In this document: in pieces, positions 1 to 64,000 of the stretch
Layout of the letters: each line of letters starts with the position of its first letter
How positions within the stretch are numbered: the first letter of the stretch is position 1
Assembly: GCA_020852815.1 (NCBI GenBank)
Contig: JADZAN010000036.1
Location: forward strand, 1 to 64,000
DNA: 64,000 bases
Origin: Gemmatimonadaceae bacterium
GTDB lineage: Bacteria > Gemmatimonadota > Gemmatimonadetes > Gemmatimonadales > Gemmatimonadaceae
Reading direction: 5' to 3'
The notes under the pieces: model-generated
Databases searched by the model: none
Told to the model about the DNA's origin: nothing
What the model saw: the letters and a program-made list of their open reading frames with translations, nothing else
Made by a program: the position numbers and the translations under genes

Positions 1-543
1 GTTTCAGGATCTCTTTCACTCCCCGCCCAGGGGTGCTTTTCACCTGTCCCTCACGGTACTCGTCCACTATCGGTCACACAGGAGTCTTTAGCCTTGGAGG
101 GTGGTCCCCCCAGCTTCACGCCCGATTTCGCGAGTCGGGCGTTACTCAGGAACTCCACTGGGCCAGCGCTCTTCCACTACCGGGCTGTCACCGTCTCTGG
201 CGCCCCGTTCCAGGGGACTTCGCGTCGTTAACTGGCTCCGTCCGTGGGTCCTACAACCCCGGTCCCGCAAGGAGACCGGTTTAGGCTCTGCCCCTTTCGC
301 TCGCCGCTACTCCGGGCATCTCGTTTGATTTCTCTTCCTCCCGGTACTGAGATGTTTCAGTTCCCAGGGTTCGCTTCCCGGTCGCCCAGGATGACGGACG
401 TCACCGCCCGCCGGGTTGCCCCATTCGGCCATCTCGGGATCACCGCGTGTGTGCCACTCCCCCGAGCTTATCGCAGCTTACCACGGCCTTCCTCGCCTCT
501 GTGTGCCCAGGCATCCCCCACATGCTTTCGCTCGCTTGACCCA
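1..543 (-). rRNA. rrl: 23S ribosomal RNA, 5' portion (gene continues off the left edge)
   Basis: The complement reads as domain I of bacterial 23S rRNA. The conserved 5' segment around 455-535 (complement GGATGCCTGGGCAC, then GATAAGCTCG nearby) and the later GTACCGTGAGGGA and AGTGAAAGAGATCCTGAAAC stretches are all present in order. About 500 nt of the 5' end is in the window and the rest lies to the left. The mature 5' end is placed near 543 by similarity to the E. coli start and could be a few bases off. No 16S rRNA, tRNA-Ile/Ala or usual spacer precedes it; instead a promoter and the divergent rlmI gene follow. Confidence 0.95.
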
Positions 544-791
544 TTCTCCGTCAAGCAGAGCACGCGCGATCTACTACTTCAGATCTTGCTTGTGATCAAG
601 CAATCTCGCCGCCAACAACCCGCTCGCGCAGGTCATCAGCGGTAAGGATTCACTTCCCACGATCTTCCCTACCTTCACTTTTCAATCAGCATCCGCCGGC
701 AGTCGCCGCGCGGCATTCATGACAACTCCAACCTCTGCACCACCGCCGGACCGCTCACGCGATGTCCAGTGCCGGTAGCGAAAGGGCGCGA

Positions 792-820
792 ATTGTACAT
801 AGACCGCGGACGCATATCAA
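792..820 (-). promoter_or_regulatory. Putative sigma-70 promoter of the 23S rRNA gene
   Basis: On the minus strand there is TTGATA (815-820), a 17-nt spacer, and TACAAT (792-797). Each hexamer matches the consensus at five of six positions with ideal spacing. It points at the 23S gene and predicts a leader of about 240 nt that would include processing signals. The leader carries TGCTCTGCTTGA just before the 23S start, loosely like a boxA antitermination element. This is a sequence match only; the start site has not been measured. Confidence 0.6.
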
Positions 821-1034
821 CCCCTGCGCCCCTCGCCCACCACGGGAATTCCCCCCTTCCATTCGCGCCGCACACGACAGCGCGCCAATCGACGACGAGC
901 CCGCCTCGCGAACGCTCGCCCGGCGTTCGCTACCTTATCGCAACATGTCCCCCGACCACCGCCGCGCAGCCCACGGCCGCGCCACGCAGCCGCCGCGCGC
1001 CGCCGGCTCCGCCGGCTCCGCCAAGGACTTCTCC

Positions 1035-2219
1035 ATGAGTCCCGCCGCGGACCTGGCCCTCGCCGTGGTCTCCAACCGCGGCGCCACGCGCTGGAGCCAA
1101 GGGCACCCCTGGATCTTCAGGAGCGACGTCGTCCGATTCCCGCCCTCCGCCGCGGGCGCGGTGCGCGTCGAGGATGGCCGCGGCCGAGCCATCGGTACGG
1201 CGCTGTGGTCGCCGAACTCCGAGATCTCGCTCCGCATGGTCGACCGGCGCCCCCTCCCCGCGTTGACGCGCGAGTGGTGGGAAGAACGCCTGCAACTGGC
1301 GATCGCACGGCGCGGCGAGATCCTGACCCGCAGTTCCGCGTGTCGACTGGTCCACGGCGAGGGCGACGGACTCCCCTCGCTTACCTGCGACCGATACGAC
1401 CGCTGGTTGGTGGTCCAACTGATGAGTGCCGGGCTGGAGGCGCACCGCCAACACATCGTCGACGCGCTGCGCTCGCTCACGGGATGCGAGGGGATCCTCG
1501 CGCGACATGACGGCGCCGTCCGCGAGCGAGAGGGACTGCCGCGCGAGACGTCGCTCCTGCTCGGCGACGTGCCGCAGGAGATCGAGGTCCACGAGCATGG
1601 CGTGAAGTACCTCGCGGCCCCGTGGACGGGACAGAAGACCGGCGCCTTCCTCGACCAGCGCGAGAACCGGCACCGCATCGGCGCGCTGGCCCGCGGACGC
1701 GCGCTCGACTGCTTCGCGTATCACGGCTCCTTCGCGTTGCATCTGGCGGCGAGGGCCGACGAGGTCGTGGCGCTCGACGTCTCGGCCGCGGCGCTCGAAC
1801 GGGCGCGCGAGAACGCCCGGCTCAACGGACGATCCAACATCTCCTTCGTCGAGGCCGACGCCTTCGACGAGCTGCGCGCACGCGAACGCGCCGGCGAGCG
1901 CTTCGACACGATCGTCGTCGACCCGCCAGCCTTCGCCAAGAACCGCCCGTCGCTCGCGGCCGCACTGCGCGGATATCACGAGATCAACCTCCGCGCGCTC
2001 CGGCTCCTGGCGCCCGGCGGCGTGATGTTCTCCGCCAGCTGCAGCTATCATCTCACGAAATCGCACTTCCTCGAGATGCTGCAGGGCGCCGCCGCCGACA
2101 GCGCCCGCCGCGTCACGCTGCGCGAACTCTGCGTGCAGCCCGCCGACCATCCCGAGGTGATCACGATCCCCGAGACGGGCTACCTCAAGGGAGCGATCCT
2201 CGAGGCGCACGACACCTGA
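1035..2219 (+). CDS. rlmI: Class I rRNA methyltransferase (RlmI-like, 23S m5C methyltransferase)
   Basis: 394 aa. RlmI-family enzymes transfer a methyl group from SAM to a cytosine of 23S rRNA (C1962 in E. coli). An N-terminal PUA-like domain (roughly residues 10-90, beginning near GHPWIF) is followed by a Rossmann methyltransferase. Motif I reads ALDCFAYHGSFALHLA, the family DPPAF motif is followed by KNR, and a Cys lies in FSASCSYH. The start at 1035 is chosen because AAGGA lies 7 nt upstream and the PUA domain begins just after it. An in-frame ATG at 945 would add 30 low-complexity residues. The gene is transcribed away from the 23S gene whose RNA this family modifies. Confidence 0.85.
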   Translation: MSPAADLALAVVSNRGATRWSQGHPWIFRSDVVRFPPSAAGAVRVEDGRGRAIGTALWSPNSEISLRMVDRRPLPALTREWWEERLQLAIARRGEILTRSSACRLVHGEGDGLPSLTCDRYDRWLVVQLMSAGLEAHRQHIVDALRSLTGCEGILARHDGAVREREGLPRETSLLLGDVPQEIEVHEHGVKYLAAPWTGQKTGAFLDQRENRHRIGALARGRALDCFAYHGSFALHLAARADEVVALDVSAAALERARENARLNGRSNISFVEADAFDELRARERAGERFDTIVVDPPAFAKNRPSLAAALRGYHEINLRALRLLAPGGVMFSASCSYHLTKSHFLEMLQGAAADSARRVTLRELCVQPADHPEVITIPETGYLKGAILEAHDT

Positions 2220-2316
2220 GGCGTGAGCGCCGATGGCGCTGGGACGTTCCATGTGGCATCGTCGTGAGGCCGACCAATTCCGTCATTCGGCAACACCGCC
2301 TCCTCCCCCCGCATCC

Positions 2317-4218
2317 ATGTCGCTCCGCTCACTCCCAACCCTCGCGCGCCTGGCGAACGTCGTCGCGGTCGCGATCGTGCTGCTCGCCTCGCCGACCGAC
2401 GCCCAGCGCACACAGAAGCCACCGCTGCACGGCCGGCACTGGATGGCGGTCACCGGCAAGCCACTCGCCGCGACGGCCGGCGCGATGACCTTCCAGAAAG
2501 GCGGAAATGCCGTCGACGCGGCGTGCGCCATGCTCGCCGCCGTCACGACGATGTGGGATGTGCTGAGTTGGGGAGGAGAGACGCAGGCGCTGATCTATCA
2601 CCCCAAACTGAAGAAAGTGATCGGGATCAACGCCCTGGGCGTGGCACCAAGCGGGGCGACGGCGGAGTTCTATCGATCGCGTGGCATGAACACGCCGCCG
2701 GAGTTCGGGCCGCTGGCCGCCGTCACTCCGGGCACGCCAGGTGGCTTGATGACGATGCTTGCCGAGTACGGCACCCTGTCGCTGGCCGACGTCCTGTCGC
2801 CGGCGATCCAGATGGCGGATGGGTATCCCATCGAGGCGCAGGGCGCGAACTCGATCGAGTCCAACAAGGGACGTCTCAAGCAGTGGAAGTACTCACGCGA
2901 CGTGATGCTTCCGCACCTCGGCGACGCGCGCGAGGCGCCGGCGGCCGGCGAGATCTTCGTCCAGAAGGATCTTGCCGCCACGTTGCGGAAGCTCGTCGAG
3001 GCGGAGCGCAACGCGCTGCGGGGCGGCAAGTCGCGCAAGGAGGCGATCTATGCCGCCTATGATCGCTTCTACAAGGGCGACATCGCCGATGAGATCGTGC
3101 GCGGCGTTCGCGAGGAAGGGGGGCTGTTCACGCGCGAGGACCTGGCAAACTGGAAAGTGAAGATCGAGGAACCGCTCTCGACGACGTATCGCGGGGTCGA
3201 GGTCTACAAGCTGCAACAGTGGACGCAGGGGCCGGCGTTGCTGCAGGCGCTGAACATCCTCGAGAACGCCGACCTCAAGTCGATGGGCTTCAACTCGTCG
3301 CGCTACATCCATACGGTGTACCAGGCCATGTCGATGGCCTTCGCCGACCGCGACTTCTACTACGGCGACCCCGCGTTCGAGCCGGCAGAGCCGATGCAGG
3401 GGCTCCTGTCCAAGGCGTACGCCCGTTCTCGTTATGCGCAGCTCAAGGCGGACCGCAACGACGCCACGATCCGGCCGGGCGACCCGTACCCGTTCCAGGG
3501 GGCGACGAATCCGTTTCGCGCCCTGCTCGACGCGTGGAGCGTGACCGGGGCACCCGCCGAGCTCCCCAAAAGCGGGCAGCAGGACCGCGTGAGCGGCGAC
3601 GGTGAACCGCCCATGTCGCCCGACGATGCGTTCTACGCCGGCACGACGTCGATCCAGGCGGCCGATTCGGCGGGGTGGGTGATCTCGGTGACGCCGAGCG
3701 GCGGATGGATACCGGCGGTGATCGCGGGGCGCACCGGCGTCGGGTTGAGCCAACGCGCGCAGAGCTTCGTGACGCATCCGGGCGACGGGCCGTTCAACGT
3801 GATTGCCCCGGGCAAGCGCCCGCGCGTGACGCTCACGCCCTCGCTCGCACTCCGGGATGGCGCACCCTACCTGGCGTTCAGCGTGCAGGGGGGCGATTCG
3901 CAGGACCAGAACCTCCTGCAGTTCCTGCTCAACACGGTGGAGTTCGGGATGACGCCTCAGGAAGCGGCCGAGGCACCGAACATCAACTCGTTCCAGATGC
4001 GCTCGTCGTTCGGCGCGCATGAGTCGCGTCCCGGGCGATTGCTGCTGGCGGAGTCGGTGCCCGACTGGACACGCCGCGAGCTGCAGCGCATGGGCTACAC
4101 GCTCGAGGTGGAGCGGTTGACGTCGGGCCCCATCACCGCGATCTGGCTCGACCGGCGGCACGGAACGCTGTGGGGTGCCGCGTCGAACCACGGCGAGGAC
4201 TACGGCATCGCGTGGTGA
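2317..4218 (+). CDS. Gamma-glutamyltransferase family protein, secreted
   Basis: 633 aa. An N-terminal signal peptide (hydrophobic stretch to about residue 25, ending near TDA) predicts export. The body has the Ntn-hydrolase gamma-glutamyltransferase architecture. GGNAVDAACAMLA is the typical early motif, and the proposed autocatalytic cleavage site is AGTTSIQAAD, where a Thr would become the N-terminal nucleophile of the small subunit. The C-terminal half contains SLALRDG and a GGD segment in place of the usual PGGS. Family members cleave gamma-glutamyl bonds such as those in glutathione in the periplasm. Bacterial proteins of this divergent type are often annotated only to family level, so the substrate is not assigned. 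It stands alone, convergent with mutM. Confidence 0.8.
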   Translation: MSLRSLPTLARLANVVAVAIVLLASPTDAQRTQKPPLHGRHWMAVTGKPLAATAGAMTFQKGGNAVDAACAMLAAVTTMWDVLSWGGETQALIYHPKLKKVIGINALGVAPSGATAEFYRSRGMNTPPEFGPLAAVTPGTPGGLMTMLAEYGTLSLADVLSPAIQMADGYPIEAQGANSIESNKGRLKQWKYSRDVMLPHLGDAREAPAAGEIFVQKDLAATLRKLVEAERNALRGGKSRKEAIYAAYDRFYKGDIADEIVRGVREEGGLFTREDLANWKVKIEEPLSTTYRGVEVYKLQQWTQGPALLQALNILENADLKSMGFNSSRYIHTVYQAMSMAFADRDFYYGDPAFEPAEPMQGLLSKAYARSRYAQLKADRNDATIRPGDPYPFQGATNPFRALLDAWSVTGAPAELPKSGQQDRVSGDGEPPMSPDDAFYAGTTSIQAADSAGWVISVTPSGGWIPAVIAGRTGVGLSQRAQSFVTHPGDGPFNVIAPGKRPRVTLTPSLALRDGAPYLAFSVQGGDSQDQNLLQFLLNTVEFGMTPQEAAEAPNINSFQMRSSFGAHESRPGRLLLAESVPDWTRRELQRMGYTLEVERLTSGPITAIWLDRRHGTLWGAASNHGEDYGIAW

Positions 4219-4257
4219 CGCGGTGGGCGGCGGGACACGCAACACCGCCCCCGCCGC

Positions 4258-5049
4258 TCACCGTTGGCACTGGCGGCAATAGTAGGTGCTGCGCCCGCCC
4301 TGCACGAGGCGGGTGATCGGCGAGCGGCAGCGGCGGCAGCCCTTGCCGTCGCGCTGGTACACGTTGAAGCGCACGGCGTCACTCACGGCGAGGGCGCCGT
4401 AGTAGCGCTCCGGACGTTCGAGCGCCTTCTGCATCGCGCGCTTGACTCCCGCGGCCAGCGCCCGGTACTGCAGCTGGCGGAGCCGATTCGCGGCGCGCCG
4501 GGGATCGATGCGCGCGTACCACAGCGACTCGGACGCGTAGATGTTGCCGATGCCCGCGACGAGGCGTTGATCGAGGAGCGCGGGCTTGATGGGGCCGCGC
4601 CGGAGTGCCAGCCGATGCGCCAGCCACTCGGCGTTGAACGCAGGGTCGGTGGCCTCGGGACCGAGATCCGGGCAGGGATCCACGCCCGGGGAGACGACGG
4701 CGACGGTGGCCAGCGCGCGCGCATCATCGAGCGCGAGTCGCGTTCCGTCCTCGAAGTCGAGCACGACGCGCGTGGTGCGTGACGCGCTGTCGTCGACCGT
4801 GGCCACGCGCCAGTCGCCCGTCATGCGGAAGTGCACATGCAGCGTGCGCCCGCTGGCCAGCCGGAGGAGCTGGTGCTTGCCACGCCGGTCGATGGCGACG
4901 ACGGTGTCGCCCGTCAGTGCATTCGCGATCTCGTCAGGCAGCGATCGACGCTGCGACGCGTGCAACGCCCGCACCGCGCGGAGGCGCTTGCCCTGGCAGG
5001 CATCGCGCGCCACGCGAACCGCGTGCTCGACCTCCGGAAGCTCGGGCAC
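4258..5049 (-). CDS. mutM: Formamidopyrimidine-DNA glycosylase (Fpg/Nei family)
   Basis: 263 aa. Bifunctional base-excision glycosylase/AP lyase for oxidised purines. The start is fixed at the GTG at 5047-5049 because it gives the N-terminus PELPEVE after Met removal; Pro2 is the catalytic nucleophile and Glu3 the general acid of this family. The central helix-two-turn-helix region has GIGNIYASESL. The C-terminal zinc finger is complete, with CRRC and CRQC at the very end. It starts 14 nt after the stop of the upstream hydrolase gene with no clear Shine-Dalgarno, so translation is probably coupled. The open frame continues some 100 codons further upstream, but that part overlaps the neighbour and is not coding. 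Confidence 0.88.
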   Translation of the reverse strand: MPELPEVEHAVRVARDACQGKRLRAVRALHASQRRSLPDEIANALTGDTVVAIDRRGKHQLLRLASGRTLHVHFRMTGDWRVATVDDSASRTTRVVLDFEDGTRLALDDARALATVAVVSPGVDPCPDLGPEATDPAFNAEWLAHRLALRRGPIKPALLDQRLVAGIGNIYASESLWYARIDPRRAANRLRQLQYRALAAGVKRAMQKALERPERYYGALAVSDAVRFNVYQRDGKGCRRCRSPITRLVQGGRSTYYCRQCQR

Positions 5050-5063
5050 GTGCTCGGCGCTCG

Positions 5064-5993
5064 TCAGGCAGGGGCAGCGGCCTTCTTGCGCCAGTAGCGC
5101 GCCAAGCCGAACCACGACGAGCGTATCGTCTCGCGGTCGACGTGGCGCGCCTGTTCGGGGGTGAGGGCACTCGTCAGGCGCGCCAGTTCGGCGTCGGCGA
5201 AGGCGTCGGCGCGGGCATCGTCGTCGCTCCCGGTGCCGAGGGAGGCACGGACGGCCAGGCTCCAGGAGATGATGCGATCCCAGAGGGCGTCGAGGTGGGC
5301 CACGACATGGCGCACCGGCCCAAAGTGCGTAAGCAGGAGGGCTTCCGGCCCCCACGCGGCGATGAGGTCGAGCGAGGGCTTCCAGGTCTCGAGGTCGATG
5401 TCGGGCGGCGGCGCGGCGGGGAGCGCGGGAGTTCCATGCTGCGAGGCTTCGCCGGCCACGTCGCCCACGAAGGCGACGCCGGACTGCTCGTCGAGGTACG
5501 AGAGGTGATGCCAGGCGTGCCCCGGTGTGTAGGCCACCCGCAGCCTTCGTCCGCCGATGGAGAGGCGTTCGTCGCCGGCCAGGACAATGAGCTGTTCAGG
5601 TGCAACGGGTTCGAACGCCCCCCACAGGCGTTCCATCTCCCCCTGGTAGATGCGCCGGGCGCTGTCGAGGAGGCGGGACGGGTCCGTCAGGTGCGGCGCG
5701 CCACGCGCATGCACGTGTACGCGCAGGTCGGGGAGTTCGCGCGCCAGGGTACCGGTGATCCCGGCATGGTCGAGGTGGATGTGCGTGAGGAGGACGTGGC
5801 GCAGGTCGCTGGTGCGCGCGCCGACGTCGCGAATGGCTTGCTCGAGCGCCTCACGGCACGAGGACGGTCCCGGATCGACGACGACGAGGCCGTCGGGCGA
5901 TTCCATGAGGTACACGGCGATGGCTTCCGCACGCCCGAGGTGGAGGAGGTCACCGCAGGTGATGCCGTCGGTTACAGGTCGCAGGGAGGTCAT
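5064..5993 (-). CDS. Metallo-beta-lactamase fold hydrolase
   Basis: 309 aa, cytoplasmic. It carries the binuclear zinc motif HIHLDHAG (HxHxDH), a downstream TPGHAWHH histidine and the GDVAG aspartate. The C-terminal half contains LLLTHFGP and a helical extension typical of MBL-fold proteins related to glyoxalase II and to LACTB2-like hydrolases. The exact substrate cannot be read from sequence. It is the first gene of a two-gene unit with mutM, 14 nt apart. The upstream region 5994-6254 contains several copies of a short repeat. Confidence 0.8.
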   Translation of the reverse strand: MTSLRPVTDGITCGDLLHLGRAEAIAVYLMESPDGLVVVDPGPSSCREALEQAIRDVGARTSDLRHVLLTHIHLDHAGITGTLARELPDLRVHVHARGAPHLTDPSRLLDSARRIYQGEMERLWGAFEPVAPEQLIVLAGDERLSIGGRRLRVAYTPGHAWHHLSYLDEQSGVAFVGDVAGEASQHGTPALPAAPPPDIDLETWKPSLDLIAAWGPEALLLTHFGPVRHVVAHLDALWDRIISWSLAVRASLGTGSDDDARADAFADAELARLTSALTPEQARHVDRETIRSSWFGLARYWRKKAAAPA

Positions 5994-5998
5994 GGGGG

Positions 5999-6166
5999 GC
6001 GGGAAGTCTCGTGAGGGCGACTCGTGGGAGCGACTCGTGAGGGCGACTCGTCAGGCACGTGCGGCGCGCGTCACGGGTGAGCGACCGGCGCTCGTCAGGC
6101 ACGCAGGCGGCACTCGTAAGGCGCGATCGAGGGAGCGATGAGGCATGCGAGGCTCGTCAGGCAGCA
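5999..6166. repeat. Cluster of short CTCGTCAGGCA / GCGACTCGT repeats
   Basis: The gap between the divergent hydrolase (starts 5993) and methyltransferase-like (starts 6255) genes is built of short repeats. CTCGTCAGGCA occurs near 6047, 6090 and 6150, and GAGGGCGACTCGT or GCGACTCGT variants lie between. CTCGTCAGGC also occurs inside the two neighbouring genes (about 4932, 5062, 5171) and elsewhere in the window. No hairpin or open frame explains it. Confidence 0.55.
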
Positions 6167-6254
6167 ACAAATCTAACGAGTGAATGGCGAAAGCACTTGC
6201 GCGCCTTACGAGAGTCCGTAGGTTTGGTCCGAGCCTAACAGGCGTGAATGCATC

Positions 6255-7028
6255 GTGTCTCATCAACCGCAACGATCGCTCAAGCACGAGTACGAGTGCT
6301 TCGTCGAGCAGGAAATCGAGAACTACAAGGACTCGATTCCCCGCTCGACCATCCTGCGCATCGGCGACGAGGCGGTGGCGAACCTTCGGGCGTCGGAGCA
6401 GGTGGCCTTCGATGAGATCCTCATCTGGGCCGAGGTCGACCGGATCATCCGCAACCGGCTCAGGATTCCCTCGTATGCCGGCTGGCGTCGCCGTCGCCTG
6501 AAGCTCATCGCCGAGTACCGGCGCCCGGAGCGATGGGGGCTCAGCGCCGACGCCCCCATCGTGCGGGAAATCCCATCGGACGCCGAGGCCCATGTGCTGG
6601 TCGTCGGCGCCCGCGAGGAAGGTACCGCACTGTACCTCGCGGCCAACGGCTGCCAGGTCACCGCGGTGGAGGACGACCCCGAGGTCGTGGAGAAGGTCAT
6701 TGCGGCTGCCGGCGTGGTGGGGCTCACCTCGCGCGTAAACGGATGCGTCACCGGGCTCGGCGAGTGGTATCCCGAGGCGCCGCTCCACGCCGTGGTCTGC
6801 TCCCCGGCCGCCTTCGACCGCCTCACGGTGAGCGAGCGCGAGCGCGTGATCGAGATCCTCAAGAGCGCCACGCTCGACGGTGGCGTTCACCTCGTGCAAA
6901 CGCTGGCCGCGGGACACACCGCCGTCGAGGTGGACGAGTTGCGCGCGCGCTATCGCGGCTGGGAGGTCTCCATCGTACGCGATGAGAGTTCGTCGCGGAC
7001 CTTCCTCGCGCGGAAGAACGTCGCCTGA
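6255..7028 (+). CDS. SAM-methyltransferase-like Rossmann protein, function unknown
   Basis: 257 aa. Residues from about 110 onward read as a class I methyltransferase fold. A beta strand AHVLVVGA is followed by a turn REEGTAL where the glycine-rich motif I would be, then VTAVEDDPE with an acidic residue ending strand 2 as in SAM binders, and later LHAVVCSPAAF and GGVHLVQ. The N-terminal 100 residues are helical, charged and basic near 75-85. The motif I glycines are incomplete, so cofactor binding is uncertain. The start is the GTG at 6255; there is no better in-frame start and only a weak purine stretch before it. I do not recognise the family. Confidence 0.6.
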   Translation: MSHQPQRSLKHEYECFVEQEIENYKDSIPRSTILRIGDEAVANLRASEQVAFDEILIWAEVDRIIRNRLRIPSYAGWRRRRLKLIAEYRRPERWGLSADAPIVREIPSDAEAHVLVVGAREEGTALYLAANGCQVTAVEDDPEVVEKVIAAAGVVGLTSRVNGCVTGLGEWYPEAPLHAVVCSPAAFDRLTVSERERVIEILKSATLDGGVHLVQTLAAGHTAVEVDELRARYRGWEVSIVRDESSSRTFLARKNVA

Positions 7029-7132
7029 AACGAGCGTCCCAGCGCCTGAACGACCTGACTCAATAGAAGAGTTTGGCGACACGCGACGATACGGGCGTGT
7101 CAGAAGAAGACGTGTCATTTGGCTACATTCGT

Positions 7133-7151
7133 CGCCGCCCCCCGGGCGGCG
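7133..7151 (+). terminator. Possible intrinsic terminator after the methyltransferase-like gene
   Basis: CGCCGCCC (7133-7140) and GGGCGGCG (7144-7151) form a perfect 8-bp GC stem with a 3-nt loop. It is followed by ATTTCTCTATAACACCTTTT, which is only moderately T-rich. It lies about 105 nt after the stop at 7028. Confidence 0.45.
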
Positions 7152-7349
7152 ATTTCTCTATAACACCTTTTATATCAATGACTTGCGCCGAGCGCTCCTG
7201 ATGGCGGGAGGTGGCATGCGGAGTGCTTTGCGGTAAGATGTGAGGCGACTCCATGGCCTCGCAGACCGGCCGCATTCGGCGAACCGTTCTCGCCGGCTGC
7301 GGCCGATCGCACGAGAGAACGCATCTACTATATGAAGGGGAGAAGTGGG

Positions 7350-7505
7350 ATGACGGAGAAGGGCCAAGGCGTCGTACTCGAGGAACCGATCGGCATCGTG
7401 ATCTCGCGCGGGAGCCGCGCGGAGCCGCCGCCGCGGGTGTGGGCATACGTCTGGGGCGAGGTCCCCGAAAACGAGCCAGCGGCGACGGAACCGAAGGCCG
7501 CGTAG
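7350..7505 (+). CDS. Small conserved-looking hypothetical protein, 51 aa
   Basis: 51 aa. The start ATG is preceded by AGGGGAG (7336-7342) at a 7-nt distance, the best Shine-Dalgarno in this stretch. The frame ends 75 nt before a strong terminator stem (7581-7621). The product begins MTEKGQGVVLEEPIGIVISR, has a Pro-rich middle with WAYVWGEVPE, and ends in an Ala/Glu/Pro tail. It has no membrane segment or cysteine. The good ribosome site, compact size and terminator together argue for a real gene. No function is proposed. Confidence 0.5.
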   Translation: MTEKGQGVVLEEPIGIVISRGSRAEPPPRVWAYVWGEVPENEPAATEPKAA

Positions 7506-7580
7506 GGCGACCAGTCAGGGCGGGGCGATTCGGCAACGGAGCCCCGCAGCCCGATCGATCGAGACGACACAGAGCAGGGA

Positions 7581-7621
7581 AACAAGAAAGCCGGCGCAAC
7601 GATCGCGCCGGCTTTCTTGTT
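7581..7621. terminator. Strong bidirectional intrinsic terminator
   Basis: ACAAGAAAGCCGGCGC (7582-7597) and GCGCCGGCTTTCTTGT (7605-7620) form a perfect 16-bp stem, 17 counting the flanking A/T pair, with a 7-nt loop. The A-rich left arm and T-rich right arm give a U tract in both directions. It separates the plus-strand 51-aa gene from the minus-strand lysine-rich gene and can end both transcripts. Confidence 0.85.
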
Positions 7622-7640
7622 GTTTCGAGACTTCGAAGAA

Positions 7641-7721
7641 CTACCGCTTCTTGGTCTTCTTGGCGGCCTTCTTCGCGGTCTTCTTCGCGGCCTTCTTGGC
7701 AGTCTTCTTCTTCGCAGCCAT
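7641..7721 (-). CDS. 26-aa lysine/alanine-rich histone H1-like peptide
   Basis: 26 aa: 13 Lys, 7 Ala, 4 Thr, a single C-terminal Arg and the initiator Met. It begins MAAKKKTAKKAAKK and repeats an AKK(A/T)AKK pattern. That composition matches the DNA-binding tails of AlgP, Hc1 and histone H1. Upstream on the minus strand is a clear AGGAG about 8 nt before the ATG, and a strong terminator follows within 20 nt of the stop, so it is a complete monocistronic unit. The upstream leader is long and holds the hairpin CCGATCC/GGATCGG (7756-7775). A nucleic-acid-binding role is an inference from composition. Confidence 0.65.
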   Translation of the reverse strand: MAAKKKTAKKAAKKTAKKAAKKTKKR

Positions 7722-8646
7722 GAGAGTATCTCCTGGTCTGGTGTGGATCACCGGTCCGATCCCCCGGTGGATCGGTCGGCAGCAACCGGCGCATTCGCAT
7801 CCGGCTGGTCCTTCGCGCCTAACAGCAGCGCTATGTCGAAAACACCAACGGTAGAATTCGTGATGTCGTGCAACCTTCGAATGGACGACTTGACAAGACG
7901 ACTGGTTTCAAGTCGCGCGCAATCTATATCACATCACCCGCACTCGTAAAGCAGAGGGCGAGCTTTTCAACATGGCGTACATCAAACGCGCGCTGCGAGA
8001 TGGTGCGACTGCGACTCTCTGAGGGCCGCGCGTCATCGTGCAAGGAAAGACGCACGTGCAACGCGCGCGCGCAGGACCGCGAGAGATGTGGAGGGTTTCG
8101 TCGCATCGCGATGGTCGCTCGACGAGAGTTCATCGGCTCTTTGCGGGGATGCGTGGCGCTCACCGAGGGAGTGGCGAGACTCGAAGGGGAGGCGAACCGC
8201 CCCCGGGCGAGTGCAGTGGTCAACAGCGTGACCCGACTCGGCGAGGTTTCCTGGAGCGTTGCGTTGTGGAGGCACTCGATTCGTGATGGTACCACGCCTT
8301 CTCCTCGCGCACACGCGATAGGTGCTGGACGCGAATATATGAATGCCCTTCGTGTTGCGCAATATCGAGACCACAGGTCATTCGTTTCGCGAGACGCGCC
8401 GAGCCACCGCGTGCCTAACGAGTACGCACCCTCGCCCCCCCCCGGCGCCGGCCTCGCGCCGCAGGAGAAACGGCACGCGTCGCGGGGCATGAGGCGCCGC
8501 GGCTGGATGCCCTCGACGCCGACGGTCACAAGGGCGCAGTGTGCTAGACGCGCGTGCGTCGCGCGTCGTACATGCGGAACGATCGCGGCGCGCGCCGCCC
8601 CCGTTCGACATCCGGCACGCGCCCCCCTTCAACCCTGGTGTCCCCG
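7722..8646. other. 925-nt stretch without a convincing gene
   Basis: Between the lysine-rich peptide and the BsuPI-like gene I see no coding region with a domain, ribosome site or codon bias. Frames that stay open here, up to about 200-300 codons, are Arg/Ser-rich and typical of non-coding high-GC DNA. Parts are clearly more AT-rich than the genes, for example near 7905-7935 and 8330-8365. Two octamer copies (near 7818 and 8412) fall here. It may hold the promoter and leader of the lysine-rich gene, a small RNA, or a decayed gene. Confidence 0.5.
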
Positions 8647-9156
8647 ATGCGCGCAGTCCCTCCCCTGCGATCGACTCTCGCCACGCTGGCGCTCTGCGCG
8701 GGCAACGCGGCGTGCGGCACGATCCTCGACCTCTCACCGGCGTCGTCGCAGAGCATCCTCGGGACCGAGGCAATGCGGCTGCAGCTGACGACAACGACAG
8801 TGACCGAGGGCGACCTGCTTCCCCTGAAAGTCACGCTCACCAACACGAGCGACGCGACCATCACCTACCAGGGCAACACCTGCCCATTCGACGTCTTCGA
8901 GGTCCAGGATGCGGCCGGCGAGCGGATCGACCCGAGGGTCGAACTCATCCTCTGTGCCGCCTACGTCCAGACGGTACGGCTCGCGCCGGGCGCATCGACG
9001 ACGTGGTCGCGGGAGTGGCGCGCCGCGCGCTACGCCCCGTCTCGCGTGAACCGCCCAGCGGGAACGCAGACCGTGCGCCTTCGTGCGCGCTACTGGATCG
9101 GGAAGCAGCTGATGGCGAGCGACTGGCAGAGTGTCACGGTGAAGCAAGCGCCATGA
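8647..9156 (+). CDS. Secreted BsuPI-like (intracellular proteinase inhibitor fold) protein
   Basis: 169 aa. A signal-peptide-like N-terminus (LRSTLATLALCAGNAAC) ends at a Cys that may be a lipoprotein site, although Asn at the -3 position is not ideal. The mature part has the beta-sandwich pattern of BsuPI domains: a strand MRLQLTTTTVTEGDLLPLKV, then TNTSDATITYQGNTCPFDVF, then DAAGERI and a SxxWSxEW-like turn. In many bacteria this domain occurs in secreted proteins of unknown role, so protease inhibition should not be assumed. The start at 8647 is preferred over upstream in-frame starts because it places the signal peptide at the N-terminus. Confidence 0.6.
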   Translation: MRAVPPLRSTLATLALCAGNAACGTILDLSPASSQSILGTEAMRLQLTTTTVTEGDLLPLKVTLTNTSDATITYQGNTCPFDVFEVQDAAGERIDPRVELILCAAYVQTVRLAPGASTTWSREWRAARYAPSRVNRPAGTQTVRLRARYWIGKQLMASDWQSVTVKQAP

Positions 9157-9213
9157 GTCGCGGACGCCCAGGCGAGCTGGCAGTGCCCGGCGCAGCGGTG
9201 CATTCTTCCCCGC

Positions 9214-10005
9214 ATGGACCTCGGACTCAAACACAAGGTTGCCCTGGTCACCGGGGCATCGAGCGGACTCGGCCTCGCCATCGCGAATGAGCTGAGCCAG
9301 GAAGGGGCGAGCGTGGTGATGGTCGCTCGCCGCAAGGACGAACTCGACAAGCAGGCCGCGGCGATCGCCGGGCGCACGTACGGGAAGATCCACACGATCG
9401 GCGCCGACGTGAGCGACGCGACCGCGCCGGCGCGCATCGTCGCCGAGGTGACGGAAACCATCGGCCCGGTCGAGATCCTCGTGGCGAATGCCGGCGGCCC
9501 ACCGTCGACGCTGTTCGAATCGACGAGCGAGGAGCACTACCAGGCTGCGCTCAACACCAACCTCATGGCGTCGATCCGTCTGGCGCACGCGGTGGTGCCG
9601 GGAATGCGCCAGCGAAAGTGGGGGCGCGTCCTCTTCCTCACCTCGATGGCAGCCAAGATGCCGATCCAGGGATTGCTGCTGTCGAACACCGCCCGCGCCG
9701 GCTTGTTAGGCTTCGCCAAGACGCTGGCCAACGAGGTGGCGAAGGACGGCGTGCTGGTGAACACCGTGATGCCGGGACATTTCGACACCGCGCGCGCCAT
9801 CGAGCTGGCGCAGATGCGCGCAGCGCGCGAGCAGCGCCCGATCGAGGAGGTGCTGGCGGCGCGACAGGGGGGGATCCCGATGGGGCGCTCCGGCGACCCG
9901 AGGGAATTCGCCGCGGTTGTCGCCTTCCTGGCCAGCGAGCGCGCCTCGTTCGTGACGGGGACGGCGATCCAGGTGGACGGGGGGCAGATCTCTTCGCTCG
10001 TCTGA
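9214..10005 (+). CDS. Short-chain dehydrogenase/reductase family protein lacking the catalytic Tyr
   Basis: 263 aa, the normal length for a classical SDR. The NAD(P)-binding TGASSGLG and the NAGG motif are intact, and the active-site Ser is in FLTSMAAK. Where YxxxK should follow, the sequence reads LLLSNTARAGLLG, so Ser replaces Tyr and Arg replaces Lys. C-terminal family motifs (NTVMPGHFDT, FVTGTAIQVDGG) are normal. A subgroup of divergent SDRs with SNxxR at this position exists; activity, if any, must use another acid/base. It lies just upstream of tdh-kbl, separated by repeat sequence. Confidence 0.8.
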   Translation: MDLGLKHKVALVTGASSGLGLAIANELSQEGASVVMVARRKDELDKQAAAIAGRTYGKIHTIGADVSDATAPARIVAEVTETIGPVEILVANAGGPPSTLFESTSEEHYQAALNTNLMASIRLAHAVVPGMRQRKWGRVLFLTSMAAKMPIQGLLLSNTARAGLLGFAKTLANEVAKDGVLVNTVMPGHFDTARAIELAQMRAAREQRPIEEVLAARQGGIPMGRSGDPREFAAVVAFLASERASFVTGTAIQVDGGQISSLV

Positions 10006-10010
10006 GAAGT

Positions 10011-10178
10011 CGGGAGGACGAGAAGCCTGCCCCAGCGAAGGCTGGGGACGAGAAGACGAGGAACTACCGCTTGCTGGGGCTGGTGATGGCGAGTTCATTT
10101 TCCATCGGGCGCGCCGGCCTCCCGCCCCGAGCGACGATCTTCTCTCGTCCTCTCGTCCTCTCGTCTTCTCGTCTTCTG
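10011..10178. repeat. Intergenic repeat block before tdh
   Basis: The block contains GAGGACGAGAAG, the hairpin CCCCAGC-GAAG-GCTGGGG (10030-10047), then GACGAGAAGACGAG (10048-10061). At 10134-10178 the same GACGAGAA-type unit runs in inverted orientation as TCTCGTCCTCTCGTC and further copies. The hairpin with its GCCTGCCCCAGCG flank has a close relative at 53211-53233. The inverted copies end 5 nt before the tdh start, leaving it without a Shine-Dalgarno. Confidence 0.7.
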
Positions 10179-10183
10179 CTCCT

Positions 10184-11212
10184 GTGAAAGCTCTCGTTAA
10201 AGCCGCGTCCGGCCCCGGGTTCACGCTCAAGGACGTCCCTGTCCCGACCATTCGCGACGACGAAGTACTCATCGAGGTTCGGCGCGCCGGCGTGTGCGGG
10301 ACCGACGTACACATCTACGAATGGGATGATTGGGCGAGCAATCGCTGCAAGCCGCCATTCACCGTCGGGCACGAGTTCGCCGGCGACGTGGTGCAAGTGG
10401 GCTCGCTGGTGCGCGACGTTGCCGTGGGCGATCGGGTCACGGCCGAGGGACACATCGTCTGCGGGCGCTGCCACCTGTGTCGCACGGGCAACTCGCACGT
10501 CTGCCCCAACACGAAGATCATCGGGGTCGATCGCGACGGCTGCTTCGCCGAGTTCATCGCGATGCCGGCGACGAACGTGTGGCACCTCGATGCGAGCATC
10601 CCCTACGAGATTGGCGGGATCCACGACCCGATGGGGAACGCCTTCCACACGGCGCTGCATGGAACCGAGATCCCCGGCGCGACGGTGCTCGTCACCGGAT
10701 GCGGACCAATCGGAATCTTCGCCGTGGGGATCTGTGCGGCGGCGGGGGCGTCGCGCGTGATTGCGAGCGACGTGAATCCTCGCCGGCTCGAGCTGGCGCG
10801 GTCGATGGGAGCACACGATGCGGTGCACCCGTCGGAGGTGGAGGGAGCGGTGAAGCGCGCGACCGATGGACTGGGCGTCGACGTCGTCCTCGAGATGAGC
10901 GGCGTCCCTGCGGCGATCCACCAGGCGTTCAAGGAAGTGCGCGTCGGCGGGCGCGTGCAGATGCTCGGCATTCCCGCGCGGCCCATGGAGGTGAACTTCG
11001 CCACGGAGATCATCTTCAAGGGGATTACCGTGTATGGCGTGATCGGGCGCCGCATGTACGACACCTGGATCCAGATGTCGCAGTTCCTGCGTTCGGGGAA
11101 GTTCGATCCCACGCCGGTCATCACGCACCGCTTCCCGCTCGAGGGCTACGACGAGGCGATTCACGCCATCAAGGCCGGCGACGCGGGGAAGGTTGTCTTT
11201 GAGGTCGGCTAG
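10184..11212 (+). CDS. tdh: L-threonine 3-dehydrogenase
   Basis: 342 aa zinc-dependent medium-chain dehydrogenase that oxidises L-threonine to 2-amino-3-ketobutyrate with NAD. The catalytic zinc ligands are in AGVCGTDVHIYEW and GHEF. The structural zinc lobe is CGRCHLCRTGNSHVC, with four cysteines. The Rossmann motif is VTGCGPIGIFAVG. The GIHDPMGNAFHTAL segment is typical of Tdh rather than other members of the superfamily. The start is GTG at 10184. The product is the substrate of the next gene, kbl, 42 nt downstream. Confidence 0.93.
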   Translation: MKALVKAASGPGFTLKDVPVPTIRDDEVLIEVRRAGVCGTDVHIYEWDDWASNRCKPPFTVGHEFAGDVVQVGSLVRDVAVGDRVTAEGHIVCGRCHLCRTGNSHVCPNTKIIGVDRDGCFAEFIAMPATNVWHLDASIPYEIGGIHDPMGNAFHTALHGTEIPGATVLVTGCGPIGIFAVGICAAAGASRVIASDVNPRRLELARSMGAHDAVHPSEVEGAVKRATDGLGVDVVLEMSGVPAAIHQAFKEVRVGGRVQMLGIPARPMEVNFATEIIFKGITVYGVIGRRMYDTWIQMSQFLRSGKFDPTPVITHRFPLEGYDEAIHAIKAGDAGKVVFEVG

Positions 11213-11218
11213 GGACGA

Positions 11219-11254
11219 CAGAAGACGAGAAGACGAGAGGACGAGAAGACGAGA
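11219..11254. repeat. 36-bp GACGAGAAG-type repeat, copy before kbl
   Basis: A purine-only-like run beginning CAGAAGACGAGAAGACGAGA is identical over about 36 bp to the copy at 12464-12499 just after kbl. It abuts the kbl start codon, so its GAGAGGACGAGAAG purines probably also act as the ribosome-binding region. Confidence 0.8.
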
Positions 11255-12457
11255 ATGGGTAACGCGAAATTCACGGGCGACCTTGAGGCGCGCCTCGAGC
11301 AGCTCAAGGTCGACAAGGTCTACAAGCGCCTCAACTACCTCGACTCGCCGCAGTCGGCGTGGGTGGAGATGGAGGGGCGGGGGAAGATCCTCATCCTCTC
11401 CTCCAACAACTACCTCGGGCTGTGCGACGAGCCGAGCGTGGTGCAGGCGGGGATTGACGGTTTGAAGAAGTACGGCGCGGGGACGGGGAGCGTGCGCTTC
11501 ATCTGCGGGACGTTCACGGTGCATCGTGAGCTGGAGCAGGCGTTGGCGCGCTTTGTCGGGACGGAAGCGTCGATGTCGTACGTCTCGGCCTGGAACGCCA
11601 ACGAAGGGCTGACGGCGACCGTGGTGGAGGAAGGGGACTTCGTCATCTCGGACGAGCTGAACCACGCCTCGATCATCGACTCGATTCGCCTGGCCAAGGC
11701 CATCACCAAGTGCACGACGGCGGTCTACAAGCACTCGAACATGGACGACCTGGTCGCCAAGCTCGAGGCGAACAAAGGCGCCAAGCGGCGGCTCATCTGG
11801 ACCGACGGCGTCTTCTCGATGGAGGGGAGCATCGCCAGGCTCCCCGAGATACTGCAGGTGGCGCGCGACCACGACGCCATCGTCATCATGGACGACTCGC
11901 ATGCCACCGGGGTGCTGGGGACGTGCGGGCGCGGGACGGCGGAGCACTTCGGCGTGCTGGGCGAGGTGGACGTGATCACGTCGACGTTAGGCAAGGCGGT
12001 GGGGGGCGCGGCGGGGGGCTTCGTGGCCGGCTCCGCGGCGCTGTGCGACATCCTGACACAGCGCTCGCGCCCGCAGCTCTTCTCCAACGCTCTTCCCCCC
12101 ACGGTTGCGGCGAGCGCGCTGCAGGCGGTGCGCGTGATCGAGTCCCAGCCCGAGCGGGTGCAACGTCTGCGCGACAACGCGCGCTACTTCCGCGAGCAGA
12201 TCATCGAGGCGGGGTTCAAGCCGCTGGCCGGTGAGACTCCGATCATCCCGATCATCATCGGTGAGACCGCGGCTGCAATCCGGATGAGCGAACTGATGCT
12301 CGCCGAGGGGGTGTTCGTGACTGGGTTCGGGTTCCCCGTGGTACCGCACGGGACGGCGCGCGTGCGATGCCAGATCTCGGCGGCGCACTCGCGCGACGAC
12401 ATCGACTTCGCCGTGCGGGCGTTCCGGAAGGTGGGGGGGAAGCTCGGGCTGGCTTGA
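11255..12457 (+). CDS. kbl: Glycine C-acetyltransferase (2-amino-3-ketobutyrate CoA ligase)
   Basis: 400 aa PLP enzyme of the alpha-oxoamine synthase family. With Tdh it converts threonine to glycine and acetyl-CoA. Family features are SSNNYLGL near the N-terminus, the GAGTGSVRFICGT substrate loop, the DDSHATG aspartate motif, and STLGKAVGGAAGG with the Schiff-base Lys. The length matches Kbl. The start follows directly on a purine repeat. The direct repeats on both sides (11219-11254 and 12464-12499) could allow deletion of the gene by recombination. Confidence 0.93.
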   Translation: MGNAKFTGDLEARLEQLKVDKVYKRLNYLDSPQSAWVEMEGRGKILILSSNNYLGLCDEPSVVQAGIDGLKKYGAGTGSVRFICGTFTVHRELEQALARFVGTEASMSYVSAWNANEGLTATVVEEGDFVISDELNHASIIDSIRLAKAITKCTTAVYKHSNMDDLVAKLEANKGAKRRLIWTDGVFSMEGSIARLPEILQVARDHDAIVIMDDSHATGVLGTCGRGTAEHFGVLGEVDVITSTLGKAVGGAAGGFVAGSAALCDILTQRSRPQLFSNALPPTVAASALQAVRVIESQPERVQRLRDNARYFREQIIEAGFKPLAGETPIIPIIIGETAAAIRMSELMLAEGVFVTGFGFPVVPHGTARVRCQISAAHSRDDIDFAVRAFRKVGGKLGLA

Positions 12458-12463
12458 GAAGAA

Positions 12464-12499
12464 CAGAAGACGAGAAGACGAGAGGACGAGAAGACGAGA
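12464..12499. repeat. 36-bp GACGAGAAG-type repeat, copy after kbl
   Basis: Identical over about 36 bp, in the same orientation, to 11219-11254. It begins 6 nt after the kbl stop codon. No terminator hairpin is visible between kbl and the convergent gene ending at 12530. Confidence 0.8.
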
Positions 12500-12529
12500 G
12501 GGTGGCGACCTGGGGTCGGTTCCTTCTCG

Positions 12530-13627
12530 TCAGTCTGGGGGGGGCGAGCGCAGGATGCCGAGGCGTTCTGCGATGGCGGAAGGGAGCAGGAGATTGTCGG
12601 CGATGGCGGCGATCTCTTCGGCTTCCTTCCACGCATCCTCGAGGGCGGAGAGTTCGCCTTCCATGGCGGCGCGCTCGGTTTCTTCGTGGAGGGCCATCTC
12701 GAGCGCCAGGCGATCAACTGCCGATTGCCCGCCGAGCGACTCGGGGTCACGCTTGGGCGGCGATCGCCTCGTGTAGTGCGACTCGCGATTCACGCGCTTT
12801 GCGTAGTGAAGGATGAACTCATCGGCCGAGCGCGCAAGGGAGAGTTGGGCCACCGCGCTGTCGACGGACTTGCGGTTGCCTCCGGCGTAGTTGGTGTGAG
12901 CCAGGAGCCGACCGAGCGTGCGGGAGGCGGCATCGCCCTCGAGCACGGTGAACCCCTTGCGATGGTCGACGCGAAGGCGCCAGCCACTTCCGTCGTCGTT
13001 GAGCAGTAGCATGGCGTCGTCGACGTGCTTTCCGCGCACCGTCGCCGCCGATCCGTCTTCCGTCGTGACGCGAACGACACTGCGCATCTTGCCGCGCCCG
13101 AGGAGGAAGGCGTCGATCGCGTTGTGTGCGTTGGAGAGGGCCGGGAGAAGGACCCACCAGGCCAGCATGAAGTCCTGCGCGGCGAGTTGCAGCGCCCCGA
13201 TCGTGGTGCCGCCGATTGCGGTGAGGATCAGCGTCCGCCGGCGTCGTCGCCGGAACACCTCACCGTAGCGCCACGCGGCGAACTCCGGGCGTTGCGGCTG
13301 GCCGATGCGTACGAGCTCGAGTCCTTCGCGCAGCCTGGCCAACCCGATGTGGTCGGTCGAGGCGCGCAGGCGCGTGTCGCGGAAGAGGCGCTCGCACGTC
13401 TCGATCGCCTCCCATCGTTCCTCGAGCGGGGTGAGGTTCCAGCGGGCGCAGCTCGGGCACACGGCCCAGAGCCGTCCGCGCGCCGGGTCGAAGGCCAGGC
13501 GCCGCCCGACCGGAAAGTGCTCCACGACCTCGTTGCTCCCCAGCGAGGTATTGCAGTACAGGCAGGTGGAGTACAAGGACGGCGAGTCTCGCTGTGGGAA
13601 TGATGACACGGTATGCGATGGCCTCAT
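12530..13627 (-). CDS. Membrane protein with N-terminal zinc ribbon, unknown function
   Basis: 365 aa. Near the N-terminus two Cys pairs, CLYC and CPSC about 40 residues apart, form a putative zinc ribbon followed by ARWNLTPLEERWEA. After a basic helix (FRRRRRRTL) one or two hydrophobic segments occur near residues 145-185 (LILTAIGGTTIGALQLA and MLAWWVLLPAL). The rest is soluble, with a beta-rich part and a long helical C-terminus rich in Glu/Ala. The start at 13627 was chosen because the upstream 17 in-frame codons are low-complexity. I do not recognise the family; the conserved look and length support a real gene. Confidence 0.65.
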   Translation of the reverse strand: MRPSHTVSSFPQRDSPSLYSTCLYCNTSLGSNEVVEHFPVGRRLAFDPARGRLWAVCPSCARWNLTPLEERWEAIETCERLFRDTRLRASTDHIGLARLREGLELVRIGQPQRPEFAAWRYGEVFRRRRRRTLILTAIGGTTIGALQLAAQDFMLAWWVLLPALSNAHNAIDAFLLGRGKMRSVVRVTTEDGSAATVRGKHVDDAMLLLNDDGSGWRLRVDHRKGFTVLEGDAASRTLGRLLAHTNYAGGNRKSVDSAVAQLSLARSADEFILHYAKRVNRESHYTRRSPPKRDPESLGGQSAVDRLALEMALHEETERAAMEGELSALEDAWKEAEEIAAIADNLLLPSAIAERLGILRSPPPD

Positions 13628-13952
13628 CGCTGGCCAGTCCGCCAGGCGCGCCCCGCCGTGCGCCCCCCCCTCCCCCACCCCGGCACCTCCGCGGCGTGCC
13701 CTACATCACCAATGGGGGCATCGGCATGACGGGAAGCGACGTCGGCGTGACCAGCGAGGCGTCGTCCTCGTCCCTGACATGAGTTACGGGGTGCGCTCGG
13801 ACGCTGCTTGCTCGCGCGCCTCGGTGTCGGTGCGGGACGCTGGCGTCCTGGCGCGACACGACCCGTTCACGCTGTCGTTCAACGCGTTGCCCGCCGGAGC
13901 TTGGCCCGGGTGACGCTGCCTATCACTCCGCGCGTTTCCCGAGGCTCTGCGT
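13628..13952. other. 325-nt divergent intergenic region
   Basis: This region separates the divergent zinc-ribbon membrane gene and the outer-membrane barrel gene. It starts with C-rich tracts (13660-13690). A plus-strand frame here (13594-13782) has no ribosome site and is not supported. No clear promoter hexamers were found. Confidence 0.4.
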
Positions 13953-14627
13953 ATGCGCATCGTTCGCACGTTCCGTCTGGCCCTCGCGGCCGCCGCCGTC
14001 GTTCCCATGATCGCCGGTGCGCAGGCCAGCTCGCAGTCGCCGCGCGACTTCGACAACTCGTGGTTCTGGGGGATCAAGGGCGGTTCGACCATGATCACGA
14101 CCGGTGCCTCGGGCAACGAGAAGGTGAGCGCGCCGACGGTCGGCGGCGAGTGGCTCATCACGCGCAAGCGCATCGCGCTGTCGATCGGCGTGGACCAGGC
14201 GTTCTTCGACAACACGGCCGCGGTCTACGACCCGACGGCCGCCGGCTCGGCGCGCGCGGTCAGCATCGGCGACCTGCGCAGCTACAGCGCGGGGGTGTTC
14301 TTCTTCCCGCTCCACTACGGGAACCTTCGCCCCTACGCGGGGCTGGGGCTCTCGATCAACGTGATCCAGAACGCGGAGCCGCAGGGGACGTACACGAGCA
14401 CCGACGCGCAGGAGGCGGTGCTGCTCGAGGTGGATAACCAGAGCAGCCGCGTGTCGGCGCGCTTCACGCTGGGGGCGCAGTACCAGCTGCAACGCGTGGC
14501 GCTCTTTGCCCAGGCGGCGACGCTCCCCACGCGCAACAACTTCCTCATCAACGGTGCGGCGAACACTTTCGTGTTCGAAGCGGGCCTTCGCTTCAACCTC
14601 CTCAGTGCGATCGAACGACTCCCCTGA
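13953..14627 (+). CDS. Outer-membrane beta-barrel protein, small
   Basis: 224 aa. A clear signal peptide (RLALAAAAVVPMIAGAQA) is followed by a mature chain of alternating strands with aromatic girdle residues (WFWGIKGGSTMI, SAGVFFFPLHYG, RPYAGLGLSINVI). The architecture is that of OmpW/OmpA-like or OMP_b-brl proteins. A terminator hairpin follows 24 nt after the stop. The function is unknown. Confidence 0.7.
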   Translation: MRIVRTFRLALAAAAVVPMIAGAQASSQSPRDFDNSWFWGIKGGSTMITTGASGNEKVSAPTVGGEWLITRKRIALSIGVDQAFFDNTAAVYDPTAAGSARAVSIGDLRSYSAGVFFFPLHYGNLRPYAGLGLSINVIQNAEPQGTYTSTDAQEAVLLEVDNQSSRVSARFTLGAQYQLQRVALFAQAATLPTRNNFLINGAANTFVFEAGLRFNLLSAIERLP

Positions 14628-14650
14628 ATCGGGGTCGACGCAGGGCGAAC

Positions 14651-14683
14651 GCGGGAGCCGGTCCCCTCGGGACTGGCTCCCGC
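14651..14683 (+). terminator. Intrinsic terminator hairpin after the barrel gene
   Basis: GCGGGAGCCGGTCC (14651-14664) pairs with GGACTGGCTCCCGC (14670-14683), a 14-bp stem with one mismatch and a 5-nt loop. Only a short TTT run follows (14691-14693). Confidence 0.65.
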
Positions 14684-14816
14684 GCCACGTTTGGGTGATG
14701 GAAGTTGAGCAAATTCCAATCTCCCTAACGACTCCCAGCGCCAGCACGCCTCCCGGGCAGGCGCGCGCCCGGTGCGGTTGCGTCCGGCGTCGGCGACCGG
14801 TAAGCTGGATCGTAGC

Positions 14817-17624
14817 GTGACCACACCCGACGCAGGAGCGGCCGAGCGCCGCAGCGAGGCCCAGCACCCTCCGGGGCGCGCGACGAGCGCCGCCGTCGAG
14901 ACGGCAGGCCCCGCCCTCGCGGCGGCCGGGGGAGCCGCGGCGCAGCGACACCTGCTGCTGCGCTACCTGGTGGGCACGGCGCTGGGCGTGCTGGCCATTG
15001 CGGCGGTCAAGGTCTACGGCCCGCAGTCGCCGCAGTCGGTCTACTTCGTGGGCAACTGCGCGGTCGTGGTCGGGATCTTCGTGGCCGGTGGCTTTGGCCC
15101 GGCGGCGATCACGATCGTGTCGGCGTACGCAGCCACCTCGTACTTCCTCCTGGCGCCGCGCGAATCGCTGGCGATATCCGACCTCGCCGACGTGATGCGC
15201 TTCACGATCGGGCTCGCACTCTCACTCGGAGCCGCCGGCATCGAGGGGCGCATGCGCCGCGAACGGCAGCGCCTCGTGCAGCGCGAGCGCGAGGTGCGCG
15301 AAAGCGAGTGGCGCTACCGCGTGCTCGTCACCGAGGCGTCGGACGCCATCCTGGTTTTCGGCAGCGACGGGCGCTGCACCCTGGCGAACGCGCGCGCCTC
15401 GGAGCTCCTGGGGTGGTCGCCAGATGCAATGATCGGCGTGGCGTGCACCGAGTTGCTGCGCCCGGTCGCACCTCCCGGTGGCACCTCGGTGCCGCCGTGC
15501 CTGCTCAGGGAAGCGCGCCATTCATCGACGGGCGTGCTGGCAGAGCGCGAGCTGGTGCGCACCGACGGCTCCACCTTCGTGGGCGAACTCTCGGCGCGCG
15601 CCTTTCCCGACGGCACGTCGCAACTCATCCTGCGCGACGTCACCGCCCGTCGTCGCGCGGTCGATGCCATGGAGGCGGAGCGCGACCTGCTTGACGGCAT
15701 TCTGGCCACGAGTTCGTCGGGGATCATCGCGCTCGATGCGGCGACCTCGCGCCCGGTATTCGTGAGCCAGCGGTTGGTGGAGATCATCGGCCTGCCGCGG
15801 GAGCAGCTCATGCAGGCGGCGTCGGGCGAGGTCCCGTGGGTCACGCGCGATGCGGAGGGACGAGTTATCGGGCCGGCCGAGCGCCCGCTGGCCCGCGTTC
15901 TCAGGAGCGGGCGCCCAGTGCTCGACGTCCCGCTGACGATCGAGTTGCCCGGTGGCCAAGCGCGTCGCATCAGGGTGAGTGCCGCACCGCTGCGCGACGA
16001 GGCCGGGCGAGTGTCGACGGTCGTGCAGACGGTCACCGACGAGACCGAGCGCGTGCGCACCGAGCGAGCGCTGCAGGCCAGCGAGGAGCAGCTGCGCCAC
16101 ATCGCGCAGGCGTTCCCGGGGGCGGTGTACCAGTTCTCGCTCTCTCCCTCCGGTGAGATGCGCTTCACCTACGTCTCGGAAGGGGTGCGCGAGCTGCTCG
16201 GCGTTGCGCCTGAAGACGCGGTGGGGGATTTCAAGAATGTCTGGGAGGCGATCGCCCCGGAGCAGCGCGACCTCGTGATCCAGTCGACGATGCAGTCGGC
16301 GTCGACCAACGAGCCGTGGCGTCTCGACATCCGCATCCGGCACCGCGACGGCAAGGTGCGCTGGGTGCGCGGGACCGGCTATCCGGAGACGGAGCGCCCG
16401 GAGGGGGTGATCCGGTGGAACGGTATCTTCCTCGACGTCACCGACTTGAAGGAGCTGGAGTCCAACCTGCTCCAGGCACAAAAGATGGAGAGCGTGGGGC
16501 GCCTGGCGGGTGGCATTGCCCACGACTTCAACAACATCCTCACGGCCATCCGCGGCAACGTGGACCTGCTGCTGGAGACGCTGGCGCATGGCGATGAGCG
16601 CGTGGAGGAGGTGACGGAGATTCGCGACGCCGCCGAGCGGGCGAGCACGCTCACGCGCCAGCTCCTCGCCTTCAGCCGCAAGCAGTTCCTGCAGCCGCGG
16701 GAGCTGGACCTCAACAGCCTGGTGCGCGACGTGGAGAAGATGCTGCGTCGCGTGATTGGCGAGGACATCGCGCTGCTGACGGTCCCGGGCGACGCCCTGG
16801 GGCTCGTACGCGCCGATCCCGGCCAGGTGCAACAGGCGCTGTTGAACCTGGTGGTGAACGCCCGCGACGCGATGCCCGAGGGCGGATTGCTCACCATCGA
16901 CACGCGCAACGTGCGCCTGACGAGCACCGAGGGGGCGGCCATGGGGCTTTCACCGGGCGAGTACGTCTCGCTGGTGGTGCGCGACACAGGGACGGGGATG
17001 ACCGCCGAGGTGCGCTCGCGCATCTTCGAGCCGTTCTTCACCACGAAGCCGCAGGGCAAGGGGACGGGGCTCGGGCTGGCAACCGTGTATGGGATCGTGC
17101 AGCAGAGCGGCGGCACGATCACGGTGGAGAGTGAACCGGGGCGAGGAAGCACCTTCCGCCTCTTCTTCCCGCGCGTGGCCGCGACGCGCGACGCCGTGTC
17201 GTCACCGTCGGGAGGAACGGCCATCGTCGCACCAACGGCGGGGGGCGCCGCGCAGGTGATCCTGCTGGTGGAGGACGATCCCTCCGTGCGCCACCTCGTG
17301 ACGCGCGTCCTCGAACGCACGGGCTACGCGGTGCGTGCCGCGCGTGACGCGTACGAGGCGCTCACGCTGATGGACGCAACGTGCTCGGGGATCGACCTCG
17401 TGGTGTCGGACGTGGTGATGCCGGGGATGGGGGGGCGCGAACTGGCGCAGGAGCTTCGCCGCCGGCGTGCCGACGTGCGAATCCTCTTCATCTCGGGTTA
17501 CCTCGACATCGATTCGTCGCGCCTCGCGCTGGACCGTCGCACGCGCCTGCTGCACAAGCCGTTCAGCACGGAGGCGCTGCTCGATGCGGTGCAGTCGATG
17601 CTGGCCGGTGAAGGTTTGGCGTGA
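14817..17624 (+). CDS. Hybrid sensor histidine kinase with PAS domains and receiver
   Basis: About 935 aa from the GTG at 14817; another in-frame GTG lies at 14772 and neither has a good ribosome site. Order of parts: a DUF4118-like membrane region with three to four helices (about residues 45-145), three PAS segments, HisKA with the phospho-accepting His near 569 in GGIAHDFNN, HATPase_c (DTGTGM, FFTTKPQGKGTGLGL), and a C-terminal receiver with the phospho-acceptor Asp near 865 in SDVVMPGMGG. The stimulus is unknown. No separate response regulator or output gene is adjacent, so it probably phosphorylates a distant partner. Confidence 0.88.
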   Translation: MTTPDAGAAERRSEAQHPPGRATSAAVETAGPALAAAGGAAAQRHLLLRYLVGTALGVLAIAAVKVYGPQSPQSVYFVGNCAVVVGIFVAGGFGPAAITIVSAYAATSYFLLAPRESLAISDLADVMRFTIGLALSLGAAGIEGRMRRERQRLVQREREVRESEWRYRVLVTEASDAILVFGSDGRCTLANARASELLGWSPDAMIGVACTELLRPVAPPGGTSVPPCLLREARHSSTGVLAERELVRTDGSTFVGELSARAFPDGTSQLILRDVTARRRAVDAMEAERDLLDGILATSSSGIIALDAATSRPVFVSQRLVEIIGLPREQLMQAASGEVPWVTRDAEGRVIGPAERPLARVLRSGRPVLDVPLTIELPGGQARRIRVSAAPLRDEAGRVSTVVQTVTDETERVRTERALQASEEQLRHIAQAFPGAVYQFSLSPSGEMRFTYVSEGVRELLGVAPEDAVGDFKNVWEAIAPEQRDLVIQSTMQSASTNEPWRLDIRIRHRDGKVRWVRGTGYPETERPEGVIRWNGIFLDVTDLKELESNLLQAQKMESVGRLAGGIAHDFNNILTAIRGNVDLLLETLAHGDERVEEVTEIRDAAERASTLTRQLLAFSRKQFLQPRELDLNSLVRDVEKMLRRVIGEDIALLTVPGDALGLVRADPGQVQQALLNLVVNARDAMPEGGLLTIDTRNVRLTSTEGAAMGLSPGEYVSLVVRDTGTGMTAEVRSRIFEPFFTTKPQGKGTGLGLATVYGIVQQSGGTITVESEPGRGSTFRLFFPRVAATRDAVSSPSGGTAIVAPTAGGAAQVILLVEDDPSVRHLVTRVLERTGYAVRAARDAYEALTLMDATCSGIDLVVSDVVMPGMGGRELAQELRRRRADVRILFISGYLDIDSSRLALDRRTRLLHKPFSTEALLDAVQSMLAGEGLA

Positions 17625-17643
17625 GCGCGCGCGTTGGCTCGCG

Positions 17644-18378
17644 TCACCGCAGGGCGCGCCGGCGCAGCCACTCGTCGGCCTCGTGCACGGAGTAGCGCGC
17701 GAAGCTCCGCGGCGTTCGGGAGCAATGCGGCTCGGCGGCCAGCGCGTAGCGCAGCGGCCACTCGGCGGCTTTCGAGATCCCGATGCGCGGCGTGACGACG
17801 ATCGACTCGTCAGGCAGCGGCGTGGCTCCCTCGCCGGTCGCGGGGCGCAGGATGCGCAGTGGGCCGCGATCGAGGCATGTGCCGTCGTGGGCGCCGCCGA
17901 TGCCTAACGCCTGACACAGCTTGCCCGGGCCGTTGGCGAGCGATGATGCGTGCCCGGTGCCGCGTCGTTGCTCCATGGCGGCGAGCCCGGCGAGCGGGAC
18001 CAGGGCACGGACGAGGACGGCGCTTCCATGTCCCGCCTCGCGCGTGACGGCGTTGACGCACCAGTGCATCCCGTAGATGCGATACACGTAGGCGGTGCCC
18101 GGCGGGCCGTGCAGGTGCCGGTTGCGCGCGGTTTGTCCAACGGCGGCGTGGCAGGCCGGGTCGTGCGGCCCCAGGTAGGCCTCGACCTCGACGATGCGTC
18201 CCCGCGCCGTGACGCCGTCGTGCCGGCACTCGAGAATGGCGCCAAGCAGTTGGCGCGCGACGAGCGCCGTGTCGCGGTCGTAGAAGTGTCGAGGGAGCGG
18301 CACCAACGGCGAACGCCGCACCCGGTGCATCCCGGACGCGGCGTTCGCTTGCTGCGGGGCGTTAGCCCGGACGGTCAC
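17644..18378 (-). CDS. Alkyladenine/3-methyladenine DNA glycosylase (MPG/AAG family)
   Basis: Up to 244 aa. Family features: LLGAILEC, the catalytic Glu in IVEVEAYLGPHDPA, TARN and the YVYRIYGMHWCVN segment that inserts into DNA, then LANGPGKLCQALGI. It removes alkylated purines in base-excision repair. The first possible start is a GTG at 18376-18378 overlapping the TGA stop of the NYN gene (GTGA), which suggests coupled translation. An ATG 16 codons later is an alternative and would remove a non-conserved leader. Confidence 0.88.
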   Translation of the reverse strand: MTVRANAPQQANAASGMHRVRRSPLVPLPRHFYDRDTALVARQLLGAILECRHDGVTARGRIVEVEAYLGPHDPACHAAVGQTARNRHLHGPPGTAYVYRIYGMHWCVNAVTREAGHGSAVLVRALVPLAGLAAMEQRRGTGHASSLANGPGKLCQALGIGGAHDGTCLDRGPLRILRPATGEGATPLPDESIVVTPRIGISKAAEWPLRYALAAEPHCSRTPRSFARYSVHEADEWLRRRALR

Positions 18379-20366
18379 TTCGCGGCGGCCTTCCTGGCCT
18401 TCCCGCCTCGGGCACCGCGCGCCGCCTTGGCCGCGGGCGCGCTCGCGGCCCTCGGCGCCCTGGCCTCCTTTGCCGCCTTGGCGGGGCGCTTGGCGGCTTC
18501 CTTCGCCTTGGCCTTCGGCGTACGCGCGCCGCGCCCCTTGGGCGCATCGGCCTGGGGCAAGGTCGCCGGCTCGTCGACCAGATCCGCCACCGGCGCCGGA
18601 GCGGCCGCCGGTGCCACATCCTCGACGACTCCAACGAGGAGCAGCTCCGGCGGGGGGCCCGCCGGGGTGCGCCCACGCCCGCCGCGAGCCGGCGCACCAC
18701 GCGGGACCATGCCGCGCGGCGCCGGTGCAGCTGGCGGAGCCGCGGCGGCCGCCGCCGCGGCGTGCGCCGCTGCGGCGCGATTCAACTGCTCGCTCACGGG
18801 GGCGACCGCCGCCGGGAGCGAGACCTCGAAGTCGTTCCCGCGACGCCGCAGGTCGATGACTTCCTGATCGTGCGCGTCCTTGAGGATGCGCTCGAACATG
18901 CGCTCGCTCAGGCTCTCGCTGTCCCGGCCGAGGAGCTCGAACGACTTGGCGCGCACGGCACGCGCCGGCACCGCCTGGTCGCCCGAGACGAGCGCCGTCG
19001 CCGCGCGCTTCACGAGGTCGAAGGCCTCCGAACGCGTGAGGCGCTCGCCGGCACGCCCGATCTCGTCGCCGCCTGACACCTGCGGCTCGCTGCGCGCTTC
19101 GCCGCGGGTCTCGCCGCGGGCTTCGCCGCGAGCGTCACTGCGGGGCTCGGAGCGCTGGTCGCCGCGCCCGTCATGACGACGGTCGCGACGCGATTCGTGC
19201 CGCCCTTCGTGCCGTGACTCCTGCCGCGCCTCGGGGCGCGACTCCTGCCGCGCCTCGGAGGCAGTCTCCGGCGTGCTCTCGTCGGCCGATTCCACGGGAG
19301 CGGCTGGAGCGGCAGGGCCGTCACCCACGAGCGCGACTGCGCGCTCGCCGCGTTCACTGCGTTCACCACGGTCGCTGCGCTCACCACGATCGTCGCGATC
19401 GCGTCCGCGCCCGCGTCCACCGCGACGCCCGCGACGCGCGCCGCGGTCCTCACGCCCTTCGCGGGCGTCACGCGCACTCGCGCCTTCCTCATCCGGGGCG
19501 GCGCGGCGCTCGCCCTGCGATGCAGCTGCCGGCGCCGTGTCGGCGGGGCCGACTTCGAGCTGGCCGTTCTCGAGCTTGGTGATTGTGACGAGCCCCTTCT
19601 CGGAGGCATCGGAGACGAACTTGGAGAACTTCGAGTAACCGTAGTTCTTCTCGTCGAACGTTGCGTCGATGTCCTGCATGACCTGCTTGAGGCGATCGGA
19701 GCGCATCACGTCGCCGTTCTTCTTCATGCGCCCGATGGCCTCGACCACCAGCTCCCACGGGTCCCACTTGTGCACGTCCTCCTCGCTGGCCTTCACCAGG
19801 CCGGCAAGGGCGTTGTAGCTGTAGTACTCGTCGCAGTTCATGACGAGCAGGTCGCTCGACGACTCGCGAATGCCGACGCCGATGACGTACTTGCCGTACT
19901 CCTTGAGCTTGGTCACCAGCGAGGCAAAGTCGGAGTCGCCGGAGAGGAGGATGTACGTCCCGATTTCCGGGCGCGTGAAGACGAGTTCCATCGCATCGAC
20001 CGCGAGGCGGATGTCGGTGGCGTTCTTCTTCGACGAGCCGTACGCCGGGGCCATGATCATGTCGATCGAGGACTCGGCGAGGGGGACGATATACTGCGGA
20101 TAGCGGCGCCAGTCGGCGTAGGCGCGCTGGACGGCGACCTTTCCCTTGATGATGTCCGAGGAGAGGAGCGAGCGAAGCTCGCTGGCCAGGTCGGAGCGGA
20201 TCCCCATCGTGACGTTGTCGAAGTCGATGAGCAACGCGGCGTTAGGCGCGTGCTGGATGGGGGCGCCGTACGTGGCCGCAGCTCCCTGCGGCAGCGCCTG
20301 CGGGCCCCGGTGCAACGGGGCGATCGGCGCGCGCGGAGCGGCGTGCCGTGGGGTACGAGCGATCAT
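18375..20366 (-). CDS. NYN-domain nuclease with LOTUS-like domain, Arg/Gly-rich disordered region and Lys/Ala tail
   Basis: 663 aa. Residues 42-190 are a NYN (PIN-like, LabA/DUF88) domain with the acidic metal-binding set: ALLIDFDN (D48, D50), NATDIRLAVDAM (D118) and LSGDSDF (D144, D146). Residues about 203-275 read as an OST-HTH/LOTUS winged helix (WELVVEAIGRMKKNGDV, then YSKFSKFVSDAS). Residues about 276-440 are disordered, rich in RGG, RGE, RxES and HE(G/S)R repeats. A second helical module lies at about 443-535 (LTRSEAFDLVKRAATALV and SERMFERILKDA). The end is Ala/Pro/Lys-rich, like AlgP tails. Likely an RNA-directed nuclease or RNA-binding scaffold; this is inferred from domains. It is coupled to the downstream glycosylase. 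Confidence 0.82.
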   Translation of the reverse strand: MIARTPRHAAPRAPIAPLHRGPQALPQGAAATYGAPIQHAPNAALLIDFDNVTMGIRSDLASELRSLLSSDIIKGKVAVQRAYADWRRYPQYIVPLAESSIDMIMAPAYGSSKKNATDIRLAVDAMELVFTRPEIGTYILLSGDSDFASLVTKLKEYGKYVIGVGIRESSSDLLVMNCDEYYSYNALAGLVKASEEDVHKWDPWELVVEAIGRMKKNGDVMRSDRLKQVMQDIDATFDEKNYGYSKFSKFVSDASEKGLVTITKLENGQLEVGPADTAPAAASQGERRAAPDEEGASARDAREGREDRGARRGRRGGRGRGRDRDDRGERSDRGERSERGERAVALVGDGPAAPAAPVESADESTPETASEARQESRPEARQESRHEGRHESRRDRRHDGRGDQRSEPRSDARGEARGETRGEARSEPQVSGGDEIGRAGERLTRSEAFDLVKRAATALVSGDQAVPARAVRAKSFELLGRDSESLSERMFERILKDAHDQEVIDLRRRGNDFEVSLPAAVAPVSEQLNRAAAAHAAAAAAAAPPAAPAPRGMVPRGAPARGGRGRTPAGPPPELLLVGVVEDVAPAAAPAPVADLVDEPATLPQADAPKGRGARTPKAKAKEAAKRPAKAAKEARAPRAASAPAAKAARGARGGKARKAAAK

Positions 20367-20744
20367 GTGGTGAAAACGGTGTGCGGGCGCTTGGCGCCCA
20401 TGGTTTGGGTGCCGCTCCGTCGCGCGCTATGCCGCGCGTGGGGCGAATGACTCGGGCGCCGACGGCGCGACCCACTGGGCCGCAGTCCGCTCGTTACGCC
20501 AGGTCCCCCGGGTGACGGGCTGCGCGCGCACCGACTCCCCACGCGGTCGCGGAGACACCGATGTCGCACAACTTCGCCGGCACCGCCCACCGGGGATGGA
20601 TCGCCTGGGATCCCCAACCCCCGTCAGGTGGCACGACCGTTGGACGCAGAAATGTAATGCGAATGCCCGCAAACGGTTAGCCACCCCCCGACGGAGTCGT
20701 TGCGCCCGCTCCCCTCCTCCTCCCCCTCCCCCTCCCGCGTGCCC
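20367..20744. other. 378-nt intergenic region upstream of the NYN gene
   Basis: No gene is supported here. It contains a C-rich run of CCCCCT units (20703-20735) next to the yjbQ stop. TACATT on the minus strand near 20650 could be a -10 element, without a good -35. TGGCACGACCGTTGGA at 20629-20644 resembles a sigma-54 site but has the wrong -12 dinucleotide and faces no plus-strand gene nearby. Confidence 0.4.
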
Positions 20745-21164
20745 CTACACGCCCAACGCCTTCACGATCACGCGCTTGGGGCGTTGGCCGTCCCACTCGC
20801 CGTAGAAGACGCGCTGCCACGGGCCCAGGTCCAGCCGCCCGGCGGTGACCGGGACAATCACCTCATGCCCAACCGTGAGCGACCGAAGGTGCGCGGCGGC
20901 GTTGTCCTCCCCGGTATCGTTGTGGCGATACGCCTCGGGGCTCCAGGGGGCGATGCGCTCCTCGAGCCAGCGCAGGATGTCGTGCCAGAGCCCGGATTCG
21001 TGGTCGTTCACGAAGACGGACGCCGAGATGTGCATCGCCGACACCAGGACAAATCCCTCCCGGATCGCGGCGGCGGCTCGGCATGCCTCCACCTGGTCGG
21101 TGATGTCGATGATCTCCTGGCGTTTCTTCGTGTTGAAGGTGAGGTAGTTGGTGTGGGTTTGCAT
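20745..21164 (-). CDS. yjbQ: YjbQ family protein (UPF0047, secondary thiamine-phosphate synthase enzyme type)
   Basis: 139 aa, the usual family size. Conserved signatures: the N-terminal strand region with EIIDITDQV, AMHISASVFVNDHE, EAYRHNDTGEDNAAAHLRSLTVGHEV, and the C-terminal LGPWQRVFYGEWDGQRPKR. The His/Asp/Glu set is the conserved core of this trimeric family; a weak thiamine-phosphate synthase activity has been reported for members, but the physiological role is not settled. The ATG at 21164 is immediately preceded by a GGGAGACGGG-type repeat reading as pyrimidines on this strand, so there is no Shine-Dalgarno. Confidence 0.88.
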   Translation of the reverse strand: MQTHTNYLTFNTKKRQEIIDITDQVEACRAAAAIREGFVLVSAMHISASVFVNDHESGLWHDILRWLEERIAPWSPEAYRHNDTGEDNAAAHLRSLTVGHEVIVPVTAGRLDLGPWQRVFYGEWDGQRPKRVIVKALGV

Positions 21165-21187
21165 GGGACGGGAGACGGGAGACGGGA
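21165..21187. repeat. GGGACGGGAGACGGG intergenic repeat (member 1)
   Basis: Three units of GGGAGACGGG type stand directly upstream of the yjbQ start. The same unit occurs at 23968-23982, 43543-43573, 49120-49140 and 53725-53755, each time just before a start codon. Four G-runs make it a G-quadruplex candidate on the plus strand. Confidence 0.65.
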
Positions 21188-21230
21188 AATCCCGTAGCTT
21201 ATCCGAAACCGCATCCCCCGTCACTCGTAC

Positions 21231-22493
21231 GTGAAATCGCCCGGATTCCGCACACGCCTTTTCGCCATCCTCTCGGTCTTTGCCCTGGTGCCGGCGCTCG
21301 CGCTGACGCTGGTGTGGGGGGTGGTGGCGACTCGCACGCTCCCGTTGGTCTCGGGGAGCGCGGCGTGGGAGCGACTGGCGGAGTCGGGGCGAGCGGCGGT
21401 GGGGGCCGTCAGGCGCGCGCCGCTCTCGCCCGCGCAGCGCCAGGCGCTGCGCGCACACGAACTCGAACTCGAGGAGTCGGTGACCCAGGCTCGCCGCTTT
21501 CGCTTCCTGGCCACGCGCCTTGTGCCGGTGGTCGTCGTCAGCGCGCTCATCACGCTGGCGGTGCTCTGGGTGGCGGCGTCGCGCGTGGCCGGGCACCTGT
21601 CGCGGCAGATGAGTCGCCCGCTCGACGAGCTGGTGGGGTGGACGGGCCTCATCGAGCGCGGCGCGCCACTCCCCGATGGGGACGCCGCACGCGGGGCGCC
21701 CGAGTTCGGGATGCTGCGCGATCGCATGCGCTCCATGGCGAGCGAACTGGCGCTGGGGCGCGATCGCGCGGTGGAGGCCGAGCGACTGCGCGCCTATCGC
21801 GAAACGGCGCAGCGCGTGGCGCACGAGATCAAGAACCCGCTCACTCCCATCCAGTTCGCCGTCGCCCGCCTGCGGCGCGACGCCAGCGAGTCACAGCGCG
21901 ACGCGATCGAGGTCCTGGAGACGGAAACGCGCCGGCTCGACATGCTGGCGCGCTCCTTTTCGCAGTTTGGCCGGCTGCCATCGGGGCCCGCCGCCGAGGT
22001 CGACCTGGCCGAACTCGCGCGATATACGGCGCAGGCGTCGGTTCCACCGGGGCTCACGGTGTCGGTGGAGTGTGAAGACGGACTCCCGCTGGTGATGGGT
22101 CACCACGATGCGCTGCAGCGCGCGCTGAGCAACGTCCTCCTCAATGCGGTGGATGCCTGCCATGGCCGCGAGATGCCGGGCACGATTCGCGTGCGCGTGG
22201 AACGGTCGGCGCCGCTCAACGGTCGCGAGGCGCTTCGACTTGCGGTGACCGATAGCGGCAAGGGGATCGACCCGACGCTTCTGGCGTCGATCTGGGACCC
22301 CTACGTCACGCACAAGGCGGGAGGAACGGGGCTGGGGCTCGCCATCGCGCGGCAGACGATTCTCGCCCATCATGGGTCGGTGCACGCGGAGAGCACTCCC
22401 GGCGTGGGGACGACGATCGCCTTCGTGCTCCCGGTCACGCCACCACTCGCCAGCGTCGCGTCCCATTCACCTGCACCACCCGAGGTAGCCTGA
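21231..22493 (+). CDS. Sensor histidine kinase, NtrB/NtrY-like, membrane-bound
   Basis: 420 aa. Two transmembrane helices (about 11-33 and 95-116) frame a roughly 60-residue periplasmic segment rich in Arg, Glu and Ala. A HAMP-like linker follows, then HisKA with ETAQRVAHEIKNPLTPIQ (His198), as in kinases paired with NtrC-type regulators. N-box (LSNVLLNAVDAC), G1 (DSGKGID) and G2 (GGTGLGLAI) are intact. The start is GTG. It is the first gene of an operon: its TGA overlaps the next ATG by one base (TGATG). The NtrC-type regulator at 23990 is the likely phosphorylation partner. Confidence 0.9.
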   Translation: MKSPGFRTRLFAILSVFALVPALALTLVWGVVATRTLPLVSGSAAWERLAESGRAAVGAVRRAPLSPAQRQALRAHELELEESVTQARRFRFLATRLVPVVVVSALITLAVLWVAASRVAGHLSRQMSRPLDELVGWTGLIERGAPLPDGDAARGAPEFGMLRDRMRSMASELALGRDRAVEAERLRAYRETAQRVAHEIKNPLTPIQFAVARLRRDASESQRDAIEVLETETRRLDMLARSFSQFGRLPSGPAAEVDLAELARYTAQASVPPGLTVSVECEDGLPLVMGHHDALQRALSNVLLNAVDACHGREMPGTIRVRVERSAPLNGREALRLAVTDSGKGIDPTLLASIWDPYVTHKAGGTGLGLAIARQTILAHHGSVHAESTPGVGTTIAFVLPVTPPLASVASHSPAPPEVA

Positions 22494-22801
22494 TGGATCC
22501 CGGAATCCTCGTCCCGCTCGGGGCGTTCATCATGATCACGACGATCGTCACGACGGCTATCAAGTCGCGCGAGCGAATGCGGATGATGGACCGCGAGGCG
22601 CTGATGCCGTCGCACGGCGACACGTCGCAGCGCCTGGACCGCATCGAGCAGGCGATCGAGGCGATGGCGGTGGAAGTCGAGCGCATCTCGGAGGGGCAGC
22701 GCTTCGTGACCAAGCTCCTGTCGGAGCGGGCGAAGGAGCCGGCCAGCCTTGGCGCCGGCGCCGCGAGCGGCGTTGCGGCTGGCGAGCCGCGCCGTCCGTA
22801 G
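22493..22801 (+). CDS. Small membrane coiled-coil protein, paralogue 1 of 3
   Basis: 102 aa. One N-terminal transmembrane helix (ILVPLGAFIMITTIVTTAI), a short basic linker, then a helical module starting QRLDRIEQAIEAMAVEVERI and continuing SEGQRF, V/T-K-L. A flexible Ala/Gly tail ends it. The module recurs in the next two genes. The start overlaps the kinase stop (TGATG), so translation is coupled to the kinase. Orientation is probably N-out with the coiled coil in the cytoplasm, by the positive-inside rule; this is an inference. Confidence 0.75.
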   Translation: MDPGILVPLGAFIMITTIVTTAIKSRERMRMMDREALMPSHGDTSQRLDRIEQAIEAMAVEVERISEGQRFVTKLLSERAKEPASLGAGAASGVAAGEPRRP

Positions 22802-22813
22802 GGAGGCGAGCGC

Positions 22814-23107
22814 ATGCTGATGACGACGGGCGCCGATGTCGCCATGGCCGCCGTGATCCTGGGCACGATCAGCGGGACGATCATCACGGTCGTGAAGACG
22901 ATCGCCAATCGCGCCAACGCCCGCGACCAGCTGCGCGCCGGAGCGAATCCGGAAAGCGAGCTGCGGCTGCAACGTCTCGAGCAGGCCATCGACGCGATCG
23001 CCGTCGAAATGGAACGGATGTCGGAATCGCAGCGCTTCACGGCCAAGGTGCTGGCGGAGCGGCTCCCCGGCGCGGGCAAGTCGCTCCCGCCCAACCAGTC
23101 CAGCTGA
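22814..23107 (+). CDS. Small membrane coiled-coil protein, paralogue 2 of 3
   Basis: 97 aa. Same plan as its upstream neighbour: an N-terminal hydrophobic helix (VAMAAVILGTISGTIITVV), a basic stretch, then the module LRLQRLEQAIDAIAVEMERM with SESQRF and AKVLAERL. A good Shine-Dalgarno (GGGAGG) lies 8 nt before the ATG at 22814. It lies 12 nt after paralogue 1, so it belongs to the same operon. Sequence drift among the three copies indicates old duplications under selection for the module. Confidence 0.75.
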   Translation: MLMTTGADVAMAAVILGTISGTIITVVKTIANRANARDQLRAGANPESELRLQRLEQAIDAIAVEMERMSESQRFTAKVLAERLPGAGKSLPPNQSS

Positions 23108-23119
23108 AGGGACACGCCC

Positions 23120-23899
23120 ATGTCACACCCGACGATCTACTCCTCATCGAGCCTTCCCGTCTCCGGCGCCGCGCACGGCGGCGAGCTGCAAGGCGACGTT
23201 GGCGGCGTGGTGCAGGATGCGGTGCGGGAAGCGGTGCGCGATGCGGTCAACGACGCGCGCGCCGCGGCACAGGGGGCACCGGCCCCGGCGGCGCCCGTCG
23301 TGGCGTCACCGCAGGCGTCACAGGCGATGATCGACGCGATCACGGCACAGATGACGGCCGAGCGCGTGGCGATCGACAAGCTCACGCAACAACTCGTCCC
23401 CGGGCTTTCGGACGCCAAGGAGAACGCGATCACCGAGCAGCTGCAAGCGGCGCAACAGCGCCTGTCGTCGCTGCAGGTGCAACTCGACATGGCGCGCGGC
23501 GGCCCTCCGGCCACGATCGCGGGAACCACCGCGCCACCGCCGCCGCCCGACGTGGAGGTGATTCCGCGCGAAGCGGTCGCGATGACGGCGATGTTCTTCA
23601 CGACGGTGGCAGTAGTCGCCATCGGAGTTCCGCTGGCGCGCGCCTTTGCCCGCTGGCTCGACCGTCGCGGAGCGAGGCCATCGCCAGCCATCCCCGCCGA
23701 CCTCGCCCAACGACTCGACCGGCTGGAACAGGGCGTGGATGCGATTGCCATCGAGGTGGAGCGCGTGTCCGAGGGGCAGCGCTTCACCAACAAGCTGATG
23801 AGCGAGATGCGGGCCCTCCCCGCCCCTAACGCGATGGAGCAGTGGCCGCAGGGCGCACAGAAGGAAGCCATTCCCGTCGACCGCCGCGCCGGCGGCTGA
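23120..23899 (+). CDS. Larger membrane protein with the same coiled-coil module, paralogue 3 of 3
   Basis: 259 aa. An N-terminal region with Ala/Asp repeats (VQDAVREAVRDAVNDARAAA) and Pro-rich linkers is followed by a coiled coil (about 75-120) and a Pro tract. A transmembrane helix lies near 160-180 (AMFFTTVAVVAIGVPLARA), and the shared module follows at about 200-230 (QRLDRLEQGVDAIAIEVERV with SEGQRF). The single helix precedes the module as in paralogues 1 and 2. AAGGGA lies 8 nt before the ATG. It is the last gene before the regulator; the 90-nt gap between them holds a C-rich tract. Confidence 0.72.
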   Translation: MSHPTIYSSSSLPVSGAAHGGELQGDVGGVVQDAVREAVRDAVNDARAAAQGAPAPAAPVVASPQASQAMIDAITAQMTAERVAIDKLTQQLVPGLSDAKENAITEQLQAAQQRLSSLQVQLDMARGGPPATIAGTTAPPPPPDVEVIPREAVAMTAMFFTTVAVVAIGVPLARAFARWLDRRGARPSPAIPADLAQRLDRLEQGVDAIAIEVERVSEGQRFTNKLMSEMRALPAPNAMEQWPQGAQKEAIPVDRRAGG

Positions 23900-23931
23900 C
23901 GGCGCACTCCGCCGGCCGCAACGCCGCTCCC

Positions 23932-23982
23932 CCCGCCCCCTCCCCCTCCCCCTCCCCCCTCCCCCTCCCCCGTCTCCCGTCC
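23932..23982. repeat. C-rich tract with CCCCCT units and CCCGTCTCCCGT
   Basis: About 40 nt of CCCCCT-type units followed by CGTCTCCCGTCCG run up to 8 nt before the NtrC-type gene's ATG at 23990. The minus strand carries at least five G-runs, giving G-quadruplex potential on the template strand. No Shine-Dalgarno is present. Confidence 0.7.
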
Positions 23983-23989
23983 GCCCCGC

Positions 23990-25399
23990 ATGCCCACCAT
24001 CCTCATCGTCGACGACGAGCCGAACATCCGCCGCATGGTGGGGGCGCTGCTCACGTCGGAGGGATACGAAGTGCGCGAGGCGGCGAGTGGCGAGGCGGGC
24101 GTTGCACTCGCCGCCGAGGCCGAGCCCGACGTCGCACTCGTCGACCTGATGATGCCGGGGACGATGGACGGGATTGCCGTGCTCGGGGCGCTGCGGGACC
24201 GGCACCCCGACCTCCCGGTCGTGATGATGAGCGGAAAGGCAGGGCTGGCCGATGCGGTGCGCGCCACCAAGCTCGGGGCCTTCAACTTCCTCGAGAAGCC
24301 GCTCACGCCGGAGGGCGTGCTGCTCTCGCTCAGCTCGGCGCTGGAGTTGCGGCTGGCGAAGCGGGAGGCGCAGGTGCTGCGCGCCGACCTGGGGCTGGCG
24401 GGGGAGATGATCGGCGGGAGCGCGGCAATGCAGGGGATGCGCGCACTCATCGAGCGCATTGCCCCCACCGATGCCCGCGTCCTCATCTCGGGAGAATCGG
24501 GGACGGGGAAGGAGTTGGTCGCGGCGGCGATCCACGCCGGGAGCCCGCGGCGCGACCGCCCGTTCGTGCGCGTGAACTGCGCCGCCATCCCGCGCGACCT
24601 GGTGGAGAGCGAGATGTTCGGGCATGAGCGCGGCGCCTTTACCGGTGCCACCGAGCGCCGCATCGGACGCTTCGAGCTGGCGCATCGCGGGACGCTCTTC
24701 CTCGACGAGGTGGGCGACCTGGGAAGCGAGGCGCAGGCCAAGCTGCTGCGCGCCATCGAGGCGCGGGAGATCGAACGCGTCGGCGGCGGCAAGCCGATCC
24801 CGGTGGACGTGCGCGTGGTGGCGGCGACCAACAAGGACCTGCCGCGCGCCGTGCGCGATGGGGTCTTTCGCGAGGATCTCTTCTTCCGCCTCAACGTGAT
24901 TCCGGTGGCGCTGGCGCCGCTGCGCGAGCGGCCGGATGACATCCCGCTCCTCGTGCGGCACTTCGCCACGCTCACGCGACTGCGCACCGGCCATCGCCTC
25001 CCGGAGTGGGACGACGACGCGTTGCAGCTGTTTACGCGCTATCGCTGGCCCGGCAACGTGCGCGAACTGGGCAACATCGTCGAGCGCCTCATCATCTTGC
25101 ACGCGGGGCAACCGATCCACGTGGACGACGTGCGGCGCGTGATCGCGGTGGAGGATGCCCCGCTGGCCGCGCCGGAGCGCGCCACGCTCCCCGACCCGTC
25201 GGGGCTGGATCGCTCGCTCGGCGAACAGCTCGACGACTACGAGCGCCTCCTCATCGCGCGCGCGCTCGCCGCCTCCAGCGGCAACATCTCCGAGGCGGCG
25301 CGCCGCCTGCAGACCGATCGCCCCAACCTTTATCGCCGCATGAAGCGGCTGGACGTGCGGGCGGTGGGAGCGGAAGGCAATCTGACACACCTCCCCTGA
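23990..25399 (+). CDS. NtrC-family sigma-54-dependent response regulator
   Basis: 469 aa. An N-terminal receiver (phospho-acceptor Asp52 in LVDLMMPG, Lys in FLEKPL) is followed by an AAA+ domain with Walker A GESGTGKE, the sigma-54 contact loop GAFTGA, Walker B TLFLDEVGDL, and the Arg finger region FREDLFFRLNV. A C-terminal Fis-type helix-turn-helix (NISEAARRLQTDRPNLYRRM) ends the protein. All key residues are present, so it should activate RpoN-dependent promoters. Its kinase partner is probably the gene at 21231. Target genes could include the three paralogues or the downstream barrel gene, but no clear sigma-54 site was found there. Confidence 0.93.
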   Translation: MPTILIVDDEPNIRRMVGALLTSEGYEVREAASGEAGVALAAEAEPDVALVDLMMPGTMDGIAVLGALRDRHPDLPVVMMSGKAGLADAVRATKLGAFNFLEKPLTPEGVLLSLSSALELRLAKREAQVLRADLGLAGEMIGGSAAMQGMRALIERIAPTDARVLISGESGTGKELVAAAIHAGSPRRDRPFVRVNCAAIPRDLVESEMFGHERGAFTGATERRIGRFELAHRGTLFLDEVGDLGSEAQAKLLRAIEAREIERVGGGKPIPVDVRVVAATNKDLPRAVRDGVFREDLFFRLNVIPVALAPLRERPDDIPLLVRHFATLTRLRTGHRLPEWDDDALQLFTRYRWPGNVRELGNIVERLIILHAGQPIHVDDVRRVIAVEDAPLAAPERATLPDPSGLDRSLGEQLDDYERLLIARALAASSGNISEAARRLQTDRPNLYRRMKRLDVRAVGAEGNLTHLP

Positions 25400-25550
25400 C
25401 ACCACGCGGGGACAGCGGAGGGCGCCCGCGCGCATCGGCGAACGGACGACAGACGTGGAAGTCGTTGTGTGACAGCGTTCACGGGGAGATCGTTCGGCGC
25501 GGTACGCGACGTGCCTTGCGCGGGATCCGTTCGCTACGACTGGAGCCGAT

Positions 25551-27329
25551 ATGCGAAACCGATGGATGCTGGCGGGGGTGCCACTCCTGGCAATGATGGT
25601 GTCGGGCGGGCGCGTCGCGTGGGGGCAGCAGGATCCTCCCGGGCGAGCGGGAGCGCAGCCCCCGCAGGCGCCTGACGAGCGCGTCCTTCCCCGCGAGGTG
25701 GCCGACGAGCTGCTGGCCATCTGGAATGCACCGGCCACGCTGCGCGTCGACGGGCCCTACACGATCGAAGCAGGGCGCGACGTGGCGGGCGACGTGGGGG
25801 TGATTGGCGGCGAGCTGGTCGTTGCCGGGCACGTCGGCGGGCGCGTCGTGGCGGTGAACGCCGACGTGCGCCTGACGAGTGGCGCGCGCGTGGATGGCGA
25901 GATCCTCGTGGTCGGCGGGCGCGTCACGGGGCGTGACGTGGCAACGGTGGGCGGCCAGATTCGCACCTATCGCGCGCGCCTCGAGTACGCGCGCGAGGGC
26001 GATCGCATCACGCCGCGCCGTGGCGACGAGGAACCGCCGCGCCCGTGGTGGCGCCGCAACGAGCGCTGGCGCGATCGCGGGTGGGGCGACCTGCGGCTCG
26101 TGTCGGCGCGCACGTACAATCGCGTCGAGGGGTTGCCCGTCTTTCTTGGCCCAGCGTTCGGGCGCGACTTCGGGTGGGGGCGGCTCTCGGTCGACATGCT
26201 TGGCGTATGGCGCAGCGCCGAGGGCTTCGAGTGGAAGCCGGAGAACATCGGTCACTCGGCCAAGACCGAGGTCAAGCTCGGCGAGCGGCGCGGCGTGCGG
26301 TTAGGCGGGCGCCTCTTTGACCTCGTCGAACCGGTGGAAACGTGGCACCTCTCCGACGAGGAGGTGGGGCTCGCGTCGTTCCTCCTTCATCGTGACTTCC
26401 GCGACTACTACGACCGGCATGGCGGGAGCGTGTACGCCTCGCTGTTCCGCGGCAGGGCGCTCGACGCCACGGTGTCGTACTCCGACCAGCGGTGGGGCGC
26501 GCGGCGCACGCGCGACCCGTGGACGCTCTTTCGCGACGAGCAGCCGTGGCGCGAGAACCCGGTGCTGGACGAGGGGAACTTCCACCTGGTCAACGCCACG
26601 TTGCGCTACGACACTCGCAACGACGATCGAAACCCGTGGACGGGTTGGTACATCCTGGCCGACTACGAGTACGGCACGGGTGAGATCTCCCGCTACGGGA
26701 TCGCCTACCCGTCCACGCGCCAGGAGAACGTGGACGGGCTCACGACGTACGACCGCCTCTTCCTGGATGTCCGGCGGTACAACCGCATTGCCCCCGACGC
26801 CTCGCTCAACCTGCGGCTTGTAGCTGGCGGGTGGCTGTCGGGCGACGACCTTCCGCTGCAGCGTCGCTTCAGCGTGGGCGGCCCGGGGACGCTTCCCGGC
26901 TACGACTTCCGTCGCGTCTCGTCGACCCCCGACGTGTGGCAGTGCTCGGGGCCGGTGGCGCTCGACGCCTCGGTCCCGTTAGGCGCGCCGGCCTTGTGCG
27001 AGCGCTTCGCGATGGCGCAGGCCGAGTTCAGGGGCGACCTCCACTTCGACTTCTTCGGGATCCTGGACGAGGAGCGGGACAGGCGGCGGGCGGGGTGGGG
27101 GCGCGGGACGCAGTGGGTGCTCTTTGCCGACGCCGGCCGCGGCTGGATGGTGGGCGAGCCGGACAACGGGCTTACCTACCGCAAGGGCGCGCTGCCGCGG
27201 CTGGGGACGTTCAAGACCGACGTCGGGATCGGGATCGTCCTCGACGACGTGGGGATCTATGCGGCCAAGTCGCTGTCAGATCGCGACGCGCCGGTGAATG
27301 TGTTCGTTCGCATCAAGCCGAGATTCTAG
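25551..27329 (+). CDS. Outer-membrane BamA/Omp85-like barrel with an N-terminal beta-repeat domain
   Basis: 592 aa. Signal peptide to about residue 25. Residues about 65-140 form glycine-spaced short strands (AGDVGVIGGELVVAGHVGG and SGARVDGEILVVGGRV) resembling bactofilin or polymer-forming beta-helix repeats, rather than POTRA domains. The C-terminal 400 residues read as a 16-strand barrel with the Omp85-like turn GGPGTLPGYDFR and a terminal strand ending VRIKPRF with C-terminal Phe, the BAM recognition signature. GGAG 5 nt upstream of ATG supports the start. It may insert or move material across the outer membrane; the cargo is unknown. It lies 151 nt after the NtrC-type regulator. Confidence 0.78.
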   Translation: MRNRWMLAGVPLLAMMVSGGRVAWGQQDPPGRAGAQPPQAPDERVLPREVADELLAIWNAPATLRVDGPYTIEAGRDVAGDVGVIGGELVVAGHVGGRVVAVNADVRLTSGARVDGEILVVGGRVTGRDVATVGGQIRTYRARLEYAREGDRITPRRGDEEPPRPWWRRNERWRDRGWGDLRLVSARTYNRVEGLPVFLGPAFGRDFGWGRLSVDMLGVWRSAEGFEWKPENIGHSAKTEVKLGERRGVRLGGRLFDLVEPVETWHLSDEEVGLASFLLHRDFRDYYDRHGGSVYASLFRGRALDATVSYSDQRWGARRTRDPWTLFRDEQPWRENPVLDEGNFHLVNATLRYDTRNDDRNPWTGWYILADYEYGTGEISRYGIAYPSTRQENVDGLTTYDRLFLDVRRYNRIAPDASLNLRLVAGGWLSGDDLPLQRRFSVGGPGTLPGYDFRRVSSTPDVWQCSGPVALDASVPLGAPALCERFAMAQAEFRGDLHFDFFGILDEERDRRRAGWGRGTQWVLFADAGRGWMVGEPDNGLTYRKGALPRLGTFKTDVGIGIVLDDVGIYAAKSLSDRDAPVNVFVRIKPRF

Positions 27330-27363
27330 GGGTACGCGCGTGGAGGTGCCGTTTGTGGGGGCG

Positions 27364-28113
27364 ATGATGCGGCGTGCGAGGCGCGGGGCGTTGGTCCGCG
27401 CGATCCTCGTCGGGCTGGCGTTGGCGGGGGCGGCGGCATCCGCGTACGCCCAGCAGCGGCCGCGCCTCGACGTCGCGCTCGTGACCGGTGGCTCGTCAGG
27501 CGCAACGCCTGGCGCATCGCCGAGCGCCGCGTCGAGCGCGTCGTCGACCGCATCGCCCGGCGGTGCACCTGGCGGTGTTCCGGGCGAGGTGACGGCCACG
27601 GTGCGGGTGCAGAACGCGCTCAGAGAACGCTACGTGCGCGACCTCCTGGGCAACGGCTTCCCGGCGCGCCTGCACTTTCGCGCCGAGCTGTGGAGCGCCG
27701 GCGGGTTGTTCAACTCGATGCAGCGGCGCGCCGAATGGGACGTGCTCGTGCGCTTCGACGCGCTCGGCCAGCAGTACGAGGTGGTTCGCGTGCGCGGTGA
27801 CTCGGCCACGGCGCGCGACCGCTTTGCGCGGTTCGAGGAGATGGTGGCCGACGTGGAGCGCGCCATGCGCATCCCCATCGCCCCCATCAAGGGAAAGTCG
27901 CAGTACTACAGCGTGACGCTGGAGCTGGAGATGCTCTCCGTCTCCGACCTCGACGAGGTGGAGCGCTGGCTACGCGGGGAGCTCAAGCCGGCGGTGCGCG
28001 GCGAGCGGAATCCCGGCACGGCGGTGGGGCGCGGGATGCGCACCCTCCTGGCGCGCGTGCTGGGGGGCGAGATGCGCCGGCTCGACGCGCGCAGCAAGAC
28101 GTTCAGGCCCTGA
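27364..28113 (+). CDS. Secreted DUF4390-like protein
   Basis: 249 aa. The signal peptide (LVRAILVGLALAGAAASAYA) is followed by a low-complexity Ser/Gly/Ala linker (about 35-70). A domain then begins with VRVQNALRERYVRDLLGNGF and an RLHFRAELW strand, then RAEWDVLVRFDALGQQYEV, consistent with DUF4390. In Proteobacteria that family often lies beside NtrY-type kinases; here an NtrY-like kinase is 5 kb upstream. ATG at 27364 or 27367 are both possible. It is 34 nt after the barrel gene, so probably co-transcribed. Confidence 0.6.
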   Translation: MMRRARRGALVRAILVGLALAGAAASAYAQQRPRLDVALVTGGSSGATPGASPSAASSASSTASPGGAPGGVPGEVTATVRVQNALRERYVRDLLGNGFPARLHFRAELWSAGGLFNSMQRRAEWDVLVRFDALGQQYEVVRVRGDSATARDRFARFEEMVADVERAMRIPIAPIKGKSQYYSVTLELEMLSVSDLDEVERWLRGELKPAVRGERNPGTAVGRGMRTLLARVLGGEMRRLDARSKTFRP

Positions 28114-28187
28114 GGCGAGCAAACGCCCCGCATCGCATCGGCACACCACGCCCCGCCACGCGCCGGCGGCCGATCGTGCGGTGAACG

Positions 28188-28892
28188 CTAACCATCAAGT
28201 GCGTGCGAGGGGCCGTGGGCATGCGTCGGTCCATGACCATGACCATGACCATGACCATGACCATGACCGTGCCCGTGGCCATGCCCATGGCCGTGCGACT
28301 TCTGCGGCGCCGGCACCTTGTGCTGCGTGCGCGCCTCGAGTTCCTCCAACTGGTGCAGCGTCGCTTCGCCGTAGAAGAAGCGGATGTAGCGCGCCTGGAT
28401 CGGCGTGAGGCGGCGCACCGCCCAGCTCAGGTGCACGAAGTGCGGCTCCACCGGCACGTGCAACGGGTACATCCCGATCTCGCTGGGGAGACGGTTGGAC
28501 TTGCGCGTGTTGCACGACGAGCACGCCGTCACGACGTTGGTCCACTCGTTGGAGCCACCGCGGGAGAGCGGGATGAGGTGGTCGCGCGTGAGCGCCTCGC
28601 GCGGCTTGAGGTCGATCCCCGTGCGCCCGCAGTACTGGCACTTGTAGCCGTCGCGCGCAAAGAGGAAGGTGTTGGTCACCTGCCGGCGGAACTTGCGCGG
28701 AACGTGGATGAACTTGGTCAGCCGAATCACCACCGGGCGCGGGACCGCCAGGCGCTCGGAGCGCACCAGTCGCCCGTCGTCCGCCTCCACGATCTCGGCC
28801 TTGCCGTCGATCACGAGACGGAGCGCCCGCTTCAGTGGAACCATGGTGAGCGGCTCGAACGAGGCGTTGAGTGCGAGACAACCGACAATCAC
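28188..28892 (-). CDS. HNH endonuclease family protein with C-terminal His-Gly repeat
   Basis: 234 aa. The N-terminal part (VGCLALNASFEPL, then KRALRLVIDGKAEIVEADDG) is typical of a widespread bacterial HNH family of unknown role. The HNH core has the zinc knuckle CQYCGRTG and CSSCNTRK and the catalytic region LTRDHLIPLSRGGSNEWTN. The C-terminus carries about 11 consecutive His-Gly pairs (28231-28296) and then PTHAHGPSHALDG. The start is GTG at 28890-28892 with GAGGAGG 5-6 nt upstream; an upstream extension has no ribosome site. The His-Gly tail probably binds metal such as Ni or Zn. Whether it contributes to activity is unknown. Confidence 0.8.
   Translation of the reverse strand: MIVGCLALNASFEPLTMVPLKRALRLVIDGKAEIVEADDGRLVRSERLAVPRPVVIRLTKFIHVPRKFRRQVTNTFLFARDGYKCQYCGRTGIDLKPREALTRDHLIPLSRGGSNEWTNVVTACSSCNTRKSNRLPSEIGMYPLHVPVEPHFVHLSWAVRRLTPIQARYIRFFYGEATLHQLEELEARTQHKVPAPQKSHGHGHGHGHGHGHGHGHGHGHGPTHAHGPSHALDG
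28231..28296. repeat. Hexanucleotide microsatellite CCATGA x6 plus variants
   Basis: Six perfect CCATGA units (28231-28266) are followed by CCGTGC, CCGTGG, CCATGC, CCATGG and CCGTGC. On the minus strand they encode the His-Gly repeat of the HNH protein. Length change by slippage would stay in frame and alter only the number of His-Gly pairs. Confidence 0.9.
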
Positions 28893-28970
28893 GCGGCCCT
28901 CCTCACGGTGGTGCCCGGAACGAGCCTCGCCCCTGGCTGGGGCGACGCGACGCACCTGACGGCTGTAAAC

Positions 28971-29057
28971 GTGGTTTCAAAACCGTTGGCCGCACCCTCG
29001 CCGGCGCAGTACGCCGGCGAAGTACGCCGGCGCTGCAGCCACCGGTTCTGAAACCAC
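28971..29057. repeat. 87-bp inverted-repeat element with internal GTACGCCGGCG repeats
   Basis: GTGGTTTCAAAACCGTTGG (28971-28989) is inverted at 29039-29057 with two mismatches. Between them CGCCGGCG units recur three times, separated by CAGTA and AAGTA. The whole folds into a long hairpin. It lies in the 380-nt gap between the HNH start and the ilvE stop. It could be a small non-autonomous repeat or a structured RNA. Confidence 0.65.
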
Positions 29058-29069
29058 TTCTATGCACGA

Positions 29070-29095
29070 ACTCCCGCCCAGGCCGGGGCGGGAGT
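29070..29095. terminator. GC-rich hairpin, possible terminator or structure
   Basis: ACTCCCGCCC (29070-29079) and GGGCGGGAGT (29086-29095) form a perfect 10-bp stem with a 6-nt loop. No T-run follows in either direction, so terminator function is uncertain. Confidence 0.4.
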
Positions 29096-29099
29096 CGCG

Positions 29100-29231
29100 A
29101 TGACACTACATGGCGGCGATGCTCCTGGTGCGACTCGCGCTGGTGCAGGCAACGCGCGTGGCGCAGTTGATGGACCGCCAAAGGTCCCGCCGCGCGACAC
29201 GACGGGGCCTCCTGGTACTTGGAAAGCCTGA
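29100..29231 (+). CDS. Possible 43-aa Gly/Pro-rich small protein
   Basis: A 43-codon frame beginning MTLHGGDAPGATRAGAGNAR and ending PPGTWKA. GGGAG lies about 6 nt upstream. That is the only positive sign; composition is like random GC-rich sequence and the upstream GGGAG belongs to a hairpin arm. Confidence 0.2.
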   Translation: MTLHGGDAPGATRAGAGNARGAVDGPPKVPPRDTTGPPGTWKA

Positions 29232-29272
29232 CAGTTGAATACCGCTCACGCCCGGGCGCGACGACGGCATGG

Positions 29273-30223
29273 TTACCGGCTCAGCGCGCCCGCCGGGACT
29301 GGCGTCAGCCAGTCATAGCGGTCGGCAAGGCGTCCCTTCGCGATCCCGAGGAACTCGGCCTGGAGCTTCCGCGTGATCTCGCCCGGCTTCCCCTCGCCCA
29401 CCGGGACCTGGTCGACCGACCGGATCGGGGTGAGTTCGGCGGCGGTGCCGGTGAAGAACATCTCGTCCGCGATATAGAGCATCTCGCGCGGGATCTGCTG
29501 CTCGCGCACTTCGTAGCCGAAGTCGCGGGCGAGCGTGATGATCGTGTCGCGGGTGATTCCCTGCAGGATTCCGTTGGACACGCCGGCGGTGTAGAGCACA
29601 CCGTCACGCACCAGGAACAGGTTCTCCCCGCTTCCCTCGGCCACGTAGCCGAAGGCGTCGAGCATGATCCCTTCGCTGTATTGGTTCTGCTTGGCTTCCA
29701 GCTTGGAGAGCTGTGAGTTCAGGTAGTTGCCGCCGGCCTTGGCCAGCGTGGGAAAGGTGTCGGGGGCGGCTCGCCGCCACGACGACACGCAGACGTCGAC
29801 CCCCTTCTCCAGCGCCTCGGCCCCCAGGTACGTGGGCCACTTGTAGGCGATGATGAAGCACTCGACGGGGACGCCGACGGGGTAGAACCCCATCTGCTGC
29901 CCGGTGCGCACCACGAGGGGGCGCAGGTAGCACTCGCGCAGCTCGTTGGCCGCCACCGTATCGACGACCGCTTGCACCAATTCGTCGGCGGTGTAACGCA
30001 GCGGCATGCGGTAGATCTGCGCCGAGTCGAGCAGGCGCCGCATGTGCTCCCGGAGGCGGAAGACCGCGCCGCCGTTGGGCGTGTCGTAACAGCGGATCCC
30101 CTCGAAGACGGACGACCCATAGTGCACCACGTGTGACATGACGTGGAGCGTGGCGTCTTCCCAGTTCACCAGCTCGCCGTCACGCCAGATCTTGTCGGTG
30201 CGCCCGGAGGAGGCGTCCGCCAT
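29273..30223 (-). CDS. ilvE: Branched-chain amino acid aminotransferase
   Basis: 316 aa, class IV PLP aminotransferase. It interconverts Val, Leu and Ile with their 2-oxo acids. Signatures: VHYGSSVFEGIRCY, FRLREHMRRL, the PLP Lys in LAKAGGNYLNS, EGSGENLFLV and EMFFTGTAAELTPI. The start at 30223 (MADASSG) has AGGAG about 7 nt upstream. The frame stays open another 45 codons upstream without a start signal, and those were excluded. It is the last of the minus-strand genes here, with a 152-nt gap from the amidohydrolase. Confidence 0.93.
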   Translation of the reverse strand: MADASSGRTDKIWRDGELVNWEDATLHVMSHVVHYGSSVFEGIRCYDTPNGGAVFRLREHMRRLLDSAQIYRMPLRYTADELVQAVVDTVAANELRECYLRPLVVRTGQQMGFYPVGVPVECFIIAYKWPTYLGAEALEKGVDVCVSSWRRAAPDTFPTLAKAGGNYLNSQLSKLEAKQNQYSEGIMLDAFGYVAEGSGENLFLVRDGVLYTAGVSNGILQGITRDTIITLARDFGYEVREQQIPREMLYIADEMFFTGTAAELTPIRSVDQVPVGEGKPGEITRKLQAEFLGIAKGRLADRYDWLTPVPAGALSR

Positions 30224-30319
30224 GCCGATCTCCTGAAGGGGTATGGCCAAGAATAACTGGCGAGCGCAGGCGGGGGGAGTGTCGCGCCGCGCTGGCGGTG
30301 CGCGTTTCACGCCGCTGGC

Positions 30320-30375
30320 GTAGCAGATCGGAGGCGTAGCGGATCGGAGGCGCGGCAAATCGGAGGCGCGGCGCC
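30320..30375. repeat. Short tandem GATCGGAGGCG repeats
   Basis: AGATCGGAGGCGTAGCGGATCGGAGGCGCGGCAAATCGGAGGCG: three copies of (G/A)ATCGGAGGCG about 20 nt apart between ilvE and the amidohydrolase stop. They precede ilvE by about 100 nt on its coding strand. Confidence 0.55.
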
Positions 30376-31746
30376 CTACCCTGCGCCGCCCTCACCGCGC
30401 GTCGACGCGTCATGCGCGCGCTGCCACGCCGCCAGCGACTTGCCCACGTCGTGCAGGGCGGCGAGTGCCTCGGTGGGCGGCGAGACGAGTCGCCCGTCGC
30501 GGACGCGCTCCTCGCCATCGACCACGACGAGCAACGCCTCGCGCCCCGCCGCGGCCCAGACGAGGGCATCCTCGGGCGCATAGGAGGGGGTGGTGCGCGG
30601 CGACCCTAACGAGAAGGCGGCGAGGTCGGCGCGCTTCCCCACCTCCAGCGATCCCACCTCGTGGGCAATTCCCAGCGCGTTCGCCCCGCCCAGCGTTGCC
30701 ATCTCGAGGAGGTGCGCCGCGCTCAACGCATCGAAGCGGTGCGTGGCGGCGCGCTGCATCAGGAGCGCGGTGCGCGCCTCGTCCAGGAGATCGAGGCGAT
30801 TGTTCGCCGCTACGGAGTCGGTCCCCAGCCCGAGGCGCACCCCGGCCTCGACGAACGCGACGAGCGGGGCAATGCCGTGTCCGAGCTTGGCGTTGGAGAC
30901 GGGACAGTGCGCCACGGCGCAGTCGTGTCGCGCAATTCGGGCAATGTCGGGCGCGGTGGCGCGCACGCAGTGGATGAGGAGTGGCCGCTGCGCCAGCACC
31001 CCCAGTCGATCGAGGAGGAAGACGGGGGAGTCGGCGCGCGGCGCCACCGCGATGCCACGCGCGCGCAGCGCGTCGCCGAACATCCCGCTTCCGTCGCGCA
31101 CCAGCCTCGATTCCGCATCGCTCTCCGCCAGGTGCACGGCGACAGGCCATCCGTCGCTCGCCGCGAGGCGCGCGCACGCGGCAAAGAGCGCATCGCTCAC
31201 GGTGTACGGCGCATGCGGGGAGATACCCAGTCGCACGCGTGGCGTCGCGGCGTCGCGCAGGCGCTCGAGTGTGCCCTGCAGGGCAGCCATCGCGGCGTCG
31301 CACTGCGCGGGATCGGGGCCAAAGACCTCCTGGTACATGATGCCGCGCGCCCCCATCTCCACCAGCGCCTGCAGCACGACCCCCGACTCGCAGGTGTCGG
31401 CGTAGGTGGTGACGCCGCTCAGGAACCCTTCGGCAATCCCCGCCTTGGCGGAGGCGAGGAGGAGATCGGGCGACAGGACGGCCGCGCGCGCCTTCGTCAG
31501 GCGCAACACCCAGCGCCGGAAGGGAAGCTCCTCGAGGAAGCCGCGCATCGCGGTAAGCTCGAGGTGCGAGTGCACGTTGACGAGCCCGGGGAGGAGGACG
31601 GCATCACCCAGGTCGACGACGGCCCCGCCCGGCGCACCCTCGCGCGATCCCACGTATGCAATGCGCCCCCGCTCGACGGTAACCGCGCCGTTGGCGATCG
31701 GGGGAGCGGCGATGGGAACGATCCAGCGTGCGGTGTAGGTCTTCAT
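30376..31746 (-). CDS. Amidohydrolase, cytosine/adenosine-deaminase type (MtaD/aminofutalosine-deaminase-like)
   Basis: 456 aa. TIM-barrel metal hydrolase: NVHSHLEL (HxH), HLAESDAE (His), LLIHCV (His) and LGTDSVAANN (Asp) supply the metal and catalytic residues. The N- and C-terminal beta-sandwich parts (ERGRIAYVG, SLEVGKRADLAAF) are typical. It probably deaminates an adenine- or cytosine-like base. The N-x-H-x-H-L-E-L motif resembles aminodeoxyfutalosine deaminase of the menaquinone futalosine pathway, but no other pathway genes are here, so the substrate stays open. The gene is 24 nt after the PHP gene. Confidence 0.8.
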   Translation of the reverse strand: MKTYTARWIVPIAAPPIANGAVTVERGRIAYVGSREGAPGGAVVDLGDAVLLPGLVNVHSHLELTAMRGFLEELPFRRWVLRLTKARAAVLSPDLLLASAKAGIAEGFLSGVTTYADTCESGVVLQALVEMGARGIMYQEVFGPDPAQCDAAMAALQGTLERLRDAATPRVRLGISPHAPYTVSDALFAACARLAASDGWPVAVHLAESDAESRLVRDGSGMFGDALRARGIAVAPRADSPVFLLDRLGVLAQRPLLIHCVRATAPDIARIARHDCAVAHCPVSNAKLGHGIAPLVAFVEAGVRLGLGTDSVAANNRLDLLDEARTALLMQRAATHRFDALSAAHLLEMATLGGANALGIAHEVGSLEVGKRADLAAFSLGSPRTTPSYAPEDALVWAAAGREALLVVVDGEERVRDGRLVSPPTEALAALHDVGKSLAAWQRAHDASTRGEGGAG

Positions 31747-31770
31747 CCTGGACTCGCGTGTGGCCGCCGG

Positions 31771-32520
31771 TCAGCGCTCGCGGCGGCCGTGGACGGCCGG
31801 ATCGTACAGCGATGTGTCGGGGACGCCGAGGGCGCGCGTCAACGCCAGGGAGAAGGCAATGTCGCCGACCTGGTCCGCATGGTGACCGTCCGAGCCCAAA
31901 GACAACCGCACGCCGGCATCGAGCACGCGCCGCACCAGGCGTTCGTGGGGGCGGTAGCGCGACGACACCTCGAAGACGAGTCCCGACTCGGCGAAGGCGC
32001 GCGCATACCGCTCCTCGTCCTCTTCCCGCCACAGCTCCTCGGCGGGGATTCCGCGGATGGGGAGCGGGAGGAGGGTGGGGTGCGCGATGAGGTCGACCGG
32101 CATGTCGCGGGCCAGGCGCTCCAGGTTGTCGACCAGCGCCACGACATAGGCGCTGGGGGCGAGCCCCTCGGGCCACTGGCGGGTGAAGACGCGCTGCAGC
32201 GAACCGTTTGGGAACCAGACCGCGTGCAGCGAGCCGATGGTGTGGGTGAAGCGCGCGTCCAGCGCCGGCGGAACCTCGCGCCAGAGGGCGTCATGCCAGC
32301 AGTACTCCGCCGAGCGAAGCGTGTCGCGCCCCTCCAGCGCCTCGAGGTACGCCTCGAGTCGTGGCACGGAGTCGATGGCGCCGTTCACGTCGCGCGACAC
32401 GTGATCGGCCACGGTGGGACGCACCCCGCGCGCGCGCACCGCGTCCAGCATCGCGTCGAGATCGAGGTGCCCGTCCGACCACGTCGTGTGGGCGTGGCAG
32501 TCGAGCGGCGCCCAGCTCAT
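31771..32520 (-). CDS. PHP-domain phosphoesterase (histidinol-phosphatase-like)
   Basis: 249 aa. The PHP fold starts with LDCHAHTTWSDGHLDL, the first metal-binding motif, then VADHVSRD, IAHPTLLPL, FEVSSRYRPHERLV and LGSDGHHADQVG near the end. Such proteins hydrolyse phosphomonoesters or nucleotide substrates; HisK-type histidinol phosphatase is one possibility. The ATG at 32518-32520 overlaps the PBP1A stop (ATGA), so translation is coupled. A longer upstream frame is a shadow of the PBP1A gene. Confidence 0.82.
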   Translation of the reverse strand: MSWAPLDCHAHTTWSDGHLDLDAMLDAVRARGVRPTVADHVSRDVNGAIDSVPRLEAYLEALEGRDTLRSAEYCWHDALWREVPPALDARFTHTIGSLHAVWFPNGSLQRVFTRQWPEGLAPSAYVVALVDNLERLARDMPVDLIAHPTLLPLPIRGIPAEELWREEDEERYARAFAESGLVFEVSSRYRPHERLVRRVLDAGVRLSLGSDGHHADQVGDIAFSLALTRALGVPDTSLYDPAVHGRRER

Positions 32521-34730
32521 CGCGCGTCCGGGATCCTGAAGGGATTGGCGGTGTCGGCGCGGGCGCGCGCGTTCGGCGCCGGTGCACCCGGCGGCAGGCG
32601 ACGGGCGGCATTCGCCTGTTTGTCGGTGGTATCGGCGGGGATGTGGAAGATGTCGCCTTCCGCGCCCCCGCACCCATCGTCGCTCTCCGTGCCGGCCAGG
32701 AAGTACTCGGCATACGTCCCGTTGGCGCCGCACGCTTCCTTCATGATCACCGACTCGGGGCGCGGCCAGTCCGGCGGCGACGGCTTGCGGCGATAGACCT
32801 CGAGCATGAGCTGCGTGTAGGCCGGCGCGGCCAGTCGCCCGCCCTGCGCGTTGGCCATGATCTTCTGCGGCTTGTCGAAGCCCATCCAGACGCCGGCCAC
32901 GAGGTCGGCCGTGTATCCCACGTACCAGACATCGGCGCCGTCGTTCGTCGTTCCGGTCTTCCCGGCCGAGGGAACGTGGAAGCCGGCCCCCCACACGCTC
33001 CCCGCCGCCGTGCCGCGCAGCACCACGTCCTTCATCATGCTCACCATCAGCCACGCCTCACCCGGGGCCAGCACCTGCGTGCGCGCCGGCTTGGGCTCCC
33101 AGATCACCTGTCCCTGCTGGTTCTCGACACGCAGGATCGCGTTAGGCTGCACGCGGGAGCCGAGGTTGGCAAACGTGCCGTAGCTGGCGATGAGCTCGAG
33201 CGGATAGACGTCGGCCGAGCCGATGAAGATCGACGGGTAGGGCGGGATGGGGGTGTTGATGCCGAAGCGCTTGGCCTCGTTGATGACGGCCTGCTCGCCG
33301 ATTTCCATCCCCGTGCGAATGGCGACGAGGTTGCGCGACTGGGCGAGGCCGCGCCGCATCGACATCGTCCCCTCGAACTTCATGTCGTAGTTCTGCGGGG
33401 TCCACTCGGTGCCGTCGACCTGCGGGACCGAGATGGGCGAGTCGTCGACGCGAGTGGCGGGGGTGCGGCCGGCCTGCACCGCCGCGGCGTACACGATGGG
33501 CTTGAAGGTGGAGCCGGGCTGCCGCAGCGCCTGCGTGGCGCGGTTGAACTTGGAGTCGTCGAAGTCGCGGCCGCCGATCATGGCCCGCACCGCCCCGGTG
33601 CGCGGCTCGATCACGACCACTGCACCCTGGATGTAGGGCGACTCGCTGGTCGCCGCTTCGCCGCTGCCGCCTCCCCTGGCCTGGTACTGCTCGTACGTCT
33701 GGTGATTCCACTTCCCGTACTTCCCGCCCTCGATGACGCGGAGCTGGTTTTCGAGGGCGCGATCGGCGGCGGTCTGGATGTCGAGGTCGAGCGAGGTGTA
33801 GACCTTGAGCCCCTCGTCGTAGAGTCGCGCGCCGAACTTCTTCTCCAGTTGCTGGCGCACCCACTCCACGAAGTACGGGGCGACGTCGCCCGACTCCACG
33901 CGTCTCGCCAGCTGCAACGGGTACGCCTTGGCCAGCGAGGCATCGCCATCGGTGACGGCGTCGCTGCGGCGCATCAGCTCGATGATCGTGTTGCGGCGCT
34001 GCACCGCGCGCTCGGGGAATCGGCGCGGGTTGTAGCGCCCCGGCGCCTTGGGCATCGCGGCCAGCGTGGCCGCCTCGGCCAGGTTGAGGTCGCGGACGTG
34101 CTTGCCGAAGTAACGCTGCGACGCCGTCTCGACGCCGTATGCCCCGCTCCCGAGGTTGATCTGGTTGAGGTACAGCTCGAGGATCTTGTCCTTGGGGTAG
34201 CGCGCCTCGATGTCACGGGCCACGCGCGCTTCCTTGACCTTGCGAATGACCGACTTCTCGCGCGACAGGTGCTCGGGAAAGATGTTCCTCGCCAGCTGCA
34301 TCGTGATGGTCGAGAAGCCCTCCTTGAAGTAGCCGGCGCGCAGGTTGCTCAGCACCGAGCCGGGCACGCGCAACCAGTCGATCCCCGAGTGCGAGTAGAA
34401 GCGCTTGTCCTCGGTGATCACGAAGGCGTCCTTGACCACCTGCGGAATATCGGTGATGCGGACCAGCGTGCGGCGCTCGAGCCCGAGTTCGGCCACGAAG
34501 CGCCCGTCGATGGCGTAGAGCTTGGACGTCTGCTTGGGCTGATAGCTCTCGAGGACCGCGATCGATGGGCAGCGGTTCCCGCGGCAAATGAGCGACCACA
34601 TCCCGTAGGCCCCGCCCAGTCCCACCGCCGCGCCGAACGTGATCCCGAGGGTGAGCACGCGCGTCGAGCGGGGATGCCGGGCGAACCAGGAGCTGCCGGA
34701 GCGTCGGGAAGGACGGGACGAGCTGGCCAT
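32517..34730 (-). CDS. Penicillin-binding protein 1A, bifunctional
   Basis: 737 aa. An N-terminal cytoplasmic basic stretch and a transmembrane helix (about 24-48) are followed by the GT51 glycosyltransferase domain (ITEDKRFYSHSGID with the catalytic Glu, STITMQLARN, KDKILELYLNQI). The transpeptidase has STFKP (nucleophile Ser), SRN and KTGTTNDGAD. The C-terminal tail is Pro/Ala-rich, with GCGG and acidic residues. It polymerises and crosslinks peptidoglycan. It is divergent from tyrS and translationally coupled to the downstream PHP gene. Confidence 0.93.
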   Translation of the reverse strand: MASSSRPSRRSGSSWFARHPRSTRVLTLGITFGAAVGLGGAYGMWSLICRGNRCPSIAVLESYQPKQTSKLYAIDGRFVAELGLERRTLVRITDIPQVVKDAFVITEDKRFYSHSGIDWLRVPGSVLSNLRAGYFKEGFSTITMQLARNIFPEHLSREKSVIRKVKEARVARDIEARYPKDKILELYLNQINLGSGAYGVETASQRYFGKHVRDLNLAEAATLAAMPKAPGRYNPRRFPERAVQRRNTIIELMRRSDAVTDGDASLAKAYPLQLARRVESGDVAPYFVEWVRQQLEKKFGARLYDEGLKVYTSLDLDIQTAADRALENQLRVIEGGKYGKWNHQTYEQYQARGGGSGEAATSESPYIQGAVVVIEPRTGAVRAMIGGRDFDDSKFNRATQALRQPGSTFKPIVYAAAVQAGRTPATRVDDSPISVPQVDGTEWTPQNYDMKFEGTMSMRRGLAQSRNLVAIRTGMEIGEQAVINEAKRFGINTPIPPYPSIFIGSADVYPLELIASYGTFANLGSRVQPNAILRVENQQGQVIWEPKPARTQVLAPGEAWLMVSMMKDVVLRGTAAGSVWGAGFHVPSAGKTGTTNDGADVWYVGYTADLVAGVWMGFDKPQKIMANAQGGRLAAPAYTQLMLEVYRRKPSPPDWPRPESVIMKEACGANGTYAEYFLAGTESDDGCGGAEGDIFHIPADTTDKQANAARRLPPGAPAPNARARADTANPFRIPDAR

Positions 34731-34809
34731 GCGGCGGGGTGAGGCGTTGGGGAGGTGAAGCTAACCCGCGATCTGCGAGGCGGGCAATTCAGCGGTCTTC
34801 ATGCGCGGT

Positions 34810-34815
34810 TATCTT
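34810..34815 (+). promoter_or_regulatory. Putative -10 element for a leaderless tyrS transcript
   Basis: TATCTT ends exactly 6 nt before the ATG at 34822, so transcription would start at or very near the initiator A. There is no Shine-Dalgarno. No convincing -35 hexamer is visible (ATTCAG at 17-nt spacing). Confidence 0.4.
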
Positions 34816-34821
34816 GCGCGC

Positions 34822-36096
34822 ATGACTCGTCCCTTCCTCGACGAGCTCGCCTGGCGCGGGCTCCTCTTCCAGCATACCGAAGGCGCCACGCGGGCGCTCG
34901 CCGGCACGGGCGTCGTGGGCTACTGCGGCTTCGACCCCACCGGGTCGAGCCTGCACATCGGCAACCTGGTCCCCGTCATGGGGCTGGTGCACCTCCAGCG
35001 CGCGGGGCACTACCCGGTGGCACTGGTCGGGGGTGGGACGGGGATGATCGGCGACCCGAGCGGGAAGAGCGCCGAGCGCAACCTGCTGACGCTGGAGCAG
35101 GTGGGCGCGAATGCGTCGTCGATCCAGGGGCAGCTGGAGCGGTTCCTCGACTTCGAGGGAGCGTACGCGGCGCGCATGCGCAACAACGCCGACTGGCTGA
35201 TGTCGATCTCCCTGGTGGACTTTTTGCGCGACACGGGGAAGCACTTCAGCATCAACCAGATGATGGCCAAGGACTCGGTGAAGTCGCGGCTGGAGACGGG
35301 GATCTCATACACCGAGTTCAGCTACATGCTCCTGCAGGCATACGATTTCCTCGAGCTCAACCGTCGCGACGGGGTGACGTTGCAGCTGGGAGGGAGCGAC
35401 CAGTGGGGGAACATCACGGCGGGGACGGAGCTGATCCGCAAGCACGCGGGGCTCGAGGCGCACGGCGTGACGCTGCCGCTGGTCACGAACGCCGACGGGA
35501 GCAAGTTCGGGAAGACGGCCGCGGGGACGAGCGTCTGGCTCGACCCGGCGCGCACGTCGCCGTACAAGTTCTTCCAGTACTGGATCAACTGCGACGACCG
35601 TGACGTGGGGCGCTACCTGCGGATGTTCTCGCTGCTGGACAAGGAGGCGATCGAGGCCTTCGACGCCCAGGTGGCGAGCGCGCCGGAGCAGCGCGAGGCC
35701 CAGGCGGCGCTGGCGGCCGACGTGACGACGCGGGTGCATGGCGCGGACGCGACCGCCGCGGCGCGCGAGGCGTCGCGCGTGGTGTTCGACCGCAAGCTGG
35801 ACCCGCGCACGTTGCGGCTGCCGGTGCTGGCGATGTTGTGGGAGGAGCTGCCGCACGCGACCCTGCCGCCGGGCGACGACGCGCCGGTGTCGGTGGTCGA
35901 CGTCCTGGCCGAGACGGGGCTGGTCAAGAGCAAGGGGGATGCCCGCCGACAGCTGCAACAGGGAGCGGTAACGGTCAACGGGCGCAAGCTCGCCGCCGAC
36001 GAAACCACCGTCCCGCGGCACGAAGCGCTGGCGGGGGGCTACTTCCTGGTGCGGAAGGGGGGGCGCGACGTGGCGCTGGCGCGCGCCGGAGCCTAA
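34822..36096 (+). CDS. tyrS: Tyrosyl-tRNA synthetase
   Basis: 424 aa class I synthetase. It charges tRNA-Tyr. The Rossmann fold has GFDPTGSSLHIGNLVPVM (HIGH-type HIGN), GGGTGMIGDPSGKS, QLGGSDQWGNI with the tyrosine-binding residues, and SKFGKTAAG as the KMSKS-type loop (KFGKT). A C-terminal S4-like RNA-binding domain follows (LVKSKGDARRQLQQGAVTVNG). The ATG at 34822 is preferred over 34801 because homologues start near it and TATCTT is 6 nt upstream. Its stop TAA lies within the octamer GCCTAACG (36092-36099). Confidence 0.95.
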   Translation: MTRPFLDELAWRGLLFQHTEGATRALAGTGVVGYCGFDPTGSSLHIGNLVPVMGLVHLQRAGHYPVALVGGGTGMIGDPSGKSAERNLLTLEQVGANASSIQGQLERFLDFEGAYAARMRNNADWLMSISLVDFLRDTGKHFSINQMMAKDSVKSRLETGISYTEFSYMLLQAYDFLELNRRDGVTLQLGGSDQWGNITAGTELIRKHAGLEAHGVTLPLVTNADGSKFGKTAAGTSVWLDPARTSPYKFFQYWINCDDRDVGRYLRMFSLLDKEAIEAFDAQVASAPEQREAQAALAADVTTRVHGADATAAAREASRVVFDRKLDPRTLRLPVLAMLWEELPHATLPPGDDAPVSVVDVLAETGLVKSKGDARRQLQQGAVTVNGRKLAADETTVPRHEALAGGYFLVRKGGRDVALARAGA

Positions 36097-36114
36097 CGAG
36101 CAGGCGCCGGCGGG

Positions 36115-37344
36115 TCAGGCCCGGTCCGTCGCCCGCTCCAGCACGTCGAGCGCGTACGTCACGTGCTCGCCCGGCGTGAACCAGTGCGGCGAGAGGCGGA
36201 TGGCCCCCTCCCGCAGCGAGTGCGCCACCCCAGCCGCGCTGAGCGCCGCGCTGGCGCGTGACGGGTCCGGCGGCACGAGCGCGACGATCCCCGAGCGCCT
36301 CGCGGGCTCGCTGGACGAGACGAGCTGCACGCGCGCGTGCGCCGCTGCCCAGTCGTAGAGGTGCGCCACGTGCCGGGCGATGCGCGCCGCGGCGACCGAT
36401 GGGCCCACCTCGAAGAAGAGGTCGAGCGCGGCGTTGAGCGCGGCGAACTCCTGGAACGGGAGCGTCACGACCTCGAAGCGGCGCGCATCGTCGCGATAGG
36501 TGAAGCGGTAGTCGAGCATGCGCGTGAAGTCATCAGACCCCTGCACCGACATCCACCCCACATCGCTGGGCTCGAGCTGCGTCACGAGCCCCTGCCGCAC
36601 GTAGACGAAGCCCGTCCCCCACGGCGACACGAGCCACTTCTGGCAGCCGCAGGCAAGGATGTCGACGTCGAGCGAGGACAGGTCGAGGGTGAGCGCGCCA
36701 AGTCCCTGGATGGCGTCGACGACGAAGGTGATCCCCCGCTCGCGGCAGGCGCGCCCCAGGCGCGCCAAGTCGAGCGTGTAGCCGGTCTCGAACGAGACCC
36801 ACGACAGGACGAGGACGCGCACCCCCGGCCGGTCGAGGGCGGCGAGGATCGCCGCCTCGTCGGCGAGGCGCCCTACACAGGGAATGCGGTCGAACACCAC
36901 CCCCCGCGCCCTGGCCAGCGCCATCCAGGTGTAGATGTTCGACGGGAACTCGCGGTCGCTGGTGACCACGACGTCGCGCTCGCGCAGGTCGAGCGCGCGC
37001 GCGGCGAGGTTGAGGCCGTAGCTCGTGTTGGTCATCAGCGCAATCTCGGTGGGCGCGGCCCCCACCAGCCGGGCGAGCAGCTCGCGCGAGCGCGCAACGG
37101 TCCCGAACTGGAACTCCTGCGTGATGGTCCACGGCTCGGCGCGCATCGCGTTGAAGTCGGCAAGCGCGCGCAACGCCGACTCGGGGAGCGGCCCCGTGGA
37201 GGCATTGTTGAGGAAGGCGATCCCGGGGCGCCGCACGCGGGGAAACTCGCGCGCCGCCACCGCGTCGAGCGTGGCGAACGCCGCCTGGGTGGTCGCGCGG
37301 GTCTCGTCAGGTGCAATGGTCATGGGGATGGCCGGGCCGTTCAT
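36115..37344 (-). CDS. Class V aminotransferase (cysteine-desulfurase-like PLP enzyme)
   Basis: 409 aa. Fold type I, class V: AFLNNASTGPLP near the N-terminus, MTNTSYGLNLAARAL, VVVTSDREFPSN, VVDAIQGLGALTLDL and the PLP Lys in ILACGCQKWLVSPWGTGF. The pattern fits isopenicillin-epimerase-like or selenocysteine-lyase-like members; the C-terminal cysteine loop of true IscS/SufS desulfurases is absent. Its ATG at 37344 overlaps the acyltransferase stop (ATGA), so it is the last gene of the envelope operon. The natural substrate is unknown. Confidence 0.8.
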   Translation of the reverse strand: MNGPAIPMTIAPDETRATTQAAFATLDAVAAREFPRVRRPGIAFLNNASTGPLPESALRALADFNAMRAEPWTITQEFQFGTVARSRELLARLVGAAPTEIALMTNTSYGLNLAARALDLRERDVVVTSDREFPSNIYTWMALARARGVVFDRIPCVGRLADEAAILAALDRPGVRVLVLSWVSFETGYTLDLARLGRACRERGITFVVDAIQGLGALTLDLSSLDVDILACGCQKWLVSPWGTGFVYVRQGLVTQLEPSDVGWMSVQGSDDFTRMLDYRFTYRDDARRFEVVTLPFQEFAALNAALDLFFEVGPSVAAARIARHVAHLYDWAAAHARVQLVSSSEPARRSGIVALVPPDPSRASAALSAAGVAHSLREGAIRLSPHWFTPGEHVTYALDVLERATDRA

Positions 37345-38381
37345 CGGGGTTCGCGCAGCTCGACTGGCGTGTCGGGCGGTTGTCGCTTCCAGCGGCGATG
37401 ATGCCAGAAGTACTGCTCGGGGTAGCGACGGACCACGCGCTCGAGTGCCGCGGTGAAGCGCGCCACCGTCTCGTCCACGTCGCGCTCGCGATCGCCGGTG
37501 TCGGCCGGCTCGATCTCGGTGGCGAAGAACCGGTACTTGCCGCTGGGCTGCAACAGCGCGCCGACGAAGATGATGGGGACCTTGTAGCGGAGCGCAAACA
37601 CCGCCGGTCCCTTGGGTGTCTTGGCCGGCCGACCAAAGAAGGGGACATACGACGAAGCGAGTCCCATCACCCCCTGGTCGGCGATGAGCCCCACCAGGCG
37701 CCCCTCCTTCATCGAGCGCGGGATGCGACGCACCGCCTCGTTGTCGTACACGACGGTGATCCCCGCCGAGGTCCGGGCCTCGTTCACGAAGGCATCGAAC
37801 AGTTGGTTGTTCATGCGACGCGCCACCGCATCGGTCGGGATGCCGCGCGCCACGAGGTACGCCCCCGTGAGTTCCCAGCTCCCCACATGCCCCGCAAAGG
37901 CGATGATGCCGCGCCCATCGACGAGGTGCCTCCGGATGATGTCGATGTCCGACTCGTCCTCGAACATCGAGAGCACGCCGTCGCGCCCGAGCCGCCCCAC
38001 GAGCGCCGCCTCCACGAAGACGCGTCCGATGTGCGCGTAGGCCCGCTTCGCGATCGTGCGGACCTGCCTGTCATCGAGGCCGGGAAAGGCGGCGGCAATC
38101 TGCCGCGTCACCACGCGCTTGCGGATCCCTAACGGCCAATAGCCGAGCATCCCGATGCGCTCGCCCACGCGCCGCGCCTGGTCCAGCGGCATCGTCGACA
38201 GCCATCCCACCAACCCCTTGGCAATCGCGAACTGCGCGCGATGCGCGAGCGTTGGCGGGCGCTGGCTCGGCGCGACGGCCGCGCCCCGGGCGACGCGTGC
38301 CGCGGGAGTGGGCGCTGCGGTGCTCGCGGGAGTGGGCGCGGACGTGGGTGCGATGGGGGGCGGGTCGTTCGGTGCGTCCAC
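37341..38381 (-). CDS. Lysophospholipid acyltransferase, LpxL/HtrB family
   Basis: 346 aa. Lipid A biosynthesis acyltransferase type: the catalytic HX4E motif is in AFAGHVGSWELTGAY, followed by GIPTDAVARRMNN, then LIADQGVMG and the end YFWHHRRWKRQPP. It adds a secondary acyl chain to lipid A or a precursor at the inner membrane. The start is taken as the GTG at 38379-38381, two bases after the preceding glycosyltransferase stop. The N-terminal 45 residues are a Pro/Ala/Thr-rich extension before the acyltransferase domain. Confidence 0.85.
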   Translation of the reverse strand: MDAPNDPPPIAPTSAPTPASTAAPTPAARVARGAAVAPSQRPPTLAHRAQFAIAKGLVGWLSTMPLDQARRVGERIGMLGYWPLGIRKRVVTRQIAAAFPGLDDRQVRTIAKRAYAHIGRVFVEAALVGRLGRDGVLSMFEDESDIDIIRRHLVDGRGIIAFAGHVGSWELTGAYLVARGIPTDAVARRMNNQLFDAFVNEARTSAGITVVYDNEAVRRIPRSMKEGRLVGLIADQGVMGLASSYVPFFGRPAKTPKGPAVFALRYKVPIIFVGALLQPSGKYRFFATEIEPADTGDRERDVDETVARFTAALERVVRRYPEQYFWHHRRWKRQPPDTPVELREPR

Positions 38382-38383
38382 GT

Positions 38384-39565
38384 TCAGCGACGGGGAGAGG
38401 AGGTGACGACGGTGCGCGTGAAGTCGAGCGTCTCGCGCGCCACGCGATCCCAATTGTAATGGGATTCGACGGCTCTCCGCCCTGCGTTCCCCATGGAAGT
38501 GCGCAACTCGGAGTCGCCCAGGAGGCGACGCAGCGCCGACGACACCGCCGCCACGTCGTTGGGGGCGACCACGAAGCCGCTCTCGCCGTCGCGCACCGCC
38601 GATCGCACGCCGCCCGAATCGCCGGCAATGCACGGGGTCGCGCTGGCCGATGCCTCGACAAAGGCGAGCCCGAACCCCTCGGCGTTGATCGCGCTGTCGA
38701 CGCGCGACAGCCCGACGTAGACATCGGCCGTGGCATACGCCTCGGCGATCGCCTCGTCGGGGAGTGCGCCCGTCAGGTGCACACGCGCCCCGATGCCGAG
38801 GGCATCGGCCAGGGCGCGGAGGCGAGCGCCGTCCTCGCCATCGCCCACCACCACGTAGTGCGTGTCGCCGTACGATGGGCCAAGCGCGCCAATGGCGCGG
38901 ATCGCCGTGTCCTGCCCCTTGTGCGGCACCAGCCGTGCAACGGTGAGGATGAGCGGCGCGTTGCCTATCCCGAGTTTGGTGCGCAGGGCGCGCGTGTCGC
39001 GAGCGGGATGGAACTGCACGGGATCGGTGCCAAGGTCGATGGCGGCGACCGGTGGGGGATCGCCGATGCCGACGTCCGCCATCACCTCGCGGGCGAGCGC
39101 GGCGCTCCACTGCGAAATGGCGACAACTCCGGCCGCACGCCCGAGGATGTCGCGCGCCGACCAGCGCTTGACGAGCGAGCGGGCGGTCTTCTGGCGCTCG
39201 CGCAGGAGGTCACCGCCGTAGACGTAGACGAGGTACGGCGTGGGAGCGCGGCGCGTGGCGATCGCGATGGCGTAGCCGCAGGGGCGGATGTTGCCGAGGT
39301 GAACGACGTCGACGCCATCGCCGATGAGCCGGGTGAGGTGCGACGACCAGGTGAGCTGTGACGAGAATCGCTTGGCGGCGGCGAAGGGGAACGGCTCGCG
39401 CGCAATGCGATAGGGTTCGCCGCGGTCGAACGCAGCGGCGTGGGGGGCGGCGACGGTAGAGACGACGAGGGAGTCTGGGGCGAAGCGCCGACAGAGTTCG
39501 ACGTGCCGGCGTGCCATGCCGCCGAGGTCTGGGGCGAAGTCCTGAGTGACGAAGAGGTGACGCAT
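38384..39565 (-). CDS. Glycosyltransferase family 4 protein
   Basis: 393 aa. GT-B fold. Begins MRHLFVTQDFAPDLGGMARR, a typical GT4 N-terminus with the GGM loop. It has VHLGNIRPCGY, VARLVPHKGQDTAIRAI and the C-terminal nucleotide-sugar motif region EGFGLAFVEASASATPCIAGDSGG (EX7E pattern). It probably adds a sugar to the LPS core or a surface glycolipid, given its place in the msbA-lpxL operon. The ATG at 39565 is 5 nt after the GT2 stop. Confidence 0.88.
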   Translation of the reverse strand: MRHLFVTQDFAPDLGGMARRHVELCRRFAPDSLVVSTVAAPHAAAFDRGEPYRIAREPFPFAAAKRFSSQLTWSSHLTRLIGDGVDVVHLGNIRPCGYAIAIATRRAPTPYLVYVYGGDLLRERQKTARSLVKRWSARDILGRAAGVVAISQWSAALAREVMADVGIGDPPPVAAIDLGTDPVQFHPARDTRALRTKLGIGNAPLILTVARLVPHKGQDTAIRAIGALGPSYGDTHYVVVGDGEDGARLRALADALGIGARVHLTGALPDEAIAEAYATADVYVGLSRVDSAINAEGFGLAFVEASASATPCIAGDSGGVRSAVRDGESGFVVAPNDVAAVSSALRRLLGDSELRTSMGNAGRRAVESHYNWDRVARETLDFTRTVVTSSPRR

Positions 39566-39570
39566 GGGGG

Positions 39571-40500
39571 TTAACGTGTCTTTGGGGGGGGCCCCCCACG
39601 CCTCTCCACCGCCTTCTCCACCGCCCTCTCCACCGCCCTCTCCACCGCCCACAACTGCGCGTACTTCGCCGCCACGCTCACCCCCGCGAGCGTCGCCAGC
39701 ACCACGCCGTGCATCCCGTCGCGCCACCCGCCGCGCAGTACCAGCATGCTCATCGACCGCGCCACCGGCCGCAGCAACAGGTCGCTCACGCCCGCACGCC
39801 GCCCACGCGCGTGATGCTGCTCCGCCCACGCGCGCGAGTAGCGAGCGAGCTTCGCCATGTACTCATCCAGCGACGCGTACGGCGTATGCAACAGCGACTC
39901 GCGCAGCAGTCCCACCGCCCCCTCCACGATCACGTGCTCGTGCACCGGTCGCTCGTCGTAGCGCAGCGACGCATCGAACAGGCGCACCGGGCGGTCACGT
40001 TCCCATCCGCCATGCAGGATCTCACGCCCGAGGAAGAAGTTGCGGCGTCGCGCCCGGTACGCGCGGCACGCCGGGCCATCGCCCGGCGCCGCGTTCGTTC
40101 CGCCCACCTCGCGCGTTGCGCCTGCCGGCGCGCCTGTCGTTGCGCCTGTGGCTGCAACCGTCGGCGCGCCCACGAGCCCCGCCACCTCGACACCTAACGC
40201 CGGCGTTCCGCGCTCATCGGCATCGACGACCAGGATCCATCGCTCCGTTGCGCGCGCGATCGCCGCGTTGCGTTGCGCCCCGATGGTCGTGAACGGATGC
40301 GAGAAGACGGTTGCCCCCGCGTCCTGTGCCTCACGCACCGTGTCGTCGGTCGAGTCGTTCTCGACGACGATGATCTCGCGCGCCCATGCCACGCTGCGCA
40401 CGCAATCGCCGATCTCTCCCGCCTCGTTGCGCGCGGCGATCACGACGCTTACCGGAACCGCCCCGCGTGCGACGATCCCGTCCGGCGCTGCCGCTGTCAC
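39571..40500 (-). CDS. Glycosyltransferase family 2 protein, WaaE/KdtX-like
   Basis: 309 aa. GT-A fold: VSVVIAARNEAGEIGDCV, IIVVENDSTDDT, GAQRNAAI and the DXD-like ILVVDADERG. The body resembles the LPS core glucosyltransferase WaaE family (RRRNFFLGREILHGGWERDRPVRLF and RPVHEHVIVEG). A linker of Ala/Thr/Gly repeats (about 108-140) is inserted after the DXD. The C-terminus ends in a repeat beginning AVERAVERAVEKAVERR, an amphipathic helix not part of the catalytic fold. The start is a GTG overlapping the previous stop (GTGA). Confidence 0.85.
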   Translation of the reverse strand: MTAAAPDGIVARGAVPVSVVIAARNEAGEIGDCVRSVAWAREIIVVENDSTDDTVREAQDAGATVFSHPFTTIGAQRNAAIARATERWILVVDADERGTPALGVEVAGLVGAPTVAATGATTGAPAGATREVGGTNAAPGDGPACRAYRARRRNFFLGREILHGGWERDRPVRLFDASLRYDERPVHEHVIVEGAVGLLRESLLHTPYASLDEYMAKLARYSRAWAEQHHARGRRAGVSDLLLRPVARSMSMLVLRGGWRDGMHGVVLATLAGVSVAAKYAQLWAVERAVERAVEKAVERRGGPPPKTR

Positions 40501-41738
40501 GGGCGCCCGCCGTCGCGCTCACCCCCGCGCAGCCACCCCTCCTTCCCGCCACGCGCGCCGCGCCGTTCGCTTCCGCGGTCGCCAGGGCGCTCGCTTAAAC
40601 GCTCGCTTCCGCGCTCGCGCGCCGAGCGCGCGGCGTGCTCAAAGGCCGAGAGCATGTCGCGCAGGGGGAACTCGCGCTCGACGCGCGAGCGTCCTGCCGC
40701 CCCCATCGCCATGCGCCGGGCGCGATCGGAGAGGAGGATCGCCGTCTCGGCCGCCATGAGGGGTGGATCCGGCGTCGCCATCAACGTCCCCTGGATGCCG
40801 TGACTCACGTAGCGCGCCGCCACCGAGGTTCGCTCGGCGAGGACGGCGACTCCGTGCGCCATCAGGTCCAGCGCCCCCATCGCCGCGTCGTCGCCATCGG
40901 CCACCACCCATCCCGCGGCCACGTCGCGCATCGCCGCCCGCCAGTCGAGCGGATACCCCACCCACTCGACCCGGCGCGCGATGCCTAACGCGGCCGCGAG
41001 GAGCTTCATCTCCTCGTCGTGGGCGACCGACCCGAAGACGCGCAGGCGCAGCGCGGTGTGCCGCTGCGCCAGCAGCGCGGCGGCGCGCACCACGTTGGTG
41101 GCGCGGCGGAGGGAGGCGCGCGTCGCCACGCAGGCCAGGGTGACGGGCGGCGCCTGGGCAGCGGGCGCGTCGCGCTCGGCCATGTCACGCACTCCAGAGT
41201 TGGAGTCACCCGAGCCATCGGTCGCGGACTCGGAGGCAGCATCGGCAAGCGGTGCTACCTCGGCGCCCAGTTCGGCCCGCATCGGCGAGAGCGTGCCACT
41301 GGGGGCGGCGTAGCCGGTGGGCGGCGACTCGCTGGTGTACAGGTGGCGCGCCGGCACGAGTCGCTCGGCACGCCGTCCGCGCCACCCCTGCACCAGCGCC
41401 CCCCCGGCCGGGACGCGCCGCACGATCCCGCCGCGCTTGGCGCCGCGCACCGCGAAGGTGGCCGCCAGCTGCACACGCTCGTCGTCCGTGAAGACGACGT
41501 CGACGAAGTCGCGCGGCAGTTGTTCGCGCAGTGCGCGGGCGTCGGCGCGGGCGTTCCGGCGTTCGGGAATGAGGACCACGCGCGCGCCACGCGCCGCCGC
41601 GCAGCGGGCCGCCTCGCTCTCCGCGGGGACGGCGAACCAGGTCTCGTAGCCGCGCACCCCCAGCGCACGCGCCACCGTCTCGAAGATCCGCGCCGACCCT
41701 TCGTACGCCGTCATTCCGCTCAGGAAGAGCGCCCGCAT
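40497..41738 (-). CDS. Glycosyltransferase (GT-B fold, GT4-like), divergent
   Basis: 413 aa. The N-terminus MRALFLSGMTAYEGSARIFETVARALG and a middle VTLACVATRASLRRATNVVRAAAL, then GYPLDWRAAMRDVAAGWVVADGDDAAMGALDLMAHGV, match the nucleotide-sugar domain of GT-B enzymes, but the second Glu of the usual EX7E is missing. About 60 residues of Ser/Asp/Ala linker split the two lobes. A basic tail (RERGSERLSERPGDRGSERR) ends it. The ATG at 41738 is one base from the ABC transporter stop. The function is inferred from the operon. Confidence 0.7.
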   Translation of the reverse strand: MRALFLSGMTAYEGSARIFETVARALGVRGYETWFAVPAESEAARCAAARGARVVLIPERRNARADARALREQLPRDFVDVVFTDDERVQLAATFAVRGAKRGGIVRRVPAGGALVQGWRGRRAERLVPARHLYTSESPPTGYAAPSGTLSPMRAELGAEVAPLADAASESATDGSGDSNSGVRDMAERDAPAAQAPPVTLACVATRASLRRATNVVRAAALLAQRHTALRLRVFGSVAHDEEMKLLAAALGIARRVEWVGYPLDWRAAMRDVAAGWVVADGDDAAMGALDLMAHGVAVLAERTSVAARYVSHGIQGTLMATPDPPLMAAETAILLSDRARRMAMGAAGRSRVEREFPLRDMLSAFEHAARSARERGSERLSERPGDRGSERRGARGGKEGWLRGGERDGGRP

Positions 41739-41739
41739 C

Positions 41740-43542
41740 TCAGGTCGCCCCCGCCGCCACACGCTCGGCGAACTGCAGCGCGTGCAGCCGGCGATACGTC
41801 CCGCCTAACGACAGCAGGGAGTCGTGCGTCCCCCGCTCCACCACGAGCCCCCGCTCCAGCACGAGGATCTGCGAGGCGTGCTGGATGGTGGACAGGCGAT
41901 GCGCGATGACGAAGACCGTGCGCCCCGACAGCAACCGGTCGATCGCCTCCTGCACCAGGCGCTCACTCTCGGTGTCGAGCGCCGAGGTGGCTTCATCGAG
42001 GATGAGGATGGGCGGGTCGGCAAGGAGGGCGCGCGCAATGGCGAGGCGCTGGCGCTGGCCGCCGGAGAGGCGCGTGCCGCGCTCACCCAGCACCGTCTCG
42101 TAGCCTTCGGGGAGGGCGACGATGAAGTCGTGCGCGTTGGCCGCGCGCGCCGCCGCCTCCACCTGCGCCGGCGTGTACTTTCCCGGCGCGCCATAGGCGA
42201 TGTTGGCCCGCACGGTATCGTTGAACAGCACCGTGTCCTGCGACACGATTCCCGTCAGCGCGCGCAGCGACGCGAGGCGAATCTCCCGCGTATCGATACC
42301 GTCGAGGAGAATGCGCCCCTGCGTGGGGTCGTAGAAACGCGGGATGAGGTCGACGAGCGTGCTCTTCCCCGCCCCGCTCGGCCCCACGAGCGCGATCACC
42401 TCGCCGCGCCGCGCCGTGAACGAGACGTCGCGCAGCACCGGCTCGTCGTCGTAGGCAAAGCCCACGCCCTCGAAGGTCACCGTCCCGACGGCGTCGGCCA
42501 CGTCGCGCGTCCCGCGGTCGCGCGCCACCTCGGTGGGCTGGTCGAAGACCTCGAACAGTCGCTCCGCGGCGGCCAGCGATTGCTGCGCCACCGTCGGCAC
42601 CTGCGACAGCTGCTTGAGCGGCTGCAACATGCGCATCACGATGGCGAGGAAGGCGATCAGCTCCGACCCCGTGAGCGTCCCCTCGACTTGCACCTGTCGG
42701 GCACCGACGAGGAGGATGAGCATGGCGATGACCGTGGCCACCGTCTCCGTGATGGGCTGGGCGAGGAAGGCCAGGCGCGTCACCTTCACCATCCCGCGCG
42801 AGTAGCGGTCACTTGCCTCGCGAAAGCGCCCCTCCTCGTACGCTTCGCCGCGGTACGACTTCACGAGGCGCATGCCGCTGACGGCTTCCTGCACCACGCT
42901 CGTCATCTCGCCGTACTGGTTGCCGAGTCGCTTGTGCCCCTTGCGCAGCTTGCGCAGGATCGGCTGCAGCAGCCCGATGAGGAGCGGGGCAACGACGAGC
43001 GCCAGCAGCGACAGGCGCCACGACATGATGAACATCGCGACGATCGACGTGATCACCATCGCCGCGCTCTGGATGGAACGCGTGACCGCCTCGGTGATGA
43101 CCTGCTTGGTCTGCTGCGTGTCCTGCAGGACGCGGGCGAGGATCTGCCCCGCCCTGGTGCGCGTGAAGTAGGCGAGCGGGAGGCGTTGCAGGTGCGCGTA
43201 CAGCGTGTTGCGCAGGTCGCGCGTCACGTACTCCTGCAGCGCCGCGCCGAACTGTCCGCTGAGCCAGACCAGGACGTTCTTGAGGGTGACGGCGATGAGG
43301 ATGACGATGATGATGTTGCGCAGCGATCCCATCGCGTCGCCGGAACGCAGGAAGGCCCCAACGATCCGTTGCTGGATGGCGGACACGCGTCCCACCGTCT
43401 GCGTCCCGAACAGGGCATCGAGGAACGGGATCAGCAGCGTGAACGAGAAGACGTCGAGCAACGCCGCCCCGATGTTGCAGGCGACGGTCGCCGTCATGCG
43501 CCAGGCATGCGGCCGCAGGAAGACTAGGAGGCGCCGATACAT
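41740..43542 (-). CDS. ABC transporter, MsbA-like lipid/LPS flippase (permease-ATPase fusion)
   Basis: 600 aa. A six-helix transmembrane domain (about 1-320) is fused to an ATPase: Walker A GPSGAGKST, Q-loop VSQDTVLF, signature LSGGQRQR, Walker B ILILDEATSALD, H-loop IAHRLST. Length and order match MsbA, which flips lipid A-core across the inner membrane. Its place at the head of an operon with glycosyltransferases and an LpxL-type enzyme supports that role. The ATG is directly preceded by a GGGAGACGGGGG repeat in G-rich orientation, which may serve as its ribosome-binding sequence. Confidence 0.9.
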   Translation of the reverse strand: MYRRLLVFLRPHAWRMTATVACNIGAALLDVFSFTLLIPFLDALFGTQTVGRVSAIQQRIVGAFLRSGDAMGSLRNIIIVILIAVTLKNVLVWLSGQFGAALQEYVTRDLRNTLYAHLQRLPLAYFTRTRAGQILARVLQDTQQTKQVITEAVTRSIQSAAMVITSIVAMFIMSWRLSLLALVVAPLLIGLLQPILRKLRKGHKRLGNQYGEMTSVVQEAVSGMRLVKSYRGEAYEEGRFREASDRYSRGMVKVTRLAFLAQPITETVATVIAMLILLVGARQVQVEGTLTGSELIAFLAIVMRMLQPLKQLSQVPTVAQQSLAAAERLFEVFDQPTEVARDRGTRDVADAVGTVTFEGVGFAYDDEPVLRDVSFTARRGEVIALVGPSGAGKSTLVDLIPRFYDPTQGRILLDGIDTREIRLASLRALTGIVSQDTVLFNDTVRANIAYGAPGKYTPAQVEAAARAANAHDFIVALPEGYETVLGERGTRLSGGQRQRLAIARALLADPPILILDEATSALDTESERLVQEAIDRLLSGRTVFVIAHRLSTIQHASQILVLERGLVVERGTHDSLLSLGGTYRRLHALQFAERVAAGAT

Positions 43543-43573
43543 CCCCCGTCTCCCGTCCCCCGTCTCCCGTCCG
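43543..43573. repeat. CCCGTCTCCCGTC repeat (member 3)
   Basis: CCCCCGTCTCCCGTC is repeated twice, then CCGG, filling the 40-nt gap between the ABC transporter start and the PorX-type gene stop. On the transporter's coding strand it reads as four G-runs. Confidence 0.75.
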
Positions 43574-43582
43574 GATGTCTCG

Positions 43583-45163
43583 TCACGCCCTGGGCGTCAG
43601 CAGGGCCAGCGGGACGATCACTTCCTCCGGCGTCACGCCGCCATGGAGGAACGACCCGCGATACCGGCTCTGGTACTCGCGCAGCTTGGTGGGATACACG
43701 AAGAAGGTGTTCCCGACCGCCATCAGGGTGTTGGCCCCCAGCCCGCGCCTCGGCAGCCGCAACGCATCCTCGTTGGGAAAGAGGAGCGCCTGCTCCGGCC
43801 GCTCGGCGCGCAGGTCCTCGCCGAACTTGTAGCGCAGGTTCTGCGTCGCGTCGCGCTTGGCGAAGACCGTCGCCGGTGTCGTGCAGTGAATCGAGCCGTG
43901 ATCGCTCGTGAGCACGACGTGGACCTTCTTGCGCGCCGCCTCCTTGAGCAGCGACAGGAGCGACGAGCGCTGGAACCACTGCAGCGTGAGCTGCCGGAGC
44001 GCGATCTCATCCTTCGCCACCTCGAACAGGATCGCCGACTCCGAACGTCCGTGCGTGAGCAGGTCGACGAAGTTGAAGACGAAGGCGCTGATCCCCTCGG
44101 GCGCGATGGCGTTGGCCAGGTGCCGCTCCAACTCCTCGGAGTCGTACGGCGTCGAGATCTTCTGGTAGCGCACGGGCGCGCCGATGCGCAGCTCCCGCAC
44201 CTGCGCCTCCAGCAGGTCGCGTTCGTGCGCGTTGAGCGTCTCGTCGTCGCGTTCGCCCCACCAGTCGGGAAAACGCGCCGCGATCTCGCCGGGAAAGAGC
44301 CCGCTGAAGAGCGCGTTGCGCGAATACGGCGTCGCCGTGGGGAGGACGGCGAAATAGTGCGTCGTCTCCACGTCGAACAGCGAGGTGAGCGTGGGCTCCA
44401 GGATGCGCCACTGGTCGACACGCATGCAGTCCACCACCACCAGCATCACGCGCTTCTGGCGCTGCAGCACGGGGAGGACGAACTCGGGGACGATGTCGAT
44501 CGACAGCGGGGGCCGATCGCCCTCGAGTTCACGCAGCCAGCGTGGATAGGCGCGCTGCATGAAGCCGGCGAACTCGCGCTGCAAGTCGGGATACAGGCCG
44601 CGCAACGACTCGTAGAGCCCCATCTCCCCGGCATCGGCCAGGTCCACGTCCCAGCGCATCAACTCGTCGAAGCGCTCGATCCATCCGCGCCAGTCGAGCG
44701 CCCCGTGACGTTCGTGCTCGATGGCGCGAAAACGGTCCACGAAGGCGCGCGCCACGGCCTGCTTCCTGATCCTCGACCCTTCCAGGATCTTCGTGACCGC
44801 GGTGAGCACCTGTCGCGGCGACACCGGTTTGACGAGGTAGTCGCGGACGTTGGCGCCTAACGCCTCGCGGAGCGTGGCGTCGTCCTCGCTCTTGGTGACC
44901 ATGACGACCGGGAGCGTGGGGGACAGCTCGCGCACCTCGCGAAAGGCCTCCATGCCGCGCTTTCCCGGCATCTGCTCGTCGAGAAGCAGGACGTCGAAGG
45001 GGCGCCGCCGGATGAGTTCCACCGCGTCGTCGGCGTTGGTCGCCACGGTGACGTCGTACCCCTTGTCGGCGAGGAACAGGCGATGCGGCTCGAGCAGTTC
45101 GGCCTCATCATCGACCCACAGGACCTGCTTCGGTGGCTGGCCGAGCTTCGGGAACGACGGCAT
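43583..45163 (-). CDS. PorX-type response regulator with PglZ/alkaline-phosphatase-superfamily output domain
   Basis: 526 aa. A receiver domain (Asp19 and Asp62 in LLLDEQMPG, Lys112) is followed by a helical linker (about 130-215). The PglZ-like phosphatase domain has MLVVVDCMRVDQW (Asp245), LPTATPYSRNALFSG (Thr near 278), FNFVDLLTHGRS and LTSDHGSIHC (Asp421, His422). This is the architecture of PorX, which controls type IX secretion in Bacteroidetes and whose phosphatase domain acts on phosphodiester substrates. No PorY-type kinase or Por secretion genes are in the window. Upstream, TACATT ends 8 nt before ATG. Confidence 0.85.
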   Translation of the reverse strand: MPSFPKLGQPPKQVLWVDDEAELLEPHRLFLADKGYDVTVATNADDAVELIRRRPFDVLLLDEQMPGKRGMEAFREVRELSPTLPVVMVTKSEDDATLREALGANVRDYLVKPVSPRQVLTAVTKILEGSRIRKQAVARAFVDRFRAIEHERHGALDWRGWIERFDELMRWDVDLADAGEMGLYESLRGLYPDLQREFAGFMQRAYPRWLRELEGDRPPLSIDIVPEFVLPVLQRQKRVMLVVVDCMRVDQWRILEPTLTSLFDVETTHYFAVLPTATPYSRNALFSGLFPGEIAARFPDWWGERDDETLNAHERDLLEAQVRELRIGAPVRYQKISTPYDSEELERHLANAIAPEGISAFVFNFVDLLTHGRSESAILFEVAKDEIALRQLTLQWFQRSSLLSLLKEAARKKVHVVLTSDHGSIHCTTPATVFAKRDATQNLRYKFGEDLRAERPEQALLFPNEDALRLPRRGLGANTLMAVGNTFFVYPTKLREYQSRYRGSFLHGGVTPEEVIVPLALLTPRA

Positions 45164-45194
45164 GGCGTGGTAATGTAGGGGATGGCGCGTACGT

Positions 45195-45222
45195 TTGCCG
45201 AGGGACGCTGGAGCCGTAGATT
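45195..45222 (+). promoter_or_regulatory. Putative promoter for the gene at 45229, leaderless layout
   Basis: TTGCCG (45195-45200), a 16-nt spacer and TAGATT (45217-45222), ending exactly 6 nt before the GTG start. Transcription would begin at the start codon. Confidence 0.4.
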
Positions 45223-45228
45223 CCCCGC

Positions 45229-45624
45229 GTGCTCTCCAATCCCCCATACGCCCTCTCGCCGGTCGTGTTCCGGTACCGCGCCCTGCAAGCGCTCGCCGGT
45301 CGACTTCCGCTCGGGGGTGAACGCGAACAGGCGATGGCGCTCCTCCTCGGGGCGCGACTCGCCGACGGTTGCACCGCGCGCGCCGCGCTGCCCGGTGAGT
45401 TGCGCAAGGCACGCGGCCAGGGCGCACGACACTGGATGGGAACGCTCACCCTGACGCCAGCGGCCCGCACCGCCGCCCAACAGGTTGCCGAGGCCACGGC
45501 TGGGGAGTCCCGTGAAAGCGTCGCCGCCGCGCTCGACAAGCTCATGTCGGTCGTCGCCCCGATCCTCGACCCCCCGTCGCGCTCGGAGCTCCGTCAGTTG
45601 CTCGTCCAACTGCGCGCGCCGTAG
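45229..45624 (+). CDS. Hypothetical protein, 131 aa, helical
   Basis: 131 aa, Ala/Leu/Arg-rich, with no signal peptide, Cys cluster or membrane helix. It begins MLSNPPYALSPVVFRYRALQ. The middle carries a short Gly region (ARGQGARHWMG) and the end is helical (ESVAAALDKLMSVVAP and SELRQLLVQLRAP). The GTG start lies 6 nt after a -10-like TAGATT and is divergent from the PorX-type gene by 65 nt. I do not recognise the family. Confidence 0.55.
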   Translation: MLSNPPYALSPVVFRYRALQALAGRLPLGGEREQAMALLLGARLADGCTARAALPGELRKARGQGARHWMGTLTLTPAARTAAQQVAEATAGESRESVAAALDKLMSVVAPILDPPSRSELRQLLVQLRAP

Positions 45625-45760
45625 CGCGGTTAGCGGCATGCGAGCCGACGCGTCGGCACGCCGGCCGACGAGCGAGCGATGCGTCTGGGACGCGCGCTGC
45701 CCGCGCCTAGGTTGGTCCGACTGCCGCTCCACCCGTCACTCTCGCGCTCACGCATCGCCG

Positions 45761-46708
45761 ATGTCCGCCTCCGACTTGATCCCCCCCGACGACCCCACCG
45801 ACGACCAAGGTCCGCCTCCCGATGGCGAACCCCAGCAACCGCCGGCGCGCGGTGAGCCGGCGCGCGGTGAGCCGGCGCGCGTGCTGGACGCGGCCAGCTA
45901 CCTGGAGGGGATCCATGCGGCTGGCGGCACGGCCGACACGCTGTCGACCGGCTTCCCCTCGGTCGACGCCTTGTTAGGCGGAGGCCTCCGGCGCGGCGAT
46001 CTCGTTGTCCTGGCCGGCGACGTGGGCTGCGGCAAGACGTCGTTGGCCATGGCGATCGCACTCCGTGCGGCCGAGGCGGGGCGCAGCGTCGCCTTCTTCT
46101 CGGGGGAGTTCAGCGCCGAGCGGCTGCTGGAGCGCGCGCTCGCCGTACAAGGGAGGGCGCGCGTGGACGACCTGCGCCACGGCCGGCTCGACGAACTGTC
46201 GTATGCCGCCGTCGCCAGCGCCGCACTCGCGATGCGCGAGCGCGCACCGCTCTTCGCCCATCTCCCTCCCACCGGAGTGGCCGGGCTGTCCGACCTCCTC
46301 ATCGAGCACCTCGGCCTCGACCTCCTCGTCGTCGACCCGGTGCAATCACTCGCCCGCGGCGCGCTCCCCATGGACGAGGAACTCGCGCAGGCGGTGCGCG
46401 ACCTCAAGGGGCTCGCCGTGCGGCGCGACTGCGCGGTGATCCTCGTGTCGCACCTCGCCACGTCGGTTCGCGACCGCGGCGACGCGCGACCGCAGCTGCA
46501 GGACCTGGGCGCGTTAGGCTCGCTGCGCCAGCTCGCCGACACCGTCCTCGCCGTCTACCGCGAGGAGCTGTACGAGACGTCGCGCGACGTCGACGGCGCC
46601 ACCGAGTTGCACGTCCTCAAGCATCGAGGCGGCGGGACCGGCTACGCCGACCTGTACTTCTACAAGCAATGGCTTCGCTTCGAGGACATGGTGGAGCCCG
46701 ATCGCTGA
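45761..46708 (+). CDS. Solo DnaB/KaiC-like RecA-fold ATPase
   Basis: 315 aa. After a Pro/Asp-rich start and a RGEPARGEPAR repeat, residues about 55-310 form a SF4 helicase/KaiC-type core: STGFPSVDALLGGGLRRGDL, Walker A GDVGCGKTS, VAFFSGEFSAERLLER, Walker B LDLLVVDPVQSLARG, ILVSHLATSVRDRGDARPQLQDLGALGSLRQLADTVLAVYRE with sensor-like His, and an end HVLKHRGGGTGYADLYFYKQWLRF, like DnaB. The N-terminal DnaB domain is missing, so it is not the replicative helicase. Candidates are a helicase paralogue or a DnaB-like accessory ATPase. Confidence 0.75.
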   Translation: MSASDLIPPDDPTDDQGPPPDGEPQQPPARGEPARGEPARVLDAASYLEGIHAAGGTADTLSTGFPSVDALLGGGLRRGDLVVLAGDVGCGKTSLAMAIALRAAEAGRSVAFFSGEFSAERLLERALAVQGRARVDDLRHGRLDELSYAAVASAALAMRERAPLFAHLPPTGVAGLSDLLIEHLGLDLLVVDPVQSLARGALPMDEELAQAVRDLKGLAVRRDCAVILVSHLATSVRDRGDARPQLQDLGALGSLRQLADTVLAVYREELYETSRDVDGATELHVLKHRGGGTGYADLYFYKQWLRFEDMVEPDR

Positions 46709-46810
46709 ACGTCGCTCGACCCTTCCCGCGAGATCGGACCCATCTCCCATCCCGCAGCGCGCGCCTATATTTCGCCCCCACCCCTCGCCAGGACCCACGG
46801 GACGCGAACC

Positions 46811-47554
46811 ATGGCCGGTCATAGCAAGTGGAAGCAGATCAAGCACTACAAGGCCGCGGCCGACGCCAAGCGCGGCGCGAAATTCACGAAGCTGATCCGG
46901 GAGATCACCGTCGCCGCGAAGTTCGGCGGCGGTGACCCCAGCGGAAACCCGCGCCTGCGTACGGCGATCGAAACGGCCAAGGCCGCGTCGATGCCGAAGG
47001 AGAACATCGAGCGCGCCGTGAAGAAGGGAACCGGCGAGCTGGAAGGCGTCGACTACGTGGATGTGCTGTACGAGGCGTATGGCCCCGGCGGCGTGGCGCT
47101 GATGATCCAGGCGCTCACCGACAACGCCACGCGCACCGTGGCCGAGGTCCGCGCCAAGCTCTCGCGCGGCGGCGGCAACATGGGAACCACCAACTCGGTC
47201 TCGTTCATGTTCGACCGGAAGGGACAGATCGTCGTCCCGGCGAGCGCGATGAGCGAGGACGCAGCGCTGGAGAAGGCGCTCGAGGCAGGTGCCGAGGACT
47301 TCGTGAAGGAGGACGACGTCTTCGTCATCTCCACCGCACCGGCCGACCTGCACGCCGTGCGCTCGGAGCTGGAAGCGGTCGGTCTCAAGGCGACCGAAGC
47401 CGAGCTGTCGTGGATCCCCAAGAGCACCGTGCGCGTGGAAGGCGAGGCCGCGCAGACGCTGCTCAGGCTCATCGAGGCGCTCGAGGACCTCGACGACGTG
47501 CAGAAGGTCGACGCGAACTTCGAGATGGACGATGCGGAGCTCGAGAAGGCGTGA
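46811..47554 (+). CDS. yebC: YebC/PmpR family regulator
   Basis: 247 aa. The invariant start AGHSKWKQIKHYKAAADAKRG is followed by FTKLIREITVAAKFGGGDPSGNPRLRTAIE, MPKENIERAVKKGTGE and a C-terminal half with SVSFMFDRKGQI. The family was long described as transcriptional regulators; more recent work assigns YebC-type proteins a role in translation of proline-rich stretches. It precedes ruvC by 54 nt, the conserved yebC-ruvC order found in many bacteria. TATATT near 46767 is a possible -10. Confidence 0.95.
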   Translation: MAGHSKWKQIKHYKAAADAKRGAKFTKLIREITVAAKFGGGDPSGNPRLRTAIETAKAASMPKENIERAVKKGTGELEGVDYVDVLYEAYGPGGVALMIQALTDNATRTVAEVRAKLSRGGGNMGTTNSVSFMFDRKGQIVVPASAMSEDAALEKALEAGAEDFVKEDDVFVISTAPADLHAVRSELEAVGLKATEAELSWIPKSTVRVEGEAAQTLLRLIEALEDLDDVQKVDANFEMDDAELEKA

Positions 47555-47608
47555 CGCCGTAGTGCACGGCGACGACTTCGAACGCCCATTCGTGCGCCGA
47601 CCGCTCCC

Positions 47609-48112
47609 GTGATCGTACTCGGCGTCGACCCCGGGACCGCCGTCACCGGCTACGGCGTCGTGCGCCCGGGCGAGCGCGGGGTGAGCACGCTGGTCGAGTG
47701 CGGCGTGATCCGCACGCGCTCGCGCGACCCGCTCCCCTCCCGCCTCGCCGAGATCTTCGACGGCATCCGTGAACTCATCGACCGCCACCGCCCCGACGCG
47801 CTGGCGATCGAGAGCGTTTTCTACGCCCGTAACGTCCGCACGACCGTGACGCTGTCGCAGGCGCGCGGGGTGATCCTGCTGGCTGGGGAACGGGCGGGGC
47901 TGGCGATCTACGAGTACCCGCCGTCGGAGATCAAGAAGGCGATCGTCGGGACCGGGGCGGCGACCAAGGAGCAGGTGCAGTTCATGGTCGCGCGGTTGCT
48001 GCGCCTGAAAGCGGCGCCGACGCCGGCCGACGCCGCCGACGGAGTGGCGGCGGCGATCACCTGCCTGATGACGGCGCGGGTGGCGACGCTGAGTGGTAGG
48101 CCGTTCCGCTGA
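47609..48112 (+). CDS. ruvC: Crossover junction endodeoxyribonuclease RuvC
   Basis: 167 aa. Holliday-junction resolvase. Acidic active-site residues: Asp in LGVDPGTAVTGYG, Glu in LAIESVFYARN, and the Asp pair in DAADGVAAAI. The VKKAIVGTGAATKEQV region matches the DNA-binding helix. The start is GTG at 47609. It is followed by a 368-nt gap with palindromic repeats before ruvA. Confidence 0.95.
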   Translation: MIVLGVDPGTAVTGYGVVRPGERGVSTLVECGVIRTRSRDPLPSRLAEIFDGIRELIDRHRPDALAIESVFYARNVRTTVTLSQARGVILLAGERAGLAIYEYPPSEIKKAIVGTGAATKEQVQFMVARLLRLKAAPTPADAADGVAAAITCLMTARVATLSGRPFR

Positions 48113-48121
48113 AGCGCCGAA

Positions 48122-48350
48122 TTGGTGTCAGCGAGTTGGGGGCAGAGTCCCCGAACCACATTCTCGCTGACTCTGACCCCAACTTTCGCCGACCCAAGAT
48201 CGTGTGCTGAAGAGACTTAGCACTCGAGGCAGTTACTCCAGCCGGCGCCATCGAACCGAGTTTTCCACATTTCCAGCATTGGGGTCAGAGTCACCGAACC
48301 AAATTCTCGGTGACTCTGACCCCGATTCCCCCCCGATTTCCGCTGACCCC
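48122..48350. repeat. REP-like palindromes GGGGTCAGAGTC...GACTCTGACCCC
   Basis: GGGGTCAGAGTCACCGA (48281-48297) and its exact complement (48307-48323) form a perfect 17-bp stem with a 9-nt loop. An imperfect copy (TTGGGGGCAGAGTCCCCGA at 48136-48154 with TCGCTGACTCTGACCCCAA at 48164-48182) lies upstream, and half-units (TTGGTGTCAGCGA and CGCTGACCCCAA) flank the pair. This resembles elements mobilised by REP-associated tyrosine transposases. No transposase gene is in the window. Confidence 0.8.
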
Positions 48351-48480
48351 AATCTCCGTCCCAATCCCCCTCCCCAGATTCCGCCCCCCCCCAACCGCCG
48401 CCCCCCGCATCATTCCGCCGCCGCCACCGACTGGGTAGCATCCGGCGAGCCTCCGCGCGCCGAACCGCCCGAGCGACCCC
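48351..48480. other. C-rich leader before ruvA
   Basis: CCCCCTCCCC and a run of nine C's (about 48376-48384) precede ruvA. No Shine-Dalgarno precedes its ATG. TAGCAT near 48437 may be a -10 element. Nothing else is recognised. Confidence 0.35.
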
Positions 48481-49089
48481 ATGATCTCACTCCTCACCGG
48501 AACACTCGTCGCCAAGGACCTCGATCGCGCCGAAGTCCTCACCTCGGGCGGCGTGGGCTATGAACTCGCGATCCCACTCGGCACCTACGAGTCGCTCCCG
48601 CGTGCCGGCGAGCAGGTGCGCCTCCACACGTCACTCGTCGTGCGAGAGGACGAGTGGCTGCTGTACGGTTTCGCCACGCCCTTCGAGCGCGCGGTCTTCC
48701 GCAAGCTCCTTCAGGCCAAGGGGGTCGGCCCGTCGCTCGCGCTCGGGATGCTCTCCACCCTCTCGGCCGAGCGTCTGGTCCGCGCAATCCGCGAGAAGGA
48801 CATCGCCACCCTGCAGCAGGTTCCGCGCGTCGGGCGCAAGAAGGCGGAGCAACTGATCCTGGACTTGGCCGACAAGCTCGATGAGGTCGCCGCCGGTCCC
48901 GTCGACGGGGCGCGAGCGGCCGGTGCCTCGGATGCGGACGCGATCCGCGCCCTCGTCTCCCTGGGCTACGCTGCTCCCGACGCCGAGAAGGCGGTGCGCG
49001 CGTCGCGCGACTCGCTGAGCCCCACTGGCGCACCCCCGACCACCGCAGAACTTGTCCGTGCCGCCCTTCCGCTGGTGGGACGGCGATAG
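48481..49089 (+). CDS. ruvA: Holliday junction branch-migration protein RuvA
   Basis: 202 aa. Tetrameric junction-binding subunit. The N-terminal OB fold (ISLLTGTLVAKDLDRAEVLT, GVGYELAIPL) is followed by two helix-hairpin-helix motifs (LLQAKGVGPSLALGML and LQQVPRVGRKKAEQLIL) and a C-terminal UBA-like domain that binds RuvB (DADAIRALVSLGYAAPDAEKAV). All domains are present at normal length. Confidence 0.95.
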   Translation: MISLLTGTLVAKDLDRAEVLTSGGVGYELAIPLGTYESLPRAGEQVRLHTSLVVREDEWLLYGFATPFERAVFRKLLQAKGVGPSLALGMLSTLSAERLVRAIREKDIATLQQVPRVGRKKAEQLILDLADKLDEVAAGPVDGARAAGASDADAIRALVSLGYAAPDAEKAVRASRDSLSPTGAPPTTAELVRAALPLVGRR

Positions 49090-49119
49090 CTTCGCGCGTT
49101 AGGCGCGGCGCATCGTCCG

Positions 49120-49140
49120 ATTCCCGACTCCCGTCTCCCG
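49120..49140. repeat. CCCGACTCCCGTCTCCCGCCC repeat (member 4)
   Basis: Same pyrimidine-type unit as at 43543 and 53725. It lies 14 nt before the aminotransferase ATG at 49154. Confidence 0.55.
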
Positions 49141-49153
49141 CCCACATCTCCCC

Positions 49154-50308
49154 ATGCCCGCCGCACGCACCGCGACCTTCACCGAATCGGTCATCCGCGA
49201 GATGACGCGCGTCGCCCAGCAGTATGGCGCGATCAACCTCGCCCAGGGCTTCCCCGACTTCCCGATGCCCGAGGTCATGAAGGACGCCGCCTGCGCCGCG
49301 ATCCATGGTGACATCAACCAGTACGCGATCACCTGGGGGGCACCGGCGTTGCGGCTGGCGATCGCCGAGAAGTACCACCGCATGTACGACTACACGGTCG
49401 ATCCCGACAAGCACGTGACGGTGACATGCGGCGCCACCGAGGCGATGGCGGCGGTCTTCCTCGCCCTGCTCGACCCGGGTGACGAGGTGATCGTCTTCGA
49501 CCCGTTCTACGAGAACTACGGCCCCGACGCCATCCTGGCCGGCGCGCGCCCGGTCTTCGTCCCGCTCGAGCCGCCCGGGTGGAACTTCGACCCACAGCGC
49601 CTGCGCGACGCCTTCACCGAGCGCACCAAGGCCATCATCGTCAACACGCCGCACAACCCCACGGGACGCGTCTTCACGCGCGAGGAGCTCGACCTCATCG
49701 CCGAGCTGTGCATCGGGAACGACGTCTGGGCCATCACCGACGAGATCTACGAGCACATCCGCTACGCTGGCTCGCACCACGTCCTCGCCACGTGGCCAGG
49801 CATGGCCGAGCGGACCATCACGATCTCCGGGCTCTCGAAGACGTTCAGCTGCACGGGATGGCGCCTGGGCTACGCCATCGCGCCGGAGCGCGAGTCGGTG
49901 GCGATCCGCAAGGTGCACGACTTCCTCACGGTGGGGGCGCCCGCCCCGTTGCAGCAGGCGGCGGCGGTCGGGATGGCGCTCGACGCCGACTACTACAACC
50001 ACCTCGCGCTCGACTACCGCGCCCGGCGCGAGATCCTGTGTGACGCGCTGCGCAACGCCGGCTTCACCTTCACCGCGCCCGAGGGAGCGTACTACATCCT
50101 GGCCAGCTACGAGTCGATGAGTGCCCTGGGCGACGTCGACTTCGCGCGCTGGCTGGCGCGCGAGGTGGGCGTGGCGACGGTTCCCGGTTCATCGTTCCAC
50201 GTGGCGGGGGGCGCCCCACGCCACTACGTGCGCTTCGCCTTCTGCAAGCGTGCCGAGACGTTGCAGGCGGCGGCGGAGCGCCTGGCCACGATTCCCGCGC
50301 GCGCCTAA
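49154..50308 (+). CDS. Class I/II PLP aminotransferase (kynurenine/methionine aminotransferase-like)
   Basis: 384 aa. Fold type I: INLAQGFPDFPMPE is the signature of the YbdL/kynurenine aminotransferase group. It has TCGATEAMAAVFLALLDPGDEV, NTPHNPTG, ITDEIYEHIRYAG and the PLP Lys in ISGLSKTFSCTGWRLGY, with the end HYVRFAFCKR. It probably transaminates Met, Gln or aromatic amino acids with a 2-oxo acid. It stops in a TAA that overlaps the TAG of the convergent GGDEF-EAL gene, within GCCTAACG. Confidence 0.88.
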   Translation: MPAARTATFTESVIREMTRVAQQYGAINLAQGFPDFPMPEVMKDAACAAIHGDINQYAITWGAPALRLAIAEKYHRMYDYTVDPDKHVTVTCGATEAMAAVFLALLDPGDEVIVFDPFYENYGPDAILAGARPVFVPLEPPGWNFDPQRLRDAFTERTKAIIVNTPHNPTGRVFTREELDLIAELCIGNDVWAITDEIYEHIRYAGSHHVLATWPGMAERTITISGLSKTFSCTGWRLGYAIAPERESVAIRKVHDFLTVGAPAPLQQAAAVGMALDADYYNHLALDYRARREILCDALRNAGFTFTAPEGAYYILASYESMSALGDVDFARWLAREVGVATVPGSSFHVAGGAPRHYVRFAFCKRAETLQAAAERLATIPARA

Positions 50309-53043
50309 CGATCCGCGGCTTCGAGCGCCCGCGCCGCGACCGGCAGGTGCAGCTCCGGCGCGGCCACGCCCAGGCGGCGCACCAGCGCCACGAGGGCACC
50401 GGACTCCAGCGGGCGCGAGAAGAGGAACCCCTGCCCCACCGCGCACCCCAGCTCGCACAGCGCGCGGCGCTGCACCTCGGTCTCGATCCCCTCGGCCACG
50501 ATCAGCATGCCGAGACTCTCGCCTAACGCGATGATGGCCCGCACGAGACGCGCATCGAACGACGCCGCCGCCATCGGCGCCACGAACGCCTTGTCGATCT
50601 TGAGCATGTCGATGGGAAAGCGCTGCAGATAGCTCAGCGACGAGTAGCCCGTGCCAAAGTCGTCCAGCGCGAGCCGCACGCCCAGGCGCTTGAGATCGCC
50701 GAGCACACGCGCCACATCGGCGCTGTCGCGCAGCAGGACGCTCTCGGTGATCTCGAGCGCCAGCTGATCCGGCGACAGGTCGCTCGCCGCCAGGGCGTCG
50801 CGCACGTCGCCGAGGAGCGACGGGTCGTGGATATGCCGCGCCGAGATGTTGACGCCGACGACGATCGGTACGCCTTCCTCATCGTGCCAACGTCGTGCGT
50901 GGCGACATGCCTCGTGCAGCACCCACCGCTCGATGGGGACGATGAGCCCCGCTTCCTCGGCGATCGGGATGAACGTCGACGGGGAGATCTCGCCACGCAC
51001 GGGGTGCGTCCAGCGCACGAGCGCCTCGGCGCCCACCACCTGACGGTCGCGCAGCCTGATCACCGGCTGGAAGACCAGCCGCAACTCGCCAGCATCGATG
51101 GCGCGGCGCAGGTCCGCCTCGACGTCGAGGCGCATCGCCATCGCCTCGTACATGTGCGGCTCGTAGGCCGCGCAGCCGTCCTTCCCGCGCGACTTGGCGA
51201 GGTACATCGCCAGGTCGGCGTTTCGCATCAGCTCCACTGGCGTGACGGCATCGCGTGTGGTCGCGATCCCGATGCTCACGCACACATGGATCTCCTTCCC
51301 GGCAATCGTGATCGGGTCGCGCAACGCCGAGAGGACGCGGGCCGCGACCGAGGTCGGCATCTCCACATCCTCCACTCCCTCGAGGAGGATGGCGAACTCG
51401 TCGCCGCCCAGGCGCGCCAGCGTGTCGCCGTCGCGAAGCTGTGACGCCACACGCGCGCCCGTCTCCACCAGGAGGGCGTCGCCAGCTGCATGCCCCAGCG
51501 AATCGTTGATGCGCTTGAAGTCGTCGAGGTCGAGAAAGAGGAGCGCCACCGACCCCGGCGCGCGCGCCGCGCGGCGGCAGGCGTGGTCGAGTCGATCCTG
51601 AAAGAGCGTGCGGTTGGCCAGCTGCGTGAGTGGATCGTGCAGCGCCTGGTGCGTGAGCTTCTGTTCCAGCTCCGAACGTTCGGTGACGTCGCGCGAGTTG
51701 AGCACGATGCCGCGCACAGCCGGCTCGTCGAGGAGACAGGTGGCCACGTGCTCGGCCAGGACCACGCGTTCATCCGAGGCGCGCAGGCGCCACTCGCCGC
51801 GCACCGACTCGCGCCCCGCCGCCACCGCTCTCCCCAGCAGGCGCACCGCGGCCGGGACATCATCTTTCTCAACCAGCGACAGCAGGCGCGCGCCGACCAC
51901 GTCTTCCGTGCGCATCGCCAGCGCCTTCACGGCTGCAGGGCTCGCGTAGGTGACCGTGAAGTCACCGTCGACGATGAGGAGCATCTCCGAGGCGTGCTGC
52001 ACGAGGGCTCGGAAGCGCGCCTCGCTCTCGCGCGCGGCGGCGGCGCCCACCAGGCGGGCGTTCTCGTTGAGCGCAAGCCACTGGCGCAGGAGGACCAGCA
52101 CCGTCACGACGACCGCGCCGACCGCCAGGACTCGCGGTGCCGTCGTTCCGGTAAAGGCACGGTAGCCGATGGCGAGCAGGTACACGAACGCCGTTGCCAC
52201 GTAGGGGAGTCCCGCCGGGCGCGTCCGAATCGCCGACGGCTCTCCATGCGCATACACGCGGCGCGCCATGACGCGCTGCCAGTGCGCGGCCATCGCCATC
52301 AGCGCCACCGGGATCGTCCAGGCGACGTCGAGCCAGCTCCCCACGTGGTATCTGCCGTGCGCCATGCGAGACGAGTAGGTCACGTCTGCGCCCATCATCG
52401 CGACCAGCGCCAGCGTGAGCAGCAGCGCCGTTCCATGCCGGCGCATGGCCGGTTCGCGCATCCAGAGCGTCGTCGCGCCGAGCAGGAGCACGACGTCGCC
52501 GGCGGGATACACCAGGAGGGTGGCCAGCGCACGCCCGGGCATGCGCTCGAGCACCGCACCGTCGGGGAGGGCGAAGTGGACGATCGCGACGCCACCCGCC
52601 ACGATGACGAGCGCCGCGTCGATCCAGTGCGTGGCCACGCGGAAGCCCGCGCGCGACGGTTGCGGCAGCCGGAGGATTCCCGCCAGCAGCAACGGATACG
52701 AGAGGAGATAGATGGCGTCGAGCCACGACAGCGGCGGCGGGGCGCCCCACCCGGATTCGACGACGAAATACGCCGCGTAGAACACCCACTGCGTGACGAC
52801 CGCGAGCGACAGCAGGCGCCAGGCATCGCGCGACTCTTCGTCGACACGTGCATCGGTCGACACGCGCCACGCCGCGAGGGCCAGCAGGGCGTAGCTGACC
52901 ACGCTCGCGCACAGCTGCACCACGTGCCGCATGTCGCGCGTGGTGCCGGGCACCAGCTGCAACACCGCGAGCAGCGCCACGTGCGCCCCCACGGCGCCGA
53001 CGATCAGCGCGGTGTCCGCGATCGAACCAACGCGACGACGCAT
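50305..53043 (-). CDS. Membrane-bound GGDEF-EAL cyclic-di-GMP protein with PAS domain
   Basis: 912 aa. About nine hydrophobic segments (1-320) form an MHYT- or MASE-type membrane sensor. A PAS domain follows (about 340-460, FRALVQHASEMLLIVDGDF). The GGDEF domain is intact (LARLGGDEFAILLEG) with the preceding HDPLTQLANRTLF and the RxxD region. The EAL domain has the AEALVRW motif, DDFGTGYSSLSYL and KIDKAFV, so both synthesis and breakdown of c-di-GMP are possible. Convergent with the aminotransferase, with overlapping stops. Confidence 0.92.
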   Translation of the reverse strand: MRRRVGSIADTALIVGAVGAHVALLAVLQLVPGTTRDMRHVVQLCASVVSYALLALAAWRVSTDARVDEESRDAWRLLSLAVVTQWVFYAAYFVVESGWGAPPPLSWLDAIYLLSYPLLLAGILRLPQPSRAGFRVATHWIDAALVIVAGGVAIVHFALPDGAVLERMPGRALATLLVYPAGDVVLLLGATTLWMREPAMRRHGTALLLTLALVAMMGADVTYSSRMAHGRYHVGSWLDVAWTIPVALMAMAAHWQRVMARRVYAHGEPSAIRTRPAGLPYVATAFVYLLAIGYRAFTGTTAPRVLAVGAVVVTVLVLLRQWLALNENARLVGAAAARESEARFRALVQHASEMLLIVDGDFTVTYASPAAVKALAMRTEDVVGARLLSLVEKDDVPAAVRLLGRAVAAGRESVRGEWRLRASDERVVLAEHVATCLLDEPAVRGIVLNSRDVTERSELEQKLTHQALHDPLTQLANRTLFQDRLDHACRRAARAPGSVALLFLDLDDFKRINDSLGHAAGDALLVETGARVASQLRDGDTLARLGGDEFAILLEGVEDVEMPTSVAARVLSALRDPITIAGKEIHVCVSIGIATTRDAVTPVELMRNADLAMYLAKSRGKDGCAAYEPHMYEAMAMRLDVEADLRRAIDAGELRLVFQPVIRLRDRQVVGAEALVRWTHPVRGEISPSTFIPIAEEAGLIVPIERWVLHEACRHARRWHDEEGVPIVVGVNISARHIHDPSLLGDVRDALAASDLSPDQLALEITESVLLRDSADVARVLGDLKRLGVRLALDDFGTGYSSLSYLQRFPIDMLKIDKAFVAPMAAASFDARLVRAIIALGESLGMLIVAEGIETEVQRRALCELGCAVGQGFLFSRPLESGALVALVRRLGVAAPELHLPVAARALEAADR

Positions 53044-53210
53044 CTACGACGTCGCCCCGAAACGCCGACGACCGCCAGCGGCGGCACGGCCGCCGCGAAG
53101 CGCTCGCGGAGCGGGAGTGAGGCAGGGGGCGATGAGCGACATGGTCTCCCGCTGAGTCTCGACCGCCGCTTTCTGGAACTGCACAGGTCGAGCAGCCGCG
53201 AGGACAAGCA

Positions 53211-53233
53211 GCCTGCCCCAGCGTAGGTTGGGG
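53211..53233. repeat. Hairpin repeat GCCTGCCCCAGCG..GGTTGGGG
   Basis: GCCTGCCCCAGCGTAGGTTGGGG forms a stem CCCCAGC/GTTGGGG with one wobble. It is nearly identical, including its GAGGACRAG left flank, to 10025-10047. The next 30 nt carry a second small hairpin, CCCGAC/GTCGGG (53246-53262). Confidence 0.65.
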
Positions 53234-53286
53234 ATGTGAGGCTTGCCCGACTGCGGGTCGGGAGCATAGCGGTGGCCGATCCGTGC

Positions 53287-53366
53287 AGTCGTTGCGGTTC
53301 GCGTAGTTCAAGAGCTCTTAACACGGAGTCGTTGCGGTTCGCGTAGTTCAAGAGCTCTTAACACGA
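53287..53366. repeat. 40-bp tandem duplication
   Basis: Two adjacent 40-bp copies (53287-53326 and 53327-53366) begin AGTCGTTGCGGTTCGCGTAG and end with AAGAGCTCTTAACACG; they differ only at the last base. AAGAGCTCTT is a perfect 10-bp palindrome in each copy. The exactness suggests a recent duplication. Confidence 0.9.
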
Positions 53367-53460
53367 AGGACTCACGGAGGAACGGAGGCACACGGGGGAG
53401 ACCTTTTCACTGTTGTACTCCGTGGTCCTCCGTGCCTCCGTGCCTCCTCCGTGTTAAAGG
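53359..53460. repeat. Inverted repeat TTAACACGGAGG...CCTCCGTGTTAA
   Basis: The left arm (from CTTAACACGAAGGACTCACGG, with GGAGGAACGGAGGCAC) and the right arm (CCGTGGTCCTCCGTGCCTCC, then GTGCCTCCTCCGTGTTAAAGG) are imperfect complements about 40 nt long around a 20-nt AT-rich loop. It lies between the GGDEF-EAL start and ruvB and resembles repeat units scattered in other high-GC genomes. No transposase is nearby. Confidence 0.7.
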
Positions 53461-53764
53461 CAGTTGCTGTTGCCGTTGCCGTTGAAGTCGCGGACGGCCC
53501 CGTCACCCAAGCCAATCCCGCTCACCCCCCCCCGCCCCCGCGCCACCGCCACACGAACCCCATCACGACAACTCCCGCCTCCAAGCACGCCCCCACTCCC
53601 CCGATCTTTGTTTTCGGCGTTCATTCGGCCCATATTCCCCGCGGTCGCCCGCGCGCCAAAACCCGCGCCCGCGCTCACACCCGCGCCACGCCCACGCGGC
53701 AAGAGTCTGCCCCGCACGCCGCCCCGTCCCCCGTCTCCCGTCCCCCGTCCCCTTCCGCCCTCCC
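53461..53764. other. Intergenic region before ruvB
   Basis: 304 nt with no gene. It starts with TTGCTGTTGCCGTTGCCGTTG triplet repeats, then C-rich stretches, and ends in CCCCCGTCTCCCGTCCCCCGTCCCC (53725-53755), another member of the CCCGTCTCCCGTC family, about 10 nt before the ruvB GTG. Confidence 0.5.
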
Positions 53765-54790
53765 GTGCCTCGCGAAATCACGACGCCCGACGAACTCCCC
53801 GAGGAAGGACCGGTCGAGCTCTCACTCCGACCGCAACGGCTCGGCGAGTTCATCGGGCAGACGAAGGTCAAGGAGAGCCTGCGCATCTCCATCGATGCCG
53901 CACTCACCCGGCGTGAGCCGCTCGATCACACGCTCTTCTTCGGCCCGCCCGGCCTTGGCAAGACGACGCTGGCCGAACTCATCGCTCGCGAACTCGGCGT
54001 CAACATCCGCACAACATCGGGCCCGGCACTGGAGAAGCCGGGCGACCTGGTGGGGACGCTCACCAACCTGCGCGAAGGTGACATCCTCTTCATCGACGAG
54101 ATCCATCGCCTGCGCCCGGTGATCGAGGAGTTCCTCTATCCCGCCATGGAGGACTACCGCATCGATATCCGCCTCTCGGAAGGGCCCAAGGCGCAGACGA
54201 TCACCATGCCCATCGAGCGCTTCACGCTCATTGGCGCCACCACGCGCCAGGGGATGCTCACGCCGCCCATGCGTGCGCGCTTCGGCATCGTGCAACGGCT
54301 CAACTACTACCCGGCCGAGGATCTCGAACACATCGTGCGCCGCACCGCGGAGGTGCTGCGCGTCGAGGTCGATGCCGCGGGCGCCCACGAGATCGCGCGC
54401 CGCTCGCGCGGGACGCCACGCATTGCCAACCGCCTCCTGCGCCGCGTGCGCGACTACGCACAGGTGCGCGCCGATGGCGCCATCACGCGCGACGTGGCCG
54501 ACGTCGCGTTGCAGCTGCTGGACGTGGACCAGTTCGGCCTCGACGACATGGACGCGCGCATCCTCCGCGCCATCATCGAGAAGTTCGAGGGCGGACCGGT
54601 CGGCGTCGGCTCCATTGCAGCCGCGGTGGCCGAGGACGCCGGAACGATCGAGGAGGTCTACGAACCCTTCCTCGTCCAGAATGGCTTCCTGCAACGCACC
54701 CCGCGCGGACGCGTCGCCACATCGCTCGCATACCGGCACTTCGGCTTCACGCCGCCGACCACCAGCGAGGCGCAGCCCGAGCTGTTCTGA
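53765..54790 (+). CDS. ruvB: Holliday junction branch-migration helicase RuvB
   Basis: 341 aa. AAA+ motor of Ruv[20 protein letters not shown], Walker [12 protein letters not shown], Walker [11 protein letters not shown], sensor 1 [12 protein letters not shown], arginine finger [10 protein letters not shown], and a C-terminal winged helix ([25 protein letters not shown]). The GTG start has no Shine-Dalgarno. It is separated from ruvA by an aminotransferase and a GGDEF-EAL gene on the opposite strand, so ruvA and ruvB are not co-transcribed. Confidence 0.95.
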
Positions 54791-54973
54791 CGCGCTCCGC
54801 GCACGAGGTCATGCCTCCCCAGGGCGCGCCTGCCGCGAGGCGCCGAGCACGCTTTTCATCCGCCACTTCACGTCCCTCTCTTGTCCGGCGCACCGCCGTC
54901 AGGCGAGCTTTGTGTGCTGCTCGCAGGAAATCGGTTACCAGTTTCCCGCCTCATTCGAGCGACCACGACATCC

Positions 54974-56503
54974 ATGAACGTTGGAATCCCAAGGGAGCGA
55001 TTCCCCGGCGAGCGCCGGGTGGCCGCTATCCCTGACTCGGTGAAGAAGCTGGCCAAGCTTGGCTTCGCGGTGCGAGTCGAGACGAACGCCGGCCTCGCCG
55101 CCGGCTTCGACGACGCCGCGTATCTCGCTGCCGGTGCCACCATCGCCCCCCCGGATCAGGTCTGGGCGAGTGAAGTCATTGCCAAGATCCGGCCCCCCGC
55201 CGACGACGAGATCGCGCGGCTCAACGCATCGCAGACCGTCATCAGCTACCTGTATCCCGCCTTCAATGGCGAGACGGTGCAGAAGCTCGCCGCGCGCGGC
55301 GTGAGCGCGATTGCGATGGACCAGGTCCCGCGCACGACGCGCGCGCAGAAAGTCGATGCGCTGTCGTCGATGGGGAACCTGTCCGGCTATCGCGCCATCA
55401 TCGAAGCGGTCAACGTCATGCAGCGTCCGCTGCGCGGCCAGTCGACCGCCGCGGGGAAGATTCACCCCGCCAAGGTGCTCATCATCGGCGCCGGCGTCGC
55501 TGGACTCGCGGCGATTGGTGCGGCGCGCGCACTCGGCGCCATCGTCCGCGCCTTCGACACGCGCCCCGCCGCCAAGGAACAGGTGGTGTCGATGGGCGCC
55601 GAGTTCCTCGAGATCACCCTCGAGGAAGACGGGAGCGGTCAGGGGGGCTACGCGAAGGAGATGAGCCCCGCCTTCATCGAGGCGGAGATGGCGCTCTTCC
55701 TGGCGCAGGCCAGGGAAGTCGACATCATCGTCACCACGGCGCTCATCCCGGGCAAGAAGGCCCCGACGCTGATCACCGCCGAAATGGTCAAGGCGATGAA
55801 GCGCGGCTCCGTCGTGGTCGATCTCGCCGCCGAGCAAGGCGGAAATTGTGAACTGACGCAACGCGACCAGGCGGTCGACGTGAACGGCGTGACCGTGATC
55901 GGCTACACCGACCTCCCGTCGCGCATGGCGCAGCAGGCGTCGACGCTGTACGCCACGAACATCACGCACCTGCTCGAGGAGATGGGCGGTGCGGAGAAGT
56001 TCGCGCTGTCAGAGGACAACGACATCGTTCGCCCGATGACGGTGCTGAACGCGGGCGCGATGAAGTGGCCGCCGCCAGCCCCCGCCGCCGCCCCTCCGGT
56101 ACCGAAGCCCGCTGCTCCCAAGGCGCCGATCTACGGGCAAGCGCACGGCGCACCCACCGGCGGCCCCTCGAGTTCAGGGAAGTGGGTCCTCCTCGTCGCC
56201 GGTCTCGCGCTGCTTGGGATCGGGCTCGCCGCCCCGGCGACGTTCATCACGCACTTCACGGTCTTCGTCCTCGCCTGCTTCATCGGCTACCAGGTGATCT
56301 GGAGCGTGACGCCGGCGCTGCATACCCCGCTCATGAGCGTGACCAACGCGATCAGCGGCATCATCGTCATCGGCGGCATGCTGCAGGTGCGGGGGAGCTC
56401 CGCGGCTTCCCTCGTCGGGCTTGCCGCCGTCGTCCTCGCCACGATCAACATCGCCGGCGGTTTCCTCGTCACGCAGCGCATGCTGAGGATGTTCCACCGG
56501 TGA
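54974..56503 (+). CDS. pntA: NAD(P) transhydrogenase subunit alpha
   Basis: 509 aa. Domain I (about 1-375) binds NAD(H): [55 protein letters not shown] and [15 protein letters not shown]. After a Pro/Ala-rich linker (about 380-420) come four transmembrane helices, the membrane part of the fused E. coli-type alpha subunit. With PntB it uses proton-motive force to make NADPH. Its stop overlaps the next start (GTGA). Confidence 0.93.
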
Positions 56504-57894
56504 GCGACTCCCTTCTCAATTCTGCCTACATCGGCGCCGCCGTCCTCTTCATCCTGAGCCTCAAGGGGCTCTCGCACCCCGAGACGGCGCGGCGCGGCAA
56601 CCTGTACGGTGCCATCGGGATGGCGATCGCCGTCCTCGCGGTCGCGATCCAGGCGCAAATCATCACGTCGCCGCTCCTCATCGGCGCCATCCTCGTGGCC
56701 GGCGGCGTCGGCGCGGTCCTCGCGGCCCGCGTGCAGATGACGTCGATGCCGCAGCTCGTCGCCATCCTGCACTCCTTCGTTGGGGCGGCGGCGGTGCTGG
56801 TCGGCGTCTCCGGCTACCTCGCCCCGCTGGCGCAGCTCGAGGGCGCGGAAAAGACGGTGCACGGCGTGGAGACATTTCTCGGCGTCTTCATCGGGGCGCT
56901 CACCTTTACCGGGTCGGTCATCGCGTGGGGGAAGCTGCAGGGAGTCATCCGCAGCAAGCCCCTCCTCCTCCCCGGGCGCCACCTGATCAACGTGGCGATG
57001 CTCGTGGCGTCGCTCTGGCTCGGCGTCCTGTTCGTGCAGGACGGGCCGCAGGCCATGCAGTCGCTCCTGATCATGACGGCGATTTCCGGCATCATCGGGA
57101 TCCACCTCGTGATGGCGATCGGCGGCGCCGACATGCCTGTCGTCGTCTCGATGCTCAACTCCTACTCCGGGTGGGCGGCGTCGGCGGCGGGCTTCATGCT
57201 CAACAACGACCTGCTCATCATCACCGGGGCGCTGGTCGGGTCGTCAGGTGCAATCCTGAGTTACATCATGTGCAAGGCGATGAACCGCTCGTTCATCTCC
57301 GTCATCCTCGGCGGCTTCGGGGCCGACGAGGGGGCCGCCCCCGCCGGCGGCGCCAAGGTCGAGGGCGAGATGATCGCCACCTCCGCCGAGGACGTCGCCG
57401 ACCAGCTCAAGCAGGCGCGCTCGGTCATCATCGTCCCGGGCTACGGGATGGCGGTGGCCCACGCGCAGCACCCGCTCCGCCAGATCGTCGAGGTCCTGCG
57501 CAAGCAGGGGACGACGGTGCGCTTCGCGATCCACCCGGTGGCCGGGCGCCTCCCGGGACACATGAACGTCCTCCTCGCCGAGGCCAACGTTCCGTACGAC
57601 ATCGTCCTCGAGATGGACGAGATCAACCAGGACTTCCCGGAAACCGACGTCGTGCTCGTGATCGGCGCCAACGACATCGTGAATCCGAGCGCACTGGACG
57701 ATCCCAACTCGCCGATTGCCGGGATGCCGGTGCTGCGCGCGTGGGACGCCGAGAGCTGCATCGTCTTCAAGCGTGGCAAGGGGGCGGGTTACGCCGGCGT
57801 GGAGAATCCGCTCTTCTTCAAGCCCAGGACGCGCATGCTGTACGGCGACGCCAAGGCGACGGTCGACTCGCTGCTCAAGCTGCTGCAGGGCTGA
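56500..57894 (+). CDS. pntB: NAD(P) transhydrogenase subunit beta
   Basis: 464 aa. About nine N-terminal transmembrane helices include the [27 protein letters not shown] segment that forms the proton path. The C-terminal NADP-binding domain III has [42 protein letters not shown] and [14 protein letters not shown]. The start is a GTG inside the pntA stop. A strong terminator follows 24 nt after the stop, so pntAB forms its own transcription unit. Confidence 0.95.
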
Positions 57895-57917
57895 CGCGAA
57901 TCGGCGCAGGGAACACG

Positions 57918-57965
57918 ATCGCCGGGTGCACGGGCTTGGACGAGCCGCCGCACCCGGCGATTTTG
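57918..57965 (+). terminator. Strong intrinsic terminator after pntB
   Basis: ATCGCCGGGTGC (57918-57929) and GCACCCGGCGAT (57950-57961) form a perfect 12-bp stem, with a smaller GGCT/AGCC stem inside the loop, followed by TTTT. It separates pntAB from queA. Confidence 0.85.
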
Positions 57966-57976
57966 CATCACCGCGC

Positions 57977-59003
57977 ATGCCGATGCTCACGCCGACCTAC
58001 CTCACCTCCGCCTTCGACTTCGACCTCCCGGAGTCGTCCATCGCCCAGTCGCCCAGCGACCGGCGCGATGCGTCGCGGCTGATGGTGGTCGATCGCGCCA
58101 GCGGGACGATTGCGCACCGCACCTTCGCCGACCTGGCCGACTATGTCCCGTCGGGTGACGTGCTCGTCCGCAACACGACGAAGGTGATCCGCGCCCGCCT
58201 GCTGGGCCGGCGCGACTCCGGCGCCCCGGCAGAGGTGATGCTGCTCAAGTCGTTAGGCAACCACCGGTGGGAGGCACTAGTGCACCCCGGCGGGAAGCTG
58301 AGGCCCGGGCGCGTGGTGCACGTGGCGCCGGGCGTCGACGTGCGCATCGACGAGGTGACCGAGCGCCGCACCCGCGTAGTGACACTGCAGTCGTCGATGG
58401 ACGATGCCGACGCCATCGAGGCACACGGACACATCCCGCTCCCGCCGTACATCCACCGCGGTGATGCCACCGCCGACGCGGAGCGCTACCAGACGGTGTA
58501 TGCCCGCGAAGCCGGGTCGGTCGCCGCGCCGACGGCAGGGCTGCACTTCACCCCATCGCTCCTCGACACGCTGGTGACGCGCGGTGTGCAGCTGGCGGAT
58601 GTGGTGCTGCATGTCGGCGCGGGGACGTTCAAGCCGGTCGAGCACGACGACGTCGCCGCACACGTGATGCACGAGGAGTGGTACGCCGTGAGCGCGCGCT
58701 CGGCGGCGCAACTCAACGCCGCGCGCGACGCCGGTGCCGCGCTGTGCGGCGTGGGGACGACGACGGTGCGCACGCTGGAATCCAACCTCGACGCCCGGGG
58801 ACGCTTCCATCCGGGCCAGGGCGAAACGACGATCTTCATCTATCCCCCGTATCGCATTCGCGCGGTCGACCACCTCGTCACCAACTTTCACCTGCCGCGC
58901 TCCACGCTCCTCATGCTCGTGGCCGCCTTTGCCGGCTACGACCTGGTCATGGAGGCGTACCGCGTCGCGGTGCGCGACGGATACCGCTTCTACTCCTACG
59001 GCG

Positions 59004-59023
<20 letters not shown>
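57977..59023 (+). CDS. queA: S-adenosylmethionine:tRNA ribosyltransferase-isomerase (queuosine pathway)
   Basis: 348 aa. QueA adds the cyclopentene-diol precursor from SAM to preQ1 in tRNA. Signatures: DFDLPESSIAQSPSDRRDASRLMVV, FADLADYVPSGDVLVRNTTKVI, SVAAPTAGLHFT, LHVGAGTFKPVEHDD and NFHLPRSTLLMLVAAF, ending YRFYSYGDAMLIL. The ATG at 57977 gives the usual N-terminus. It opens a seven-gene run; the next start lies inside its last codons. Confidence 0.95.
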
Positions 59024-61048
<2,025 letters not shown>

Positions 61049-61052
<4 letters not shown>

Positions 61053-61618
61053 GCCTGCTCCCGATCCAGGTCCTCGGCGCCTCGATCCTGCGCGTCGAGA
61101 CGACTCCGGTGGCCGAGATCACCGATGAGCTGCAGCTGCTCATCGACGACATGTTCGAGACCATGCACGCCGCGCAGGGCATCGGGCTCGCCGCGCCGCA
61201 GGTGGGGCGCAGCGAGCGGTTGGCGGTGATCGAGATCGAGGGGGAGCGGTTCGTCCTCATCAACCCCGAGATCGTCGAGGAAGGCGGGAACGACAAGGCG
61301 GAGGAAGGGTGCCTCTCGATTCCCGAGATCTATGGCGACGTGGAGCGCTCGTCGACGGTCGTGGTGCACGCGATGGACCGCGAGGGAAAGCACTTCGAGA
61401 TTGCGGCTGACGGCCTCCTCGCGCGCTGCCTGCAGCACGAGATCGACCACCTGCACGGCAAGCTCTTCATCGACTACCTGTCGTTCCTCAAGCGCCGCGC
61501 CGCGCTGGCCAAGTGGGAGCTGCAGAAGTCGAAGTATCCCGATTCACTCCGCATCCTCACGCCGGAAGTGGTGAAGCAGTTGCGGGAGGATCACGCGCAC
61601 GACGACGAACGGCTCTAG
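61049..61618 (+). CDS. def: Peptide deformylase
   Basis: 189 aa. Removes the N-formyl group from new proteins. Three signature motifs hold the metal and active site: GIGLAAPQVG, EEGCLSIP (metal Cys) and LQHEIDHLHGKLF (two His and catalytic Glu). The GTG start overlaps yajC. The fmt gene, its functional partner, follows 7 nt later. Confidence 0.96.
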
Positions 61619-61625
61619 GCCCGCG

Positions 61626-62567
61626 ATGCGCGTCCTGTTCTGGGGCACCCCGGACTTTGCCTGTCCGCCGCTGCGCGCCCTGCTGGGCGAGGGCTACGAC
61701 GTGGTCGGGGTCGTGACGCAGCCCGACAAGCCGCAGGGACGCTCCCGCTCCATCCTCGTCCCCTCCCCGGTAAAGGTCATCGCCGAGGAGGAAGGACTCC
61801 CGCTCCTGCAACCGGAGAAGCCGCGCGGGGAGGAGTTCGAGGCCGCGCTGCGCTCGCTCGCCCCCGACCTCTCGGTGGTCGTCGCCTACGGACATATCCT
61901 GCCGCAGTCGGTGATCGACCTTCCCCCGTTAGGCACGCTCAACATCCACGCCTCGCTCCTCCCGCGCTGGCGCGGCGCCGCCCCCATCCAGGCCGCCATC
62001 CTCGCCGGCGACGCCGAGTCGGGGGTCTCGATCATGCGAATGGTGCGGCGCATGGATGCCGGCCCCGTCATCCGGCAGGCCCCGACGCCCATCCTCGACG
62101 ACGAGACCTACGGCGAGTTGCAGCTGCGGCTCTCGGAGCTGGGCGCGCTGGCCATCGTCGAGGCGCTCACCCTCATGTCGCTCGGCTCCACCAACGAGGT
62201 CGTGCAGGACGAGTCGCTGGCGACCTACGCACCGAAGGTCGAGCGCGAACAGGCACAGGTGGACTGGGCGCGCGACGCGCGTGACGTGGCGCGCGCCGTG
62301 CGCGCCTATGACCCCCGCCCCGGAGCCTTCACCCTCCAGCGCGGACTCGACGTGAAGCTCTTCGGCGTGCGCGTCGCCCCCGACGCCCACGGCGACCCGG
62401 GCGCCCTCCTCGCCATCGACGAGAGCGGGATGCTCGTGGCCTGCGGCAGCGGTGGCGGCGTGCGCATTGGCTATGTGCACCCCGCCGGAAAGCGCCGACT
62501 GGCGGCCCTGGACTGGGCGCAAGGGCGCGGCATCGCCGTCGGCGACGTGCTCGGGGCGAGCGTGTGA
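61626..62567 (+). CDS. fmt: Methionyl-tRNA formyltransferase
   Basis: 313 aa. Formylates Met-tRNAi for initiation. The hydrolase-like N-terminal domain has FWGTPDFACPPLRALL, VTQPDKPQGR, the formyl-transfer loop NIHASLLPRWRGAAPIQ and the C-terminal OB-type domain (VRAYDPRPGAFT). Together with def it forms the start-formylation pair. Its last bases overlap the thioesterase start. Confidence 0.95.
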   Translation: MRVLFWGTPDFACPPLRALLGEGYDVVGVVTQPDKPQGRSRSILVPSPVKVIAEEEGLPLLQPEKPRGEEFEAALRSLAPDLSVVVAYGHILPQSVIDLPPLGTLNIHASLLPRWRGAAPIQAAILAGDAESGVSIMRMVRRMDAGPVIRQAPTPILDDETYGELQLRLSELGALAIVEALTLMSLGSTNEVVQDESLATYAPKVEREQAQVDWARDARDVARAVRAYDPRPGAFTLQRGLDVKLFGVRVAPDAHGDPGALLAIDESGMLVACGSGGGVRIGYVHPAGKRRLAALDWAQGRGIAVGDVLGASV

Positions 62568-63031
62568 CTTCGGCTGGCCAGGGCGCCGCCGGCGCCAACG
62601 CCGACGCAGCGGAACGCATCCGCGCCTCTTTTGCCCGCCAGTCGTTCATGACGCTCCTCGGCGCCGAGCTCTCGCGCGTGGAGCGGGGCGTGGTCGAGAT
62701 CGCGATCGCCCGGCGAGACGACCTGCTCCAGCAGCACGGCTTTCTGCACGCGGGAGTCCTCACCTCGCTCCTCGACTCGGCGTGCGGCTACTCGGCGCTC
62801 ACCGTGATGGACGGCGATAGCGGCGTGATGAGCATCGAGTTCAAGGTCAATCTGCTCGCCCCTGCAGCCGGCGACCGCTTCCTGGTCAGGGGTGAGGTGC
62901 TCAAGGCGGGCAAGACCGTTGTGGTCTGTCGCGGCGATGCCTACGCGATGGACGGCGAGGAGCCGCGCCTGGTCGCGGCGATGCAGGCGTCGATGATGGC
63001 GGTGCGCGGCAAGGCCAGCGTCCGCGACTGA
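62564..63031 (+). CDS. PaaI-type hotdog thioesterase
   Basis: 155 aa. Hotdog fold acyl-CoA thioesterase of the PaaI/YigI type: QHGFLHAGVLTSLLDSACGYSAL with the catalytic acid (Asp) in the long helix, then SIEFKVNLLAPAAG and VCRGDAYA. The substrate acyl-CoA is unknown. The start is a GTG overlapping the fmt stop (GTGTGA), so it is the end of the queA-fmt operon. Confidence 0.85.
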   Translation: MTSAGQGAAGANADAAERIRASFARQSFMTLLGAELSRVERGVVEIAIARRDDLLQQHGFLHAGVLTSLLDSACGYSALTVMDGDSGVMSIEFKVNLLAPAAGDRFLVRGEVLKAGKTVVVCRGDAYAMDGEEPRLVAAMQASMMAVRGKASVRD

Positions 63032-63247
63032 GCGGCGCTGCCGTCCTCATGAAGAACCTCTCCCTGCATCAGCCGCATCATTTCGGCGTGACCTGATCAA
63101 CTGCTGAGCACGCTATTGATGTAGCAGCTTTGGCGCATTGCCATGACAAGTCGCCGAGGGTATCGTGAGGTCCCCCGATCTCCGCCGACCGCGTCACGGG
63201 GCCAGGCGTGGTTCTCTTTGTCCCCACGTCCACTCGGCGCCCCGAAA

Positions 63248-63282
63248 TGACATGTCACATCCGCCTTCACGTGATGCACGTG
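63248..63282 (+). promoter_or_regulatory. Candidate operators upstream of the GntR-family gene
   Basis: TGACATGTCA (63248-63257) is a perfect palindrome, and CACGTG ATG CACGTG (63268-63282) is a near-palindrome; both end within 40 nt of the GntR-family ATG at 63288. They are the right size for a dimeric repressor and may be self-regulatory sites. No binding has been shown. Confidence 0.35.
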
Positions 63283-63287
63283 TGACC

Positions 63288-64000
63288 ATGGCCGGACATA
63301 AGCACGAACAGGTCTTTTCGATTCTGAGGCGCGAGATCCAGTCTGGTCGCTGGCGGATCGGCGATCGCCTGCCGTCGGAGGCCGAGCTCGTCCAGCGATT
63401 CGGTCACTCGCGCATCACCATCGGGAGGGCGCTGCGCGACCTGCAGGCCGAAGGGGTCATCGAGCGCCGCGCCGGCTCGGGGACCTATGTGCGAGGCCCC
63501 AGCACCAACAGCTCGCTCTCCTTCGGCCTCCTGATTCCCGACCTGGGCGTCACTGACATCTTCGAGCCGATGTGCCAGGGGATGATGGACTCGCGCCTGG
63601 CGCGGCAGCACGCGCTCGTGTGGGGGAGCGGCGCCGGTGACGACGACGCGCGCCCTCTCTCCAAGTCGGAGCGGGCGTGGGAGCTGGCGCAGCACTATCT
63701 GGAGCGCGGGATCTCGGGGCTCTTCTTTGCCCCGCTCGAGCATGTGACCGACAAGGACGCCGTCAACCTGCGCATCGCGAAGGCGTTCGACGACGCGCGG
63801 ATCCCCATCGTCCTCCTGGACCGTCCGCTCACCCCCTTCCCCAACCCGGGGCGGCACGACGTGGTCGGCATCGACAACCGAACCGCGGGATTTGTCGTCG
63901 CCGACCACCTGCTCAAGCTGGGCTGCCGCCGCCTCGCCTTCGTGGCCATCCCCAACGCCGCGGCGACCGTAGACGCGCGCGAAGCCGGCTACCGCGAGGC
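63288..64000 (+). CDS. GntR-family transcriptional regulator with LacI-type sugar-binding sensor, 3' truncated by the window
   Basis: First 237 codons visible, with no stop before the edge. N-terminal GntR winged helix: MAGHKHEQVFSILRREIQSG, GDRLPSEAELVQRFGHSRIT (recognition region) and GVIERRAGSGTYV. From about residue 78 a periplasmic-binding-protein type sensor follows (SFGLLIPDLG, GISGLFFAPLEHVTDKDAVN, IPIVLLDRPLTPFP, VVGIDNRTAGFVVADHLLKLGCRRLAFV), as in AraR-type repressors of sugar metabolism. The inducer is unknown. Confidence 0.85.
   Translation, partial: MAGHKHEQVFSILRREIQSGRWRIGDRLPSEAELVQRFGHSRITIGRALRDLQAEGVIERRAGSGTYVRGPSTNSSLSFGLLIPDLGVTDIFEPMCQGMMDSRLARQHALVWGSGAGDDDARPLSKSERAWELAQHYLERGISGLFFAPLEHVTDKDAVNLRIAKAFDDARIPIVLLDRPLTPFPNPGRHDVVGIDNRTAGFVVADHLLKLGCRRLAFVAIPNAAATVDAREAGYRE

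Follow-up and report, generated by a model that had tools for sequence, protein, structure and literature searches.

A predicted NYN nuclease with two LOTUS domains and its class-wide link to a methylpurine-DNA glycosylase gene in Gemmatimonadota

The gene located on the minus strand at 18375..20366 of the window (the whole stretch of 64,000 nucleotides that was analysed, with a GC content of 69%) encodes a protein composed of an NYN domain, a first LOTUS domain (LOTUS1), a flexible, disordered linker in which a basic RG core is conserved, a second LOTUS domain (LOTUS2) and a disordered tail bearing a short motif. A search of the 5.38 Mb genome returned one NYN match and one OST-HTH match, both in this protein. 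The gene is near-universal in the class and is a core gene of Gemmatimonadota; nearly all the relatives retrieved from the genome collection carry this label. On balance, the protein is probably a housekeeping, metal-dependent NYN endoribonuclease, in which the RNA would be held by the two LOTUS modules and whose link with the adjacent gene for the glycosylase MPG would represent an old operon. The features of the locus are the following.

17644..18378, minus strand: MPG/AAG (methylpurine-DNA glycosylase) gene, PF02245 at E 2.3e-63; overlaps the nuclease stop codon (GTGA, 18375-18378)
18375..20366, minus strand: NYN-LOTUS-linker-LOTUS-tail protein, 663 aa, ATG start
18378..18788, minus strand: low-complexity Ala/Lys/Arg/Pro tail, residues 527-663, from composition and low pLDDT
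18618..18719, minus strand: short tail motif PRGM..RG...RGRG....PPELLxxGVV, residues 550-583, from the orthologue pattern
18795..19049, minus strand: second, diverged OST-HTH/LOTUS domain (LOTUS2), residues 440-524, Ghxph glycine lost, from hhalign, pLDDT and deep orthologues
19050..19538, minus strand: disordered linker, residues 277-439, RG/RE-rich, from pLDDT (~35-47) and composition
19086..19392, minus strand: tandem-repeat part of the linker (19086-19149, 19189-19258 and 19341-19392), DNA periods of 12, 18 and 24 bp, from TRF
19395..19445, minus strand: conserved basic core RRGRRGGRGRGRDR within the linker, with R312, R314, R315, G316, G319, R320 and R322 invariant or >90%
19539..19775, minus strand: first OST-HTH/LOTUS domain (LOTUS1), residues 198-276, Ghxph motif GYSKF, from Pfam, pLDDT (~96) and a TDRD7 match
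19818..20240, minus strand: NYN (LK-nuclease) domain, residues 43-183, Pfam E 2.2e-26
20745-21170, minus strand: UPF0047 (YjbQ-like) gene, upstream of the nuclease on the same strand, in a minority of relatives only
21231-25399, plus strand: histidine kinase and sigma-54 response regulator, divergent, upstream, conserved across Gemmatimonadaceae

The NYN domain and the two LOTUS domains

The acidic site of the NYN domain, described as intact in the original prediction, was recovered in full. Indeed, the five residues named (D48, D50, D118, D144 and D146), together with D124, are invariant in 63 full-length orthologues, and the same five are also invariant in 46 core sequences from several families. 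The NYN domain of human MARF1, a proven Mn/Mg-dependent endoribonuclease, possesses an acidic cluster of the same type, formed by D358, D426, D427 and D452, and the NYN domain of YacP/Rae1 has been superposed on it (PMC6294520). Among solved structures, VPA0982 (PDB 2qip) was the only credible sequence match, over NYN residues 110-181 (E 7.8e-4). For the NYN domain, a structure search with the AlphaFold model returned a partial match of the fold to 2qip and no high-confidence match beyond it. The NYN part is of low confidence in both models produced (full protein and NYN-LOTUS1), and the geometry of the active site is therefore deduced from the sequence.

The winged helix predicted to follow the NYN domain is an OST-HTH domain. 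Within residues 200-280, Pfam OST-HTH exceeds its curated cut-off (residues 215-269, E 1.2e-5), and the AlphaFold model fits the LOTUS structures of TDRD7 and NE0665. The comparison with the TDRD7 LOTUS domain 2lh9 gives a Z score of 8.5 over 75 residues at 2.8 A, and the Foldseek matches include the LOTUS structures of TDRD7, NE0665 and TDRD5; since generic winged helices give similar Z scores, membership of the LOTUS family rests on sequence. The Ghxph motif, GYSKF in the protein of the window, is found in LOTUS1 of 53 of the 64 close relatives.

Over the 46 core sequences, the NYN-LOTUS1 core shows a mean column identity of 81%, which seems more than catalysis by itself would need. This could be accounted for by a core held by a fixed partner, the ribosome for instance, and restricted to the cleavage of a few RNAs by analogy with Rae1. 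A cleavage factor with such narrow targets, held by a hypothetical partner, is judged improbable.

The second helical module is real as well (residues 440-524) and turns out, from profile comparison, AlphaFold modeling and deep orthologues, to be a second, diverged LOTUS domain. Taken alone, LOTUS2 has no OST-HTH match in Pfam in this lineage. Its HMM finds LOTUS1 in three relatives (E < 1e-3), and hhalign aligns the LOTUS2 and LOTUS1 alignments over 76 columns with a score of 35.2 (P 2.4e-6), 30 column-shuffled control alignments scoring at most 15.8. Both modules are modeled with a pLDDT of ~96 and an identical order of structural elements. In deep relatives, two Pfam OST-HTH stretches are detected per protein, with whole-protein E values down to 1e-13, and each module's HMM finds the other module too. 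The Ghxph motif is present in LOTUS2 of 0 of the 64 relatives within the order, versus 18 of the 19 deep relatives, a set whose architecture counts are conditional because its genomes were chosen by a match to the LOTUS2 profile (the NYN and MPG counts are unconditional). This absence is a derived loss, and the second copy of OST-HTH is optional in the family. Having lost the Ghxph glycine in this order, LOTUS2 may not bind RNA.

Linker and tail

A linker was found in all 64 relatives measured, with a length of 47-240 aa (48-140 aa in the deep relatives). The disordered region is thus present in all close relatives and its origin as a one-off insertion was rejected. In the protein of the window, the linker (~165 residues) contains 22% Arg, 14% Gly and 24% Asp/Glu, for a net charge of about zero, and its 12 RG dipeptides exceed the 5.2 expected by shuffling (P 0.0008). 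The description of this tract as a series of RGG, RGE and RxES repeats stands for its richness in RG, RGE and RxES but not for an RGG box, which associates multiple RGG repeats with aromatic residues: a single RGG and no F, Y or W are present. The repeats are also lineage-specific. A same-genus orthologue with a core identity of 98% carries RGES and RVEP/RVES repeats, different from those of the window, and its assembly break falls exactly in the repeat region. The linkers of relatives are Ala/Pro/Arg/Glu-rich and that of the window is extreme in R and RG; RG richness reaches its extreme in this genus, Ala/Pro mostly taking its place elsewhere. The long RG/RE tract represents a lineage-specific repeat expansion. 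The basic core pattern RRGRRGxRGRxR is conserved in the linker of the 63 orthologues, and the conserved pieces of the disordered regions are limited to this RRGRRGxRGR core and to the tail motif RG…PPxLLxxG.

The nuclease had initially been proposed to form condensates driven by RGG repeats. In such a scaffold, the RG-rich linker and the two LOTUS domains would cause the protein to phase-separate as an RNase body, comparable to bacterial RNP bodies or to animal germ granules. The universality of a long disordered linker among relatives, its excess of RG dipeptides and the presence of two modules of RNA-binding type are compatible with this view, as is the short RNase E/G of the genome (574-aa frame), devoid of a long disordered C-terminal scaffold. 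The single RGG, the absence of aromatic residues, the neutral charge and repeats which are lineage-specific and variable even within the genus nevertheless leave the proposal weak and unsupported, and its probability is considered slim.

The C-terminal tail, noted as rich in Lys, Ala and Pro, contains 36% Ala, 8% Lys and 10% Arg. A pattern of RG-rich residues followed by PPxLLxxG is found in 65 of 94 orthologue tails, compared to 6% of shuffled tails. In Gemmatimonadales, tails of this Ala/Lys/Arg/Pro type occur in place of a helix-hairpin-helix (HhH)-like segment, YxGVGxKTAExL, which is present in the tail of 16 of the 19 deep orthologues (in this conditional set; loci L089-L106) and absent from the window's own order; the matches of this segment to PF14520, with a best E of 1e-4, are all below the curated cut-off. 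The fact that a basic tail has taken the place of HhH points to a general role in nucleic-acid binding.

The operon with the glycosylase gene

The predicted coupling of the two genes is exact, the TGA stop codon of the nuclease (18377-18375) and the GTG start codon of the glycosylase (18378-18376) overlapping by 4 bp. Similar 4-bp overlaps of the NTGA type between both genes were found at 20 loci. The survey of neighbors in related genomes, suggested along with the original prediction, detected NYN in 146 and MPG in 124 of 150 Gemmatimonadota genomes. Both genes coexist in 122 genomes, and MPG is located directly downstream, on the same strand, in 114 of these. No clear counter-example to this adjacency was found among the 122 genomes, the eight exceptions corresponding to contig breaks or masked sequence. 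In four of them (G038, G040, G086 and G090), LOTUS2 adjoins MPG and a contig break separates it from NYN; in G124, the NYN region is a run of N and both LOTUS domains adjoin MPG; in G043, G053 and G146, the two genes are on separate contigs. The NYN found in six genomes outside the class (G001-G011) looks like a different type, of which L113 was read as one example.

MPG is missing from several near-complete genomes (G128, G073 and G004), its absence in G079 corresponding to a contig end. Two of the near-complete genomes without MPG were read, and both retain the nuclease at an unchanged locus, next to the divergent histidine kinase. Conservation of the neighbors was established by targeted searches, as the clustering of flanking ORFs by BLAST is confounded by shadow ORFs at 69% GC; no kinase and sigma-54 regulator were detected adjoining the nuclease gene in deep families. 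On the plus strand, three adjacent ORFs at 22493-23899 contain a related segment (RLEQAIDAIAVEMERMSESQRF and variants) that looks like a local duplication.

The operon is a class-wide and presumably old arrangement, possibly related to shared regulation or to nucleic-acid quality control, and this pairing is not described in the literature searched. The coupling to the glycosylase, from which a damage response was initially hinted, proves far stronger than foreseen, being class-wide, but the loss of MPG without loss of the nuclease argues against an obligate damage-response pathway.

The HhH-like segment of deep orthologues, of a kind that typically binds DNA, combined with a DNA-repair partner gene, implies that the substrate could be DNA. 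The protein would then be a structure-specific nuclease of alkylation repair, its NYN domain (PIN/FEN superfamily) cutting DNA intermediates after MPG under the guidance of winged-helix, HhH and H1-like basic tails. The class-wide operon and the position of the K/A tail of Gemmatimonadales, at the site of HhH, fit this scheme. The structural resemblance of LOTUS2 to DNA-binding winged helices (ORC, linker histone) fits it too but stems from a common fold, while the known substrates of NYN and LOTUS are RNA. Furthermore, the nuclease persists where MPG is lost, and would not be needed for AP sites in a genome encoding two Nfo-type AP endonucleases. A repair nuclease acting on DNA is, on these grounds, unlikely. 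The role of a substitute AP endonuclease was rejected, two Nfo being present; exonuclease III (TIGR00633) has no match in the whole genome.

According to a passage of PMC12247748 citing Ding 2020, binding of G4 RNA was reported for LOTUS domains of animals, plants and bacteria. The nuclease and MPG might conceivably constitute one quality-control unit, in which LOTUS and tail would recognise alkylated or G-rich/G4 nucleic acids (RNA, DNA/RNA hybrids), NYN would destroy them and MPG would repair the DNA. The likelihood of this is low; if true, an entire bacterial class would have its alkylation repair tied to RNA surveillance.

Proposed function and known systems

For the favored housekeeping endoribonuclease, the LOTUS domains (LOTUS1 canonical, LOTUS2 diverged) and the basic patches would grip structured or G-rich RNA, and the NYN domain would cleave the RNA held in this way. 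The linker may fix the reach between the two LOTUS grips and the tail motif may dock a partner, the MPG linkage being presumably an old operon instead of an obligate pathway. The genome also encodes RNase E/G (G000:C1:135524-136819, L118), RNase Y and the RNA of RNase P, so the nuclease would be accessory, decay having other initiators as well. A protein-only RNase P was rejected, RNase P being of the RNA type in this genome. A gene of anti-phage defence was rejected as well, with an E of 0.026 at best for the PADLOC NYN defence model and a conserved core synteny that is not island-like.

LOTUS research centres almost wholly on animal germ granules, and no functional study of a bacterial LOTUS member beyond the G4-RNA binding assay was found in the literature searched. 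MARF1/Limkain b1 resembles the nuclease in combining LOTUS domains with an NYN domain (an endoribonuclease in MARF1) that carries an acidic cluster; the present protein is bacterial, with two LOTUS domains instead of eight tandem copies, a disordered linker between them and no RRM in the Pfam scan. VPA0982 (LabA-like) is similar by its NYN sequence and partial fold match, but is a short stand-alone protein without LOTUS. YacP/Rae1 of Bacillus subtilis, a presumably comparable NYN-fold RNase, is also devoid of LOTUS and linker.

Gemmatimonadota is a phylum of soil bacteria with cultured species, and it offers a near-universal NYN-LOTUS member whose architecture is clear and whose genomic partner is fixed. 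With genomes that have naturally lost MPG and a natural series of linker and tail variants available for comparison, the ancestral role of NYN-LOTUS proteins becomes open to direct tests, as does the reason for their pairing with alkylation repair.

The nuclease can be assigned by its sequence to the bacterial family of LK-nucleases (DUF88/NYN) with single or duplicated OST-HTH described in 2010 (Anantharaman, Zhang and Aravind, PMC2848206). It presents the same N-terminal NYN/DUF88 acidic site, at least one OST-HTH after NYN and Ghxph in LOTUS1. It differs from this family by a disordered RG/A/P/E linker of 47-240 aa splitting the two LOTUS domains, by the divergence of LOTUS2, by a long tail that is either low-complexity or HhH-bearing, and by the class-wide operon with MPG. 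Relative to the family of 2010, the novelty lies in the double LOTUS split by a repeat-driven linker, in the swap between kinds of tail and in the class-wide MPG operon.
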